From Polynucleobacter sp. UK-FUSCHL-C3 (GTDB lineage: Bacteria; Pseudomonadota; Gammaproteobacteria; Burkholderiales; Burkholderiaceae), in NCBI RefSeq assembly GCF_040409815.1, contig NZ_CP099959.1:1240001-1304000 (forward strand): a stretch of DNA of 64,000 nt, given 5' to 3'. The number at the start of each line of letters is the position of its first letter. The stretch's first letter is position 1. The translations under genes and the position numbers were made by a program. Below the pieces are notes generated by a model. That model had not been told where the DNA came from. It searched no databases and saw nothing but the letters and a program-made list of their open reading frames with translations. This document shows, in pieces, positions 1 to 64,000 of this stretch.

Positions 1-1339
1 GGAAGGAGTACAAAGCGGTCACAAAGACACTCAGCATGACCGCAAAGTAAGCAAAGCCTGAGCCAGGAATAGTACTAGCGGCTACCGCTTCAATAATCGA
101 GTCTTTAGAGTAAAAACCGGAGAAGAATGGTGTACCAATCAGTGCTAACGATCCTAATAGCATCATCAAGCAGCTAATCGGCATGTGCTTCCATAAACCG
201 CCCATCTTACGCATATCTTGCTCATGATGCATGCCAATAATGACGCTACCCGCACCTAAGAACAATAAGGCTTTAAAGAATGCATGGGTCATTAAATGGA
301 ATATGGCGATTGGATAAGCAGATACTCCGAGAGCAACGGTCATATAACCTAATTGTGAGAGTGTGGAATATGCCACCACCCTCTTAATATCGGTCTGCAC
401 GATTCCTAAAAAGCCCATAAAGAGTGCAGTAATCGAGCCGATGACCAAAATGAAACTCAAGGCAACATCCGATAGCTCAAAGAGAGGTGACATTCTGCTA
501 ACCATAAAAATGCCAGCGGTCACCATGGTCGCAGCGTGAATCAATGCAGAGATCGGGGTTGGGCCTTCCATGGAATCTGGGAGCCATACATGGAGCGGGA
601 ACTGGGCTGACTTGCCCATTGCACCAATAAATAAACAGATACAGGCAACTGTTATCAAGTTCCAGCTCGTACCTGGCACTGTTTGAGCAGCCATCACAGT
701 ATTTTGGGCAAAGATATCGGCATAGTTCATAGAGCCAGTAGCGGCCAATAACAAACCAATCCCTAATATGAAGCCAAAGTCACCAACCCGGTTCACCAAG
801 AAAGCTTTCATATTGGCAAAGATCGCAGTGGGTCGGTCGTAATAAAAACCAATCAAGAGGTAAGAGACTACGCCTACCGCTTCCCAGCCGAAGAACAGCT
901 GCAACATATTGTTACTCATCACCAGCATCAGCATGGCAAAGGTGAACAGGGAAATATAAGCAAAGAAGCGGTTATAGCCCTCCTCGCCTTTCATATAGCC
1001 GATGGTGTAGATATGCACCATAAGAGATACAAAGGTCACGACAACCATCATCACAGCCGTTAGAGGATCGATTAAGAACCCAATATCAAAACTGAGCTCG
1101 TCTAATTTCATCCAGGTGTAAACGCTGCCATCAAAATAGTAGCCATTATTTACTTCAACCAAGACCCAGCACGAAAGGATTAAGGAAATTGCAACGCCTA
1201 ATATGGTTAAGGACTGGGTTGCAATCTGTCCAATTCGATTACCTAAGAATCGAGTTCCTAATAAACCAGCCATGGCAGAACCGACCAGTGGGGCTAGCGG
1301 TATTGCGCAGAGATGGGCTGTAGTTAAGGAGGATGCCAT
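1..1339 (-). CDS. nuoL: NADH-quinone oxidoreductase subunit L, 3' part missing
   Basis: This is the proton-pumping antiporter-like membrane subunit of respiratory complex I. The reading frame starts at ATG 1339, five bases after the nuoK stop, and stays open to the window edge, giving about 446 N-terminal residues of a protein usually near 650-690. I read from the minus strand the family's conserved stretches: LFFGWEAVG followed by SYLLIGF, then GKSAQFPLHVWLPDSMEGPTP, then HAATMVTAG and AYSTLSQLGYM. These belong to the Proton_antipo_M core with its membrane Glu and Lys residues. It is the twelfth gene of the nuo operon. The C-terminal lateral helix lies outside the window. Confidence 0.96.
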   Translation of the reverse strand, partial: MASSLTTAHLCAIPLAPLVGSAMAGLLGTRFLGNRIGQIATQSLTILGVAISLILSCWVLVEVNNGYYFDGSVYTWMKLDELSFDIGFLIDPLTAVMMVVVTFVSLMVHIYTIGYMKGEEGYNRFFAYISLFTFAMLMLVMSNNMLQLFFGWEAVGVVSYLLIGFYYDRPTAIFANMKAFLVNRVGDFGFILGIGLLLAATGSMNYADIFAQNTVMAAQTVPGTSWNLITVACICLFIGAMGKSAQFPLHVWLPDSMEGPTPISALIHAATMVTAGIFMVSRMSPLFELSDVALSFILVIGSITALFMGFLGIVQTDIKRVVAYSTLSQLGYMTVALGVSAYPIAIFHLMTHAFFKALLFLGAGSVIIGMHHEQDMRKMGGLWKHMPISCLMMLLGSLALIGTPFFSGFYSKDSIIEAVAASTIPGSGFAYFAVMLSVFVTALYSF

Positions 1340-1344
1340 ACGGA

Positions 1345-1653
1345 TTAGCCTTTGAGATGATCCAAGTCTTCGGCATTAATGGTGTCCACTTTACGAAACA
1401 GAACCACCAGGATTGCTAAACCAATAGCGGCTTCTGCAGCAGCGACGGTCAAAATGAAGAATACAAATACTTGTCCTGCCATATCGCCCAAATAATGGGA
1501 GAAAGCTACAAAGTTCATATTGACGGCCAATAGCATTAGCTCAATAGCCATCAACAAAATAATCACATTACGACGATTTAAAAAGATACCAACTACGCTA
1601 ATTGCAAAGAGAATGGCACCAAGGACAAGATAGTGGGCAAGCGTGATGGTCAT
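1345..1653 (-). CDS. nuoK: NADH-quinone oxidoreductase subunit K
   Basis: This is the small membrane subunit of complex I, homologous to mitochondrial ND4L and related to MrpC. The 102-residue product has three hydrophobic helices and the two membrane glutamates expected for proton transfer (in [10 protein letters not shown] and [10 protein letters not shown]). Its length is standard for the family. The start overlaps the end of nuoJ by four bases, which suggests translational coupling, and nuoL starts five bases downstream. Confidence 0.97.
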
Positions 1654-2315
1654 GATTTACTCTCAGTCTCAGACGATTTAGACTTTCGATCCTGCTTAGC
1701 CTCATTACTCGAATCCATGGATACAATCCGCATCCGATCTTTTGCCTTAACGGCCACCTGCTCCGCAATGTTTTGTCCCTTAACGTCCTTGCGCTTACGC
1801 AAGGTCAATGCCACCGCAGCAATAATCGCCACCAAGAGAATGATTCCGGCGATTTCAAAGGCGTACAGATAGTCTGTAAACATTAGATATCCCAAGGCCT
1901 GGGTATTGTTAGCAGAGACCACTTCTGGCAGGATATTGACTGGCGAACTGGTACCAATAAATCCGCGGATTAGAACAATCGATAACTCCAAGATGATGAC
2001 CACCCCAATGAGCATTGCTAAGGGGAGGTATTTCTTGAAATCACGGCGTAGATGGGCTAAATCAAGATCGAGCATCATCACCACAAACAAAAATAGCACC
2101 ATCACGGCACCCACATAAACCAAGATCAGAATTAAGCTAAGAAACTCAGCCTTAAGAAGCATCCAAATACCTGATGCACTAAAGAAGGCCAAGACCAGGA
2201 ATAAGGCAGCATGTACTGGGTTTGAGACGGTCACTACGCGCAATGCAGAAATAACTAACAGGCCAGCAAAGGCGTAGAAGAACACTGCGAAGAGAGTCGA
2301 TGGATCAAAGTTCAT
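1650..2315 (-). CDS. nuoJ: NADH-quinone oxidoreductase subunit J
   Basis: This is the ND6-like membrane subunit of complex I. The 221-residue protein has five predicted transmembrane helices in its first 170 residues, including the conserved [19 protein letters not shown] segment in helix 3. A charged cytoplasmic tail of about 45 residues, rich in Lys, Ser and Glu, follows and is typically poorly conserved. It lies seven bases after nuoI and overlaps nuoK by four bases. Confidence 0.96.
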
Positions 2316-2322
2316 AAATCAA

Positions 2323-2814
2323 TTATCGATATGGTGCGTCGGCCTCACGGTTTGCTGCAATTTGCTTTTCATACTCGTCGCCAACCGCCAGCAACATCTC
2401 TTTCGTGAAATACAAATCGCCCCGCTTATCACCAAAGTATTCAAAGATATTCGTTTCGACAATCGCATCAACTGGGCAAGCCTCTTCGCAAAATCCACAG
2501 AAGATGCACTTGGTTAAATCGATGTCATAGCGCGTGGTTCTACGAGTACCATCCTCTCGTTGATCCGACTCGATTGAAATAGCTAAAGCAGGACACACCG
2601 CTTCGCATAGTTTGCAAGCAATGCAACGCTCTTCCCCATTTGGATAGCGACGTAAGGCATGTAAACCCCTAAAACGTGGCGACAAGGGTGTCTTCTCTTC
2701 AGGGTACTGAACAGTAATCTTTGGCTTAAACAAATAACGGCCTGTGATAGACATACCAGTGAGCACGTCTTTTAGCATCAAGCTATCTAAGAACTGGGAG
2801 ATTCGTTTAAACAT
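2323..2814 (-). CDS. nuoI: NADH-quinone oxidoreductase subunit I, two 4Fe-4S clusters
   Basis: This is the ferredoxin-like subunit of the complex I peripheral arm that holds clusters N6a and N6b. Two CxxCxxCxxxCP motifs are visible, [12 protein letters not shown] and [12 protein letters not shown], in a 163-residue protein of normal length. The N-terminal [21 protein letters not shown] segment, which docks on the membrane arm, is intact. It sits six bases after nuoH. Confidence 0.97.
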
Positions 2815-2820
2815 AATCGC

Positions 2821-3894
2821 TTAGCTCCAGATATTCCATGGGGACAAAATCCAAGCTCCAACCACAAGGACCCAAAATACCGTTAAGGGGATAAAGACCT
2901 TCCAACCCAGACGCATAATTTGGTCATAGCGGTAACGTGGCAAAGTCGCCCGTAACCAAATAAAGCAAGAAAGCAAGAAGAAGGTCTTGGCAAATAACCA
3001 GAAGAAGCCTGGGATATCGCGTAAGACCGGTATATCAAGAATCGGTAACCAACCGCCTAAGAACATGGTTGATGCTAAAGCCGCAATCAAGATCATATTG
3101 GCGTATTCAGCGAGGAAGAACAATGCAAATGCCATACCCGAGTACTCGACCATATGGCCCGCAACAATCTCCGACTCCCCTTCCACAACATCAAATGGAT
3201 GTCGATTGGTTTCAGCAACGCCTGATATGAAGTAAATCACGAACATTGGCAAAAGCGGTAACCAGTTCCAAGAAAGGAAATTGAGTCCTATGCTGGCGAA
3301 GTAACCGACCTCTTGCGAATGAACGATATTGCTCAAATTAAGAGAGCCTGCAACCATTAATACAGATACCAGTGCAAAGCCCATAGCAATCTCATACGAG
3401 ATCATTTGTGCCGATGCGCGCATTGCACCCAAGAAAGGATACTTTGAGTTTGATGCCCAGCCCGCTAAGATCACGCCATAAACACCCACCGAGGTAATTG
3501 CCATGATGTAGAGCAAACCAGCATTCACATCTGCTAGAACAAGTTCTGCCTGAAATGGCATTACTGCCCAAGCAGCAAAAGCAGGGGTGAGCACCATCAA
3601 GGGTGCAATGATGTATAAAGCATGACTTGCACGGGCCGGAGAAATAATCTCCTTCATCAATAGCTTTAGGGCATCTGCAATTGGTTGTAATAAACCCAAG
3701 GGGCCAACGCGATTAGGGCCTAAACGAATATGCATCCAGCCAATTAGCTTGCGCTCCCACAAGGTGAGGTATGCAACTGCAGCAAACATCGGCAGAACAA
3801 TCACCACGATCTTAACCAAGGTCCACACCAATGGCCATGTGGGACCAAAGAGCTCTGCGCCTTGGGTCGTGATGGTATTTAAAAGATCTGTCAT
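2821..3894 (-). CDS. nuoH: NADH-quinone oxidoreductase subunit H
   Basis: This is the ND1-like membrane subunit at the interface with the peripheral arm; it forms part of the quinone channel. The 357-residue product has eight hydrophobic helices. The conserved loops [20 protein letters not shown] and [18 protein letters not shown] supply the acidic and arginine residues of the quinone cavity. Length and start are standard. nuoG ends eight bases upstream and nuoI follows by six bases. Confidence 0.97.
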
Positions 3895-3902
3895 GATTAT
3901 CT

Positions 3903-6275
3903 TTAAGCAGTAACCGCCACTTTGGTAACGGATACCTCCCCAAACATGGGACCTAATTGACAGCTGAGCTCCGTTGCAACGGAGATACGCACCGCGCCAT
4001 TTGCCAAACCAGGCATTAAGGCCACAGAAGCCTCGATCGTTTGACCTGCTTGGCTTACAGTAACTAAATCTCCCTCTTTTAAGCCCAATTGACTCAACAA
4101 AGCCTCACCCAGGCCAACTTGTCTGGCTGACTTAGCATCACGTGTGAGCTGTAAAGATGGTGCACGACGCACGATGGCATCAGAGGCATAAATTGCTTGA
4201 TCCGCAATCCTCTGGATCGATCCTGATAGAGGGGTCTTGTTAATAACCTGCGCGTTTGCTGTAAAGCCATTATCAAGGACCTCTGCAAGCGGTTTTGTAA
4301 GAGCATCCGCATAAACCTCTTCGGGTAGGTAATACAAGAAGCCTTCTAGTTTAAGAAGACTACCAATTGCTCGCAATACTTTCCAAGCAGGTCTAGCATC
4401 GGCTAGAGGGCGAACTGCAGGCTGAATGGTTTGTGCCTGCCCTGCAAGATTTACAAAACTGCCCACGGTCTCGGTATAGGGCGTAATCGGTAAAATGACA
4501 TCAGCTAACTCAAGCAGATCAGGGCTTGTATACGCACTCATCGCAATCACTGTATCGGCCTTAGAGAGTGCCGCACGGGTTTGCTGAGGATTAGGTAAAT
4601 CCATCAAGGGTTCAATATTCATCAAAACGTAGGCACGCGCATTGCTGTGCAAGATACTTTCTACGCTACCGTGACTGCCTTGAGTGGCGCCGACTACCTG
4701 AGCACCAACAGCATTACCACCCTCGCTTAAGAATCCTAATCGGGCACCTGTATGCGTGGCAATAAACTCTGCCAAGACATGTAGATCAGAGGCATTAGGA
4801 TGAGCGATTGCCATAGACCCCAAGAAAATGGCTTGTGCTTCAGGGCTCTCCCCTTTAGAACCAGCAAGCAGCTGATCGGCAATCACTTGAGCCTCGGCTG
4901 ATATTGCGCTAGTTGGTGCTCCAGTTGGCAATGCTAATGATTTAGCTTTAGCAACCGCACTCGCAATTTCGGTCAACTGATTGATCCACTGACTGGGAGT
5001 GCTATGAAGATGAGTGGTAATCGGTATTAACCAATCATTACCCCCTGCGTCTAATCGATACACCTGTAAACCGCGCTTGGTTGCGGTTCGTATGCGTGCA
5101 GCCAGCAATGGCTGATCTTTACGCAAATGACTACCAATCACCAAAACACGCTTAAGCTGATTAATCTCGGCAATTGGCAACCCCAGCCAAGCTCCGTGAG
5201 CGGCGCCGCGCGTATCAATCTGACGCAAGCGGGTCTCCACTTGATCAGCCCCAAGGCCGCGCATCACCTTTTGCAAGAGATATAGTTCTTCTACGCTTGA
5301 GATTGGATGGGCCAATGCTGCCAGGGCCTTAGCGCCATGCTGCTCCTGAATATCTCCCAAGGAATGCACTACATAATCCAGTGCAGATTGCCAATCGGTT
5401 TCTAGCCATTGACCATTCTGCTTGACCATCGGCGTGGTTAGGCGATCATTACTATTTAGACCTTCGTAGGCAAACCGATCACGATCGCTAATCCAGCATT
5501 CATTAATATCTTCGTTCTCGAGAGCGACTACGCGCATAACTCGATTAGCCTTGGTTTGCACGGTAGTGTTAGCGCCCAATGAATCGTGTGGACTCAGCGA
5601 GCGTTTACGCACCAACTCCCAGGTACGAGCGGCATAGCGGAATGGTTTGCTTGTTAATGCGCCTACTGGGCAAATGTCAATCATGTTGCCGGATAGCTCA
5701 GAGTCAACGGTCTGACCAACAAAGGTGGTGATCTCAGAATGCTCGCCACGATTAATCATGCCTAGTTCCATCACTCCAGCCACTTCCTGACCAAAGCGAA
5801 CGCACCGCGTGCAATGAATACAGCGCGACATCTCTTCCATGGAAATCAATGGGCCCACGTTCTTGTGGAAAACGACCCGCTTCTCTTCTTTATAGCGAGA
5901 GCTTGACTTGCCATAACCCACTGCAAGATCTTGTAACTGACACTCACCACCCTGATCACAAATCGGGCAATCCAGAGGATGGTTAATGAGTAAGAACTCC
6001 ATAACTGATTTTTGTGCTTCGACTGCTTTTGCGGAATGTGTGTAGACCTTCATACCAACCATCACAGGAGTGGCACAGGCTGGGAGTGCTTTAGGTGCTT
6101 TTTCTACTTCGACCAAGCACATCCTGCAATTGGCAGCGATCGATAATTTCTTGTGATAGCAAAAATGAGGGACATAGGTACCTAATTTATTGGTGGCATG
6201 CATCACCATCGAACCCTGAGGAACCTCAACGGGCTTTCCATCAACGTGGATCTCAATCATATTGATCGCACTCAT
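3903..6275 (-). CDS. nuoG: NADH-quinone oxidoreductase subunit G
   Basis: This is the large iron-sulfur subunit of complex I. The N-terminal 230 residues carry a 2Fe-2S ferredoxin domain ([15 protein letters not shown]), a His-Cys 4Fe-4S motif ([18 protein letters not shown]) and a 4Fe-4S motif ([12 protein letters not shown]). The remaining 560 residues form a molybdopterin oxidoreductase-like domain that lacks its cofactor in this family. The product is 790 residues. A second in-frame Met five codons in (position 6260) is an equally plausible start, because neither start has a strong Shine-Dalgarno sequence. It follows nuoF by three bases. Confidence 0.96.
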
Positions 6276-6278
6276 TAC

Positions 6279-7583
6279 TTAGGCTGCCTTTGCATAAGAA
6301 GAGACTAAGCAACGTTTATGCTCGACGTGATACGCAAACTCATCCATGTAATGCTTGAGCATTCCTTGCACTGGCATCGCAGCCGCATCACCCAAGGCAC
6401 AAATGGTACGACCCTGAATATTTCCAGCAACGTCCCTAAGAAGATCTAAATCTTCCGGGCGTCCTTGGCCATGCTCAATACGGTTGACGATACGCCAGAG
6501 CCAGCCAGTACCCTCACGACAAGGTGTGCACTGACCGCACGACTCTTCGTGATAGAAGTAAGAAAGGCGCAGGAGTGAGCGCACCATACAGCGAGTCTCA
6601 TCCATCACAATGACTGCGCCCGAACCCAACATCGATCCAGCCTTGGAGATTGCATCGTAGTCCATGGTGATATCCATCATGATGTTGCTGGGCAGGACCG
6701 GTGCGGATGAACCGCCTGGAATAACCGCCTTCAACTGCTTACCATTGCGAACGCCGCCTGCGAGCTTTAGTAACTCTGCAAATGGGGTGCCCAATGGAAT
6801 CTCATAATTACCAGGGTAGGTAACATCCCCTGAAACCGAGAATATCTTGGTGCCGCCATTATTGGGTTTACCTAATTTGAGATAAGCCTCAGAACCTATT
6901 GCTAACAGAAAAGGTACTGCTGCAAAGGTTTCGGTGTTATTAATAGTGGTCGGTTTGCCATACAAACCAAAGTTGGCAGGGAATGGTGGCTTAAAGCGTG
7001 GCTGACCCTTTTTACCTTCTAGAGACTCTAGAAGAGCTGTTTCCTCACCGCAGATATAGGCACCAAATCCGGGTACGGCATGCAATTGAAAGTGAAGTTC
7101 GCTCCCCATAATTGACTGGCCAAGATAGCCAGCAGCGCGTGCTTCTTCTAGAGCTTCTTCAAACCGCTCATACACCTCCCAGATCTCACCATGAATATAG
7201 TTATATCCTGTAGAGATACCCATCGCATAGGCCCCAATGATCATGCCTTCGATCAGGGCATGCGGGTTATAACGCATGATGTCTCGGTCTTTAAATGTGC
7301 CGGGCTCACCTTCATCGCTATTGCAAACTAAGTATTTCACGCCTTGGTAGTTCTTAGGCATGAAGCTCCACTTTAAGCCGGTTGGAAATCCAGCGCCGCC
7401 ACGGCCACGTAATGCTGAGGCTTTTACTTCAGCAATGACTGCTTCGGGGGTAATTTTCTCGCTCAAGATGCGCTTTAATTGCTGATAACCACCACGCGCC
7501 TCATAATCTTTGAGACGCCAGTTTTGACCGTCCAAACCAGCCAGAATTAAGGGCTTAATATGCCGACTGTGCAAACTACTCAT
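6279..7583 (-). CDS. nuoF: NADH-quinone oxidoreductase subunit F, NADH and FMN site
   Basis: This is the NADH-oxidising flavoprotein of complex I. The 434-residue product carries the glycine-rich NADH/FMN motifs ([40 protein letters not shown]) and the C-terminal N3 cluster motif [12 protein letters not shown]. All are intact. It overlaps the end of nuoE by four bases, so the two are probably translationally coupled. A similar domain, fused to a NuoE-like one, recurs in the formate dehydrogenase beta subunit at 47.7-49.5 kb. Confidence 0.97.
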
Positions 7584-8098
7584 GCCGAGACTCCCTTTTT
7601 AGCTTGAGACTTCAGCTCGTCTAGGAGAGCATCGATCTTGTCGTGACTCATAAAACTGCACATCCGATGATTATTAACGAGTAACACGGGGGAGTCCCCG
7701 CATACGCCCATGCACTCCCCCTCTTTGAGGGTAAAAGTACCGCAGGAAGTGGTCTCATTAAAGTTAATGCCTAATTTTTTCTTGAGGTAATCGGCTGCTT
7801 CTTCGCCATGCGAGAGTTGGCATGGCAAATTAGTACAAATTACTAACTTGAACTGACCGATGGGCTTGGTCTCATACATATTATAAAAAGTAGCGACCTC
7901 TTCTACCGCAATGGTCGGCATATCCAGAATGCCGGCAACTTCTGCGATGATGGCCGGGGATACCCAACCATGCTCTTCTTGAGCAGCAATCAGACATGCC
8001 ATAACGGCTGATTGTTTTTGCTCAGGCGGATACTTAGCAATATTGCGATCCATCTCAGCGAGAGTTTTGGAGGAGAAGATAGAGTTCATGGCATTCAT
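7580..8098 (-). CDS. nuoE: NADH-quinone oxidoreductase subunit E
   Basis: This is the thioredoxin-like 2Fe-2S subunit of complex I holding cluster N1a. The four cysteines are visible in two pairs: CTNLPCQL, then CMGVC about 40 residues later. The protein has 172 residues, normal for the family. The start codon follows the nuoD stop with no spacer; a second Met three codons downstream is a possible alternative start. Confidence 0.96.
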
Positions 8099-9352
8099 TT
8101 ATCGATCAATCTCACCAAACACAATGTCTTGAGTACCAATAATGGTGACCGCATCAGCAATCATGTGACCGCGCGACATCTCATCCATGGCAGCTAAATG
8201 CGCAAAGCCGGGAGCCCTAATCTTCAAGCGATATGGCTTATTGGCACCATCCGACATGAGATAAATACCGAACTCACCCTTTGGATGCTCAACAGCAGCA
8301 TACGCTTCACCTGCTGGCACATGAATACCTTCGGTGAATAGTTTGAAGTGATGAATCAGTTCTTCCATATTGGTCTTCATGTCCACTCGATTAGGAGGGG
8401 CTACTTTATGGTTATCGCTCATGACTGGCCCAGGATTAGCGCGTAACCATTTCACACACTGGGCAATAATGTGATTGGATTGACGCATCTCCTCCATGCG
8501 AACTAAATAGCGGTCATAACTATCGCCATTCACACCCACGGGGATATCAAAGTTCAACTTGTCATAGACCTCATAGGGTTGCTTCTTGCGCAAGTCCCAT
8601 TCGATGCCAGAACCGCGCAGCATTGGGCCAGTAAAGCCCATTTGCAATGCTCGCTCTGGTGTCACAACGCCAATACCTACCAGGCGCTGCTTCCAAATTC
8701 GGTTATCAGTTAAGAGGTTGTTGTACTCATCGACATTGGCAGGAAAACGATTACTAAAATCTTCAATGAAATCTAACAAAGACCCACTACGGTTCTCATT
8801 TAAACGCTTAACAGCCCCCTCACTTCGGATGGCTGACTTCGTATACTGAGGCATCTGCTCAGGAAGATCGCGATATACACCCCCGGGGCGATAGTAAGCA
8901 GCGTGCATCCGTGCACCAGATACTGCTTCATACATATCAAAAATATCTTCACGGTCTCGGAAGGCATATAAGAATATTGCCATCGCACCAACGTCAAGAC
9001 CGTGACATCCAACCCAGAGTAAATGGTTAAGTAGTCGGGTAAGCTCATCAAACATAACCCGAATGTATTGCGCCCGAATCGGCACTTCTACATCCAATAA
9101 CTTCTCGATAGCCATTACATAGGCATGCTCATTCACCATCATTGAGACGTAATCCAAGCGATCCATATAGGGAACGTTTTGGATCCAGGTTCTAGTCTCG
9201 GCTAATTTCTCGGTAGCGCGATGCAATAAGCCAATATGCGGATCTGCTCTCTGAATCACTTCGCCATCAAGCTCTAGCACCAAGCGCAATACACCATGAG
9301 CAGCAGGATGCTGTGGTCCAAAATTAAGGGTGTAGTTCTTAATCTCAGCCAT
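8099..9352 (-). CDS. nuoD: NADH-quinone oxidoreductase subunit D
   Basis: This is the 49-kDa type subunit of complex I, related to the large subunit of NiFe hydrogenases but without the metal-binding cysteines. It lines the quinone site. The 417-residue product starts with the family hallmark [15 protein letters not shown], which contains the quinone-site His pair, and ends with the typical GEIDR. It overlaps nuoC by one base (TAATG). Confidence 0.97.
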
Positions 9353-9951
9353 TAGTTTAATCCACCATATTGATCTTCACGAATCACTCGGGGTGTTACC
9401 TCGCGAGGCTCGATCGTAACTGGCTGATAGACTACGCGCTTTAACTCAGGGTCATAGCGCATCTCTACAGTGCCCGATACTGGGAAGTCTTTTCTGAAAG
9501 GGTGACCAATAAAGCCATAATCAGTAAGGATGCGACGCAAATCATCGTGTCCATCAAACAAGATGCCAAACAAATCAAATGCCTCACGCTCGAACCAATT
9601 AGCAGAGTTCCAGATCGGCACCATTGATGCAAGCAATGGATAGTCATCGTCGGGCGCAAATACTCTAACCCTTAAGCGTTGATTGTGTTTTACAGACAGT
9701 AAGTGACTCACGACCGCAAATCGTCGACCACTCCACGCTCCATCTGCATAATCTTTGTAGTCAACACCACATAGATCTATTAACTGCTCAAACGAGAGGC
9801 TGGGGTCATCACGTAACAACTTGGCTGCTTCGGCATAGTGTGCCGCATCAAGCACAATCGTTAGCTCATTGTGCGCGATCACAGAACTCTTCATACGATC
9901 ACCAAGCGCACGGTCTAACTGTTGACGAAGTTGCTCTAAGCGCTCTGACAT
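9352..9951 (-). CDS. nuoC: NADH-quinone oxidoreductase subunit C
   Basis: This is the 30-kDa type subunit of the complex I connecting module. The conserved ERE-type motif ([13 protein letters not shown]) and the GHPFRKDFP motif are present. The frame is open 12 codons further upstream, to 9987, but that extension lies inside nuoB. The ATG at 9951, one base after the nuoB stop, begins the usual MSERLEQL N-terminus and gives 199 residues, so I chose it. It is separate from nuoD, as in betaproteobacteria and unlike E. coli. Confidence 0.94.
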
Positions 9952-9952
9952 C

Positions 9953-10435
9953 TCAACCCTTACGCGCAATCGTGCTGGTGCGACCAATCTTGGCTTGTAA
10001 CTGAATAATTCCGTAAATCAGTGCCTCTGCTGTGGGCGGGCAACCAGGGACATAAACATCGACAGGCACGATACGATCGCAACCGCGCACCACAGAATAC
10101 GAATAGTGATAGTAACCACCGCCATTGGCACAAGAACCCATGGATAGAACCCAACGAGGCTCAGGCATTTGATCATAAACCTTACGCAAAGCGGGTGCCA
10201 TCTTATTGCAGAGAGTGCCCGCCACAATCATTAAATCCGATTGGCGTGGAGAAGGACGAAACACAACACCAAAACGATCTAGGTCATAGCGTGATGCACC
10301 AGCGTGCATCATCTCAACAGCACAGCATGCCAAACCAAAGGTCATAGGCCATAAAGAGCCAGTCCTGGTCCAGTTGATTAACTGATCTGCCGAGGTAGTA
10401 ACGAAACCTTGTTTTAGAACACCTTCAAGTGCCAT
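9953..10435 (-). CDS. nuoB: NADH-quinone oxidoreductase subunit B, cluster N2
   Basis: This is the PSST-type subunit that carries terminal cluster N2 next to quinone. The ligand motifs are seen as the adjacent cysteine pair in [10 protein letters not shown], then [17 protein letters not shown] and [11 protein letters not shown]. The product is 160 residues, standard for the family. nuoC starts one base downstream; nuoA ends six bases upstream. Confidence 0.97.
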
Positions 10436-10441
10436 CTACGC

Positions 10442-10801
10442 TTACTCCCAATCAAGGGCGCCCTTTTTCCAGATATAGACAAAACCAATAATGAATTCAA
10501 GCAAGAAAACAACCATCGCAAAGTAGCCTTCCCAGCCAATATCCCTCAAGGCAACACCCCAGGGAAATAAAAATGCAGTTTCGAGATCAAACAAAATGAA
10601 GAGGATGGCGATGAGGTAATAACGCACATCGAATTTCATACGAGCATCTTCGAAGGCCTCAAAGCCGCACTCGTATGGAGAAACTTTTTCTGAATCAGGT
10701 TTGGAGGGAGCTAAAACTTTACCGAGAATAATAGGAGCCAATCCCACACCGATACCGACAAGTATGAACAACAGCACTGGGAAGTAATTTGAAAGGTTCA
10801 A
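10442..10801 (-). CDS. nuoA: NADH-quinone oxidoreductase subunit A
   Basis: This is the ND3-like membrane subunit and the first gene of the nuo operon. The 119-residue product has three helices and the conserved loop [10 protein letters not shown] with its mobile cysteine. The 118-base gap upstream separates it from tRNA-Leu, which lies on the same strand. I found no clear terminator in that gap and no convincing sigma-70 promoter, so read-through from the tRNA side cannot be excluded. Confidence 0.96.
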
Positions 10802-10919
10802 CTTCTATCCTGCGTCAGTTTTATTCCAAAAACACAAAAAAATTATGTACGATTTCAATAAATGAACTCTTGATTTACGACAAAGACTCCAAGAATTCCC
10901 GAACAAAACTAATCCATAT

Positions 10920-11004
10920 TGGTGCCGACGGCGAGACTCGAACTCGCACAGCCTAAGCCACTACCCCCTCAAGATAGCGTGTCTACCAATTTCACCACGT
11001 CGGC
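10920..11004 (-). tRNA. tRNA-Leu, anticodon GAG
   Basis: The minus strand folds as a class II tRNA. It has a 7-bp acceptor stem (GCCGACG with CGTCGGC), a D-arm with GGTAGAC, an anticodon stem CTATC/GGTAG with loop TTGAGGG (anticodon GAG), a variable arm, and a T-loop GTTCGAGTC. The CCA end is encoded. The length is 85 nt. It would read CUC and CUU codons. secG ends 65 bases upstream on the same strand. Confidence 0.96.
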
Positions 11005-11069
11005 ATCTTGGAAAAGCCCTACAACAACCCACGATTCTACTGCATTGCACCCTTTTTAATGGGTCACAA

Positions 11070-11441
11070 TTACTTTGGTACGACCGGCTTTGCTGGCTCT
11101 GTACCCCCTGCCGCTGCAGGTGCTGGAACAGATTGACTACCCTGCTGAGCAGGCGCTACTGCTGGCAGGGTTGAGTTTGATAAAACCCCTGACTCAACAG
11201 GCTTTTTACTACCCAACCAGGTGATACCAAGCGTGCTCACAAAAAAGATAACAGCAAACACAGCGGTAGTGCGCGATAGAAAATTGGCAGAACCTGAAGC
11301 ACCAAAAACACTTCCCGAGGACCCAGATCCAAAAGCAGCACCCATATCAGCGCCCTTACCCTGTTGGATTAGTACCAAACCAATAATGGCCAAGGCTGAG
11401 ACCACCTGCAACACAACAAATAAAGTTTTAAGCCACTCCAT
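11070..11441 (-). CDS. secG: Preprotein translocase subunit SecG
   Basis: SecG is the small helper subunit of the SecYEG protein-conducting channel in the inner membrane. The 123-residue product has two transmembrane helices joined by a Gly/Ser-rich loop with the hallmark QQGKGADMGAAFG and GSSGSVFGA. A Pro/Ala-rich C-terminal tail follows. The order tpiA-secG-tRNA-Leu-nuo is the usual betaproteobacterial arrangement. It lies 41 bases after tpiA. Confidence 0.95.
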   Translation of the reverse strand: MEWLKTLFVVLQVVSALAIIGLVLIQQGKGADMGAAFGSGSSGSVFGASGSANFLSRTTAVFAVIFFVSTLGITWLGSKKPVESGVLSNSTLPAVAPAQQGSQSVPAPAAAGGTEPAKPVVPK

Positions 11442-11482
11442 ATAATTTCTCCATAAATAAATCAGTTAGTTCGTCAAGCAAA

Positions 11483-12232
11483 CTATGCTCGGCAAATTGC
11501 TAAAAATTCTTGGGCATCCAAGGATGATCCGCCTACTAAACCGCCATCTATATCGGGCATTGCAAATAACTCAGTTGCATTATCTGCGCGCACGCTACCC
11601 CCATAAATAATCCCAATATGCGCTGACACGTCATGATCAAACTCTGCTAACTGTAGACGAATAGCCCGATGCATATCTTGAGCCATTTGAGCGCTCGCAA
11701 CTTTACCTGTGCCGATAGCCCAAATAGGTTCATAGGCAATTAAACAATCAACCAAGCGATCTTGTAAGGTACTGACTTGGCTAGCAACTTGACGCCTCAC
11801 GGCCTCAATCGCACGCCCAGAATTTCGTTCATCAGCAGTCTCGCCTACACAAATAATAGGTGTAATCTCATGATCCAAAGCGGCTCCTGCCTTCAGTGCA
11901 ATCGTTTCATTTGCTTCGCCGTACTGCATGCGCCGTTCGGAATGACCAACGATTGCAAAACGGACACCCATCTCTTGAAGCATTACCGCACTGACCTCAC
12001 CCGTATATGCACCTGACTCATGCGCAGAAACATCCTGAGCCCCAAGCAGAAGCTGACTACTTGCTAATAATTGTGAGCACTGATGTAAATAAGGGAATGG
12101 AACACACACACCAAAACGACGACCCGCAGGCATACCGCATTGCATACCTTCGCCAACCGATTGCATCCATGCTTGATTGATAGAAAGACTGCCATTCATC
12201 TTCCAATTACCGATGACAGTGAGTGCGCGCAT
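11483..12232 (-). CDS. tpiA: Triosephosphate isomerase
   Basis: The enzyme interconverts dihydroxyacetone phosphate and glyceraldehyde 3-phosphate in glycolysis and gluconeogenesis. The 249-residue TIM barrel shows the N-terminal GNWKMNGS with the catalytic Lys, the catalytic His in IVGHSERR, the catalytic Glu in AYEPIWAIGTG (loop 6 follows) and the phosphate-binding YGGSV. All key residues are present. It lies 12 bases after the oxidoreductase gene and is probably co-transcribed with secG. Confidence 0.97.
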   Translation of the reverse strand: MRALTVIGNWKMNGSLSINQAWMQSVGEGMQCGMPAGRRFGVCVPFPYLHQCSQLLASSQLLLGAQDVSAHESGAYTGEVSAVMLQEMGVRFAIVGHSERRMQYGEANETIALKAGAALDHEITPIICVGETADERNSGRAIEAVRRQVASQVSTLQDRLVDCLIAYEPIWAIGTGKVASAQMAQDMHRAIRLQLAEFDHDVSAHIGIIYGGSVRADNATELFAMPDIDGGLVGGSSLDAQEFLAICRA

Positions 12233-12244
12233 GGTTGATCCGAA

Positions 12245-13243
12245 TTACGCAGTCAGAATAATTTTCCCGACATGCTCACTAGACTCCATCAAACGATGGG
12301 CATCAGCAGCCTGTTCCAGGGAAAATGTTTTATAAATTACTGGCTTTAATGCGCCCGAATTGAGCAAGGGCCATACATGCTCATAAAGCTCTTTGGCAAT
12401 CTGACGCTTGAATGACACTGGGCGTGGCCTTAGTGTTGAACCTGTCACAGTCAAACGACGGCGCAATATCTGACCTGTATTGACCTCTGATTTGGAGCCA
12501 CCCATAATCGCAATCACCACGATACGTCCATCATCTGCAAGACAGTCAATTTCTCGTTGCAAGTAGGTGCCTGTGACCATATCTAAAATCACATCAACAC
12601 CTTTGCCATTGGTGACCTTCTTAACCTCTTCCACAAAGTCTTGAGTTTTATAGTTGATCGCCACATCTGCGCCGAGTTTGATACAAGCAGCACATTTTTC
12701 ATCGTTACCAGCCGTTACAAAAACACGGTGACCCATGGCCTTAGCCAGCATGATGGCGGTCACACCAATCCCGCTTGAGCCACCCTGAACTAATAAAGTT
12801 TCTCCAGCGCTAAGCTGGCCACGCTGAAAGACATTGCTCCACACGGTAAAGAAAGTTTCTGGAAGTGATGCTGCCTCAACATCACTAAAGCCGTTTGGGT
12901 AAGGTAAGCATTGTGCGATTGGTGCAATGCAAAGATCGGCATAGCCACCACCCTGAACCAATGCACAAACCCGGTCGCCTATCTTTAAACCCAGACTGTT
13001 ATCGCTGTGTGCCAAATCACCACCAATAACTTCTCCGGCAACTTCCAAGCCAGGAATATCGGATGCGCCAGCAGGAACGGGATAGTGCCCTTTTCGTTGC
13101 AAAACATCAGGACGATTAATGCCTGATGCCTTCACCCGAATTAATATCTCTCCCGAGCCTGAAGCAGGCACTACCGGATCCGGTCGTTCTGCTTTGACCA
13201 ACATCTCCGGTGCACCAAATTCCCGAATCTCCATCACGCGCAT
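12245..13243 (-). CDS. NAD(P)H-quinone oxidoreductase, PIG3/zeta-crystallin type
   Basis: This is a medium-chain dehydrogenase/reductase-fold oxidoreductase of the TP53I3 (PIG3) family, which reduces quinones with NADPH. It has the N-terminal GroES-like domain and a Rossmann domain with the nucleotide motif VQGGSSGIGVTAIMLAK. It has no zinc-ligand cluster, as expected for this branch. The frame is open to 13285, inside pnp. I chose ATG 13243 because AGGAG lies seven bases upstream of it, giving 332 residues (MRVMEIREFGAP start). Its substrate cannot be read from sequence. Confidence 0.88.
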   Translation of the reverse strand: MRVMEIREFGAPEMLVKAERPDPVVPASGSGEILIRVKASGINRPDVLQRKGHYPVPAGASDIPGLEVAGEVIGGDLAHSDNSLGLKIGDRVCALVQGGGYADLCIAPIAQCLPYPNGFSDVEAASLPETFFTVWSNVFQRGQLSAGETLLVQGGSSGIGVTAIMLAKAMGHRVFVTAGNDEKCAACIKLGADVAINYKTQDFVEEVKKVTNGKGVDVILDMVTGTYLQREIDCLADDGRIVVIAIMGGSKSEVNTGQILRRRLTVTGSTLRPRPVSFKRQIAKELYEHVWPLLNSGALKPVIYKTFSLEQAADAHRLMESSEHVGKIILTA

Positions 13244-13259
13244 TGCAAATCTCCTGCGT

Positions 13260-15401
13260 TTAGGTGGTCTCGTTGGAGCTTGCACTCATTTCTGAATTAC
13301 TTGCACCACCATCTTGAGCTAAGAGCGCCTTCATGGAAAGTCGTAGACGGCCACGTTCATCAGCAGCCAATAACTTAACTCGCACAATTTGACCTTCTTG
13401 CAAATGGTCCTTGACGTCTTTGACACGCTCATCGGAGATCTCGGAGATATGCAGGAGACCGTCCTTACCAGGGAGGATATTGACTAATGCGCCAAACTCG
13501 AGAAGCTTAACAACTGGGCCTTCGTATATTTTGCCAACTTCTGCTTCAGCGGTAATGCCCTCAATGCGTGACTTTGCTTCCGCCATTCCTTCAGCGCTCG
13601 TAGAGGCAATTGTTACGGTGCCATCATCTTTAATGTCAATGCTGCAACCGGTCTCTTTAGTCAAAGCCTGAATCGTTGCACCACCTTTACCAATCACCTC
13701 ACGGATCTTGTCTGGATGAATCTTAAAGCTCACCATACGGGGTGCGTGCTCTGATAGCTCAGTGCGCACAGAACCCATTGCCTCTTGCATCTTGCTAAGG
13801 ATGTGTAAACGTCCTTCTTGAGCTTGCGCTAATGCAACTTGCATAATTTCTTTGGTAATACCCTGCACCTTAATATCCATCTGTAGGGCAGTAATACCAT
13901 TTGCGGTACCAGCAACCTTAAAGTCCATATCGCCCAAGTGATCCTCATCACCCAAGATGTCGGTTAATACTGCAAAGCGATTGCCATCCAAAATCAGACC
14001 CATTGCGACACCAGCAACGTGTGCTTTAACAGGCACGCCTGCGTCCATCAATGCTAAGCAACCACCACATACCGATGCCATGGAAGACGAACCATTGGAT
14101 TCAGTAATCTCTGAGACCAAACGAATACTGTAAGCAAAATCTTCTAAGCTCGGCAACACTGGAATCAAGGCACGTTTTGCTAAACGACCATGACCAATCT
14201 CACGACGCTTTGGCGTACCTACGCGACCAGTCTCGCCAGTTGCGAATGGAGGCATGTTGTAGTGGAACATAAAGCGATCACGATACTCACCCTCTAGTGC
14301 ATCAATAATTTGCTCATCGCGTGCGGTACCCAAAGTAGCAACAACCAGCGCTTGAGTCTCACCACGAGTAAAGAGTGCAGAGCCATGTGTGCGGGGCAAT
14401 ACGCCATTCCGAATCTCAATGGGACGAACAGTGCGTGTATCGCGGCCATCAATCCGTGGCTCACCATTCAAAATCTGACTACGAACGATCTTCGCTTCGA
14501 TCTCAAATAAAAGATTACCTACCTCGACTTCGTCGACCTCACCATCCGCAGACAATTGGGTCATCACATTAGCAACTACTTCTTTGATCTTAGTAGAGCG
14601 GGCTTGCTTCTGACGAATTTGATACGCCTCACGCAGTGGGCCTTCAGCCAAGCTTTGTAATTTAGCAATCAGTCCCTCATTTTTAGCAGCAGGCTTCCAA
14701 TCCCACTCTGGCTTACCGGCCTCACGGACTAGTTCTTGAATAGCATTAATAGCAATTTGCGCTTGCTCATGGCCATACACGACGGCGCCCAACATCACAG
14801 ACTCAGATAACTGCTGAGCCTCAGACTCAACCATCAATACGGCTGCTTGAGTGCCTGCTACTATTAAATCTAGCTCGCTAGTGGTTTGCTCTGAGCGATT
14901 TGGATTCAATAAGTATTGACCATCTCGGTAACCAACACGAGCAGCGCCCATTGGGCCATTAAATGGGATACCTGAGATAGCGAGTGCAGCAGAGGACGCG
15001 ATCAAAGCAGGAATATCGGCGGGCACATCTGGATTGATCGACATTACATGAACAACCACTTGAACTTCATTGTAGAAGCCTTCTAGAAATAATGGACGAA
15101 TGGGACGATCGATTAAGCGAGAGGTTAAGGTCTCGCCTTCAGATGGACGTCCTTCACGTCGAAAGAATCCACCTGGGATTTTTCCTGCGGAATAGGTCTT
15201 CTCAATGTAATCAACGGTCAAAGGGAAAAAGTCTTGACCAGCCTTAGCGGTCTTTGCACCCACTACGGTTGCTAAGACAACCGTGTCATCCATATTGAGC
15301 ATGACAGCGCCGCTCGATTGGCGAGCAATTTCGCCAGTTTCCATGGTGACAGTATGCTGACCCCATTGGAAAGTTTTTACTACTTTATTAAATATTGACA
15401 T
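13260..15401 (-). CDS. pnp: Polynucleotide phosphorylase
   Basis: PNPase is the phosphorolytic 3'-5' exoribonuclease of RNA turnover. The 713-residue product shows two RNase PH cores, an alpha-helical linker, and C-terminal KH ([19 protein letters not shown]) and S1 ([20 protein letters not shown]) domains. A TTG at 15413 is in frame, but the bases GGAGAAAACG just before ATG 15401 form the ribosome-binding site, so the ATG is the real start. rpsO lies upstream on the same strand, the conserved rpsO-pnp order. The leader carries a long hairpin, described separately. Confidence 0.97.
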
Positions 15402-15484
15402 CGTTTTCTCCAAATAAATACTTCGCGGATAAGCAGCGCCGCGATATCACTGGAGTGATTGATAGAAAAACCCAATTGGGATGC

Positions 15485-15524
15485 CATTCCAATGAACCTC
15501 TTCCTCAAGAAGTTCATTGGAATG
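15485..15524 (-). promoter_or_regulatory. Long hairpin in the pnp leader, RNase III-type candidate
   Basis: A perfect 13-bp inverted repeat (CATTCCAATGAAC with GTTCATTGGAATG) encloses a 14-base loop that can itself pair as CTTC/GAAG. The stem ends 84 bases upstream of the pnp ATG. No U-tract directly follows, so this is unlikely to be a simple terminator. In E. coli the pnp leader has an RNase III-cleaved stem about 80 bases upstream of the start, through which PNPase represses itself; the position here is similar. The function is inferred. Confidence 0.6.
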
Positions 15525-15627
15525 ACACGATCCCTAGAAGCCGGTCATCTAGAACCACTCAAAGTAAAGCCCCGCCCATTTGGCAAGAGCCCTACTTCAT
15601 TGCAATGCTGACAAAAACAGTCGGAAG

Positions 15628-15897
15628 TTACTTACGTAAGCCGAGTTTGTCGATCAGCGCGCGATAACGGTCCAGATCTTTGCCCTTGAGGTAATCCAAG
15701 AGACGGCGGCGGCGCGAGACCATCTTCAACAAGCCACGACGGCTGTGATGATCTTTTGCGTTTGCCTTGAAATGGGGGGTAAGTTCGTTGATACGAGCGG
15801 TTAACAAAGCCACTTGAACTTCTGGGCTACCCGTATCGTTTGCGTCACGCGCGTTTTGCTGGACGATTTCCGCCTTATTAATGTCTGCAACTGCCAT
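15628..15897 (-). CDS. rpsO: 30S ribosomal protein S15
   Basis: S15 is a primary 16S rRNA-binding protein of the small-subunit platform. From ATG 15897 the product has 89 residues, exactly the family length, with the expected [24 protein letters not shown] and RRRRLLDYL motifs. The frame is open 25 codons further upstream, but those are not S15-like, and GGAG lies seven bases before the chosen ATG. It is followed by a 226-base leader and pnp. Confidence 0.97.
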
Positions 15898-16062
15898 ATT
15901 CATACTCCATACGTGCGAACACTCGAGCTTGCACCCGATATGCCGTGTTAATAAAAATGCTTTATAAATCAAAGCCTCAGCATTCTAACAGACCCAACCC
16001 TCTTTTTATGAGGGCATGGGCTAGGCATTGTATAAATCTATATAAATCAATAACTTATAAAT

Positions 16063-17610
16063 TTATGGGGCCATTTGCGCGTTGAGCTTAATCGCGTTGG
16101 GATCATGCAATTTGTTCAAAGCCGCCAAATAGGCTTTGGCCGACGCTGCAATGATGTCTGGATCCATGCCGACGCCATTCACAATCCGCCCGCCCTTTGA
16201 GAGACGCACAGTGACCTCCCCTTGTGATTCCGTACCCGATGTAATCGCATTAACGGAATACAACAATAACTCGGCGCCACTCTTCGCCTCGGTCTCGATC
16301 GCATGCAAAGTAGCATCGACAGGACCATTGCCCTCAGACTCCGAATGCACATCCTTACCGCCCATCTTGAACACGACTTTCGCTGTTGGCTTCTCACCGG
16401 TCTCAGAATGTTGGTTTAAGGATACAAAACTAAAGTACTCACCCTGGTCGGTTATGGATGAATCTGACATCAAAGAGGTAATGTCCTCATCAAAGATCTC
16501 TGCTTTTTGATCAGCCAATGCCTTAAAACGTGCGAAGGCATCGTTAAGCTCACTCTCGGAGTCCAAGACAATGCCTAACTCCTGAATACGTTGCTTAAAG
16601 GCATTCCGCCCAGATAACTTACCAAGCACGATCCGATTGGTTGCCCAACCCACATCCTCGGCACGCATAATCTCGTAGGTATCCCGTGCTTTCAAAACAC
16701 CATCTTGATGAATCCCAGAGGCATGAGCAAATGCGTTCGCACCGACAACTGCTTTATTAGGCTGCACTACAAAACCAGTAATTTGTGAAACCAATTTAGA
16801 TGCCGGCACAATTTGTTTCGTATCAATGCCTAACTCTAATTTAAAGAAATCCTTACGGGTACGAACTGCCATCACAATTTCCTCTAAAGAGGTATTACCA
16901 GCACGCTCGCCAAGACCATTGATAGTGCACTCCACTTGACGGGCACCCCCAATATGAACTCCTGCCAAGGAATTCGCTACCCCCATACCTAAATCATTAT
17001 GGCAATGCACAGACCAAATCGCCTTATCTGAGTTTGGTATCCGCGTACGCAAAGTTTTGATGAACTCGCCATACAACTCAGGAACTGCATAGCCCACGGT
17101 ATCAGGAACATTGATGGTCGTTGCACCCTCAGCGATTACTGACTCCAAAACTCGGCATAAGAAATCCATATCTGAGCGATAGCCGTCTTCGGGAGAAAAC
17201 TCGATATCGCCTGCCAAATTTCTAGCAAAACGAATTGATTTCTTCGCCTGCTCGAATACCTGATCAGGGGTCATTCGTAATTTCTTTTCCATATGTAAGG
17301 CACTGGTTGCCAGAAACACATGAATCCGTTTAGCTTGAGCAGGCTTTAGGGCATCGGCTGCGCGCGTGATATCAGCCTCATTAGCTCGAGCTAAGGAGCA
17401 AACAATAGAGTCTTTCACAGCGGCGGCAACTGCGCTAATAGCAGCAAAGTCGCCTTCGGAACTCGCTGCAAAACCAGCTTCAATCACATCCACGCGCAAG
17501 CGCTCAAGCTGACGTGCAATCCGCACTTTTTCGTCACGAGTCATGGATGCACCGGGTGATTGCTCACCATCTCGCAAGGTGGTATCAAAAATAATTAATT
17601 TGTCGCCCAT
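16063..17610 (-). CDS. leuA: 2-isopropylmalate synthase
   Basis: LeuA condenses acetyl-CoA with 2-oxoisovalerate in the first committed step of leucine synthesis. The 515-residue type 1 enzyme has the TIM-barrel start [17 protein letters not shown], the metal-binding [13 protein letters not shown], the NGLGERAGN motif and a C-terminal LeuA dimer (leucine-feedback) domain from about residue 390. The ribosome-binding site is AAAGAGGAAATACT just before ATG 17610. Expression is very likely controlled by the attenuator immediately upstream (leuL and terminator). It is the last gene of the ilv-psd-pssA-leuA run but has its own candidate promoter. Confidence 0.97.
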
Positions 17611-17640
17611 AGTATTTCCTCTTTAACTGCACAGTTCCAT

Positions 17641-17669
17641 AAACAAAAACCCCAGCTGTTTGGCTGGGG
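17641..17669 (-). terminator. leuA attenuator terminator hairpin
   Basis: On the minus strand CCCCAGC, loop CAAACA, GCTGGGG forms a perfect 7-bp GC-rich stem followed directly by TTTTTGTTT. It lies 36 bases after the leuL stop and 31 bases before the leuA ATG. This is a textbook intrinsic terminator placed in the leader of a leucine gene. An alternative pairing between 17718-17727 and 17662-17670 (GGCTCGGGGC with GCCCCAGCC, one bulged base) would sequester the terminator's 5' arm and act as antiterminator. Confidence 0.88.
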
Positions 17670-17704
17670 CTGGTTGGTTAGCTAGTAACTACGAATTCAT
17701 TTTG

Positions 17705-17779
17705 CTAAGCGCGACCCGCCCCGAGCCTAAGGCCCAGTGCCAGTAGAAGTAGTAAAAGCGCGCTTGGTTTCAATAACAT
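17705..17779 (-). CDS. leuL: leu operon leader peptide
   Basis: This 24-codon ORF, ATG 17779 to TAG 17705, has 11 leucine codons. Six are consecutive (codons 8-13), and they include rare-type as well as common leucine codons. It sits between pssA and the leuA attenuator terminator. Its role would be leucine sensing: a ribosome starved at codons 8-13 would cover RNA down to about 17728. That leaves 17718-17727 free to form the antiterminator, so leuA is expressed. A ribosome reaching the stop codon would cover that segment and allow the terminator. The peptide itself probably has no function. No Shine-Dalgarno sequence is visible before the ATG. Confidence 0.88.
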   Translation of the reverse strand: MLLKPSALLLLLLALGLRLGAGRA

Positions 17780-17785
17780 GACTTA

Positions 17786-17814
17786 ACTATACCGCATTTA
17801 ATCTGATTTGTGGA
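17786..17814 (-). promoter_or_regulatory. Candidate leuL-leuA promoter inside the end of pssA
   Basis: On the minus strand a -35-like TCCACA (17809-17814) and a -10 TATAGT (17786-17791) are separated by 17 bases. The -10 matches the consensus at five of six positions and the -35 at four of six. Transcription should begin six or seven bases after the -10 box, at or within a base of the leuL ATG (17779), which would make leuL leaderless. The -35 box lies in the last codons of pssA. Confidence 0.55.
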
Positions 17815-18673
17815 TGGCTGTGGTTTCCCCACCAATTCGACGTCCTGTTGCCCTCTCCCAAAGCCACAGCACGTAACCCGATAAGGCGTACACCACGAAT
17901 ACACCAAATAAGGTGAGGGGTGGATTTGTAGATATCAGGACAAAGCCTAGAATCACTAACACCATAACCCAAAAAGGGACGCGGTAGCGAACATCCAAAG
18001 CCTTACCGCTATAGAAACGTGCATTCGATACCATCGTGAGTCCCGCATAGATGGTGATGAAAAAGGTCACGATCGGAATTGCTGAATCCTTAACCGGAAT
18101 CTTATTGTCATCCGCTAGCCAAATAAAACCGGCAATTAAAGCAGCGGCAGCCGGGCTGGGAAGGCCCTGAAAAAATTTCTTATCGACCACACCAATGTTG
18201 GCATTAAAGCGGGCTAAGCGTAAAGCAGCTCCAGCACAATACGTAAAGGCAGCCAACCAGCCCCACTTACCAAGATCTTTTAAGACCCACTCATACGCCA
18301 CCAAGGCGGGGGCTACTCCAAAAGAGACCATATCAGCTAATGAGTCGTATTGCTCACCAAAAGCACTTTGCGTATTGGTCATGCGGGCAATGCGTCCATC
18401 CATACCGTCTAAGACCAAGGAAGCAAAAATAGCAATGGCTGCGACCTCAAAACGATGGTTCATGGCGTTTACGATTGCAAAGAATCCACAGAATAACGCT
18501 GCCGTCGTAAATGCATTAGGCAATAAATAAATACTTTTACTGCGCGGTCTTGCGGGCAAGGAGATGGGATCCTCATCAAGCGACTCGTCATTGCCGTCCC
18601 AATCATCGCGTCGTACGTTTCTACTCCTTAAAAAACGGAGACGATCTTGACGAAATTTACGGCGTGGCAACAT
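17798..18673 (-). CDS. pssA: CDP-diacylglycerol-serine O-phosphatidyltransferase
   Basis: The enzyme makes phosphatidylserine from CDP-diacylglycerol and serine, the step before Psd. The 291-residue membrane protein carries the CDP-alcohol phosphatidyltransferase signature DGx2ARx8Gx3Dx3D in full (DGRIAR, then GEQYDSLAD, about residues 90-115). About seven hydrophobic helices follow a 45-residue charged cytoplasmic N-terminus. It lies three bases after psd, so substrate and product enzymes are co-transcribed. Confidence 0.95.
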   Translation of the reverse strand: MLPRRKFRQDRLRFLRSRNVRRDDWDGNDESLDEDPISLPARPRSKSIYLLPNAFTTAALFCGFFAIVNAMNHRFEVAAIAIFASLVLDGMDGRIARMTNTQSAFGEQYDSLADMVSFGVAPALVAYEWVLKDLGKWGWLAAFTYCAGAALRLARFNANIGVVDKKFFQGLPSPAAAALIAGFIWLADDNKIPVKDSAIPIVTFFITIYAGLTMVSNARFYSGKALDVRYRVPFWVMVLVILGFVLISTNPPLTLFGVFVVYALSGYVLWLWERATGRRIGGETTAIHKSD

Positions 18674-18676
18674 CGA

Positions 18677-19324
18677 TTAATCCAAGCCTGGTAGGCGGGC
18701 TAAAGCAGTATTCGTTGCAAATATTTTTTCACCAACACTGACCAATGGCTCTGCCTCTAAGGGTAAATAAACATCTACCCGTGAACCAAACCGAATAAAG
18801 CCGTAACGCTCTCCCCGCTTAACTCGATCATTGACGTGGATGTAGCAAAGAATACGACGCGCTACTAAACCAGCAATTTGAACCAGGGTTACTATTTTGC
18901 CGTTCGCATCAATCACCACCGCATTGCGCTCGTTCTCAGTCGAAGCTTTATCAATACTGGCATTAAAGAACTTACCAGGAAAGTAAGTCACCTGTTTAAT
19001 CAAGCCGCTCACAGCACAGCGATTGGAATGCACATTGAATACATTCATAAAAACACTAATCTTCAATGCCTCACGATTAGCATAAGGATCGTGTGCTTTC
19101 TCAACCACTACGATCCTTCCATCGGCTGGAGAGATAACCAGGTCTTTACCCAAGGGAACAATGCGTTGCGGATCACGAAAAAACTGGAGGGTGAAGACAA
19201 AAAATAGCCAGAGGGGCCAAGACCAAAAGAGTCCACCAATGCGATGCACGATAAATGCAAGCACCCCGATCACTACCAAATACAACCATCCCTCTTTAGC
19301 GATGATGGGGTGTGGATACATCAT
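18677..19324 (-). CDS. psd: Phosphatidylserine decarboxylase, short type
   Basis: The enzyme decarboxylates phosphatidylserine to phosphatidylethanolamine. The 215-residue proenzyme belongs to the short class. The self-cleavage site that makes the pyruvoyl group is the Gly-Ser pair in RFGSR (Gly180-Ser181), where E. coli Psd has LGST. Two hydrophobic helices lie near the N-terminus, and the HSNR motif around residue 105 is conserved. It lies 22 bases after ilvC and three before pssA. Confidence 0.95.
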
Positions 19325-19346
19325 AAGTTGATCTACTTTCTCTAAA

Positions 19347-20372
<1,026 letters not shown>

Positions 20373-20398
20373 TTAAATTAAACGAAGAATAATTGAAA

Positions 20399-20890
20399 TT
20401 AAACCTTGAGAATCCGTTCACCGCGACCAATACCTGATCCACCTGAACGCACTGTCTCAAGAATGGATGCACGATCAATTGCGCTGATAAATGCATCGAG
20501 CTTACTACTCACACCAGTCAGCTCAATGGTGTAACTTTTATCGGTCACATCAATAATGCGTCCTCTAAAAATATCGGCGGTGCGCTTGAGCTCTTCTCGC
20601 TCTTTACCAACTGCACGGACTTTAATCATCATGAGCTCGCGCTCTAAATGCGCCCCCTCTGTCAAATCAAAAACCTTAACAACCTCAACCAAGCGATTTA
20701 GATGTTTTGTGATTTGTTCAATCACATCATCAGAGCCAATGGTCACAATCGTCATACGCGATAGTGATGGATCTTCAGTAGGTGCAACGCTTAAGGTCTC
20801 AATGTTGTAACCGCGCGCTGAGAAAAGACCAACCACCCGTGATAAAGCGCCAGGTTCATTCTCCAGCAATACAGAAATAATGTGGCGCAT
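20399..20890 (-). CDS. ilvH: Acetolactate synthase, small regulatory subunit
   Basis: This is the regulatory subunit that makes acetolactate synthase valine-sensitive. The 163-residue protein starts with an ACT domain (HIISVLLENEPGALSRVVGLF) containing the valine-site residues, followed by the ALS_ss_C domain. It overlaps ilvB by one base (TAATG), which implies coupled translation of the two subunits. Confidence 0.96.
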   Translation of the reverse strand: MRHIISVLLENEPGALSRVVGLFSARGYNIETLSVAPTEDPSLSRMTIVTIGSDDVIEQITKHLNRLVEVVKVFDLTEGAHLERELMMIKVRAVGKEREELKRTADIFRGRIIDVTDKSYTIELTGVSSKLDAFISAIDRASILETVRSGGSGIGRGERILKV

Positions 20891-22689
20891 TACAAATCCT
20901 CACTTCCAAGCAACATCTCGCTAATGCCCTTGCCAGCTTGCACCATTGGCCAAACATTTTCCTCTGGATCGATCTGGAAATCCATAAATACAGTTCTATC
21001 CTTAAGTTTTAGGGCCTCTTTAAGTGCTGGCTCAACATCAGCCTTGGTCTCAATCCGCATACCGACATGCCCATAAGCCTCCGCAAGCTTCACAAAGTCC
21101 GGTAAAGAATCCATATATGAGCTGGAATAACGTTTGCTATAGGTAAGTTCCTGCCATTGACGAACCATACCTAAGTAACGATTATTCAAGGACACAATCT
21201 TAATTGGCGTGTTGTATTGCGTGAGCGTAGAGAGTTCTTGAATACACATTTGTATGGAACCCTCACCCGTGATGGTGACCACCTCTTTATCAGGGAAGGC
21301 TTTCTTAATCCCCATGGCATAGGGCAAGCCAACACCCATCGTGCCAAGACCACCTGAGTTAATCCAGCGACGAGGTTCATCAAACTTATAGAACTGGGCC
21401 GCCCACATTTGGTGTTGACCTACATCGGAGCAAACATACGCATCACCTTTTGTTAACTCCCAAAGTTTTTGAACCACATACTGCGGCTTCACAATTTGTG
21501 ACTCACGATCGTACTTAAGACAATCTTTTGTTTGCCACTGTGCAATCTGATCCCACCAGGCTTTAACCTTCGCTTGATTCTTTCGGGCAGGCGCACTCCG
21601 AATCTGTGCTGACATATCTGCCAAGATCTCTTTGAGGTCGCCGACGATTGGCACATCGACCTTGACGCGCTTAGAGATCACAGACGGATCAATATCAATA
21701 TGAATAATTTTGCGTGGATGGCTTGCAAAGTGCGCTGGGTTACCAATTACACGATCATCAAAACGCGCGCCAATTGCAATCAATACATCGCAGTGCTGCA
21801 TAGCCATATTGGCCTCGTAGGTACCATGCATTCCGAGCATACCAACAAACTGCTGGTGAGTACCTGGAAATCCTCCCAAGCCCATCAATGTATTGGTGAC
21901 TGGGTAACCTAACAGCTCAGCAAACTCTTTTAATTGGGGAGCAGCTTCTGCCATGATGATGCCGCCACCGGTATAAATGTACGGGCGTTCCGCCTCTTGC
22001 AGCAGAGAAACAGCTTTCCGAATTTGTCCGCTATGACCCTTAACCACTGGATTGTAGGAACGCATATTGAGAGTGTCTGGGTAAACAAACGCGCCCTTAG
22101 TTGCCGATACATCCTTTGGAATATCCACTAAGACCGGGCCAGGTCGGCCAGTGCGCGCAATATGAAATGCCTTCTTTAAGGTCAAAGCAAGATCTTTAAC
22201 GTCTTTTACTAGAAAGTTATGTTTTACGATCGGACGCGTAATACCAACGGTATCCGCTTCTTGGAAAGCATCCTCACCAATAGCATAGGTTGGCACGTTG
22301 CCGGTAATGATCACCATGGGAATCGAATCGGTATATGCAGTAGCAATACCAGTAACCGCATTGGTCACTCCAGGACCTGAGGTTACAAGTGCAACACCAA
22401 CCTTACCGGTTGCACGGGCATAACCATCAGCAGCATGCACAGCAGCTTGCTCATGGCGTACAAGTATATGTTCAAACTTATCTTGCTTGAATATCTCGTC
22501 ATAAATAAAGAGAACTGCTCCGCCAGGATAGCCCCAGACGTATTCCACGCCTTCAGCATGGAGAGCATGAACCAGCATCTCTGCACCAATCATTTCTGGA
22601 CCAGAGGGTGGCGTATTATTTTCTGAAATTACCCCACCTGGGGCTTGACTAGCTTTGCTAGCTAAAAATTCAGCGCTTGTTGTATTCAT
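20890..22689 (-). CDS. ilvB: Acetolactate synthase, large catalytic subunit
   Basis: This thiamine-diphosphate enzyme condenses two pyruvates, or pyruvate with 2-oxobutyrate. The 599-residue product has the catalytic Glu in LVRHEQAAVHAADGYAR, the FAD-binding middle domain and the ThDP/Mg motif starting ITGEGSIQM and ending in SLNNRYLGM. The first 30 residues are a variable extension. It is the first gene of ilvBHC. The 243 bases upstream, shared with the divergent sigma-factor gene, show no leader peptide rich in Val, Leu or Ile, so I see no attenuator here, unlike at leuA. Confidence 0.96.
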   Translation of the reverse strand: MNTTSAEFLASKASQAPGGVISENNTPPSGPEMIGAEMLVHALHAEGVEYVWGYPGGAVLFIYDEIFKQDKFEHILVRHEQAAVHAADGYARATGKVGVALVTSGPGVTNAVTGIATAYTDSIPMVIITGNVPTYAIGEDAFQEADTVGITRPIVKHNFLVKDVKDLALTLKKAFHIARTGRPGPVLVDIPKDVSATKGAFVYPDTLNMRSYNPVVKGHSGQIRKAVSLLQEAERPYIYTGGGIIMAEAAPQLKEFAELLGYPVTNTLMGLGGFPGTHQQFVGMLGMHGTYEANMAMQHCDVLIAIGARFDDRVIGNPAHFASHPRKIIHIDIDPSVISKRVKVDVPIVGDLKEILADMSAQIRSAPARKNQAKVKAWWDQIAQWQTKDCLKYDRESQIVKPQYVVQKLWELTKGDAYVCSDVGQHQMWAAQFYKFDEPRRWINSGGLGTMGVGLPYAMGIKKAFPDKEVVTITGEGSIQMCIQELSTLTQYNTPIKIVSLNNRYLGMVRQWQELTYSKRYSSSYMDSLPDFVKLAEAYGHVGMRIETKADVEPALKEALKLKDRTVFMDFQIDPEENVWPMVQAGKGISEMLLGSEDL

Positions 22690-22932
22690 TTTTCCTTTTC
22701 CTTTGCAATTTTCGGCAAAAAATTGTTTAGGCTGTTCTGTCCCATACTTATGGTCCGGGTTCGAACGGCACCGCCGCGCAGAAAATTAAAGCCACTTCTT
22801 GGATGGTTTCTTTGCGGTAAGCCTTATATTGTAAAGCAATAGCCTAGAATGAGCGAGCTAAGCCCTTAATTCAGATCGATTTATAAGCTAAATTGTCCTC
22901 CTTTAACCTATCCCGCAAGCCCCAGATTTAGA

Positions 22933-23502
22933 ATGGCATCCGCCCAAGAACTGAACCTTTTCCTAGCCAGTATTGAGAAAAAGGCCTTTAAACAGGCTGT
23001 TTATGCCGTTCGGGATGATGCCAGCGCCCTAGACATTGTTCAGGATGCCATGATTAGTCTGGCTGAAAAGTATGCCGATCGCCCTGCTAGCGAACTCCCT
23101 TTGATCTTCACCCGAATTCTCCAAAATCGGATTCATGACTGGTTTAGACGCCAAAAGGTCCGCAATACCTATGAAACCTCTTTCTCCTCCCTGGGCTCTG
23201 GTCAAGATGGCGAGGAAAGCTTTGACCCTCTAGAACTGCTTGAAATCAGGGATGATGCCCAAATATCCCAAGACGGGGAGGAAAAGCTCGCACAAAGTCA
23301 GTTATTGGCTATCCTAGAGGCTGAAATAACAAAATTGCCAATTCGTCAACGAGAGGCCTTCCTCATGCGTTATTGGGATGAGCTAAGTACGGCCGAAACA
23401 GCTCTCGCCATGGGGTGCAGCGAGGGAAGCGTTAAAACCCATTGTTCCCGGGCCACCAATACTTTGGCCGCTGCCTTAAAAGCCAAAGGAATTGTGCTGT
23501 GA
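22933..23502 (+). CDS. ECF-type RNA polymerase sigma factor
   Basis: This is an alternative sigma factor of the extracytoplasmic function group. The 189-residue product shows sigma region 2 (ALDIVQDAMISLAEKYAD, then LPLIFTRILQNRIHDWFRR) and region 4 with a helix-turn-helix (LPIRQREAFLMRYWDE, CSEGSVKTHCSRA). It opens a tight plus-strand cluster: DUF3619, DUF3106 and RDD proteins follow with gaps of two to nine bases. That cluster is conserved in Burkholderiales. The stimulus and regulon cannot be read from sequence. Confidence 0.92.
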   Translation: MASAQELNLFLASIEKKAFKQAVYAVRDDASALDIVQDAMISLAEKYADRPASELPLIFTRILQNRIHDWFRRQKVRNTYETSFSSLGSGQDGEESFDPLELLEIRDDAQISQDGEEKLAQSQLLAILEAEITKLPIRQREAFLMRYWDELSTAETALAMGCSEGSVKTHCSRATNTLAAALKAKGIVL

Positions 23503-23504
23503 AG

Positions 23505-23975
23505 ATGGAAACAAACAACCAAATGCATAAATCAGACATTGAGGACCAATTTGGCAAACGCGTTGCCAAGCTCTTGGATTCACAAAGTCAACAGCTAGAT
23601 AGCGCTGTTCAAGAACGGCTATTGCAATCACGAACTCTAGCAATAGGTCGTGCCAAACCAGAGTCCATTCTCGTCCTAGATCGACAAATGGCTACTGTAG
23701 GCCATCGCCTCAATGCGCCAAGGCCTAATTATCCTCTTTGGTCATTTGGCACATGGCTAATCCCCCTCGTAGTTGTTGTGTTGGGGCTCATTGCGATTAC
23801 CGAATGGCAAGAAGATATGCGGATTAAAGATATCGCTACAGTAGATATCGCCCTTCTAACCGACGATGTTCCGCCAAACGCATTTGCAGATAACGGCTAC
23901 ATGGCCTATCTAAAAATGAAGACGGTTGCCAAGCCTGAGGTGGAAGAGAAAAAAGCGGAAGACGAGAAAATTTAG
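23505..23975 (+). CDS. DUF3619 family protein, possible membrane anti-sigma factor
   Basis: This is a protein of unknown function with a soluble N-terminal half, one transmembrane helix (WLIPLVVVVLGLIAI, about residues 83-100) and a roughly 55-residue periplasmic tail ending in Glu/Lys-rich sequence. The frame is open back into the sigma gene. I start it at ATG 23505, two bases after the sigma stop (156 residues); ATG 23523 is an alternative. Its position after an ECF sigma gene and its single-helix topology are those of an anti-sigma factor. This is inference; I see no ZAS-type Cys/His motif. Confidence 0.82.
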   Translation: METNNQMHKSDIEDQFGKRVAKLLDSQSQQLDSAVQERLLQSRTLAIGRAKPESILVLDRQMATVGHRLNAPRPNYPLWSFGTWLIPLVVVVLGLIAITEWQEDMRIKDIATVDIALLTDDVPPNAFADNGYMAYLKMKTVAKPEVEEKKAEDEKI

Positions 23976-23977
23976 TC

Positions 23978-24526
23978 ATGAAAAGAGCTGCGCTCTCGGC
24001 ATATGTTCTGACCTTGTCTTGCCTGATTCTTCCCACGGCTACCGCAGCCCAAGAGCCAAGCGTCAATCAAAAAACTCAAGAGAGTAGCTCGCGAAAAAAG
24101 GGAACAAAGTTAGATTGGCCAAACCTAAGTCCGTTACAACAAACTGTTCTTGCCTCACTCGAATCTGATTGGAATACCTTCAACCAAAATAGTAAAGTGA
24201 AATGGTTAAAAGTGGCAGATCGCTACCCCTCGATGTCATCTGCAGATCAAGAGCGCCTTCAAGGGCGTATGTCGGAGTGGTCAAAGCTTCCCCAAAAAGA
24301 TCGGCGGATGGCACGCGATAATTACTTATCCAGCTTGCAATTTCCGCCAGAGCAAAAAAAGGCTGCTTGGGAGGCCTATCAACAATTAAGCGAAGAAGAG
24401 AAACAAAAGTTAGCCCAACAAGAACGTGCTCAGAAAAAAACAGGGGCGGTTAGCTCACCAGCGATCCAACCTCGGCCGGTACTTAACAATACCAGTGCCC
24501 CCTCATCAAACCCCACAATCAAATAA
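23978..24526 (+). CDS. DUF3106 family periplasmic protein
   Basis: This 182-residue protein has a signal peptide (MKRAALSAYVLTLSCLIL, cleavage near ATAAQ) and a DUF3106 region. That region holds repeated short helices of the pattern LSPLQQ, W..L...DR, MSEWSKLPQKDRR and YQQLSEEEKQKL. The tail is Pro/Ser-rich and low in complexity. It is probably periplasmic and may bind a partner through the helical repeat. It starts two bases after DUF3619. Function is unknown. Confidence 0.85.
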   Translation: MKRAALSAYVLTLSCLILPTATAAQEPSVNQKTQESSSRKKGTKLDWPNLSPLQQTVLASLESDWNTFNQNSKVKWLKVADRYPSMSSADQERLQGRMSEWSKLPQKDRRMARDNYLSSLQFPPEQKKAAWEAYQQLSEEEKQKLAQQERAQKKTGAVSSPAIQPRPVLNNTSAPSSNPTIK

Positions 24527-24535
24527 ACTGAGGGG

Positions 24536-25078
24536 ATGAACCCCAGCGATCTCAAAGCACTGCCCTCACCTCGATTTTGGCGAAGGGTTTTTTGTAATCT
24601 CTACGAGCAATTAATCCTTTTGGGGGTTCTTGCCTTCACCTTCCTGGTCCCCAATCTAATCATTGGTATTGTCTTTGGAATAGCAATCCCAAGCTGGCTC
24701 ACCTTCTTCTATCTGTATGGGGTCCTTGCCCTCTACTTCACCTGGTATTGGCGCCGTAATGGTCAAACTCTTGCGATGCAAACCTGGCGCATACAACTAA
24801 TCACTGCAGATGGCTATCGCCCTGAAAAAAAACAAGCGTTCTGGCGTTATGTATACGGCTCACTCTGGTTATTGCCCTGCTTAGCAGTTCATGCCGCTTT
24901 TCCTTTGCGGGGCTGGCAAATCATCAGCCTACTCTTTGTAGTGGCTCTTTTCTTATGGCCACTCAGTATTTATATCGATCGCAAACATCGTCAAGGCCTA
25001 CCCGATCGAATGGCAGGTACAAAATTGATTGAATTACCTAGATATCCGAAAAAAGAGCAAGTGCCAACAAAGGCTTAG
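24536..25078 (+). CDS. RDD family membrane protein
   Basis: This is an RDD-domain membrane protein of 180 residues with about four transmembrane helices, the family Arg in FWRRVF and the closing DR...G Asp motif (LPDRMAGTKLI). RDD proteins have been linked to ion or solute movement, but the activity of this one is unknown. It ends the sigma cluster. Its stop codon abuts the stop of the convergent permease gene at 25079. Confidence 0.85.
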   Translation: MNPSDLKALPSPRFWRRVFCNLYEQLILLGVLAFTFLVPNLIIGIVFGIAIPSWLTFFYLYGVLALYFTWYWRRNGQTLAMQTWRIQLITADGYRPEKKQAFWRYVYGSLWLLPCLAVHAAFPLRGWQIISLLFVVALFLWPLSIYIDRKHRQGLPDRMAGTKLIELPRYPKKEQVPTKA

Positions 25079-27586
25079 TTATGCTGCGCGCAAGCAATCC
25101 ATCGTGCTTGCGCTTTGTATTTTGCGTTGTAACTGAGCACCCGCAATCAAACTCATCAGCAAGCCAATCAACATACCTAGAGCAATTGCGCTCGCAAATG
25201 AGTAAAACTCAATTTCTAGGAGATAGCGACCCAAGGCCCATGTACTAGCACTAGCCGCAAGACCGCCGAGCAAGCCTGATATCAAACCAATCGCTGCGAG
25301 TTCCATAAAAACCAATTGACTTAATGTTTGCTTGGAAGTGCCCATTGCTTTTAACAAAGCAGCATCTCGAAAGCGATCATCCTGCGTTGAGCCCAAAACC
25401 GCAAATAACACCAGAATGGCAGCGCAAAGGGTAAATGCAAGCAATAGTCCAAGAGCGCTTGCCAAGCGATTTAAAACTTCCTGAATTTGCCTCAAAGAGT
25501 TATCAATATCCACAATCGTAAGATTTGGATATCGTTGGGCCAACTGAATATCCAAGGATTCTAAGTTCTTCGCTTGGTGATAAGACGTAATCCAAGATTG
25601 CGGGAAACTCTTTAAGGCCTCGGGCGGAAAGATCACGAAAAAATTAACCTGCATTGATCCCCAATCAAGTTTACGTAAAGAGGTGATGGGAGCAGTAATC
25701 GTTTGCCCAGCGATATCAAAACTCATTTGATCGCCCAAGCTTAGTCCTAAGGTTTTTGCAATGCCGGTTTCCAGAGAAATCTGTGGCCTACTATCTTCCC
25801 CAAACCAACGACCCGATACCAATTGATTATCCGTCGGAAAAATGGATGTATAGGAAAGATTGAACTCACGATCCACTAATCGCTTGGCATTATCGGATTG
25901 ATACTGATCGGGCATGACCTCGCGCCCATTGATTTGTGTGAGTCTACCTCGTACCATGGGGTATAACTGCACCTGGCCTACCCCTCCGGTATCTAGCATT
26001 TGCCGAACAGTTTGCCGTTGATCGTTTTGAATATTGATCAAGAAACGATTGGGTGCATCGACCGGCACATTTGCTTGCCAACTCTGCAACAAATCTTGTC
26101 GCAGAAGAAAGATCAGTAGTAGAGCCATGATTGCCAAAGCAAGTGAGCTCACCTGAATCATGGCAAAGGCAGCACGGCGTGACTGCGCACTAATAGCAAA
26201 GCGAAGAGCAAAACCAATATTAGCCAAATGACTAGATTGGGCAAATCGACCTAGACTCCAAAGACCCAAGTAAGCTAAGGCTGCAAATGCTATTGCCCCT
26301 AACCCAAAACAAACTGTGACCCAAATTAATAATTTCCAATCACGAGTTGCCCAGAAAATTAATGCCAAGCAACTAAGCAGGCCAAATGCAGCCATCGACT
26401 GAGCGGCAAATGGCACCCTACCAAACTCTCGTCGCACTAAGCGGAGTGGCGATATCTGGCTTAAGGTGAGCATGGGCGGTCCGGCAAATCCTAATAAAAG
26501 TAATAAGGCAAAAATAATGCTCCAAACCATAGGCCAAATTGATGGGGCTGGTAAATTACCCCGGATTAACCCCCCCAGTAACTGCATCAAACTTTCTTGA
26601 GCAAACCAACCAATCGCTGCGCCAGAAAAGCTTGCTACTAAACCAATGGCTGCCAAGAGGTATAACTGCCTCCGCAAAATCATGCCTTGACTGGCACCAA
26701 AGCATTTCCAGACTGCGCTAATATCGGCTTGCTTTAGAACGTAACGTCTTGCAGCTAAAGCAATAGCAAGAGCACAGATTAATGCGGTCATCAAAGCAAC
26801 AATCGATAAAAACCGCTCAGCGCGTTCTAGGGTCTTGCGCATCACTGGCTGTGCATTCTCTAAAGACTCAATCCGGATACCGCGAAGTTTTTGTTGCTCA
26901 ATGAAGCCTGTTGCCCATGTTTGATAAGACTTTATTTGGGCATCGCTTCCAGAAAGTAATAGGCGATAGGTAACCCGACTTCCAAACCCGATTAGGCCGG
27001 TACTTGCTAAATCATCTAAAGCGATCATCACGCGAGGCGCAAAATTCATAAACGCGGCTCCACGATCGAGCTCCCGAATAATCACTGCATCAATCTGAAA
27101 TTGACGATCACCGATTATTAGACGATCCCCAATCTTTGCTTTCAGGGAAATTAATACTGCCGGATCTACCCAAACAGTATTCTTGGGTGGCATGCCAGTG
27201 ACCTCAATGACAGAGAGATCTTTATCTTTGCTTAATGTGTCCTGACGACTAATTTGCAACGTACCGCGCAATGGGTATGCATTACTAACCGCCTTGAGTG
27301 AGCTTAATTTACTTTCACCCCCATGGCTAACCATACTGGGAAATACAACCGTTTGCGCAATCCCTAATTTCTTTGCGTTTGCTTCCTCAATGAGTTGAGC
27401 GGAAATAGGCTGATCTGCAGCAATCAATAAATCAGATGCTAGTAAAGTACGCCCGTCTATCTCAAAACTACGTTGTAAACGATCGGCCAGAAAGCTGACG
27501 CTAGATAATGCGGCAACCGATAAAACGAGGGCTATAAAAAGCCAAAGGAGCTCTTTTGCTCGAAGCTCCTTTGCGAAAGTTAACAT
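25079..27586 (-). CDS. ABC transporter permease, FtsX/MacB family (YbbP-like)
   Basis: This large inner-membrane permease has 835 residues and about ten transmembrane helices: one N-terminal, a periplasmic domain of about 230 residues, a central block of helices, a second periplasmic domain, and a C-terminal FtsX core (VLFAVLGSTQDDRFRDAALLKAMG). This duplicated layout is that of E. coli YbbP, which works with the ATPase YbbA and is thought to extract lipids or release factors from the membrane. No ATPase gene lies beside it. It follows the SDR gene by five bases on the same strand. Confidence 0.88.
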   Translation of the reverse strand: MLTFAKELRAKELLWLFIALVLSVAALSSVSFLADRLQRSFEIDGRTLLASDLLIAADQPISAQLIEEANAKKLGIAQTVVFPSMVSHGGESKLSSLKAVSNAYPLRGTLQISRQDTLSKDKDLSVIEVTGMPPKNTVWVDPAVLISLKAKIGDRLIIGDRQFQIDAVIIRELDRGAAFMNFAPRVMIALDDLASTGLIGFGSRVTYRLLLSGSDAQIKSYQTWATGFIEQQKLRGIRIESLENAQPVMRKTLERAERFLSIVALMTALICALAIALAARRYVLKQADISAVWKCFGASQGMILRRQLYLLAAIGLVASFSGAAIGWFAQESLMQLLGGLIRGNLPAPSIWPMVWSIIFALLLLLGFAGPPMLTLSQISPLRLVRREFGRVPFAAQSMAAFGLLSCLALIFWATRDWKLLIWVTVCFGLGAIAFAALAYLGLWSLGRFAQSSHLANIGFALRFAISAQSRRAAFAMIQVSSLALAIMALLLIFLLRQDLLQSWQANVPVDAPNRFLINIQNDQRQTVRQMLDTGGVGQVQLYPMVRGRLTQINGREVMPDQYQSDNAKRLVDREFNLSYTSIFPTDNQLVSGRWFGEDSRPQISLETGIAKTLGLSLGDQMSFDIAGQTITAPITSLRKLDWGSMQVNFFVIFPPEALKSFPQSWITSYHQAKNLESLDIQLAQRYPNLTIVDIDNSLRQIQEVLNRLASALGLLLAFTLCAAILVLFAVLGSTQDDRFRDAALLKAMGTSKQTLSQLVFMELAAIGLISGLLGGLAASASTWALGRYLLEIEFYSFASAIALGMLIGLLMSLIAGAQLQRKIQSASTMDCLRAA

Positions 27587-27591
27587 GGCAA

Positions 27592-28377
27592 TTAAATACT
27601 CGGTACTTGTCCGCCATCGATGCGAATGACCGATCCAGTGATGTAAGAAGCATTGGTACTTGCCAAGAACGCAACGGTATCTCCGTATTCTTTAGGATCA
27701 CCATAACGCCCCATCGGGATTGTTTTAAGGCTTGCACTCACTACTTGTTCATAGCTAATGTTCTCGCGCTTAGCACGCGCCTCATCCAATTGGCGTAAAC
27801 GATCTGTTGCAACACGACCTGGCATGACAATATTGACAGTAACACCTTCTGCAGCAACCTCGGCTGCCAAGGTCTTTGACCATGCCAATAATGCAGCGCG
27901 CAGAGTGTTAGAGATTACTAAATTTTTGATTGGCACAATTGCACCCGAGGTCGTGCTGGTAATTACTCTACCCCACTTACGTTCACGCATACCTGGTAAT
28001 ACTCGGTCTGTAATGCCCATTAGGGATAAGACCATTTCATTAAAACTTTTTTGCCATAACTGTGGGTCTTGCCCAGTAGCGGTCGTGGGTGGCGGACCAC
28101 CAGTATTGTTAATCAATATATCAATCGGACCTAGTGTTGACTCTACCTCTTTCACATGAGCATCAATCGAATCTAGGTTGGCCAGATCCCAATTCAGGGC
28201 TAAGGCTTTTCCACCCACAGCCTCAATCATCTGAACAGTCTGCTGCAAACTATCTGCATTGCGACCGGTTACAGCAACCTTCACTCCCTCGCGTGCCAAG
28301 GCAACAGCCATGGCTTGACCAAGACCTCGGCTTGAGGCGATAACCAGTGCTGTTTTTCCTTTAAGTCCTAAATCCAT
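27592..28377 (-). CDS. SDR family oxidoreductase lacking the usual catalytic Tyr
   Basis: This is a 261-residue Rossmann-fold short-chain dehydrogenase. The dinucleotide loop is ASSRGLGQAM, NNTGG stands for the usual NNAG, and the C-terminus is SVIRIDGGQ. The active-site YxxxK is replaced: the segment reads SNTLRAALLAWSK, with no Tyr at the catalytic position. This Tyr-less pattern with an Arg recurs in a subgroup of bacterial SDRs of unknown reaction, so it is probably not a sequence error. It may share a transcript with the permease downstream. Confidence 0.85.
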   Translation of the reverse strand: MDLGLKGKTALVIASSRGLGQAMAVALAREGVKVAVTGRNADSLQQTVQMIEAVGGKALALNWDLANLDSIDAHVKEVESTLGPIDILINNTGGPPPTTATGQDPQLWQKSFNEMVLSLMGITDRVLPGMRERKWGRVITSTTSGAIVPIKNLVISNTLRAALLAWSKTLAAEVAAEGVTVNIVMPGRVATDRLRQLDEARAKRENISYEQVVSASLKTIPMGRYGDPKEYGDTVAFLASTNASYITGSVIRIDGGQVPSI

Positions 28378-28467
28378 TTCATCTCCCTTAGTAATTTCAA
28401 TTGTTTATTATGAAAATATCTTTTTATTTGAAAACAGCCTTAATAAAATGATTATTCTATTAAGGGT

Positions 28468-28506
28468 AAGCCTAATAGTTAGTATTAAAACAAACTATTT
28501 AGGCTT
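28468..28506. repeat. AT-rich inverted repeat between tRNA-Arg and the SDR gene
   Basis: AAGCCTAATAGTT (28468-28480) pairs with AACTATTTAGGCTT (28493-28506) over 13 bp with a single bulged T, around a 12-base loop. It lies in the 166-base gap upstream of the SDR gene. Neither side has a clear U-tract. It could be a regulator site, a weak bidirectional terminator or a leader structure; the sequence does not decide. Confidence 0.5.
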
Positions 28507-28512
28507 TGAGGA

Positions 28513-28533
28513 ATTTGCCCGTGGAGGGCAAAT
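28513..28533 (-). terminator. Hairpin just after tRNA-Arg, probable 3' end signal
   Basis: A perfect 8-bp stem (ATTTGCCC with GGGCAAAT) and a five-base loop lie ten bases after the CCA end of tRNA-Arg on its strand. The run that follows is TCCTC rather than a U-tract, so it may act as a processing or stability element instead of a strong terminator. Confidence 0.45.
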
Positions 28534-28543
28534 AATAGGAATA

Positions 28544-28620
28544 TGGCGCGGCTGGCAGGATTCGAACCCACGACCCCTTGGTTCGTAGCCAAGTACTCTA
28601 TCCAACTGAGCTACAGCCGC
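28544..28620 (-). tRNA. tRNA-Arg, anticodon ACG
   Basis: The minus strand gives a 77-nt tRNA with CCA encoded. It has acceptor GCGGCTG/CAGCCGC, a D-arm AGCTCAGTTGGATAGAG, an anticodon stem CTTGG/CCAAG with loop CTACGAA (anticodon ACG, read as ICG for CGU/CGC/CGA), and a T-arm GTGGGTTCGAATCC. Its 5' end is only 18 bases from the start codon of the divergent greB gene. Confidence 0.97.
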
Positions 28621-28638
28621 ATGAGGCAGAATTATGCC

Positions 28639-29133
28639 ATGGATAGCAAGAACTACATTACCCCCATTGGTCATCAAGCCCTCAAAACGGAGTTATTGCA
28701 CCTTTTGGATCAGGAGCGTCCAGAAATCGTTCAGGTGGTCCATTGGGCTGCATCCAACGGCGATCGCTCAGAAAATGGGGACTATACCTATGGCAAGAAG
28801 CGCTTACGAGAGATCGATCGGCGTATTCGCTTCTTAAACCAACGCCTAGAAAACGCCGTTGTGGTTAATAACTCTGACCGAATCGCCAACGGTGGTGATC
28901 CTGAACAGATATTTTTTGGCGCTACCGTTCAATACTGCGACTCTGAAGGGATTGAGACCACCATTCGGATCGTGGGGGTCGATGAGGTTGATCTTGAACG
29001 AGGCTATGTTAGTTGGGTCTCGCCGATTGCAAAGGCGCTCATCAAAGCAAAGGTGGGGGATACGGTCAAAATACAAACTCCTTCAGGGTTAAAAGAGATT
29101 GATATTGTTGGGGTGAACTACGATGAGTCGTAG
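28639..29133 (+). CDS. greB: Transcription elongation factor GreB
   Basis: GreB binds RNA polymerase and stimulates cleavage of backtracked transcripts. From ATG 28639 the product has 164 residues. The N-terminal coiled coil has the acidic tip at GDRSENGDYTYGKK and the C-terminal domain has the FKBP-like SPIAKALIKAKVGD. A longer frame exists through the tRNA on the other strand but is not protein-like. ATG 28621 (six codons earlier) is possible. The promoter must lie in or beyond the tRNA-Arg gene. Confidence 0.93.
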   Translation: MDSKNYITPIGHQALKTELLHLLDQERPEIVQVVHWAASNGDRSENGDYTYGKKRLREIDRRIRFLNQRLENAVVVNNSDRIANGGDPEQIFFGATVQYCDSEGIETTIRIVGVDEVDLERGYVSWVSPIAKALIKAKVGDTVKIQTPSGLKEIDIVGVNYDES

Positions 29134-29142
29134 TCACTTTGC

Positions 29143-31485
29143 TTAGGCACTGCGATTACGGATCACTCTAAATACGTCAGAGTTAGTGCGCAGCCCTCTT
29201 AATACTCGGGATAAGTGCAGGCGATTAGATACCTGAATCGTAAAGCGCATCGTTACGGAGTCTTCTTTGTACTTATCATCCATCGAGACGTTCAAGATGT
29301 TCGAATCGGCTGACGTAATACTGCTAGCCACTCTCGCCAATACGCCCTTACCTTGCTTTGTATCTACTATAATAGCGACATCAAATTCTCGATTGGTATC
29401 TTTACTCCACTGCACTCCCGCCCATTTGTCACTATCTTTAGAGAGCATCCTAAATGCAACTTTGCAATCCTGTGTATGAATTTGTAGGCCCTCGCCCTTT
29501 CCTAGGTAGCCAATAATGTCATCGCCCGGAATGGGGTGGCAGCAACTTTGGAAGCTTACCGACATTCCCTCGCGACCATCCACCACAATTGCCTGCCCCA
29601 GTGGTTCATTATGTAAGGTACTCCAATCACCCGTACCGAGTCGCATTTGTTCTGAGCCGGCTTCCTCTCCAATGAGGATCTTTAAGCGCGTAGCGAGCTC
29701 TTGCGCCGTTCTTCGACCAAGCACAATGTTCACACACACCTCTTCGCGAGTTTTATCACCCGTCCAATGCAACAATTTCTCCCATAACTCGGGAACCAAT
29801 AAGCCAGCATCAACCCCCTGCTGTCGTAAAGCACTGGCTAATAATCGCTCACCGAGTTGAAGAGCTTCTGCATAGTGTTTTGTCTTTAATGAATGACGAA
29901 TTGCTGCACGCGCTTTACCAGTGCGCACAAACTCTAACCAGCCTGGATTGGGTTGTGATGAGGTCGAGTTAATCACCTCCACAATATCGCCATTCTTTAA
30001 CTCAGTGCGTAAGGGTAATTGCAGATTATTAATCTTGACCGCTACGCAGGCGTTTCCTAAATCACTATGAATAGAGTATGCAAAATCTAATGCTGTCGCT
30101 CCCCTTGGTAATGCACGGATCTGCCCCTTGGGCGTAAATACGTAAACGGCATCTGGGAACAGATCAATCTTCACATGCTCCAAAAACTCCTGTGAATCGC
30201 CACTATTATCTTGGATATCGACCAAAGACTGCAGCCATTGGTGCGCACGATTTTGTACCTCGCTTAACTCTGGAGAACCATCTTTGTAGACCCAGTGTGC
30301 TGCAACCCCAGATTCAGCAACCGCATGCATATCAGCAGTTCGTATCTGAAACTCTACCGGCACACCGGATGGACCTACCAAAGTGGTATGCAACGACTGA
30401 TAGCCATTCAGCTTGGGAATCGCAATGTAATCCTTAAACTTCCCTGGCATCGGCTTATAGAGCGAATGCAATATGCCTAAAGCGCGATAGGTCTCATCGA
30501 CCGTGTGAACGGTAACGCGGAAGGCATAAACATCTAAAACCTGGGAAAAACTCAAGTGCTTGCTGCGCATCTTGTTATAGATGCTAAAAAGCGTTTTTTC
30601 TCTCCCCTGTAAATCAACCTCAATCGCTGCCTTACCAAATTGCGAGCGCACACTCTGCAAAATCTTGTCGACCATCTCACGACGATTACCTCGCGCTTTC
30701 TTGACCGCGTTTTCAATTACCCTAAAGCGCATCGGCATCGAGTGCTTAAAGCTTACATCTTGTAAATCACGATAGATCAGGTTCAAACCCAAACGATGCG
30801 CAATTGGCGCGTAGATCTCCATGGTCTCTAGGGCCACGCGACGTCTCTTCTCGACAGGCACTGCATCTAAGGTATGCATGTTATGGGTACGATCAGCAAG
30901 CTTCACTAAGATCACGCGTACATCGCGCGCCATCGCCATGAACATCTTCCGAAAACTCTCGGCTTGTGCTTCGGCATGACTTTGGAACTCTAATTTATCT
31001 AGCTTGGTTAAACCTTCGACCAATTCGGCAACTTTAGCTCCAAACTGGTTAACCAGATCGGTTTGTGAATACCCTGAATCTTCAATCACATCATGCAATA
31101 AAGCAGCCATGATGCTCTGAGCGTCAAGACGCCAACTAGCACATAACTCAGCAACGGAGACCGGATGGGTAATATAAGGCTCGCCACTGTGACGATACTG
31201 TCCCAGATGAGCAGTATCGGCAAACTGAAATGCCCGTTTGATTTGATTAATTTCCTCTGGCTTGAGGTAATGAAGTTTCTCGGTGAGGCCGGTGATCGAG
31301 ACAACTTGTTGCTTAGGTGGAACGGTAGGCTGTGATGTTGGCCCAAACAGGTGCCGACTCGATTGCTCAAGCAATGAAGCAATCACACTTTGATTTGTAC
31401 TGAGACCCGCCTTAGCTGAGTTTGCACTCAATTGGCTAGACGAACTTTCGCCTAGCAAACCCGTTGTGGTGACTATTGACGCCAC
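29143..31485 (-). CDS. spoT: Bifunctional (p)ppGpp synthetase/hydrolase, SpoT type
   Basis: This enzyme makes and degrades the stringent-response alarmone. The 780-residue product has an HD hydrolase domain (catalytic HD at residues 131-132 in LLHDVIEDSG, and RTHNMHTLDA), a RelA/SpoT synthetase domain (YQSLHTTLVGPSG), a TGS domain (FTPKGQIRALPRGATALDFAY) and a C-terminal ACT domain. Both active sites look intact. The start is GTG 31485 with GGAGG seven bases upstream. It follows rpoZ by 15 bases, the classical gmk-rpoZ-spoT order. Confidence 0.96.
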   Translation of the reverse strand: MASIVTTTGLLGESSSSQLSANSAKAGLSTNQSVIASLLEQSSRHLFGPTSQPTVPPKQQVVSITGLTEKLHYLKPEEINQIKRAFQFADTAHLGQYRHSGEPYITHPVSVAELCASWRLDAQSIMAALLHDVIEDSGYSQTDLVNQFGAKVAELVEGLTKLDKLEFQSHAEAQAESFRKMFMAMARDVRVILVKLADRTHNMHTLDAVPVEKRRRVALETMEIYAPIAHRLGLNLIYRDLQDVSFKHSMPMRFRVIENAVKKARGNRREMVDKILQSVRSQFGKAAIEVDLQGREKTLFSIYNKMRSKHLSFSQVLDVYAFRVTVHTVDETYRALGILHSLYKPMPGKFKDYIAIPKLNGYQSLHTTLVGPSGVPVEFQIRTADMHAVAESGVAAHWVYKDGSPELSEVQNRAHQWLQSLVDIQDNSGDSQEFLEHVKIDLFPDAVYVFTPKGQIRALPRGATALDFAYSIHSDLGNACVAVKINNLQLPLRTELKNGDIVEVINSTSSQPNPGWLEFVRTGKARAAIRHSLKTKHYAEALQLGERLLASALRQQGVDAGLLVPELWEKLLHWTGDKTREEVCVNIVLGRRTAQELATRLKILIGEEAGSEQMRLGTGDWSTLHNEPLGQAIVVDGREGMSVSFQSCCHPIPGDDIIGYLGKGEGLQIHTQDCKVAFRMLSKDSDKWAGVQWSKDTNREFDVAIIVDTKQGKGVLARVASSITSADSNILNVSMDDKYKEDSVTMRFTIQVSNRLHLSRVLRGLRTNSDVFRVIRNRSA

Positions 31486-31500
31486 AGCGGGGCCTCCAAT

Positions 31501-31704
31501 TTAAAGAGGAACTTTGGTCAACATATCCCGATCGGTTACGCCAGCAGCAATCTCACGCAAGGCGACAACGGTTGCCTTGTCTTTTGCATCCACGCGGGCT
31601 GCGTGACCCTGAACGAGCTGACGCGCACGATAGGTTGCGGCCAAGACCAACTCAAAACGATTGGGTACGGTTTTTAAACAATCTTCTACAGTAATACGGG
31701 CCAT
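31501..31704 (-). CDS. rpoZ: DNA-directed RNA polymerase omega subunit
   Basis: Omega aids assembly of RNA polymerase and forms one of the ppGpp sites. The 67-residue product shows the [10 protein letters not shown] start, [16 protein letters not shown] and [10 protein letters not shown], and has normal length. It lies between gmk (64 bases upstream) and spoT, so the alarmone enzyme and a subunit of its target are probably co-transcribed. Confidence 0.96.
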
Positions 31705-31768
31705 ACGGAACTCACTTATTTAGATTAGGAGGATCTCCAACCCCTATAGGATAACTGATTGGCTGGGA

Positions 31769-32401
31769 TCACGCCCCAAGACGCTTAACGAGTGCGGGGT
31801 AACGAGCCATCATGGGGCTTGCACGCAAGCGGCTTGAAGCCACAATGGCTTGCAGATCCCGCAAAGCGTCGGCAAAGATCTCATTAACCACGATAAAGTC
31901 AGCTTCATGGGCATGCTGGAGCTCAATATGAGCCGCTGCAACCCGCTTGGCAATGGTCTCTTTATCATCCTGACCGCGTTTATAAAGGCGTTCTTCCAAA
32001 GCCTGTATCGACGGTGGAAAGATAAAAATCCAAATAGCTTGCGGTATTAATTGACGAATCTGTTGTGCGCCTTGCCAATCAATTTCTAGAATGACATCGC
32101 TTCCCTTTTGCATTTGTCCCTCAATCCATGAGCGAGAAGTGCCATAAAGATTGCCGTGCACTTCCGCCCACTCTAGAAAATCACCTGAGGATTTCTTGGC
32201 TAAGAATTGCTCTTTAGAAATGAATGAGTAATCGCGCCCATCTAACTCCCCAGCCCGTGGTGCTCGTGTAGTACAAGATAAAGAGAGTTGCAGGCTGTGA
32301 TCTGCCTCAAGCAAAGCGTTGACTAATGACGATTTGCCGGCACCCGAAGGAGCCACAATCATCAACATACTTCCTTCATACGATTGCGGGGTCGTGTTCA
32401 T
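31769..32401 (-). CDS. gmk: Guanylate kinase
   Basis: The enzyme phosphorylates GMP to GDP with ATP. The 210-residue product has the P-loop APSGAGKSSL (residues 17-26), the GMP-binding RAPRAGELDGRDY and Trp-His region EWAEVHGNLYGTSR. It lies 14 bases after yicC and upstream of rpoZ-spoT, placing GDP supply next to ppGpp metabolism. Confidence 0.96.
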   Translation of the reverse strand: MNTTPQSYEGSMLMIVAPSGAGKSSLVNALLEADHSLQLSLSCTTRAPRAGELDGRDYSFISKEQFLAKKSSGDFLEWAEVHGNLYGTSRSWIEGQMQKGSDVILEIDWQGAQQIRQLIPQAIWIFIFPPSIQALEERLYKRGQDDKETIAKRVAAAHIELQHAHEADFIVVNEIFADALRDLQAIVASSRLRASPMMARYPALVKRLGA

Positions 32402-32415
32402 ATTAATAATAGGAT

Positions 32416-33342
32416 TTACTCTAGATTCTGCACCTGCTCGCGCATTTGCTCAATCAATAATTTGAGTTCGAGCGCGGCGTTGGTAAAGTCCGGATTGACT
32501 GATTTAGATCCTAGGGTATTGGCTTCCCGATTAAGCTCTTGGATCAAGAAATCTAAACGCTTACCAACAGGCCCGCCCTCCTGCAGGGTTGTATGAGCAG
32601 TCTGTAAATGAGTCTTTAGGCGCGCCAACTCCTCAGCCACATCAATCCGGACTGCATAGAGAACAACCTCTTGCCGAATCCTTTCCATCAACTCGCTATT
32701 GATTGGTATTTGCACTGTCTTGGAATGAGTACCAAGCGCTTCTTCTAAACGAGCGACCAATTTACTTTGATATTGAGAAACGATCTCTGGCATTCGGGGC
32801 TCTATCCGAGTCACGATAGCCTCCATCGAGGTCAAAATAGTGCCTAGCACCAACGCTAGAGCCTTACCCTCTTCTTGACGCGCACTCAGTAATTGTTTTA
32901 GAGCTTCCTGACCGGCTTCAATACTTGCGACCTGCCATTGATCTTCTGCAGTTTCTGATTCTGTTACGACGCCTGGCCAGCGTAAAATGTCTGCCATTCG
33001 CAGTTCACCGGCATCCGGAAACTGTTTTTTAATACCCTGCTGCAGTTCTTGAAGAGCTGCCAACTTAGCTTGGTTAACGCTAATAGCGGTTTTTGCATGG
33101 CCTGACTCCGATTGCGTTAAACGCCAAGCTGCCCGAACCTCGATCTTGCCACGCTTGAGAGTTTTATTTAAAAGCTCTCGGATACCTGATTCAGCACTCC
33201 GGCACTCATCGGGCATCCGGAAACTTATATCCAGAAAACGGCTGTTCACCGCCCTAATCTCTACCTGTAAATTAGCAAAGCCCCCCGAACCCAACTGAAT
33301 TTGGCGGGAGGCGCTTCCATAACCTGTCATGCTCGATATCAT
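32416..33342 (-). CDS. yicC: YicC family endoribonuclease
   Basis: This belongs to the YicC/YloC family of endoribonucleases implicated in small-RNA decay. The 308-residue protein has the N-terminal SSMTGYGSA motif, the NSRFLDISFRMP segment and a C-terminal DUF1732 region ending GKRLDFLIQELNREANTLGSK. Its start is 32 bases from the divergent rph, so two RNA-processing genes share a promoter region. Confidence 0.94.
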   Translation of the reverse strand: MISSMTGYGSASRQIQLGSGGFANLQVEIRAVNSRFLDISFRMPDECRSAESGIRELLNKTLKRGKIEVRAAWRLTQSESGHAKTAISVNQAKLAALQELQQGIKKQFPDAGELRMADILRWPGVVTESETAEDQWQVASIEAGQEALKQLLSARQEEGKALALVLGTILTSMEAIVTRIEPRMPEIVSQYQSKLVARLEEALGTHSKTVQIPINSELMERIRQEVVLYAVRIDVAEELARLKTHLQTAHTTLQEGGPVGKRLDFLIQELNREANTLGSKSVNPDFTNAALELKLLIEQMREQVQNLE

Positions 33343-33374
33343 GTAGGCATTGTAAATTGCAAAGGTAATCTCCC

Positions 33375-34103
33375 ATGAATCAGCCCTTTCAGCGTCCTAG
33401 CCAACGCCAAGCCCGCGACCTACGACCCGTGACAGTCACACGCTCCTTCACAAAACATGCTGAAGGCTCTGTCCTCATTGGGTTTGGGGATACGAAGGTC
33501 TTATGCACCGCCAGCGTCCTAGAAAAGGTACCACCCCATCAGAAGGGATCAGGAGAGGGTTGGGTGACCGCCGAATACGGCATGCTGCCCCGCTCCACCC
33601 ATACTCGCTCTGATCGCGAGGCGGCTAGAGGCAAGCAAAGTGGTCGCACACAAGAGATCCAACGTCTAATCGGTCGAGCAATGCGCAGTGTTTTTGATCT
33701 CAAGGCTCTAGGGGAACGAACAATTCATTTGGATTGTGATGTATTACAAGCGGATGGCGGTACAAGAACCGCTGCGATCACTGGGGCTTATGTTGCAGCC
33801 CGCGATGCAGTTAATCTCCTACTCAAAAATAAAGTAATTACCAGTGATCCAATTCTTGATAGTGTTGCAGCAATCTCGGTCGGCATCTTTCAAGGCGTAC
33901 CCGTTTTGGATTTAGATTACGCCGAGGACTCTGCCTGCAATACCGATATGAACGTTGTCATGACCGGTAAGGGCGGCATAATTGAAGTTCAAGGTACGGC
34001 TGAGGGCGCGCCCTTCTCACGCACCGAACTAGAGGCTCTTCTTGACTTAGCCCAAGCCGGCATTGAAGAACTCAGTACTCTACAGAGAAAAGCGCTCACC
34101 TAA
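33375..34103 (+). CDS. rph: Ribonuclease PH
   Basis: RNase PH trims tRNA 3' ends phosphorolytically. The 242-residue product is full length, not truncated as in E. coli K-12. It has the [20 protein letters not shown] segment, [20 protein letters not shown], and the [15 protein letters not shown] metal-site region. rdgB starts one base after its stop. Confidence 0.96.
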
Positions 34104-34104
34104 G

Positions 34105-34716
34105 ATGAATCAAAGCCTAGTATTAGCATCCAATAATGCTGGGAAGTTGCGTGAGTTTGCTGAACTTCTAAAACCATTTGCAATCGATGTGATAGCCCAA
34201 GGGCAACTGAGTATCCCGGCTGCAGAGGAACCCTTTGAAACCTTTGTGGATAATGCGCTAGCCAAGGCAAGACATGCTAGCTTACTCAGTGCTCTGCCAG
34301 CTTTAGCGGACGACTCGGGGATCTGTGTCGACGCCTTAGGTGGTGCGCCTGGAGTACGCTCTGCTCGTTTTGCAGGGGAGCATTGTTCTGATCGCGATAA
34401 CAACCGGAAACTGATATCGGCATTAGAAAATCAACCAAATCGTCGCGCCCATTACGTTTGTGTCTTGGCATTGGTTCGCAGCGCCACAGATTCACAACCT
34501 CTCATTGTAGAAACACGCTGGGATGGGGAAATCATCGATACGCCACGGGGTGCCAATGGCTTTGGCTATGACCCCTACTTTTACCTGCCCGAGCAGGGCA
34601 AAACTGCTGCTGAGTTGCTAGCGGAGCATAAAAACCAAATTAGTCATCGAGGTCAAGCCTTAAGGAACCTCATGAGCCAATTACAAAACTCTTCTTTCTT
34701 TACCGCTAATGCTTGA
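34105..34716 (+). CDS. rdgB: dITP/XTP pyrophosphatase, RdgB/HAM1 family
   Basis: This house-cleaning enzyme hydrolyses non-canonical purine triphosphates. The 203-residue product starts at ATG 34105, right after rph, with the family start LASNNAGKLREF. ADDSGICVDALGGAPGVRSARFAG is split by standard spacing from GFGYDPYF and the C-terminal KNQISHRGQAL. The 14 codons open upstream overlap rph and were rejected. hemW starts eight bases before its end, an overlap. Confidence 0.95.
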   Translation: MNQSLVLASNNAGKLREFAELLKPFAIDVIAQGQLSIPAAEEPFETFVDNALAKARHASLLSALPALADDSGICVDALGGAPGVRSARFAGEHCSDRDNNRKLISALENQPNRRAHYVCVLALVRSATDSQPLIVETRWDGEIIDTPRGANGFGYDPYFYLPEQGKTAAELLAEHKNQISHRGQALRNLMSQLQNSSFFTANA

Positions 34717-35875
34717 CACTGCAATACAGCTCAAAGCATTACCCCCGCTTTCGCTCTATATCCACTTTCCTTGGTGTGAGCGCAAATGTCCCTATTGCGA
34801 CTTTAACTCGCATCAGGTGAAAGATGGGGGCTTTGATGAGAAGCGCTACATTCAGGCGCTGATTGCAGATTTACAAACAGAGCTTCCGAACATTTGGGGG
34901 CGGCGGGTACACACCATTTTTATTGGCGGTGGCACACCCAGCCTACTCTCCCCCGCTGGTCTTGATGAACTGCTCTCCCATGTTCGAGCCCTAATACCGC
35001 TCGAACCTCATGCCGAGATCACTCTGGAGGCTAATCCAGGATCAGTAGAAGCTGCAAAGTTTAGAGAATTTGCCCAGCTGGGAGTCAATCGAGTATCGCT
35101 AGGGATACAGAGTTTTAATGATCGCCACCTCAAATTCTTAGGCCGTATCCATAACGCTTCTGAAGCGCAGGCTGCCATTGAAATTGCTCAGGACTACTTT
35201 GCAAGTGTCAATCTTGATGTGATGTATGCCTTGCCAGAACAAACTGCCGATGAAGCAAAAGCCGATCTACTGCGCGCCTTGTCTTTCCAAACGAAGCATC
35301 TATCGCTCTATCACCTCACCATGGAGCCCAATACCTACTTTGCAAGCCATCCACCACCCCTACCGAACGAGGATGAAAGTGATGTCATGTTTGAGTTTGC
35401 ACTCTCCACCCTTCAAGAGAGGGGGTATCAGCGCTATGAGGTATCCGCCTACTGTCAAGATGACCAGGTCTGCAGACACAATCTGAATTACTGGGAATTT
35501 GGAGACTATATTGGCATCGGTGCAGGTGCGCATGGCAAGATCTCGATGCCAAATCGTATTACTCGGCAAATCCGTGAACGTCATCCCGAAACGTATATGG
35601 ACAAAATCTTCAAAGAGAACTCTGCCTGTCTTGAGAGCCGTAGCATCGAGATCGACGATCTGGCGTTTGAGTTCATGTTGAATGGTCTTAGATTAATCAA
35701 TGGTGTACCAACCCACCAATTTACAGAACGCACTGGTCTGCCTTTGCATCGAATCTCTAAAGCAATCGATGAGGCGATTCGCAAGGGCTTATTAGACGAG
35801 GATCCGATGCGACTGAAAGCAACAGCCCTTGGTATGCGCTATCTCAATGACCTACAAGAACTATTCTTGAAATAA
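34709..35875 (+). CDS. hemW: Radical SAM family heme chaperone HemW
   Basis: HemW is a heme-binding radical SAM protein related to HemN, thought to insert heme into respiratory enzymes; it is not itself a coproporphyrinogen oxidase. The 388-residue product has the CxxxCxxC cluster motif at Cys23, Cys27 and Cys30 (CERKCPYC) followed by DFNSH, the GGGTPSLL SAM-binding turn and a C-terminal HemN_C domain. It overlaps rdgB by eight bases. Confidence 0.95.
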   Translation: MLDTAIQLKALPPLSLYIHFPWCERKCPYCDFNSHQVKDGGFDEKRYIQALIADLQTELPNIWGRRVHTIFIGGGTPSLLSPAGLDELLSHVRALIPLEPHAEITLEANPGSVEAAKFREFAQLGVNRVSLGIQSFNDRHLKFLGRIHNASEAQAAIEIAQDYFASVNLDVMYALPEQTADEAKADLLRALSFQTKHLSLYHLTMEPNTYFASHPPPLPNEDESDVMFEFALSTLQERGYQRYEVSAYCQDDQVCRHNLNYWEFGDYIGIGAGAHGKISMPNRITRQIRERHPETYMDKIFKENSACLESRSIEIDDLAFEFMLNGLRLINGVPTHQFTERTGLPLHRISKAIDEAIRKGLLDEDPMRLKATALGMRYLNDLQELFLK

Positions 35876-35882
35876 ATAGCAT

Positions 35883-35972
35883 TGGCGGAAGCGGTGAGAT
35901 TCGAACTCACGGAGGACTTTCATCCTCGCCAGTTTTCAAGACTGGTGCATTCAACCACTCTGCCACGCTTCC
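35883..35972 (-). tRNA. tRNA-Ser, anticodon TGA
   Basis: This is a 90-nt class II tRNA with CCA encoded. It has acceptor GGAAGCG/CGCTTCC, anticodon stem CCAGT/ACTGG with loop CTTGAAA (anticodon TGA), a long variable arm (GAGGA...TCCTC) and T-arm GTGAGTTCGAATCTCAC. It reads UCA and related codons. It converges with hemW, whose stop is seven bases away. Confidence 0.97.
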
Positions 35973-36031
35973 ATTAAAGGTGAGATTATAAGGAAGTTAC
36001 GGAATTAGGCTTTCTGCTTTGAAATTTCCAA

Positions 36032-37147
36032 CTAAACCATTATCTTTCTTAAATGCTGCGCAATCGCGAGGCTTGAGGTTAATGCAGGTGATTCAAAGCC
36101 ATAGAGGTTATAGAGGCCTTCGATTTCATGCTCCTCTGGGCCATCAATCCTAAAATCCCCAGCGGCTTGGTCCTTAGACACAATCTTAGCCCTAACCCCT
36201 GAGTAATCCGCTTGCAGTGCTCCGTCTTTAAGGTTCGGCCAGTATTGGCGGATTGCCTCATAAAAACGCTCGCCCCGCTTGGGATCCACGGCGTAATTAA
36301 TTTGCTCCTCAGACTCAATGTCGAGCCACTCCACATCGGGGCCAAACTTTGCTTGCCCTGCCATATCCAATGTCAAATGAACTCCGAGTCCACCTGGCTC
36401 CGGGACTGGATATATCAAATGTTTGAATGGTGACCTGCCAGAGAGGGAAAAGTAATTACCCTTTGCAAAATAGGCCTGAGGGATTGTTTCAGGAGCTAGA
36501 CCCTCGATCTTTCTAGCAATGGCGGGTGCGCTCATGCCTGCACAATTAATCAGATATTTAGTTTGCAGGCGCATCGAGTCTGTCCCACCAACCTCCAACT
36601 CAAAGCCACCGGATATGACTGTCGCCCGGATGAGGGGAGATAAATAGGCAACCATCCCGCCTGCATCCTCAAACCCACCCAAAAGGGAGAGCATGTAAGC
36701 ATGGCTATCAACAATGCCAGAAGACTTAGAAAGAATTGCTGCTTCTACTCTCAGGTCTGGCTCCAAGGTCTTGGCCTCCTTAGCAGTAATCATGCTAATT
36801 TCTGGGGCCTGATTGAGTTGAGCCTTATAGAAAAGTCCCTCTAAGGCATCAATCTGATTTTTATCACTAGCAACAATTAATTTACCGTAACGCTGGGTGC
36901 CTACCTGGTGACCCCGGCAATATTCATATAAAAGACGATTACCTTCAACGCAAAATTTAGCCTTTAAAGAATCTTTTGGGTAATAAATACCTGCGTGGAT
37001 GACCTCACTGTTTCTGGCGCTGCTAATTGTTCCAAATGAGGACTCGCGCTCTAACAAAATGGTCTCATGACCCTGCAAAGCCATCTCGCGGGCGATGGCT
37101 AAGCCGACAACGCCAGCCCCAACTACGACACAATCTAATCGTTCCAT
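36032..37147 (-). CDS. FAD-dependent oxidoreductase, LhgO (L-2-hydroxyglutarate oxidase)-like
   Basis: This is a DAO-family flavoprotein of 371 residues. It has the FAD-binding VVVGAGVVGLAIAREMA, the segment SARNSEVIHAGIYYP typical of L-2-hydroxyglutarate dehydrogenases/oxidases, and the C-terminal NLYGFESPALTSSLAIA. The substrate is likely L-2-hydroxyglutarate or a related hydroxy acid, by family only. The frame is open to 37228, but ATG 37147 begins the FAD fold directly. It diverges from pgi across 83 bases. Confidence 0.86.
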   Translation of the reverse strand: MERLDCVVVGAGVVGLAIAREMALQGHETILLERESSFGTISSARNSEVIHAGIYYPKDSLKAKFCVEGNRLLYEYCRGHQVGTQRYGKLIVASDKNQIDALEGLFYKAQLNQAPEISMITAKEAKTLEPDLRVEAAILSKSSGIVDSHAYMLSLLGGFEDAGGMVAYLSPLIRATVISGGFELEVGGTDSMRLQTKYLINCAGMSAPAIARKIEGLAPETIPQAYFAKGNYFSLSGRSPFKHLIYPVPEPGGLGVHLTLDMAGQAKFGPDVEWLDIESEEQINYAVDPKRGERFYEAIRQYWPNLKDGALQADYSGVRAKIVSKDQAAGDFRIDGPEEHEIEGLYNLYGFESPALTSSLAIAQHLRKIMV

Positions 37148-37230
37148 ATTGTTCTGCTTTGCATGAAGACAAAATCGTAACACTTCAGCCTTAAATAGGC
37201 TTTTGAGGGGCTTATTGATAAAATCCACCT

Positions 37231-38736
37231 ATGTCTACCAAGTCTGCTCAAAGCGATAGTGCCAATCCCTCGAAAGCGGTCTTTGGTTCATTACAAGCTG
37301 CCGGCCTTACCCTTGATCTTGCTTATCAAGGAATTAGTCAACCAGAGTGGGCCAGCCTATTTACCAAGGCGGATCAAATAGGTCTCAAAGGGCAGATTAC
37401 TGAGTTATTGACCGGTGGTCTGGTAAACACCTCAGAACACCGACCTGCCCTGCATACCACCCTGCGTGATCTAAATAAAAATCCAATGCTTTATAAGGGC
37501 AATGATGTAATGCCAGCAATTGCTGAGGTTTGGCAACGCATGGAGGGTTTATGTAATAAATGGGTAGGGGTAACTGATTTAATCCATATCGGAATTGGTG
37601 GTTCTGATTTTGGACCGCGCCTAGCAGTGCAGGCCTTAGCTCACTCTGCGAACAAACCAAATCGTGGCATGCGAGTTCATTTTGCTGCCAACGTCGATAG
37701 CGCTGAGTTAAGCCATATTCTGGAGCGCGCACAAGCTAATAGCACTAAGGTATTGATTGTTTCTAAATCCTTTAGTACTTCTGAAACCATGATGAACGCA
37801 AAGACCATCATCAATTGGTTTAAGGCTAAGAATCTCACAAGCTCGCAGATCCAAAACTCTTTATTTGCCGTTACCTGCAATGTCAAAGCAGCCGAATCCT
37901 TTGGTATTCAAGCAGACAATATTTTCCCGTTTTGGGATTGGGTAGGCGGACGCTTCTCGGTCTGGTCTGCGGTTGGTCTTCCAATTGCTTTGCAGTATGG
38001 TTTTGAGACCTTCAAACAATTTTTATCCGGTGCCAATGCGATGGATCAGCATTTTGCAAGCACGCCAATCTCTCACAATCTACCCGTTTTACTTGCTCTT
38101 GCGCTTTACCATCAACAAACTAAACATCACTCTAAGGCGTATGCGGTGTTGCCCTATGCACATGCTTTAGAACTCCTTCCATTTTGGCTACAACAACTCG
38201 ATATGGAAAGTAATGGCAAGAGTACCGATAGACAAGGCAAGTATGTAAAAACAAGTTCTCCCATCGTTTTTGGAAGTGCCGGTACCAATGCACAACATTC
38301 CTACTTTCAACTCCTTCACCAAGGGCCCGAGATCATCCCGGTAGATTTCATTATGGTGAAGGAGGCGATGAGCTCATTACCAGAGGCCAAGGAGCATCAC
38401 AATGCTCTCTTAGCCAATTGCTTAGCCCAGGCCCAAGCTCTTGCTCATGGTAAAGAGTCCTCCGATCCAAATTTGAGCTATGCCGGCAAGCGACCAAGTA
38501 ATTTAATTGCGTTACCAAAGTTAGATGCATACCACCTCGGCGCTCTATTAGCCTTATACGAACACCGTGCATTTTCTTTAGGAGCTCTGTGGAATCTCAA
38601 TCCATTCGACCAGCCAGGAGTTGAGCTAGGCAAAGTCTTAGCTCGGCCGATTGAAGAAGCGCTCAAGGGGTCTCAACCAAATGATGAAGGTTTTGACTCT
38701 ATAACCTCTGCCCGCATTAACTATTTAAAACAATAA
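37231..38736 (+). CDS. pgi: Glucose-6-phosphate isomerase
   Basis: The enzyme interconverts glucose 6-phosphate and fructose 6-phosphate. The 501-residue product is somewhat shorter than E. coli Pgi but has the SIS folds and both signatures: IGIGGSDFGPRLAVQAL near residue 115, and FWDWVGGRFSVWSAVGLPI. The GAGTNAQHSYFQLLHQG region here reads GSAGTNAQHSYFQLLHQG with the catalytic His. It lies five bases before the phosphomannomutase gene. Confidence 0.95.
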   Translation: MSTKSAQSDSANPSKAVFGSLQAAGLTLDLAYQGISQPEWASLFTKADQIGLKGQITELLTGGLVNTSEHRPALHTTLRDLNKNPMLYKGNDVMPAIAEVWQRMEGLCNKWVGVTDLIHIGIGGSDFGPRLAVQALAHSANKPNRGMRVHFAANVDSAELSHILERAQANSTKVLIVSKSFSTSETMMNAKTIINWFKAKNLTSSQIQNSLFAVTCNVKAAESFGIQADNIFPFWDWVGGRFSVWSAVGLPIALQYGFETFKQFLSGANAMDQHFASTPISHNLPVLLALALYHQQTKHHSKAYAVLPYAHALELLPFWLQQLDMESNGKSTDRQGKYVKTSSPIVFGSAGTNAQHSYFQLLHQGPEIIPVDFIMVKEAMSSLPEAKEHHNALLANCLAQAQALAHGKESSDPNLSYAGKRPSNLIALPKLDAYHLGALLALYEHRAFSLGALWNLNPFDQPGVELGKVLARPIEEALKGSQPNDEGFDSITSARINYLKQ

Positions 38737-38741
38737 TTATT

Positions 38742-40127
38742 ATGCAAGTACCCGCATCCATCTTTAAGGCCTACGATATTCGGGGCATTATTAATGAGAC
38801 CCTCAATCCACAAATCGCTCATGCGATTGGTCAGGCATTTGGCAGTCAAATGCGCGATCTTGGTGAAACAGATGTGGTCATTGGTCGCGATGGTCGTCTA
38901 TCGGGCCCAGAACTGATTGAGGCGCTAACCAAGGGTTTACTGTCAACCGGCATCAATGTGATTGATCTGGGCATGGTGGCTACCCCCATGGTTTACTTTG
39001 CTGCTAATCAAACTTTGGGTAGCATCCAGCCCAAATCCGGAATCATGATTACGGGTAGTCATAATCCTCCAAATTACAACGGGTTCAAAATGGTTCTGGG
39101 TGGTGCGGCTATTTATGGCGAGCAGATTCAGAGTTTGCGCAAACAAATTGAGGGTGAGCATTTTCATCAGGGGACTGGTCAGCGCTCCACCTTCAATATT
39201 TTCCCCCAGTACCTCAAATACATTGTGGGTGATGTTCGCCTTGCCAGACCCATGAAGATTGCAGTTGATTGCGGCAATGGTGTGGGTGGTGCTTTTGCAG
39301 GAGAGCTGTTCAGAGCGCTAGGCTGTGATGTTCAGGAACTCTTTTGTGAGGTCGATGGAAATTTTCCAAATCACCATCCCGACCCTGCCCATCTTGAGAA
39401 CCTCCAAGACCTAATTCACAATCTTGCTAATACGGATAATGAGCTAGGTTTGGCTTTTGATGGAGATGCAGATCGTCTAGGGGTTGTCACCAAAGACGGT
39501 CAAGTCATCTTCCCCGATCGCCAAATGATGCTCTTTGCTAAAGATGTGCTTAGCCGCCACCCTAAGGGGCAGATTATCTATGACGTCAAGTGCACACGCA
39601 ATCTTGCTCCTTGGATCGAACAGCACGGTGGCCAAGCTCTGATGTGGAAAACGGGTCACTCCTTGGTAAAGGCCAAACTGAAAGAGACTGGCGCCCCTCT
39701 AGCAGGTGAAATGAGCGGGCATATATTCTTTAAGGATCGGTGGTTTGGCTTTGATGATGGGCTTTATACCGGCGCTCGTCTACTTGAGATCCTTAGTAAA
39801 GTAGCCAACCCCAGCGAAGTACTAAATGCCTTACCTAATGCAATTTGCACTCCAGAACTTCAATTACCCTGTGCAGAAGGAGAATCCTTTCTTCTGCTTG
39901 AGAAAATCAAGGCTAATCCTCAGTTCCCAAGCTCGCAATCGATCAACACCATTGATGGGGTCCGCGTAGAATATGCTGACGGATTTGGCTTGGCTCGCCC
40001 ATCAAACACAACGCCCATAGTGGTTCTCCGTTTTGAGGCAGACTCTGATGAAGCAATCAAGCGTATTCAGGGGGAGTTTAAGGCTGCGCTTTTAGCTATT
40101 AAGCCCGAGGCTAAATTACCGTTCTGA
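38742..40127 (+). CDS. Phosphomannomutase/phosphoglucomutase
   Basis: This alpha-D-phosphohexomutase moves phosphate between C6 and C1 of mannose or glucose for sugar-nucleotide synthesis. The 461-residue product has the active-site serine in TGSHNPPNYNGF (Ser106), the metal loop FDGDADRLG and the sugar-binding GEMSGHIFF. Its length and motifs fit the AlgC/ManB type. It is in an operon with pgi. Confidence 0.94.
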   Translation: MQVPASIFKAYDIRGIINETLNPQIAHAIGQAFGSQMRDLGETDVVIGRDGRLSGPELIEALTKGLLSTGINVIDLGMVATPMVYFAANQTLGSIQPKSGIMITGSHNPPNYNGFKMVLGGAAIYGEQIQSLRKQIEGEHFHQGTGQRSTFNIFPQYLKYIVGDVRLARPMKIAVDCGNGVGGAFAGELFRALGCDVQELFCEVDGNFPNHHPDPAHLENLQDLIHNLANTDNELGLAFDGDADRLGVVTKDGQVIFPDRQMMLFAKDVLSRHPKGQIIYDVKCTRNLAPWIEQHGGQALMWKTGHSLVKAKLKETGAPLAGEMSGHIFFKDRWFGFDDGLYTGARLLEILSKVANPSEVLNALPNAICTPELQLPCAEGESFLLLEKIKANPQFPSSQSINTIDGVRVEYADGFGLARPSNTTPIVVLRFEADSDEAIKRIQGEFKAALLAIKPEAKLPF

Positions 40128-40138
40128 ATACCCACATA

Positions 40139-40167
40139 AATTATGCGCATATTACATGCACATAATT
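40139..40167. promoter_or_regulatory. Inverted repeat, candidate CcdA-CcdB operator
   Basis: AATTATGCGCAT (40139-40150) and ATGCACATAATT (40156-40167) are inverted copies matching at 11 of 12 positions around a five-base spacer. The repeat covers the -35 box of the candidate ccdAB promoter. Type II toxin-antitoxin complexes usually repress their own promoter through such sites, so autoregulation is the likely role. Confidence 0.7.
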
Positions 40168-40179
40168 TACCCCTATAAT
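40151..40179 (+). promoter_or_regulatory. ccdAB sigma-70 promoter
   Basis: A perfect -10 TATAAT (40174-40179) lies 17 bases after a -35-like ATTACA (40151-40156, four of six consensus positions). The predicted start of transcription, about 40186, coincides with the first usable ccdA ATG, so the antitoxin message may be leaderless. Confidence 0.72.
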
Positions 40180-40185
40180 CGGTTC

Positions 40186-40443
40186 ATGATGATCCATGAT
40201 TCCAGTTTTATTCAAAAGAAAGCCTTAAAAAAGGCAACCAACCTCACCCTCAACCATGAAGTGCTGGCCGAGGCAAAAGAATTGGGCATCAATATATCTA
40301 AAGCATGCGATGAGTTCTTGGCCTCCCTAGTCAAGCAAGAAAAAGAGCGTCGCTGGAAGCTTGAAAATACAGAATTTTTTTCAAGCTACAACCAAACTGT
40401 TGAAAAGGAAGGTTTGCCATTGGATGGCTGGAGGAGCTTCTAA
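40186..40443 (+). CDS. ccdA: CcdA-family antitoxin
   Basis: This is the antitoxin of a type II CcdAB system. The product has 85 residues: an N-terminal ribbon-helix-helix DNA-binding region (KKATNLTLNHEVLAEAKELG) and the CcdB-neutralising C-terminal tail with the family pattern RRWKLEN...YNQTVEKEG. The frame is open from an ATG at 40156, but that codon lies upstream of the -10 box, so I start at ATG 40186 (40189 is equally possible). No Shine-Dalgarno sequence precedes either. Its stop overlaps the toxin start by one base (TAATG). Confidence 0.88.
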   Translation: MMIHDSSFIQKKALKKATNLTLNHEVLAEAKELGINISKACDEFLASLVKQEKERRWKLENTEFFSSYNQTVEKEGLPLDGWRSF

Positions 40444-40760
40444 TGGCAAGATTTAGTATTTACGAAAATACTGGTGAGCATGCCAAAACCACCCCTTTTC
40501 TTCTGGATGTGCAAACCGATCTATTAAGCGGCCTAGAAACCAGAGTTGTCATCCCGTTAAGAAAGGCTAGTCTCTATAAAAAAGTGCGGCTTCCACAAGA
40601 TCTTGTTCCGATCTTTTCAATTAAAGGAAGCGACTTTGCCCTTGAAACTCCCAAAATGGCAGCTGTACCGAGAAAAATCCTCAAAATAGAGGTTGGGTCT
40701 TTAAAGAATCATCAACATATTGTGATGACCGCAATTGATAGACTTTTTCACGGCTTCTAA
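40443..40760 (+). CDS. ccdB: CcdB-family toxin, gyrase-poison type
   Basis: CcdB toxins trap DNA gyrase on cleaved DNA. The 105-residue product keeps the family layout: an N-terminal beta strand, LLDVQTDLLSGLETRVVIPL, an MAAVPRKIL segment and a final helix. The last three residues are His-Gly-Phe, where F-plasmid CcdB has Trp-Gly-Ile, the residues needed for gyrase poisoning. Activity is therefore not certain. It is translationally coupled to ccdA. A chromosomal system of this kind may be a stress module or a remnant of transfer. Confidence 0.87.
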   Translation: MARFSIYENTGEHAKTTPFLLDVQTDLLSGLETRVVIPLRKASLYKKVRLPQDLVPIFSIKGSDFALETPKMAAVPRKILKIEVGSLKNHQHIVMTAIDRLFHGF

Positions 40761-40771
40761 TCACGGTCAGC

Positions 40772-40797
40772 TTACCTTTTAACAGGTAATCTTTTTA
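40772..40797 (+). terminator. Candidate terminator after ccdAB
   Basis: TTACC (40772-40776), loop TTTTAACA, GGTAA (40785-40789) is followed by TCTTTTTAA. The stem is only 5 bp, but the U-tract is good. It overlaps the 3' end of the convergent panD. Confidence 0.5.
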
Positions 40798-41147
40798 ACT
40801 TCTTTGATGCGATTCTGATCATCCACCAAAACAACTTTGGGGATATGGCTGGCCACCTCTGCATCATCAATCGGTCCATAAGTGCAAATAATCAAATGAT
40901 CGCCCACGTGAGCCTTACGCGCTGCGGCTCCGTTTAAAGAGATTGCTCCAGAGCCTCGCTTTGCTTTGATGATGTAGGTAGAAAAGCGCTCACCATTATT
41001 GATATTGTAGAGTTCAATCTTTTCATATTCACGCATATCAGCTGCATCAATAAGGTCCTCATCGATCCCACAAGATCCTTCGTAGTGCAAATCTGCCTCA
41101 GTAACTACAACCCGATGCAATTTAGCTAACAACATGATGCGTTTCAT
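40779..41147 (-). CDS. panD: Aspartate 1-decarboxylase
   Basis: PanD decarboxylates aspartate to beta-alanine for pantothenate and CoA. The 122-residue proenzyme has the self-processing site Gly24-Ser25 in YEGSCGID, which forms the pyruvoyl group, plus YNINNGERFSTY and ISLNGAAARKA. The frame is open 72 codons further upstream, but ATG 41147 with AGAGAGGA just before it gives the family length. It diverges from nadA across 60 bases; both enzymes draw on aspartate metabolism. Confidence 0.95.
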   Translation of the reverse strand: MKRIMLLAKLHRVVVTEADLHYEGSCGIDEDLIDAADMREYEKIELYNINNGERFSTYIIKAKRGSGAISLNGAAARKAHVGDHLIICTYGPIDDAEVASHIPKVVLVDDQNRIKEVKKITC

Positions 41148-41207
41148 AGAAATCCTCTCTAAGCCCTGAATTCTATCCCGAAAGCAATTGCAGGTTAAGA
41201 TTTCGGG

Positions 41208-42344
41208 ATGACCGAAGCGATTGACCACCAAAACCCGGTAGTTTTCTACGACTACCCTCAACAAGATGCCTCTGGGGCAACCTGCATTGCGCAAGCTTGG
41301 GCAAAAACACCAACCCCTCTTTTGGCTAATGAAAAACAAGAGATCATTGAGCGTATCAAGCAATTACTAATAAGTAAGGATGCTGTAATCGTTGCGCATT
41401 ACTATGTCGATGGTGATATTCAAGATCTTGCGCATGCCACCGGTGGCTTTGTTGCTGACTCATTGGAGATGGCACGTTTTGGCAAGAACCATCCCGCTAA
41501 AAATCTTATTGTTGCCGGTGTGCGCTTTATGGGAGAAACTGCAAAAATTCTTAGTCCGGAGAAGCGGGTATTTATGCCAGACTTAGAAGCGACCTGTTCT
41601 CTTGATCTAGGTTGCCCTGCTGAAGACTTTCGTCGATTTAGAGAAGCACACCCTGATCGCACAACGGTTGTCTACGCCAATACCAGCGCAGCCGTTAAAG
41701 CGCAAGCTGACTGGATGGTCACCAGCTCGTGCGCACTCGCCATTGTTCATCATTTAGATCAGCAAGGCAAAAAGATTTTATGGGCCCCAGATCGTCACTT
41801 AGGTCGTTACATTCAGGAGCAAACTGGAGCGGATATGTTGCTCTGGAATGGGGCCTGTATCGTGCATGATGAGTTCAAAGCAATCGAGCTGGCTGCCATG
41901 CGCAAGAAGCATCCCAATGCCCTAATCCTTGTGCATCCGGAATCCCCGCAGCATGTAGTTGATCAGGCTGATATCGTTGGCTCCACCTCCGCCATGATCA
42001 AAGCTGTAGTTGAAGGCAAAGCAAGCGAATACATCGTTGCTACCGATCAAGGTATCTTGCACCGTATGCGCCAACTAGCTCCCGGTAAAAAATTAATCGC
42101 TGCACCGACTGCGGGTGAAAGCGCAACTTGCAAGAGCTGTGCCAACTGTCCTTGGATGGCCATGAACGGCTTACAAGGAATTTTGGATTGCTTAGAAACG
42201 CAAACCGGTGAGATTTTTGTCGATGAGCTCATTCGCTCCCAAGCTTTAGGATGCATTGAGAGAATGCTGACCTTTACCAGTACTCACCCCGAGCTTTTGG
42301 CAAAAGCACAACACGGCTTTATTAAAAATATTGGCGCTGCCTAG
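41208..42344 (+). CDS. nadA: Quinolinate synthase
   Basis: NadA condenses iminoaspartate with dihydroxyacetone phosphate to quinolinate, using a 4Fe-4S cluster. The 378-residue product has the three-fold repeat architecture: [30 protein letters not shown], the cluster cysteines in CSLDLGCP and [10 protein letters not shown], and VHPESP. It lies nine bases before nadC. Its partner nadB is nearby but on the opposite strand. Confidence 0.96.
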
Positions 42345-42353
42345 TATTTTTTC

Positions 42354-43220
42354 ATGTTTGAGCAAAACGAATCTCTTCCTCAAGCCATCGCTCGCAATGT
42401 GAGAGATGCCTTAGCAGAGGATCTTGGTACTGGCGATTGGACCGCTCAGTTGGTTCCAGAAAATCGGCAAGCCCATGCTAAATTAATTGTTCGACAAAAA
42501 GCTGTCTTATGCGGTATTGCTTGGTTTGAGGCGATAGTTCATCAACTAGATCCGCAAGCTCGGATTCAATGGAAGTTCCAGGAAGGCGAGTGGATGCAAG
42601 CAAACTCTACCGTTTGCGAGATCGATGCAAATGCCCGCGCATTGCTCAGTGCTGAGCGCCCCGCGATGAACTTCCTGCAAACCTTATCCTATACAGCCAC
42701 CATTACGCGACAACATGTTGATGCGATCGCTGGAGTAAGCCCGAATCCAAATGGCTGTGCACTATTGGATACCCGAAAAACGCTCCCTGGTCTTCGCCAG
42801 GCGCAAAAGTATGCAGTCCGAGTTGGAAACGGTAAAAATCAACGAATGGCGCTTTGGGATGGAATTCTGATTAAAGAGAATCACATTGCTGCTACAGGCA
42901 GTATCACGGCTGCTTTAAAAGCTGCCGATGCTCTCCAGTCCGGGGTTGATGTTCAGATCGAAGTAGAAAATATTGCAGAGTTACAGGAAGCTCTCTCTGC
43001 TGGAGCAAAAAGTATTTTGATTGATAACTTTACCTTGGATCAAATGCGCGAGGCGGTCAAAATCAACGCCAGTCGGGCTTTTATTGAGGCTTCTGGAGGG
43101 ATCACACTGGCCCAATTACAAGCAATTGTGGCTACTGGAGTTGACCGCATTTCTATTGGTAAGCTAACAAAAGATATTGAAGCGATCGATTACTCTATGC
43201 GCATCGACCCACTAACTTAA
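42354..43220 (+). CDS. nadC: Nicotinate-nucleotide pyrophosphorylase (carboxylating)
   Basis: NadC converts quinolinate and PRPP to nicotinate mononucleotide. The 288-residue product has EDLGTGDWT, the [13 protein letters not shown] start of the catalytic domain, [17 protein letters not shown] with the PRPP-binding Arg and Lys residues, [11 protein letters not shown] and the C-terminal SGGITLAQL. Its TAA stop overlaps the convergent nadB stop within TTAA. Confidence 0.96.
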
Positions 43221-44833
43221 GTTTTTTGGGCTTGAATCGGAGTCAGAATTGTGGGGTACGAAACTGGCCAGGTTTTTGGGTAATCACGGCTGTAATGCAG
43301 ACCACGGCTCTCTTTGCGCATTAGTGCAGAACGCACAATCAATTCTGCGCATTCCAGAAGATTGCGTAACTCGATCAGATCTCGTGTCACCCTAAAGTTT
43401 GCATAGTACTCCTGGACCTCTGTGCGAAGGAGCTCAATGCGATGAAGCGCCCTCTCGAGGCGACGGGTAGTACGCACAATGCCAACATAGTTCCACATCA
43501 GTGAGCGTAACTCATCCCAGTTATGTGCAATGACCACCTGCTCATCGGCATCCTCAACCTTGCTTTCGTCCCAGAGTCTAATCGTGGGCATCTCAATATC
43601 AACTTGATCTGCAATATCATGCGCAGCTGCCTTACCAATTACAACGCACTCCAAGAGAGAGTTTGAGGCTAGACGATTTGCTCCATGAAGGCCCGTATAG
43701 GTTGCCTCACCCACTGCATACAGTCCCGTTAGGTCTGTTCTGCCCTTAAGATCTGTAACAACACCGCCACAGGTGTAATGTGCTGCCGGGACAACCGGAA
43801 TTGGCTCTTGCGTAATATCAATCCCTAAAGAGAGACATCGAGAATAAATCATGGGGAAGTGTTCTTTAATGAAGGCTTCGCCCAGATGCCTTGCATCTAA
43901 ATGCACATAATCCAAGCCATGTTTTTTCATTTCAAAGTCTATGGCGCGGGCCACAATATCGCGCGGGGCGAGCTCATTACGCTCGTCATGCTCTGGCATA
44001 AAGCGTTTTCCATTAGGGAGCTTTAATAAACCACCCTCTCCACGGATTGCCTCGGTAATTAAAAAAGTTCGGTCACTGGGGTGATACAGGCAGGTGGGAT
44101 GAAACTGAATGAACTCCATATTACCAATCCGACAACCAGCGCGCCAGGCCATGGCGATGCCGTCCCCAGTTGCAGTATCAGGATTGCTGGTGTAGCGATA
44201 AACTTTGCCTAAACCACCAGTAGCTAAAACCACTGCTTTGGCCAAGATGGTCTCGACCTGATTATTTACGATGTCCAAAGCATATGCACCATAGCAGCGA
44301 TTAGATTTGTATTGACCAGTAGTTTGCAAATGTTTATTGGTAATTAGATCAAGGGCAATCCAGTTCTCCAAGATCTTGATATTAGGATGCGCTTTTGCTT
44401 TCTCTAATAAGACATCATGAATGGCTTTACCTGTCGCATCAGCAGCATGTGCAATTCGTCGATGGGTATGGCCCCCTTCGCGCGTTAAGTGCAATCCTTT
44501 GGGACCAGAAACATCGGGTGTAAACGGCACACCCTGATCCACCAGCCAATGGATTGCGTCCGCACTGTTCTCAGCAACATAGCGAGAAACAGACTCCACC
44601 ACCAATCCCGCACCTGCTGTAACCGTATCAGAGACGTGAGAATCAATGCTATCGTCTTGGTCAAGCACGCCGACAATGCCACCTTGTGCCCAAGCAGTAG
44701 CTGCCTCATTTAATCGACGCTTAGCCATCAAAATCACCGTCTGATGGTCCGCTAGATGTAAGGCAACTGTAAGCCCAGCTAAGCCAGCTCCGATGATTAA
44801 AACAGGATGATTTTGCTCATGCTCTACGCTCAT
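43217..44833 (-). CDS. nadB: L-aspartate oxidase
   Basis: NadB oxidises aspartate to iminoaspartate, the first step of NAD synthesis. The 538-residue flavoprotein has the FAD motif [16 protein letters not shown], the succinate dehydrogenase-like active-site segments HTHRRIAHA and [12 protein letters not shown], and [15 protein letters not shown]. It overlaps the formate dehydrogenase alpha gene by four bases (ATGA), so it is the last gene of that operon. That location is unusual and is treated under findings. Confidence 0.95.
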
Positions 44834-47727
44834 TGAATGAGCATAGCATCGTTTACCATGAGCTCGTAACCAATGTATTGAGCTGGTTTACCGCCTTTGC
44901 TTACTGCGACAGCACAATACTTAAATTCTGGAATCTTGCCAAATGGATCTAGTGCAGGATTAGTCATTAAGTTAGCTGCTGCCTCGTAGTAGGCAAACGG
45001 CATAAAGATGGCTCCGGAGGGAGTACCATCATCGCGTCGGACATGGATCCCTACCTCGCCACGCCGTGATCGAATAGTAATGACATCGCCACCATCAATC
45101 CCCAGTTTGGCCATGTCCTCGCCACACATCGAAGCAGTTGCCATTGGTTCAATTGCATCAAGGACGCCAGCACGACGAGTCATGCTGCCGGTGTGCCAAT
45201 GCTCTAGCTGTCGACCTGTAATTAATACGAAAGGGAAATTAGTGTCAGGCCGCTCATTCGCAGGAATAATGTCAGCAGGAACTAGTTTTACACGACCATC
45301 TTTGGTAGGGAATGAGTGATCAAACACAATTGGCTGACCCGGGTCATCCTCACTCAAGCATGGATAGGTAACGCTAGACTCTCGCTGCAAACGCTCCCAA
45401 GTAATCCCCTGAATTGCGGCATGCATTGCAAGGCGCATTTCATCATAGATCTCAGCAACCCCGCACTCCTCACCCTGATAAGCCCACTGTAAACCAATCC
45501 GCCTAGCCAACTCTTGAAGAATCCATAAATCTGGTTTGGCATCACCGGGGGGATTGAGAGCGCGCTTACCCAACTGCACCATTCGATCGGTATTGGTAAC
45601 TGTTCCGGTCTTCTCAGGCCAGGCGCTCGCAGGCAATATGACATCAGCCAACCAAGCGGTCTCGGTCATAAAAATATCTTGCACGACCAAATGATCTAAG
45701 GACGCAAGCGCATGGCGCGCATGATTTAAGTCTGGGTCACTCATCGCTGGGTTCTCACCCATGATGTACATGCCTCGCACCTTATCTGGATCAGAATCTG
45801 GTGCTGTGATCTTATGCATGATCTCCACAACCGTATAGCCAGGCTTTTTATCTAATGGCGTATTCCAGAACTTCTCAAACCAATCATGCGCATCAGGATT
45901 ATCAACTCGCTGATAGTTTGGGAACATCATGGGGATCAAGCCAGCATCGCTGGCACCCTGTACATTGTTTTGGCCCCGCAGCGGGTGTAGTCCAGAGCCT
46001 GGCTTACCAATTTGACCTGTAATACTAACTAAGGCAATTAAGCAGCGCGCATTATCCGTTCCATGCACGTGTTGACTCACGCCCATACCCCACAGGATCA
46101 TCGAGGCTTTAGATTTAGCAAACTCTCTGGCTACTTCGCGTAAGCGTTCTGCAGGAATCCCACAAATAGGATCCATTGCTTCAGGGCTATAGCCTTTAAT
46201 ATTTTCTTTGAGAGCCTCAAAATTAGAAGCGCGGTTCTTGACGAACTCTTGATCACACAAACCTTCTTCGATCACGGTATAAATCATGGCGTTGAGCATG
46301 GCCACATCCGTATCGGGCTTGAACTGTAGGGTCCGCCAGGCGTGCTTCCCAATATCCGTAATGCGTGGATCTGCCAAAACAATTTTGGTACCGTTCTTCG
46401 CAGCGTTTTTCATCCAAGTGGCTGCGACTGGATGATTAGCAGTCGGATTAGATCCAATCACCATAATCAGACCAGAGTGCTCAATATCATTCACTTGATT
46501 ACTAACGGCGCCAGAGCCAACACCCTCGAGCAATGCAGCCACGCTCGATGCATGGCATAAACGTGTGCAATGATCAACGTTGTTACTTCCAAATCCAGTG
46601 CGTACTAATTTTTGGAATAGATAAGCTTCTTCATTGCTTCCTTTGGCAGAGCCAAAACCGGCAAGAGACTTCTTACCGTATTGATCACGCAAACCTTTTA
46701 ACTTGCCAGCTGCTAAATCAAGCGCCTCGTCCCAGCTGGCCTCTCGAAAGACTTCTTTCCAATCGCCGGGATTTTTACCAGCTGACTCAATCGAGCTTTC
46801 ATCTTTCTTGATCCCAGGCTTTCGGATCAATGGTTTCGTTAGGCGCTGGGGATTATGGACGTAGTCAAAACCAAAGCGGCCCTTCACGCACAAACGACTG
46901 TGATTAGCTGGGCCATCACGACCATCCACGCTCACAATCTGTTCATCCTTAACGTTATAGGTGATTTGGCAACCAACGCCGCAGAATGGACAAACGGAAT
47001 CTACTTTTCGGTCAACAGCCTGGGAACCAATATGGGTTTTTGGCATCAGCGCACCGGTCGGGCAAGCCTGTACACACTCACCACAGGCAACACAAGTACT
47101 CAAACCCATAGGGTCACTGAGATCAAATACGATCTCGCTATGAGCACCGCGCATTGCATAGCCAATCACATCATTGACCTGCTCTTCGCGGCAAGCGCGT
47201 ACACAACGATTGCATTGAATACAGGCATCCAAGTTCACTGCCATTGCTGGATGCGATAAATCTGCTTGAGGTTGATGGCGGCGTAAGGCTTTCAACTCTG
47301 GACGAACCTGCACATCAAGGCGACTAGCCCACTCACTTAGCTCACCGTGTTGTTGCCGTTGACGCTCTGCGTCGCTATCACCCACCCACTTATATCCTTC
47401 ATCAGGCATATCCGATAGCAACATTTCGAGTACTAATTTTTGGCTCTTTAAGGCACGCTCGCTATTAGCCTTGACTTCCATACCGGCAGTGGCTGAACGG
47501 CAGCAACTGGGGGCTAAGGTGCGCTCTCCATTAATCTCCACCACACAGGCGCGACAATTACCATCCGGACGATAACCATCTTTGAAACAAAGGTGAGGGA
47601 TATCGACCCCGTGACGTTTAGCAGCTTTTAGAATGGTCTCCCCGCCATATGCAACGATTGTTTTGCCATCAAGCTTGAACTCTACGGTTTGCAGTTCTAG
47701 TTCATTTGGATTGACTGGGGCGTTCAT
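44830..47727 (-). CDS. fdwA: NAD-dependent formate dehydrogenase, alpha (catalytic) subunit
   Basis: This is the molybdenum or tungsten bis-pterin subunit that oxidises formate to CO2. The 965-residue product has an N-terminal 2Fe-2S domain (Cys47, Cys58, Cys61 and the pair at 75-76) and a 4Fe-4S pair domain (Cys169-179 and Cys212-222). It also has the CPFCGVGC cluster and the catalytic domain with active-site Cys391 in CTRLCHAS, so Cys rather than selenocysteine. Layout and the fused beta partner match Methylobacterium Fdh1A and Cupriavidus FdwA, known or thought to prefer tungsten. Metal choice here is inferred. No FdhD gene is in the window. Confidence 0.9.
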
Positions 47728-49530
47728 TTAAGCGATCTCTTCTGGGAAGTATTTAGCAATACAACGAATTGGGTTTGGTGCTGCTTGACCCAAGCCACAA
47801 ATAGACGCATCGATCATTACCGTAGATAAATCTTCTAAGGTTGCTTGATCCCATTTAGGGGCAAGCATCAACTGCGCTGCTTTGCTGGTACCGACACGAC
47901 ACGGGGTGCACTGCCCACAACTCTCGTGCTCGAAGAAGCGCATCACATTAAGCGCTGCGTCACGAGCCTTATCGTGATGGCTAAATACCATCACAGCGGC
48001 TGATCCAATAAAACAACCATAGGGTTGTAAGGTATCAAAATCCAAAGGAATGGTGTTCATAGTGGCAGGCAAAATACCGCCCGATGCACCGCCTGGTAAA
48101 TACCCATAGAAAGTATGGCCGTCCTGCATACCGCCGCAATATTCGTCAATCAACTCCTGAATCGTGATCCCAGCAGGAGCCAACTTCACACCAGGCAACT
48201 TAACGCGACCGCTCACACTAAAACTGCGCAGGCCTTTGCGATCGTGGCGACCAAAGGAACTAAACCATTGAGGCCCACGCTGCACAATATCGCGCACCCA
48301 ATAGAGGGTCTCAAAATTATGTTCTAGGGTTGGACGACCAAAGAGACCGACTTGAGCAATATAAGGAGGGCGCATTCTGGGCTCGCCCCGCTTACCCTCA
48401 ATACTCTCAATCATGGCTGACTCCTCGCCACAAATATAAGCCCCTGCTCCACGACGAAGTTCAATCAGGGGCAATTTATACGGCGGGTTAGCCTGTAGTT
48501 TTTGAATCTCATTGGCCAGTAGTTCACGGCAGCCATGGTACTCATCCCGCAAATAGATATAGCAAGCATCAATACCAACCACTTGGGCTGCTATTAACAT
48601 GCCTTCCAAGAAGCGATGGGGATCTCGCTCTAAATACGTACGATCTTTAAATGTGCCGGGCTCGCCCTCATCGATATTGACTGCCATTAACTTGGGTGCA
48701 GTTTGATCTCTGACAATCCGCCATTTACGACCCGCCGGAAATCCTGCGCCCCCAAGACCCCGCAAACCAGAATCTTCCATTGCCTTGATGACAGTCTCTG
48801 GGTCTTGCTGTTGGTTTGCCAAATTGCTTGCTAATGCATAACCACCCTTGGCACGATAAGCCTCATATCCGACATAGGCAGGCGAGACCACATTTGCCTT
48901 TTGCTCTGGACTAACACCTTTTTGTACAAAATCAGCCGGTTCAAACTGAGCATCGTCCTTCGCTTTTGGATGCGTAGTTTGTCGATTCTTAATAGCATTT
49001 GATATTTTCTCGACATCTGCAAATAAAACCGGATATTGATGTACTACGGCAACGGGTGCTTGTTCACAACGACCCACACAAGGTGCCGCAATCACTTTCA
49101 CCTTCGAGTTACCTAAAATGGTTGGTAAGCGCTCAAGTAAACTTTTAGCTCCTGCGAGCTCGCACGAGAGCCCATCGCAAACGCGTACCGTAATATCGGC
49201 CACAGGGTCATTGCCGCGGACCACCTCAAAGTGATGATAAAAAGTTGCGACCTCATAAACCTCTGCCATTGGTAAATTCATTAGCTTGGCTAGCACCACC
49301 AAATGATGATCGTGTAAAGCACGGTACTCGTCATTTAATAAATGAAGATTTTCAATTAATAAATCGCGTCGATAAGGACCATCGCCAATTAAGGCTTGAA
49401 TTTCTGCCAGCGCAACATCATCCGCTTGCCGCCCCTTTAGCTTACTTTTTTGTTTAATACGCGCACGAAGATCATCTGCAGTTGCGATGGCAACTGCCTT
49501 GATTTCACCGGAAGGCTTAGGATGATTCAT
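47728..49530 (-). CDS. fdwB: NAD-dependent formate dehydrogenase, fused beta subunit
   Basis: This is the NADH-forming electron-transfer subunit. It is a fusion of a NuoE-like 2Fe-2S domain (about residues 25-185; CDGLSC then CVGRC) and a NuoF-like NAD/FMN domain (about 230-600; [43 protein letters not shown] and the cluster motif [12 protein letters not shown]). The fusion separates it from the FdsG/FdsB type, where the two are separate genes. A TTG at 49548 is in frame, but ATG 49530 (600 residues) is the better start. It abuts fdwA with no spacer. Confidence 0.9.
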   Translation of the reverse strand: MNHPKPSGEIKAVAIATADDLRARIKQKSKLKGRQADDVALAEIQALIGDGPYRRDLLIENLHLLNDEYRALHDHHLVVLAKLMNLPMAEVYEVATFYHHFEVVRGNDPVADITVRVCDGLSCELAGAKSLLERLPTILGNSKVKVIAAPCVGRCEQAPVAVVHQYPVLFADVEKISNAIKNRQTTHPKAKDDAQFEPADFVQKGVSPEQKANVVSPAYVGYEAYRAKGGYALASNLANQQQDPETVIKAMEDSGLRGLGGAGFPAGRKWRIVRDQTAPKLMAVNIDEGEPGTFKDRTYLERDPHRFLEGMLIAAQVVGIDACYIYLRDEYHGCRELLANEIQKLQANPPYKLPLIELRRGAGAYICGEESAMIESIEGKRGEPRMRPPYIAQVGLFGRPTLEHNFETLYWVRDIVQRGPQWFSSFGRHDRKGLRSFSVSGRVKLPGVKLAPAGITIQELIDEYCGGMQDGHTFYGYLPGGASGGILPATMNTIPLDFDTLQPYGCFIGSAAVMVFSHHDKARDAALNVMRFFEHESCGQCTPCRVGTSKAAQLMLAPKWDQATLEDLSTVMIDASICGLGQAAPNPIRCIAKYFPEEIA

Positions 49531-49713
49531 GCGATATCTGTCTCTCAATCGAAATACGATTTCATAGGTGCAAGATGCCTTTGTATAGGCCCGAGCAAAC
49601 TGTAACTAATTTAATTTATTCAGGTGTTTATGTAATTGATATGGCTCAAGTTCAAGGTAATAAGGGTTAACCCTAATTCTATAAGACCGATGTAATTAAA
49701 GAAGCCTAAAACA
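49531..49713. other. Upstream region of the formate dehydrogenase operon
   Basis: This non-coding stretch precedes fdwB. It contains a perfect 12-bp palindrome, AGGGTTAACCCT, at 49663-49674, about 135 bases upstream of the fdwB ATG, which could bind a regulator. I found no convincing -35/-10 pair and no riboswitch-like fold. The ORF that spans 49620-49883 is a shadow of the lipoprotein gene. Confidence 0.4.
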
Positions 49714-49921
49714 CTAATTTGAGCTCGGCAAGAATGTATTGCTGTAATCCATCTCCCTCTGTCGAACACGGGCTTTAAAGCATGACTCATGGTCGGGCGA
49801 ACCAATCCGCAATCCCACAGAGGTGCAATCTTGTTGGGCTGCAGACTGAACTGTTCCACATCCACTAAGAGACATGGTGACAAAAAGAGTAGGCTACAGG
49901 AATCAAACGAATTGGTCTCAT
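49714..49921 (-). pseudogene. Small lipoprotein gene with a +1 frameshift in a T5 run
   Basis: From ATG 49921 the frame encodes a lipoprotein-type start (MRPIRLIPVAYSF), then runs out of frame at TTTTT (49882-49886). Removing one T joins it to a second frame that reads FVTMSLSGC, a lipobox, and continues for about 48 residues to TAG 49714. The mature part has the spacing DCTSVGLRIGSPDHESCF, matching a small-lipoprotein pattern C-x3-G-x3-G-[ST]-x3-x2-C that I recall from other proteobacteria. The whole would be 68 residues. It may be a pseudogene, a sequencing error in the homopolymer, or decoded by slippage. It follows the TauE gene by 20 bases on the same strand. Confidence 0.6.
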
Positions 49922-49941
49922 GATGGTAACGAGTCTAGCAC

Positions 49942-50646
49942 CTAAAGGGCTTGTTTTAACAAAAGAACAGAGCCAGCAAACAGCAAAATAAGTCCATAGG
50001 TCTGCTGCATGCGATGCTTACTTAAATTGCGATGCGCCTTGGACCCCAACCATAAGCCAGCGATCATGCACGGAATTAAGATGAGGCCCAACGTTAGTAT
50101 GGGCATATGCAAGATCAAGCCCGTAAAAAGCATGAACAACAGACGCATAAAGACCAGTACCAAAATTGCTAGAGCCATCGTAGCCCGCAAGCGCATGGGT
50201 TGATCCAGACGCATCGATAAATAGGATGCATAAATTACCCCACCTGTAGCATATAGAGCTGTAAAGACCCCACCAATTGCACCAAAGGGAATCGCCCAAT
50301 AACGACTAATAATATGAATCGGCTTGGATTGGGAACGGGTCAGAACGCGTATTCCGTTTGCTGCGGCAAATACTCCCAAAACAATTAATAAAGGCTTCTG
50401 TGGTGCATTTAAGAGTAAGGTAATCCCAATCACCATGCCTACAAAGGTAAATGGAAACAACCATGTCAATTCTTTTTTATCTGCCTCTCGATAGGATTTG
50501 CCTCCCAAGTAAAAAGCTGCGCAGAGATCCAGAATCACCATCAAGGGCACAACAATTTGCAATGGGAAAAATAAAACCAGAATGGGCACCGCAATGATGG
50601 AGGAGCCAAATCCAGATATCCCAAAAATAAAATAAGCCACAAACAC
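49942..50646 (-). CDS. TauE/SafE (DUF81) family sulfite exporter-like permease
   Basis: This is a membrane permease of the TauE/SafE family, whose members move sulfite, sulfonates or other anions. The first canonical start is GTG 50646, giving 234 residues and about seven helices with the family FGISGFGSSIIAVP. That start cuts the first helix. In-frame codons upstream as far as an ATT at 50700 read IPIFELIAPLSLIAACAIV, the expected N-terminus, and would give the usual 252 residues before a stop codon. An AUU start is therefore plausible. It lies 16-70 bases after the DUF748 gene. Confidence 0.82.
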   Translation of the reverse strand: MFVAYFIFGISGFGSSIIAVPILVLFFPLQIVVPLMVILDLCAAFYLGGKSYREADKKELTWLFPFTFVGMVIGITLLLNAPQKPLLIVLGVFAAANGIRVLTRSQSKPIHIISRYWAIPFGAIGGVFTALYATGGVIYASYLSMRLDQPMRLRATMALAILVLVFMRLLFMLFTGLILHMPILTLGLILIPCMIAGLWLGSKAHRNLSKHRMQQTYGLILLFAGSVLLLKQAL

Positions 50647-50716
50647 AATTGCGCATGCAGCAATTAAGGAGAGGGGTGCAATTAGCTCAAAAATGGGAAT
50701 GCTTTATAAGGTCAAT

Positions 50717-53110
50717 TTATTTACTGCCTAGATTAACACCAAGCGGGATCCCGTCTTTATCAGCAACCGCCTCATTGGATGAGCCCAACTTAATACGCTC
50801 TACTAGGCTAGGATTATTTTGTAGCATTAAATCTCGTGCGCGACTTGCTCGCGTAGCGGCTAATTGTTTTAACTCTGTATCACCAATTACAAAGCTTAGA
50901 ATAATCTCACTCCGTAACTGCTGATAACGAGCCTCATTATCCGGTAGTGTGATTAAGCGTTGAGCCAACTTAATCTTTCCCACCTGCTGACCATACGCTG
51001 ATTTAATCCCAGACTGAATGCGCGGGTCTGAAAGGCTTGTGGTCGGTAATGGTTCGCTCGGGCTCAATTTAAACCCCGCTGCATTCAAAATAGCGTGATC
51101 TGCTCGGGCGCGCGCCAACTCCAGTTTGTCAGAACCGGGATCATATGCGCCGAATAACTCAATCGTTGCATTAGGGCGTTTTACTAATACACCAGCTAAT
51201 TTATCGAGCTTTTCTTGGTCGGCGGGTAAATAGGTGCTCTCCCCCACCACGGAATAAATGGGCGCATCACTTTGCAAACCCAATAAAGATGCCAATGCCC
51301 TAAATGGAGCGGTGACAATATTACTAAGCACTGTGCTGATAGCCTGCCAGACCAAACCCGAAGCAGAAAACTCCGGCGAATCAATATTTCCTTTGATACT
51401 TAAAGAGATATCAATCACATTATCCGAGTCTTCCAATAAGGCCACAGCCAACCTTAACGGTAGTCGCTTTCCCTGAAAATCAGGAATCTCCTCGCCCAAT
51501 TGAATATCTTTAATCACAAAACGATTTTGACCAAGTAACTCAGCATCTTTTGCTTTGTAGTTCAATAAAAGATCGAGGCGTCCGTCGTTAATAGAATATC
51601 CAGCATGCTTTATAAAATAAGCATTGGCAGTATTCAGGGGCACATTCTTAAACTCAACAGAGAGATCATGATTTCGTCTGGGGTCATCAAACGAGGCTTG
51701 GCCTTTTGCTCTGAAACTTCCTTTATCCGCAATGAACCCGTTGAGTGCGATTTCAGCATATCGGCCAGGCGTATTGCTAACGCCCAATAAAGAACCATTT
51801 AATTTACGTATCTCCGTCTTAAGCTGTGGAACCACAGCAAGATCGGAGAACTGCACAAGTCCATCGCGCAATTTTACGGCCTTAATATCCAGTTGAAATC
51901 GAGAGGATTGTGCTTGATTTACAGACCCAGCCGAGTCAACCTCAGGACTTGTGGGCTTTGCAAACATTCGGCGGATATTTGATAAGCCCTTCTCATCAAG
52001 ATCAAATAAGAAATTAGGTTGATTAAATATTAGCTCATCAATCGTTAAGGCGGTGTTACCGCTAGCCAACTTTCTAAGATCGATTTGTTTGATATCGACT
52101 TGCTTCCACTGAACAAAGGGTTGACGTGGCTTACCCTCCGTTATCTCCACATCAAGTAAGCGCAAATCACCACTCGCCGACCACAAATGATTCTTCAACT
52201 GATACCGCATCTGGCCACTCATCACTCCCTTATTAGTACTTAGAGGGCTATTGGCAGGCAATAAAGAAACGATTGGAGCAATCGAAAGATTGGTAATTCC
52301 AGTATCAATTAGTATCTGATCTTGTTTGGTTTTGAGTGTTAAAACGAAATCTAATTCGCCATCATCTAATTTGAGGTTTAACTTAGCATCCAGGGTGTCT
52401 GGATTGGGGCTAGATATCCCTCCCGATGCACGGACCTTTTGCACAACAATCATCTTATTAAGCGATGGAATGAGGATATCAACCTTGCCCAAATCCAAAG
52501 AATACAAGGCTTCAATCCCTGATTGATCAGTTTTACTCGAGTAATTACTTAACTTTTTGAGGTCCAATGAAAAGGGACCAAGGTCATCTGCAAATTTCGT
52601 TTGCTCATCATTGAGCTTTAATCGTGCCTCACGAATTGTGAAGTTCTCAACGAATACCTTGGGAGCCTTTGACTTGTTCTCCACAGCACCGACTTGCTTC
52701 TCCGAAATCGATTCAATAAACTCAAGCCAGTTCCACTTTGCGTTTGCTTTAGCATCTCTCTCAAAAAGAATAGATGGGCCATCTAGCTGAATATCCTGAA
52801 TGCCAATCTCCCCAAGAACCAACTTACCCCACTGCAAACTCAGCATGCCGCGCTCTAGAGAAAATAGTTCTTTACCCTCAATTTGCTTTAGCTTTAAGCC
52901 GTACAACTCCACTTTTAAGGCAAAAGGCTTTACAGCAATATCTTGAAGCTCAACTTGGTAGCCCACCTTCTGGCTATATTGCTCCAAAGACCCTTTAATC
53001 CATGACGGGGCCCAAGCAACACCCACGACCCAAAAGAGTGTGGCAACTGCCAAAAAGCCCAGTGTGATTTTGCTCGTCAGGCGAATTAGCCTTGCTTTAT
53101 GCAATTGCAT
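50717..53110 (-). CDS. DUF748 family AsmA-like membrane-anchored protein
   Basis: This 797-residue protein has one N-terminal transmembrane anchor (ITLGFLAVATLFWVVGVAW, about 16-34) and a long beta-rich periplasmic region of the AsmA/DUF748 type. DUF748 repeats include WVEFIE-type and PFSLDLKKL, FVEN.TIREA segments, and residues 300-600 show the FQLDIKAVKLRDGLVQFSDL class of motif. The C-terminal 150 residues include an OmpA-like ELFGAYDPGSDKLELARARA. AsmA-like proteins are thought to carry phospholipids to the outer membrane; the role here is inferred. The 168-residue membrane protein gene lies six bases upstream. Confidence 0.85.
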   Translation of the reverse strand: MQLHKARLIRLTSKITLGFLAVATLFWVVGVAWAPSWIKGSLEQYSQKVGYQVELQDIAVKPFALKVELYGLKLKQIEGKELFSLERGMLSLQWGKLVLGEIGIQDIQLDGPSILFERDAKANAKWNWLEFIESISEKQVGAVENKSKAPKVFVENFTIREARLKLNDEQTKFADDLGPFSLDLKKLSNYSSKTDQSGIEALYSLDLGKVDILIPSLNKMIVVQKVRASGGISSPNPDTLDAKLNLKLDDGELDFVLTLKTKQDQILIDTGITNLSIAPIVSLLPANSPLSTNKGVMSGQMRYQLKNHLWSASGDLRLLDVEITEGKPRQPFVQWKQVDIKQIDLRKLASGNTALTIDELIFNQPNFLFDLDEKGLSNIRRMFAKPTSPEVDSAGSVNQAQSSRFQLDIKAVKLRDGLVQFSDLAVVPQLKTEIRKLNGSLLGVSNTPGRYAEIALNGFIADKGSFRAKGQASFDDPRRNHDLSVEFKNVPLNTANAYFIKHAGYSINDGRLDLLLNYKAKDAELLGQNRFVIKDIQLGEEIPDFQGKRLPLRLAVALLEDSDNVIDISLSIKGNIDSPEFSASGLVWQAISTVLSNIVTAPFRALASLLGLQSDAPIYSVVGESTYLPADQEKLDKLAGVLVKRPNATIELFGAYDPGSDKLELARARADHAILNAAGFKLSPSEPLPTTSLSDPRIQSGIKSAYGQQVGKIKLAQRLITLPDNEARYQQLRSEIILSFVIGDTELKQLAATRASRARDLMLQNNPSLVERIKLGSSNEAVADKDGIPLGVNLGSK

Positions 53111-53116
53111 AAACCC

Positions 53117-53623
53117 CTATCCTAAAAAAATACGCTTCGTTTCTTGATCACCAATCACTAATTTAAGTGACATAAATGTAAGGTACGGCAATAGAATCAA
53201 CCAATAGATTAAGCATAGAGCTAGTATATGAATAGGATCGCCATTTCCAAAATTAGCCAAGGAGCTAATAAAGCCCTTATGATGAATCCAACCCTCCATC
53301 CCCGACTCGATTGCACTTAACAAAACCACTACCAATAAATAAACCAGAGAACGTGGCAGGATTTGCCAAATTAATCCCCGCTTTACATTGCTTTGGATGG
53401 GATAGATCGCTTGTCCAAGCAACATAAATTTGGCGCACAGTAATGCCTTAATCAATGCCAAGCTAATTGGGGCATATGGAACCCCCTCGTTTCGAAGAAT
53501 GGAATAGTTCAAGAATACAAGTGCGCTAAACCAAATAGAGAAGTAGGCAAAGAGGATCAGGATTTTCTGAATATCCTCTCCCAGTTTATGAGTGATTGAG
53601 TGGTTTTGCATAGCAGGCTTCAT
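53117..53623 (-). CDS. Unidentified four-helix membrane protein
   Basis: I do not recognise the family. The 168-residue product has four hydrophobic segments, at about residues 20-43, 52-72, 88-110 and 128-153, with short charged loops (VKRGLIWQILPRS and ESGMEGWIHHKG). ATG 53623 is used; a second Met four codons in is possible. It precedes the DUF748 gene by six bases, so the two are likely co-transcribed and may work together in the envelope. Confidence 0.7.
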   Translation of the reverse strand: MKPAMQNHSITHKLGEDIQKILILFAYFSIWFSALVFLNYSILRNEGVPYAPISLALIKALLCAKFMLLGQAIYPIQSNVKRGLIWQILPRSLVYLLVVVLLSAIESGMEGWIHHKGFISSLANFGNGDPIHILALCLIYWLILLPYLTFMSLKLVIGDQETKRIFLG

Positions 53624-53675
53624 TAACTTTATCTAAATGATAAAGCCCTATGAGGATAATTCAGATGAATGAATA

Positions 53676-54617
53676 CTAGAGCTTAATTTTTAAACGATAG
53701 GCAATCTCACCAACGATGCCTCGCCTAAATGCTAGAACGCAAATCACAAAGATGGCTCCGGTTGCAATCGTGCTCCAACCGCCTAAGTTAGCTAAATAAT
53801 TTTGTAGATTTATGATCACAGCGGCTCCAGCGACAGGGCCCCATAAGGTGCCAATGCCACCGAGAATGGTCATCAGTACCGCCTCACCAGAGGTGTGCCA
53901 GAAAACATCCGATAGCGATGCAAGCTGTAAAACTAAGCTTTTGAGTCCCCCGCCCAAACCAGCGAGACCGGCCGACAGAGTGAATGCAATCAATTTGTAA
54001 CGGTTAACGTCATAGCCTAAGGAAATAGCGCGCGGCTCGTTCTCTCGAATGGATTTCATTACTTGGCCAAAAGGTGAACTCACAATCCGCTTGATCATGA
54101 AAAATGCCAAGATAAAGACGATCAATGCGAAGTAATACATATGGGTTGAACTGGACAGCTCAATCAAGCCTAAGAACTTACCGCGCGGGACACCCTGAAT
54201 ACCATCTTCACCATTGGTGAATGGCACTTGAGTTGCCAAGAAATAAATAACTTGCGCAAGAGCTAAGGTAATCATCGCAAAGTAAATACCTTGACGCCGA
54301 ATTGCTAGAGCACCAAAAACATAGCCTAATGCGGTAGAGCACAGCACTCCACAAATCAAACCAAGCTCAGGGGTCATCCCCCACTCTTTCATGACATAGG
54401 CAGTGATATACGCACCAGTTCCAAAAAAGGCAGCATGACCAAAAGATAGGAGGCCGGCAAACCCGAGAAGAAGATTTAGAGATGCCGCAAAGATTGCAAA
54501 ACAGAATACCTTCATCATAAACAGGTCATATACAAAACCCTGCCATGGAATCAATGCCAAAAGTGCAATGATCACTAAAGAAATTTTATCGAGCGTCGTG
54601 AGTTTGGATTTCATCAT
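53676..54617 (-). CDS. livM: Branched-chain amino acid-type ABC transporter permease LivM
   Basis: This is the second permease subunit of a HAAT-family importer. The 313-residue product has about eight helices, the GYGAFFGTGAY-type entry (SFGHAAFFGTGAYI), the EAA-loop SIRENEPRAISLGYDV and a GGIGTLWGPVAGA segment. It overlaps livH by one base (TAATG). Despite the name, the substrate may be another carboxylate; the neighbouring acyl-CoA genes suggest so. Confidence 0.92.
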   Translation of the reverse strand: MMKSKLTTLDKISLVIIALLALIPWQGFVYDLFMMKVFCFAIFAASLNLLLGFAGLLSFGHAAFFGTGAYITAYVMKEWGMTPELGLICGVLCSTALGYVFGALAIRRQGIYFAMITLALAQVIYFLATQVPFTNGEDGIQGVPRGKFLGLIELSSSTHMYYFALIVFILAFFMIKRIVSSPFGQVMKSIRENEPRAISLGYDVNRYKLIAFTLSAGLAGLGGGLKSLVLQLASLSDVFWHTSGEAVLMTILGGIGTLWGPVAGAAVIINLQNYLANLGGWSTIATGAIFVICVLAFRRGIVGEIAYRLKIKL

Positions 54618-55531
54618 TAGTTAGATTTCCCAAACAGTCCAGCGGGCTTAATTAAAAGAACAATAATCATGATTACAAAGATTGAGACCGAAGAGGCTTG
54701 AGGGTAAAACACTTTAGTGAGTCCCTCTATGACTCCTAATCCCAATCCTGTGACAATCGCACCCGCAATGGATCCCATGCCACCGATGACAACCACGGCA
54801 AATACCACAATGATTAAGTTAGAACCCATCACTGCGGTTACTTGATAGACAGGAGCGGCCATGACCCCAGCAAAAGCAGCAAGCGCACAACCAGCCCCAT
54901 ACGTGAGGGTCACAATCAATGGAACGTTCACGCCCAGAGCCTGCAATAAACGCGGGTTCTCAGTACCAGCTCGCAATAAACTGCCCAAGCTAGTGCGCTC
55001 AATAAAATACCAGGTGGCAAAGCAAACGATCAATGCTAAGAAAACAACCCACAATCGGTAATACGGCAAAAAGAGTTCGGCAACCCGAATGCCGCCCTGT
55101 AATAACTCTGGCACAGGATAGCTATTACCTAATGCGCCAAACCAATGACGAAACATCCCTTCTATCACTAAGGCAAGCCCAAAGGTTAAGAGCAGGCCAT
55201 ACAGGTGATCAAGGTGATAAAGACGCTTTAGCATCGTTTTTTCAATCACGATGCTAAAAAGTCCTACGATCAGAGGCGCCAGAAACAGAGCAACAAAATA
55301 GTTGATCTGAAACTCTGGCATCCCAATCCAATTGCCCACTTGAGTTAATCCAATCCACGCCACCATGGCGCCCAACATATACTGAGCGCCGTGAGTGAAG
55401 TTAATCACATTCAATAAACCAAAAATCACCGCCAAGCCCAAGCTCAACAGCGCATAGAAAGAACCGTTAATCAGTCCAATTAAGAGCTGTGAGACTAAGG
55501 CTTGCGGGGTGATTCCGAGTAACTCAAACAT
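54617..55531 (-). CDS. livH: Branched-chain amino acid-type ABC transporter permease LivH
   Basis: This is the first permease subunit of the importer. The 304-residue product has about eight helices, the N-terminal LINGSFYALLSLGLAVIFG, NFTHGAQYMLGA, the cytoplasmic coupling loop RTSLGSLLRAGTENPRLLQALGVN and GGMGSIAGAIVTGLGLG. It lies 19 bases after the binding-protein gene. Confidence 0.92.
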   Translation of the reverse strand: MFELLGITPQALVSQLLIGLINGSFYALLSLGLAVIFGLLNVINFTHGAQYMLGAMVAWIGLTQVGNWIGMPEFQINYFVALFLAPLIVGLFSIVIEKTMLKRLYHLDHLYGLLLTFGLALVIEGMFRHWFGALGNSYPVPELLQGGIRVAELFLPYYRLWVVFLALIVCFATWYFIERTSLGSLLRAGTENPRLLQALGVNVPLIVTLTYGAGCALAAFAGVMAAPVYQVTAVMGSNLIIVVFAVVVIGGMGSIAGAIVTGLGLGVIEGLTKVFYPQASSVSIFVIMIIVLLIKPAGLFGKSN

Positions 55532-55550
55532 GACTTGGAGCAGTCCTCAA

Positions 55551-56765
55551 TTACTTAGTGACGTATTTGCACTTCGATTGCGCTAAGGGCAAAGTCGCAT
55601 CTTTAGCAGCAATAACCTTAACAACCTTCGCTACGTCATTGGGCCCTTTAGACTCATTAGGCTTTTTGACTTCGAGCAAATACATATCATGCTCAAACTT
55701 ACCATCAGCACGAATTCTGCCTTTGAAGAGGCCATCATTAATTTCAATGGATTTCATCTGTTTCATGACCGCATCTGAGTTATCCGTTTTTGTTGCTTCT
55801 ACGGCTTTCAAATACTGCATCGTTGCAGAATAAACACCAGCTTGAACAGATGTTGGAGCCTTACCCTTGAACTCCTTCATGAAGCGCTCAGCAAACTTAC
55901 GATTGGCGTCATTAAAGTCCCAATACCAACCTTCAGTAAATGTCATACCAGCTGTTTGTCTTAAGCCAAGGGCTTGAATATCGCTTGTAAACATTAGCAA
56001 TGGTACAACCGTTTGTTTCGATCCCATAATGCCAAGCTCAGCAGCTTGCTTGACCGATCCAATGGTGTCGCCGCCCGCATTAGCTAAGCCAATAACCTCT
56101 GCCTTAGACGATTGAGCCTGAGCCATAAACGAGGAGAAATCGGTGGTGTTAATTGGATGCTTTACACCGCCTAATACTTTTCCACCACTAGCCAAAACCA
56201 CTTCAGTAGTATCACGCTCTAGGGTATGGCCGAATGCATAATCTGCCGTGACAAAGAACCAAGTCTTCTTACCAGAATCGACCACTGCTTTACCGGTTCC
56301 ACGTGAGAGAGCATAGGTATCGTAGACATAGTGAATGCTGTATGGGGTGCACTTCTCATTAGTAATTTGCAAAGATGCTGCACCATTAACAATCGAAACT
56401 CGCTTGAATTGCTCAGCCACTTCCATAGCAGCTAGTGCTGAGGCAGTAGAAACGTTACCGACAATCATGTCCACTTTATCTTTTTCAAACATCTCGCGTG
56501 CTTTCGAGCTCGCAAGGTCTGCTTTAGATTGGGTATCTGCCGATGTAATCACAATCTTCTTGCCTAATACTTGGCCACCAAAATCTTTGGCAGCCATCTG
56601 AGCCGCCAAGAGTGCGCCAGGACCTTCAATCGCAGAATAAATTCCGGAGAGGTCTGTTAACACACCAATCCGTACCTCATTATCTGAAACCGTTTGAGCC
56701 TGAGCAGGAATCGCTGCTGCCATAAAGCAGGAAGCGACTAATGTTGCAATTGCTGTTTTTTTCAT
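55551..56765 (-). CDS. ABC transporter substrate-binding protein, LivK type
   Basis: This is a periplasmic binding protein of the type I fold (Peripla_BP_6). It has 404 residues, with a 23-residue signal peptide ending AQAQ, then VRIGVLTDLSGIYSAIEGPG and the ligand-facing NVSTASALA and YAFGHTLERD regions. Members of this branch bind branched-chain amino acids, amides or small organic and aromatic acids. The ligand cannot be read directly. It lies between livF and livH, 38 bases after livF. Confidence 0.9.
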   Translation of the reverse strand: MKKTAIATLVASCFMAAAIPAQAQTVSDNEVRIGVLTDLSGIYSAIEGPGALLAAQMAAKDFGGQVLGKKIVITSADTQSKADLASSKAREMFEKDKVDMIVGNVSTASALAAMEVAEQFKRVSIVNGAASLQITNEKCTPYSIHYVYDTYALSRGTGKAVVDSGKKTWFFVTADYAFGHTLERDTTEVVLASGGKVLGGVKHPINTTDFSSFMAQAQSSKAEVIGLANAGGDTIGSVKQAAELGIMGSKQTVVPLLMFTSDIQALGLRQTAGMTFTEGWYWDFNDANRKFAERFMKEFKGKAPTSVQAGVYSATMQYLKAVEATKTDNSDAVMKQMKSIEINDGLFKGRIRADGKFEHDMYLLEVKKPNESKGPNDVAKVVKVIAAKDATLPLAQSKCKYVTK

Positions 56766-56804
56766 TTGAACTTCTCCTTATAAACTTTTTTCAACTTATT
56801 AAAA

Positions 56805-57512
56805 CTACACACCCAATAAAATCTTGAGCTCTTCCTGACTAGCCTCGAGTTCACCCCTCTCGACCGTTTTTACAACTTGCCCATGCTCGATTACATAGTT
56901 TCTATCTGCGAGCTTTGAAGCAAATCGAAAATTTTGTTCCACCAAAATAATGGTGAATCCACGTTCTTTTAATGCACGAACCACTTCCGTTAACTTCTGA
57001 ATAATGACTGGTGCCAATCCTTCAGTAATTTCATCTAATAAAAGTAGGCTAGCGCCAGTGCGCAAGATTCGTGCAATCGCTAGCATTTGCTGCTCGCCTC
57101 CCGATAGCTTGCCACCCGGACTAGAGCGCCGCTCATAAAGATTGGGAAACATTTGATAAATCTCATCCACGGACATTGCCATCCCCTCACCCACTTTGGG
57201 TGGCAACATTAAATTCTGCTCACAGGTGAGGCTTGTAAAAATACCGCGTTCCTCAGGACAATAGCCAATGCCTAATTGAGCCACCTGATAGGTTGGCATA
57301 CCAATGACTTCATGTCCATTTACTTTGATCGACCCAGTGCGATTACCAACGAGGCCCAGGATGGATCGAAGAGTCGTGGTGCGGCCTGCGCCATTTCGAC
57401 CGAGTAAACAGACCACCTCGCCTTTATGCACGGATAAGTTGATGCCATGTAACACATGGGACTCGCCATACCAAGCGTTCAGGTTTTTGATCTCTAAAGC
57501 CAGTGAGCTCAT
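56805..57512 (-). CDS. livF: ABC transporter ATP-binding protein LivF, Walker A with Arg for Lys
   Basis: This is one of the two ATPases of the importer. The 235-residue product has a signature LSGGEQQMLAIAR, Walker B LLLLDEITEGLAP and the H-loop region replaced by EQNFRF as usual in LivF. The Walker A reads GRNGAGRTT: Arg44 (codon CGC) replaces the conserved Lys. Arg at this place recurs, as far as I recall, in some burkholderial LivF proteins. It lies six bases after livG, which has a normal Walker A. Confidence 0.92.
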   Translation of the reverse strand: MSSLALEIKNLNAWYGESHVLHGINLSVHKGEVVCLLGRNGAGRTTTLRSILGLVGNRTGSIKVNGHEVIGMPTYQVAQLGIGYCPEERGIFTSLTCEQNLMLPPKVGEGMAMSVDEIYQMFPNLYERRSSPGGKLSGGEQQMLAIARILRTGASLLLLDEITEGLAPVIIQKLTEVVRALKERGFTIILVEQNFRFASKLADRNYVIEHGQVVKTVERGELEASQEELKILLGV

Positions 57513-57518
57513 CGGGAA

Positions 57519-58292
57519 TTAATGTCCTTGTAGCTCAGAATCAGCCGTACCCATATAGGCTTCCATTACCTGTGGATTTTTTGAGACCTGCTCGTACGGT
57601 CCTTCAGCAATCACCTCGCCGCGCTGTAATACAGAAATCGTATTGGCGATGTTTGCAACAACCTTCATATTATGCTCAACCATCAATACCGTTCTACCCT
57701 GCGATACTCGTTTAATTAACTCGGTGACAAGACTCACGTCTTCATGTCCCATTCCCTGCGTGGGTTCATCTAGTAGCATTAGCTCTGGGTTCATGGCAAC
57801 CGTTGCGGCAATCTCAAGAGCACGCTTTCTCCCATAAGGCAGATTAACTGCTAATTCATCAGCAAAGCTATCAAGACCAACCTGGCGGAGTGCATCCATA
57901 GCCCGAGCATTCAAGATGTCGAGAGATCTCTCGCTTTTCCAAAAGAAGAAAGAAGTACCAAGCTCTTGTTGAAGACCAATACGAACGTTTTCTAGAGCTG
58001 TCATATGCGGGAATACGGCGGAGATCTGAAAAGAACGAATAATGCCGCGCTTGGCGATTTGCGCTGGCTTTTCTTTCGTAATATCGTGGCCATTGAAATC
58101 AATCTGACCTGAGCTAGGCTCTAAGAATTTGGTCAGCAAATTAAAGCAGGTGGTCTTACCCGCTCCATTGGGTCCAATTAAAGCGTGAATACTTCCTCGT
58201 TTTACATTGAGATTGACATTACTAACTGCTGTAAATCCATAAAACGATTTGCTCAAGTTTTTTGTCTGTAGGATGAGATCATCAGAAACCAC
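57519..58292 (-). CDS. livG: ABC transporter ATP-binding protein LivG
   Basis: This is the second ATPase of the importer and the first gene of livG-livF-livK-livH-livM. The 257-residue product has Walker A GPNGAGKTTCFN, a degenerate signature (LPYGRKRALEIA), Walker B ELMLLDEPTQGM and the H-loop MVEHNM. The start is GTG 58292. It diverges from the acyl-CoA dehydrogenase gene across 142 bases with repeats described separately. Confidence 0.93.
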   Translation of the reverse strand: MVSDDLILQTKNLSKSFYGFTAVSNVNLNVKRGSIHALIGPNGAGKTTCFNLLTKFLEPSSGQIDFNGHDITKEKPAQIAKRGIIRSFQISAVFPHMTALENVRIGLQQELGTSFFFWKSERSLDILNARAMDALRQVGLDSFADELAVNLPYGRKRALEIAATVAMNPELMLLDEPTQGMGHEDVSLVTELIKRVSQGRTVLMVEHNMKVVANIANTISVLQRGEVIAEGPYEQVSKNPQVMEAYMGTADSELQGH

Positions 58293-58313
58293 AATGCGAA
58301 GCCCTTTAAACCT

Positions 58314-58379
58314 GAAAACCCTAAGAATAGTGGATCTAAATGATCCCCCTGTATAGCGAAAACCCTAATCATTACAGGG
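58314..58379. promoter_or_regulatory. Repeats in the livG/acyl-CoA dehydrogenase intergenic region
   Basis: An 11-base direct repeat, GAAAACCCTAA, occurs at 58314-58324 and 58358-58368, 44 bases apart, close to four helical turns. An inverted repeat CCCTGTA/TACAGGG (58347-58353 and 58373-58379) surrounds the second copy. The position between divergent operons suggests regulator sites controlling both uptake and catabolism. This is inference. Confidence 0.45.
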
Positions 58380-58434
58380 CTCTAGAACTTGAAAATTTAT
58401 AAATTTCCTTAAATACCTGCTATTACAATGAGAT

Positions 58435-59598
58435 ATGGACTTTTCAATATCGCCTGAGCTAATTGCCCTAAGGGATCAAACTAGGCAATTTATTACTCAA
58501 AAAATCATACCCTTGGAGGGCGATCCCCGGGAAACACCACACGGACCCTCCCCTGAATTACGTCAAACACTAGTTGAGCTTGCCAAAAAAGAAGGTCTTC
58601 TTACTCCGCATGCTTCTAAAAAACATGGTGGTTTAGGCCTAAGCCATGTTGCAAAGGCTATCGTCTTTGAAGAGGCTGGCTATTCGCGATTAGGCCCAAT
58701 TGCCATGAATATTCATGCGCCAGATGAGGGCAATATTCATTTGATGGAACAAGTTGCCAGTCCCGCCCAACAAAAACGCTGGTTGATTCCTCAAATTGAA
58801 GGTAAGTTACGTTCCTGCTTTGCAATGACTGAACCTGCGCCTGGTGCCGGATCTGATCCATCAATGCTAACAACGACAGCAATCAAAGATGGTAAAGACT
58901 ATGTGATCAATGGGCGTAAATGGTTTATCACTGGTGCCGATGGCTCTGACTATGTGATCATCATGGCACGTACCGAAGATGGCCAAGCGACCATGTTTTT
59001 ATCCGACATGGATGCTCCTGGAATTGAGATTGAACGCAATATGGATTCGATGGATCAGTGTTTTGCGGGCGGGCATAGTGTGTTGGGTTTTAATAATTTA
59101 CGTGTTCCCGAAGATCAAATTTTGGGTGAAGTCGGTAAAGGCTTTCGGTATGCACAAGTGCGTCTTGCCCCCGCACGATTGACCCATTGCATGCGTTGGC
59201 TAGGTCAAGCCCGGCGTGCGCAAGATATTGCACTAGCATATGCACAAAAGCGACAGGCTTTTGGTCAACGGCTCGGCGATCATGAAGGTGTTGGATTTAT
59301 GTTGGCTGACAATGACATGGATCTTCAAACCGCACGCTTGCATATTTTGCATACCGCATGGTTGCTTGATCAAGGTGAGAAATGTAATTATGAATCCAGC
59401 CGTGCCAAAGTAATTTGCTCAGAAGCTGAATGGCGAGTCGTGGATCGCTGTGTTCAAATTATGGGTGGACAAGGTGTGACAGGCGAAACTGCGGTGATGC
59501 GTATCTTTACCGATATGCGTGCTTTTCGTATCTACGATGGTCCCAGTGAGGTACATCGTTGGAGTATGGCCAGAAAACTTTTGGATCAAAAGGCATGA
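58435..59598 (+). CDS. Acyl-CoA dehydrogenase, ACAD10/11 (LvaC)-like
   Basis: This is a flavin acyl-CoA dehydrogenase-fold protein of 387 residues: an N-terminal helical domain, a middle beta domain (CFAMTEPAPGAGSDPSM, WFITGADGSDY) and a C-terminal helical domain. The catalytic segment near the C-terminus reads YDGPSEVHRW, with Asp368 where straight-chain enzymes have the base Glu of YEGT. DGPxEVH is also, as I recall, the ACAD10/11 pattern. With the SDR and kinase genes downstream it may act on 4-phospho-acyl-CoA rather than as a simple dehydrogenase. Its stop overlaps the SDR start by four bases. Confidence 0.85.
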   Translation: MDFSISPELIALRDQTRQFITQKIIPLEGDPRETPHGPSPELRQTLVELAKKEGLLTPHASKKHGGLGLSHVAKAIVFEEAGYSRLGPIAMNIHAPDEGNIHLMEQVASPAQQKRWLIPQIEGKLRSCFAMTEPAPGAGSDPSMLTTTAIKDGKDYVINGRKWFITGADGSDYVIIMARTEDGQATMFLSDMDAPGIEIERNMDSMDQCFAGGHSVLGFNNLRVPEDQILGEVGKGFRYAQVRLAPARLTHCMRWLGQARRAQDIALAYAQKRQAFGQRLGDHEGVGFMLADNDMDLQTARLHILHTAWLLDQGEKCNYESSRAKVICSEAEWRVVDRCVQIMGGQGVTGETAVMRIFTDMRAFRIYDGPSEVHRWSMARKLLDQKA

Positions 59599-60365
59599 GC
59601 CCTGCTGAGCGCTTTCGTCTAGATGGTCAACTTGCTTTGGTCACTGGCGCCTCCAGCGGGATTGGACGTCACTGTAGTGAACTATTGGCCAGCATGGGTG
59701 CAAAAGTGGCACTTGCTTCTAGACGCATCGATCAACTCGAGTCTATTGTCAAAGCAATCGAACAAAAAGGTGGTTTAGCGAAAGCCTTCCCCCTCGATGT
59801 GACCAATATTGAAAGCGTCAAAGCCTGCTTTGATGCCATTTCTGAATGGGGCACACCCAGTATTGTGATTAATAACGCTGGTATCTCGGTGACCAAAAGC
59901 ATTCTAGAGCAAACCGAGACAGATTGGGATCAAGTGATTGACACCAATCTCAAGGGGGTATGGTTAGTAGCGACCGAAGCAGCACGCCACATGGTGGCAA
60001 GCAAGACCAGCGGATCGATTATCAATATGGCATCGATATTAGGCGAGCGCCAAATCAATGGAGTTGCCCCGTATGCCATTTCCAAAGCAGGCGTCATTCA
60101 ACTGACTAAGACGATGGCTTTAGAGCTGGCTCGTTATCAAATCCGAGTGAACGCTATCCTGCCGGGATATGTGGTGACCGATTTGAATCGAGAGTTTTTA
60201 CAAAGCGAGCTTGGAGAAAAATTGCGTCTACGGATTCCGAGTCGGCGCTTTAGTGAACTGAGTGATTTGGATGGACCCATTCTGCTCTTGGCATCCGATG
60301 CTGGCAAAGCAATCTCTGGCAGCACCATCCCGGTCGATGGCGCACATCTCGTTAGTTCTTTATAG
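59595..60365 (+). CDS. SDR family oxidoreductase, LvaD-like position
   Basis: This is a classical short-chain dehydrogenase of 256 residues. It has the cofactor loop TGASSGIGRHC, NNAGIS, Ser in NMASILGE, the catalytic YAISK and the closing IPVDGAHLV. Start ATG 59595 overlaps the acyl-CoA dehydrogenase stop; an earlier in-frame ATG inside that gene was rejected. In levulinate operons the equivalent SDR reduces the 4-oxo group of levulinyl-CoA. That role here is inferred from neighbours only. Confidence 0.88.
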   Translation: MSPAERFRLDGQLALVTGASSGIGRHCSELLASMGAKVALASRRIDQLESIVKAIEQKGGLAKAFPLDVTNIESVKACFDAISEWGTPSIVINNAGISVTKSILEQTETDWDQVIDTNLKGVWLVATEAARHMVASKTSGSIINMASILGERQINGVAPYAISKAGVIQLTKTMALELARYQIRVNAILPGYVVTDLNREFLQSELGEKLRLRIPSRRFSELSDLDGPILLLASDAGKAISGSTIPVDGAHLVSSL

Positions 60366-60373
60366 AGCATTGC

Positions 60374-61384
60374 GTGAGCATCTCGTTTAATACAAAAGCG
60401 CTCGAGCTATATCTTAAAGATTTAGGCTGGGATACTGAAGGTCTAGAAGTGAGTCCATTGGTAGGCGGTCAATCCAACCCAACATACAAAATCAGTTCCG
60501 GCAATCAACATGCGGTGCTGCGTAAGAAGCCAACTGGCAAGTTATTACCCTCGGCCCATGCGATTGACCGAGAATACCGCGTGATGCAAGCACTCTCAAT
60601 GACAGAGGTCCCAGTACCCAAGATGCTGTCTTACTGTGAGGACGAGTCGGTAATCGGCACACCCTTCTTTCTCATGTCCTTCTTAGACGGACGCGTATTC
60701 AATGACCAATCCTTGCCCCATCTCAGCCAATTTGATCGACGTGCAATCTACCATGAGATGAATCGAGTGATTGCTGCGATTCATAAAGTGGATTACCAAG
60801 CAATCGGTTTAGAGAGTTTTGGTAAACCCGGAAATTACTTTAGTCGCCAAGTAGGTCGTTGGTCACGCCAAGTGAACGAAAGCACTATTCCCATTCCAGA
60901 AGCACTTTTAAAACTAATCGAATGGTTACCTCATCACATTCCCGCTGATGATGAAACGACCCTTGTGCATGGTGACTTTCGTTTAGATAACATGGTCTTT
61001 GACCACAAAGAAAATAAAGTGATCGGGGTGCTTGATTGGGAACTCTCAACCCTAGGCCACCCCATGGCAGATTTTTCTTATCAATGCATGGCTTGGCGAA
61101 TCCCCCCATCACTATGGCGCGGTATTGGTGGACTTGATTTGGTGAAGCTCGGAATTCCTACTGAAAAACAATACATAGAGTGGTATGAAACAAACTCCGG
61201 CAGAACGGTAAACTCTGATTGGAACTTTTATATGGCGTATAACTTCTTTCGTATTGCAGCCATCTTACATGGGGTTGCGCAGCGGGCGGTAGATGGTAAC
61301 GCCAGTGCAATCGATGCAAGAGAAAATGGCCAGAAAGCAGGCCTGTTAGCAGAAATTGGTATGCGTTGTGTTGGTATTTCTTAG
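60374..61384 (+). CDS. APH-fold phosphotransferase, LvaA/ACAD10-11 kinase-like
   Basis: This is an aminoglycoside-phosphotransferase-fold kinase of 336 residues. It has the ATP-side PTYKISSG and VLRKKPTGKLLPSAH, the catalytic loop VHGDFRLDNMVF (Asp and Asn present) and the metal motif GVLDWELSTLGHPMADF. These closely resemble the kinase domain of ACAD11, where the kinase is fused to an acyl-CoA dehydrogenase, and LvaA, which phosphorylates 4-hydroxyacyl-CoA. The start is GTG 60374, eight bases after the SDR stop. Its stop overlaps that of the convergent gene at 61381. Confidence 0.88.
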   Translation: MSISFNTKALELYLKDLGWDTEGLEVSPLVGGQSNPTYKISSGNQHAVLRKKPTGKLLPSAHAIDREYRVMQALSMTEVPVPKMLSYCEDESVIGTPFFLMSFLDGRVFNDQSLPHLSQFDRRAIYHEMNRVIAAIHKVDYQAIGLESFGKPGNYFSRQVGRWSRQVNESTIPIPEALLKLIEWLPHHIPADDETTLVHGDFRLDNMVFDHKENKVIGVLDWELSTLGHPMADFSYQCMAWRIPPSLWRGIGGLDLVKLGIPTEKQYIEWYETNSGRTVNSDWNFYMAYNFFRIAAILHGVAQRAVDGNASAIDARENGQKAGLLAEIGMRCVGIS

Positions 61385-63180
61385 TTCAACAAATCAGCCA
61401 AGCTATCATTCATCGCCCTAGCAACAGACTCTCCAGAGCAAATGGTGCTAACAAGCCCAGGTGCCTGCGCTAGAACTTCATGGGTATAAAAGATAGCGCT
61501 TCCAATCTTTTGTTGGGCAAAGCGATCACCTGAATTTTTTTGAAGTCTATGGGAAGCAATCAATGCAGATTTGGCCAAAAGCCATCCACCGCACACAATA
61601 CCAAAGCATTTAAGGAGTGGGTAAGCACCTGCTAATGTAGCTTGGGGATTTTTAGTATGCATCTTCAATAACCAATCCACTGCCTGATCTAAAGCGGAAA
61701 TGGCTTTCTCCAGTTCATGACCAATAGTTTGCAACTCTTCCGAGGAAGATTGTTTGAGATCGATAGCGCTGGCTTGCATTTCTTTAAAAAGACTTTTTGC
61801 CTCTTGCCCCTCATCTCGAACAATCTTCCGTCCTAATAGATCCCCTGCCTGTATTCCGGTGGTACCCTCATAAATCGTGGTGATGCGTGCATCTCGTAGA
61901 TGTTGAGCGGCACCGGTCTCTTCAATGTAGCCCATACCTCCATGCACCTGTACTCCGAGTGAGGCAATCTCAATCGCCTGCTCGGTAGACCATGCCTTCA
62001 CAATTGGGGTCAGCAAATCCACGCGCTTTTGACTGGCATCACGAACAGACGCATCTGGATGCTTTTGTGAGAGATCGGATTGTGCTGCGGCAATATAGGC
62101 GAGCGCCCGCATAGCTTCGGTCTGCGTCTTCATGAGCATCAACATGCGCTGTACATCAGCGTGGTGCAAGATTGGAAGCTTATCTGTTTTTTGTGGGACC
62201 TTCCCTTGCACGCGCTCTCGTGCATACTGCGCTGCTTGCTGATAAGCGCGTTCGGCAATAGCAACGCCTTCTAAACCAACCGCTAAGCGCGCATTGTTCA
62301 TCATGGTAAACATATACTCCAGTCCACGATTGGCTTCACCAACCAGATAGCCAATTGCACCACCAGTCTCACCGAAAGACATTACCGCCGTCGGGCTCGC
62401 ATGAATCCCTAATTTATGTTCAATCGAGACGCATTGCACATCATTGCGTTTGCCCAAACTGCCATCGGTATTCACTAAAAACTTAGGAACAATGAACAGC
62501 GATATACCCTTGACCCCTGGGGGCGCGTCGGGCAGTCGTGCAAGTACTAAATGAATAATGTTTTCAGTAAAGTCATGCTCGCCGTAAGTAATAAAGATCT
62601 TGGTACCGCTAATTAAATAGTAGTCACCGTTTGGAATCGCTTTTGAACTCACGGCGGAGAGATCAGATCCCGCAGAGGGCTCGGTCAAGTTCATGGTTCC
62701 AGCCCACTGGCCAGAAACAAGGGGTGGTAAATAGAGCGCTTGCTGATCAGAAGAAGCGTGATGCTCTATTGCTTCAATCGCACCGGCAGTTAACATGGGG
62801 CACAACATGAATGCCATATTGGCTGAGTGCCACATCTCATTGACGGGTGTGGCTAGAGTAATGGGGAGCCCTTGTCCGCCAAAATCAGCATTAGCAGCCA
62901 ATGAAATCCAACCGGCCTCAATATATTGTTGATAAGCAGCTTTAAAACCCTGTGGGGTCTTCACCGCCCCTTCCAAGTATGAACAGCCTTCTTGGTCCCC
63001 CGTCCAGTTCAAGGGACCCAAGACCTCTCCTGCAAATTTAGAGGCTTCTTCCAAAATCGTATTGACCAAATCATCGCTTACTTCTTGATATGCCGGCAGA
63101 CTATTAATAGTGGAGAAAGGAATCAGTTCATGCAAAATAAATTGCATGTCTGCGAGGGGGGCACGGTAATCGGCTGGCAT
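61381..63180 (-). CDS. Acyl-CoA dehydrogenase with C-terminal extension, DmdC type
   Basis: This is a long acyl-CoA dehydrogenase of 599 residues. It has an N-terminal DmdC-like cap (YRAPLADMQFILHEL), NLTEPSAGSDLSAV, KIFITYGEHD, the GVQVHGGMGYIEETGAAQ segment, the catalytic Glu in TIYEGTTGIQ, and a C-terminal helical extension of about 120 residues. This branch includes 3-methylmercaptopropionyl-CoA dehydrogenase but also enzymes of unknown acyl substrate. It follows the acyl-CoA ligase gene by two bases. Confidence 0.88.
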   Translation of the reverse strand: MPADYRAPLADMQFILHELIPFSTINSLPAYQEVSDDLVNTILEEASKFAGEVLGPLNWTGDQEGCSYLEGAVKTPQGFKAAYQQYIEAGWISLAANADFGGQGLPITLATPVNEMWHSANMAFMLCPMLTAGAIEAIEHHASSDQQALYLPPLVSGQWAGTMNLTEPSAGSDLSAVSSKAIPNGDYYLISGTKIFITYGEHDFTENIIHLVLARLPDAPPGVKGISLFIVPKFLVNTDGSLGKRNDVQCVSIEHKLGIHASPTAVMSFGETGGAIGYLVGEANRGLEYMFTMMNNARLAVGLEGVAIAERAYQQAAQYARERVQGKVPQKTDKLPILHHADVQRMLMLMKTQTEAMRALAYIAAAQSDLSQKHPDASVRDASQKRVDLLTPIVKAWSTEQAIEIASLGVQVHGGMGYIEETGAAQHLRDARITTIYEGTTGIQAGDLLGRKIVRDEGQEAKSLFKEMQASAIDLKQSSSEELQTIGHELEKAISALDQAVDWLLKMHTKNPQATLAGAYPLLKCFGIVCGGWLLAKSALIASHRLQKNSGDRFAQQKIGSAIFYTHEVLAQAPGLVSTICSGESVARAMNDSLADLLN

Positions 63181-63182
63181 AT

Positions 63183-64000
63183 TTATACGTCAATAGCAGA
63201 AGCGGAGCCAGCGCGTTTACGAAGCTCAAATTTCTGAATCTTCCCTGTGGCCGTTTTAGGAATTTCACCAAAGACCACGGCACGTGGAATCTTGAATCCA
63301 GCTAAATGCTTTTTGCAATGCTCCACAATCTCTTGTGGCGTTGGATTTGCACCCGCTTTGAGTTCAATAAAAGCACAGGGGGTCTCGCCCCACTTCGGAT
63401 CAGGTTTAGCCACCACTGCCGCAGCCAATACTGCTGGGTGACGATAGAGCACATCCTCCACCTCAATACTCGAGATATTTTCTCCTCCTGAGATGATGAT
63501 GTCTTTGCTGCGATCTTTAATCTTGATATAGCCATCAGGAAACATAACCGCAAGATCGCCTGAATGAAACCAGCCGTTCGCAAATGCTTCTTGCGTTGCT
63601 TTCTCATTCTTTAAGTAACCCTTCATAGCGATATTCCCCTGGAACATAATTTCACCCATGGTCTCGCCATCAGCAGGTACGGGCTGCATGGTTTCGGGGT
63701 CAATCACTGCTGCGGCATTTTGAAGGTGATAGCGCACGCCCTGTCTTGCATTCAAACGGGCGCGCTCGCCTACATCGACATCAGACCAATCCTCATGCTT
63801 TACGCAGACGGCTGCAGGGCCATAGGTTTCGGTCAAACCATATACATGGGTAATATCAAAACCCATCTTCTCCATTCCCTCAATCATTGCTGCCGGGGGA
63901 GCAGCGCCTGCCACCATTGCGCTCACGGTATGGTTGATACCCTGCTTCATCTCATCGGGCGCATTAATCAACATGTTATGCACAATCGGCGCTCCACAGT
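63183..64000 (-). CDS. AMP-forming acyl-CoA ligase, N-terminal part missing
   Basis: This is the C-terminal 272 residues of an ANL-superfamily ligase that activates a carboxylic acid to its CoA thioester. The frame runs off the window end, and codons before the GTG at 63983 (CGAPI) are clearly coding. Visible motifs are VYGLTETYGPA, GYLKNEKAT, WFHSGDLAVMFPDGYIKIKD, RSKDIIISGGENISS and the catalytic Lys in PKTATGKIQK. Sequence and pairing with a DmdC-type dehydrogenase suggest the DmdB/medium-chain group; the substrate is not determined. Confidence 0.92.
   Translation of the reverse strand, partial: CGAPIVHNMLINAPDEMKQGINHTVSAMVAGAAPPAAMIEGMEKMGFDITHVYGLTETYGPAAVCVKHEDWSDVDVGERARLNARQGVRYHLQNAAAVIDPETMQPVPADGETMGEIMFQGNIAMKGYLKNEKATQEAFANGWFHSGDLAVMFPDGYIKIKDRSKDIIISGGENISSIEVEDVLYRHPAVLAAAVVAKPDPKWGETPCAFIELKAGANPTPQEIVEHCKKHLAGFKIPRAVVFGEIPKTATGKIQKFELRKRAGSASAIDV

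Follow-up and report, generated by a model that had tools for sequence, protein, structure and literature searches.

A probable leucine attenuator with a predicted leaderless leader peptide in front of leuA in Polynucleobacter

The interval between pssA and leuA in Polynucleobacter sp. UK-FUSCHL-C3 very probably encodes a leucine-specific, ribosome-mediated transcription attenuator of leuA, with a leader peptide that appears to be translated from a leaderless transcript. The leuL-type reading first made from the sequence of this locus is supported by the presence of a leader and a terminator in 120 of 120 genus loci, by the runs of Leu codons, by a change of complementarity in one subgroup of leaders and by the geometry of the predicted switch.

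The pssA-leuA interval and its conservation in Polynucleobacter

In the window (the whole stretch of 64,000 nucleotides that was analysed), the minus strand carries, in this order, ilvI, ilvH, ilvC, psd, pssA, the leader, leuA, the gene for ribosomal protein S15 and the gene for polynucleotide phosphorylase, all named from Pfam domains and context. The interval from the pssA stop codon (17798) to the leuA start (17610) accommodates a promoter-like site, a 24-codon open reading frame (ORF) and a terminator (Table 1). The LeuA protein is 79-95% identical to those of the same-genus genomes listed.

Table 1. Features of the pssA-leuA region, in coordinates of the window
Feature	Coordinates	Strand	Basis or remark
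pssA, CDP-alcohol phosphatidyltransferase, upstream gene	17798..18673	-	last codons overlap the predicted -35 region
Predicted promoter: -35 TCCACA (17814-17809), 17-nt spacer, -10 TATAGT (17791-17786)	17786..17814	-	9 of 12 consensus positions, 0.1 expected
Leader ORF, MLLKPSALLLLLLALGLRLGAGRA + stop; 24 sense codons, 11 Leu	17705..17779	-	sequence; conserved in 120/120 genus loci examined
Candidate control codons, six consecutive Leu codons (codons 8-13)	17741..17758	-	sequence; CTA enrichment in leaders
Small ORF hairpin GGGCC-UUA-GGCUC, candidate protector (1:2), competes with the antiterminator	17723..17735	-	pairing in the alignment
Candidate antiterminator strand GGCTCGGGGC (segment 2), pairs with 17670-17662	17718..17727	-	complementarity; subgroup change
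Intrinsic terminator hairpin AGCCCCAGC-CAAACA-GCTGGGGTT (segments 3 and 4); 5' arm 17670-17662 is the antiterminator partner	17648..17671	-	terminator scan; conserved
U-tract TTTTTGTTT, overlapping the last two hairpin bases	17641..17649	-	sequence, terminator scan
Shine-Dalgarno-like AGAGGA of leuA	17617..17622	-	sequence
leuA, 2-isopropylmalate synthase, regulated gene in the attenuator reading	16063..17610	-	Pfam HMGL-like, LeuA_dimer

The 24-codon ORF with 11 Leu codons, six of them in a row, on which the sequence-only reading was built is exact to the base on the minus strand, with the ATG at 17779-17777 and the TAG stop at 17707-17705. The leader is rich in codons for the amino acid of the pathway, as in a leu-type attenuator. 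A run of five Leu residues or a Leu content of 40% occurs in only two ATG ORFs of 12-45 aa within the 64-kb window. Furthermore, 22 short ORFs of the window have a -10-like hexamer 6-8 nt before the ATG and two of these are followed by a terminator-like hairpin; the leuA leader alone combines the hairpin with richness in a single amino acid. No second leader was detected before ilvI (22690-22933), either by reading or in the window-wide scan.

The leaders also favour the codon CTA. In Polynucleobacter (34 loci), CTA makes up 34.8% of the Leu codons of the leaders vs 1.1% of those of leuA, and the respective values in other Burkholderiales (51 loci) are 41.4% and 0.4%. Because leuA itself hardly uses this codon, CTA suits a leucyl-tRNA sensor. 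The control codons of Escherichia coli leuL are likewise the rare CTA.

A separate short ORF, at 59312 on the plus strand of the window, also combines a -10-like box, 6-8 nt upstream of the ATG, with a terminator-like hairpin downstream and is not enriched in any amino acid; this arrangement is probably due to chance.

The 7-bp GC terminator with a U-tract noted in the sequence-only reading is found at 17671-17648, between the leader and the structural gene; the hairpin has nine pairs, seven of them in the GC-rich core, and a T-rich tail. It is the one terminator-like site within 17600-17900, where 0.2 would be expected in shuffled sequences. The overall fold of the 261-nt region is no better than that of shuffles (z = +0.67), and a stable overall fold was rejected as evidence for an attenuator. 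Known RNA and peptide families were ruled out too, given that no model fits the leader: the Rfam models give no match to the window at the gathering score and, with E relaxed to 10, none above chance level, and Pfam and NCBIfam give none to the window leader peptide, with a single sub-threshold NCBIfam match for a relative.

Each of the 120 Polynucleobacter regions examined (L001-L025, L031-L039 and L111-L196) has a short, Leu-rich ORF and then a terminator before leuA; 117 of them were recognized by script and three (L127, L166 and L176), which failed the script patterns, were read by eye. The sample was drawn from the 169 genomes, out of 186 in the genus, that gave a LeuA match, and some of the records may be duplicates; the 117 parsed regions collapse to 109 distinct leaders, 75 of which were used for the structure alignment. 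The longest Leu run is two residues in 4 of the 109, three in 16, four in 71, five in 16 and six in 2. Loss of the Leu run or of the stems in close relatives, named at the outset as the observation that would count against an attenuator, is thus not what the genus displays: leader and terminator are kept in 120 of 120 loci and a run of at least three in 105 of 109, with only two Leu residues in the other four. The N-terminus of the leader peptide drifts freely, the Leu run is kept, and most leaders retain LALSL-x-LGAGKA, a peptide segment whose coding sequence forms the competing RNA strands. In L006 and L119, the frame is shifted after the Leu run, so that the peptide end and the position of the stop are changed and the RNA strands are kept.

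It is hard to credit that the hairpin is a mere terminator of the ilv-psd-pssA transcript, that the Leu-rich ORF arose by chance and that leuA is expressed from its own downstream promoter. A pssA terminator would look identical and the overall fold is unremarkable, but all 120 genus loci have retained the Leu-rich ORF, the CTA codons and the complementarity, and many other families also carry a Leu-rich leader before leuA. Moreover, the promoter-like site that was found precedes the hairpin, and there is none between the hairpin and leuA.

Promoter spacing and the predicted leaderless start

The promoter-like site, which had been missed in the sequence-only reading, has a -10 hexamer that ends exactly 6 nt before the leader ATG. 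Given this spacing, transcription is expected to begin at the AUG itself, leaving no ribosome-binding site; the predicted transcription start is the A of the ATG (17779). No Shine-Dalgarno sequence is present before the window leader ORF, and the leader looks leaderless, i.e., predicted to have neither a 5' UTR nor a Shine-Dalgarno motif.

This spacing is a general property of the leaders. Among the 109 distinct Polynucleobacter leaders, the distance from TATA(G/T)T to the first in-frame ATG is 6 nt in 94, 7 nt in 13, 8 nt in one and 9 nt in one. Outside the genus, 57 leaders were picked by Leu content alone from 87 leuA regions, and in every one of the 57 a -10 hexamer precedes an in-frame ATG by 6-8 nt, whereas no other spacing up to 20 nt occurs in more than 2 of 57. 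The background frequency of the box at this spacing is 145 of 6,570 ATGs (2.2%) in Polynucleobacter and 162 of 17,165 (0.9%) in the others. A further order-wide sample of 77 loci, to which nearly the same Leu-rich rule was applied, yielded a Leu-rich ORF in 44 loci and none in 33; the box is located at 6-8 nt in 28 and at 9-10 nt in 9 more, and most of the remaining 7 of the 44 look spurious. A Shine-Dalgarno-like motif precedes 7 of 109 Polynucleobacter leaders vs 31 of 32 leuA starts, and 0 of 57 leaders vs 55 of 65 leuA starts outside the genus.

These numbers bear on the explanation that the attenuator is a conventional one, with the leader located on a longer transcript (from an upstream promoter or through ilv-psd-pssA read-through) and the -10-like box incidental. 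The upstream genes are co-directional and separated by short gaps, so some read-through is likely, and the leader ATG is 18 nt past the pssA stop codon, near enough for re-initiation. We nevertheless consider this explanation improbable, given that a Shine-Dalgarno motif is absent before 102 of 109 and 57 of 57 leaders and that the box keeps a fixed distance of 6-8 nt from the ATG in many genera despite changes in the surrounding sequence.

Alternative pairings and switch geometry

The sequence-only reading held that the 3' part of the ORF can pair with the 5' arm of the terminator, and this pairing exists: apart from one bulged C, GGCTCGGGGC (17727-17718) and GCCCCAGCC (17670-17662) are complementary, and the duplex energy is -22.4 kcal/mol vs a mean of -10.0 kcal/mol for shuffled Polynucleobacter ORF tails. 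Throughout the genus, the mean pairing energy of leader tails is -19.8 kcal/mol with their own terminator arms and -11.5 kcal/mol with arms from other Burkholderiales, vs -10.0 kcal/mol when the tails are shuffled. The advantage of the own arms is less marked outside the genus (own arms -13.5, swapped arms -11.6 and shuffled tails -10.0 kcal/mol).

The check for covariation that had been suggested gave a divided answer, positive for the terminator and the small ORF hairpin and negative for the antiterminator columns. None of the nine terminator pairs is disrupted in any of the 75 aligned leaders, and one pair shows C-G to U-A changes; in the small ORF hairpin 91.7% of cells are paired, with compensatory changes on both sides. 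Together, the two structures have 14 cells changed on both sides vs 2.5 in shuffles, a number reached by none of 500 shuffles, and their covariation score is reached by one of 500; two of the five measures, the number of pairs with a change on both sides and the number of pair types, are unexceptional (reached by 88 and 110 of 500 shuffles, respectively). The antiterminator columns of the 75-leader alignment show no covariation because most of the bases are invariant and the subgroup pairs in a shifted register. Column covariation was accordingly set aside as evidence for the antiterminator, and shared changes had to be read by subgroup.

The subgroup consists of the 10 of 75 aligned leaders that end with LGSVHA instead of LGAGKA, and it carries a changed terminator arm together with a matching change in the leader: CTGGGGT faces ACCCCAG, whereas elsewhere GCT-bulge-GGGGC faces GCCCCAGC. 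The base preceding CCCC in the terminator arm is A in this subgroup and G in most others. Given that A and G both pair with the U of the 3' arm, pairing within the terminator does not explain the change; the leader partner does. An antiterminator that would exclude the terminator is therefore indicated by the complementarity in the window and in its relatives and by the matching subgroup change, with column covariation absent.

The same subgroup is relevant to the possibility that the leader peptide, or the short terminated RNA, acts also in trans, besides attenuation in cis. Termination would release a leaderless RNA of about 135 nt, the rnTrpL of Sinorhizobium meliloti is such a dual-function RNA in the available part of its description (PMC10117765), and the C-terminus LGAGKA is kept in much of the genus. 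However, the C-terminus changes where the pairing changes, as in the LGSVHA leaders, and L006, with its shifted frame, keeps the RNA segment and not the peptide. We explain the conservation of LGAGKA by the fact that the C-terminus encodes RNA pairing, and regard an additional role in trans as quite unlikely.

To describe the proposed cis attenuator, the ribosome was modelled with its A site on a Leu codon and 13 nt covered from the first base of that codon. With a stall at window codon 13, 17735-17731 are covered and 17727-17718 are free, and, as long as the terminator 3' arm is not yet made, the modelled probability of the antiterminator is 0.81-0.90 in the window. Hence the earlier claim about stall geometry fits this model, in that the antiterminator would be free at the stall and would form before the terminator 3' arm appears. 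At the best stall position, the antiterminator exceeds a probability of 0.7 in 107 of 109 Polynucleobacter leaders and in only 7 of 51 outside the genus. With the ribosome at the stop codon, the antiterminator cannot form, by construction of the mask. Once the full terminator is present, it is favoured at every stall position in the window (0.65-0.85), and its probability falls below 0.3 in only 22 of 109 Polynucleobacter leaders. Equilibrium folding thus does not demonstrate a switch; a decision by ribosome position would fit the geometry and co-transcriptional folding, but not equilibrium folding. Since the terminator mostly wins at equilibrium, the decision has to be kinetic, as attenuator decisions are generally held to be. 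In the model without a ribosome, the window antiterminator still forms (0.85), suggesting that the protector hairpin is weak in the window; in L012, the protector blocks the antiterminator (0.0).

We propose that attenuation would proceed as follows. As the promoter spacing suggests, RNA polymerase would initiate transcription with the A of the leader AUG, and a ribosome would load on the bare 5' end. When leucyl-tRNA is plentiful, the ribosome would reach the UAG and cover the GGGGC half of 17727-17718, so that the hairpin at 17671-17648 could terminate transcription before leuA. When leucyl-tRNA is scarce, the ribosome would be expected to stall on the Leu run and to cover the upstream half of the ORF hairpin (17735-17731), leaving 17727-17718 free. 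The free strand could then capture the 5' arm of the terminator (17670-17662) before the 3' arm is made, allowing read-through into leuA.

Leucine leaders in other Burkholderiales and relation to known attenuators

By the Leu-content rule, 57 of the 87 leuA loci outside the genus have a Leu-rich leader and 30 have none. In 11 of these 30 loci (L066, L070, L078, L084, L085, L088, L093, L096, L099, L101 and L106), leuA is directly preceded by a divergent LeuA-like gene (24-27% identity to the window LeuA); a Leu-rich leader stands in front of this gene in nine of the 11 (not in L085 and L088), with a -10 box at 6-8 nt in seven. Among the others, L062 is cut by the contig end, L043 has a GTG start, L056 has a 46-aa leader and L065 fails the run rule; the rest of the 30 lack a leader or were not resolved. 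Separately, in L207, a gene 28% identical to the window LeuA is preceded by the same kind of apparently leaderless Leu leader and a terminator.

The part that follows the leader varies. In Comamonadaceae-type leaders such as MKTNLLALLLTPHGRDV, the ORF contains ACGGGC and the terminator arm has GCCCGT as its counterpart. In 33 loci, which represent at least 21 families besides that of the window (L027, L029, L104, L198, L202, L203, L211, L212, L219, L221, L222, L225, L227, L228, L232, L234-L239, L242-L249, L254, L271, L273 and L277), the leader ends with LLLR plus 2-4 residues, mostly encoded as CTG CTG CTG CGC ... CGC stop, and the stop is followed by a C-rich, G-poor tract (C content 41% and G content 9.5% over the first 25 nt). 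A strict intrinsic terminator is found in 0 of these 33 loci, by a rule that also misses many of the longer-loop Comamonadaceae-type terminators (17 of 51 found). A looser rule finds a hairpin in 51 of the 57 other loci, including several unconvincing ones of the LLLR type. The LLLR-type loci are candidates for Rho-dependent or other attenuation.

Taken together, these patterns lead us to a tentative suggestion, for which the odds are somewhat below even, that the Burkholderiales share one leaderless leucine leader before the leuA unit, in which the promoter runs directly into the start codon of a Leu-rich peptide. The sensing half would be fixed and the readout half exchanged, either for unrelated intrinsic terminators (Polynucleobacter and the Comamonadaceae type) or for candidate Rho-dependent attenuation (the 33 LLLR-type loci), and the leader might outlive even an exchange of the enzyme gene behind it.

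Another cis-regulatory RNA of the branched-chain neighbourhood, the ilvH RNA motif of Rfam (RF02993), differs from the leader in place and in structure. It matches 6 of 20 related Burkholderiales loci scanned, about 2.6-2.9 kb before leuA (L047 346-413, L053 24-91, L063 105-173, L072 53-120, L074 1-56 and L107 122-189). The motif was found neither in the window nor at the leuA leader of any of the 20 loci; some of these loci have short flanks, and there its absence says little.

As in the window, the leuL of the leuABCD operon in E. coli and Salmonella is a leader ORF with Leu codons directly before leuA, and its segment model likewise involves competing protector, antiterminator and terminator pairings. 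This leader has 28 aa with 4 Leu in the available text of its description (PMC6123439). Unlike enterobacterial leuL, the window leader is predicted to lack a Shine-Dalgarno motif and a 5' UTR, has the competing strands inside the ORF, and matches no Rfam or Pfam model. In Corynebacterium glutamicum, a study of ilvBNC is said, by its cited title, to concern leader peptide formation without a ribosome binding site. The leader before leuA in that organism has four consecutive Leu codons, as given in the portion of the source at hand (PMC4046766). On that partial account, these are branched-chain amino acid leaders like that of the window but belong to Actinobacteria and are unrelated in sequence.

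Other systems resemble the window in the predicted mode of initiation. In Streptomyces lividans, LeuL1 (before leuA) and LeuL2 (before leuS) are leader peptides with Leu runs on leaderless transcripts; a hairpin and a U stretch lie behind LeuL2, and LeuL1 is without a typical intrinsic terminator, according to the accessible part of the report (PMC8079986). Like LeuL1 as characterized there, the window has a Leu-run leader before leuA on a transcript that is leaderless, by prediction in our case; the phylum is distant, the peptides are unrelated, and the window has the intrinsic terminator that LeuL1, in that text, lacks in typical form. In S. meliloti, the trpL attenuator RNA (rnTrpL), with a dual function, starts with the AUG of the leader ORF in the excerpted description (PMC10117765). 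From what that source gives, it is, like the predicted window RNA, a proteobacterial attenuator RNA beginning at the leader AUG, but one that concerns tryptophan and trpE in Alphaproteobacteria. In Campylobacter jejuni, a 28-aa LeuL precedes leuABCD and has five Leu codons, all rare and CUA included, in the sections available of two papers (PMC3847290, PMC11955535). In those sections, this epsilonproteobacterial leader is not described as leaderless. Given that leaderless leader peptides are known from Streptomyces leuA and Sinorhizobium trpL, the kind of system is not new.

For the Betaproteobacteria, no report of a leuA leader peptide was found among the matches listed in open-access full text; the 2004 survey of proteobacterial attenuators by Vitreschak and co-workers may hold a prediction. 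A survey of Polynucleobacter RNA motifs (PMC8632094) has no leuA in its main text.

In a widespread freshwater genus, leuA is thus assigned a putative leucine-specific control, and many other Burkholderiales have this leader layout, which is not described in the libraries and literature searched. As the whole decision is predicted to fall within some 135 nt of RNA with the start codon at the 5' end, the locus would be a compact system in which to study how a ribosome loaded on a bare 5' AUG stays in step with RNA polymerase. Should the Burkholderiales indeed share one such leader, the order would represent a natural experiment on the coupling of a leaderless ribosome to different termination machines.
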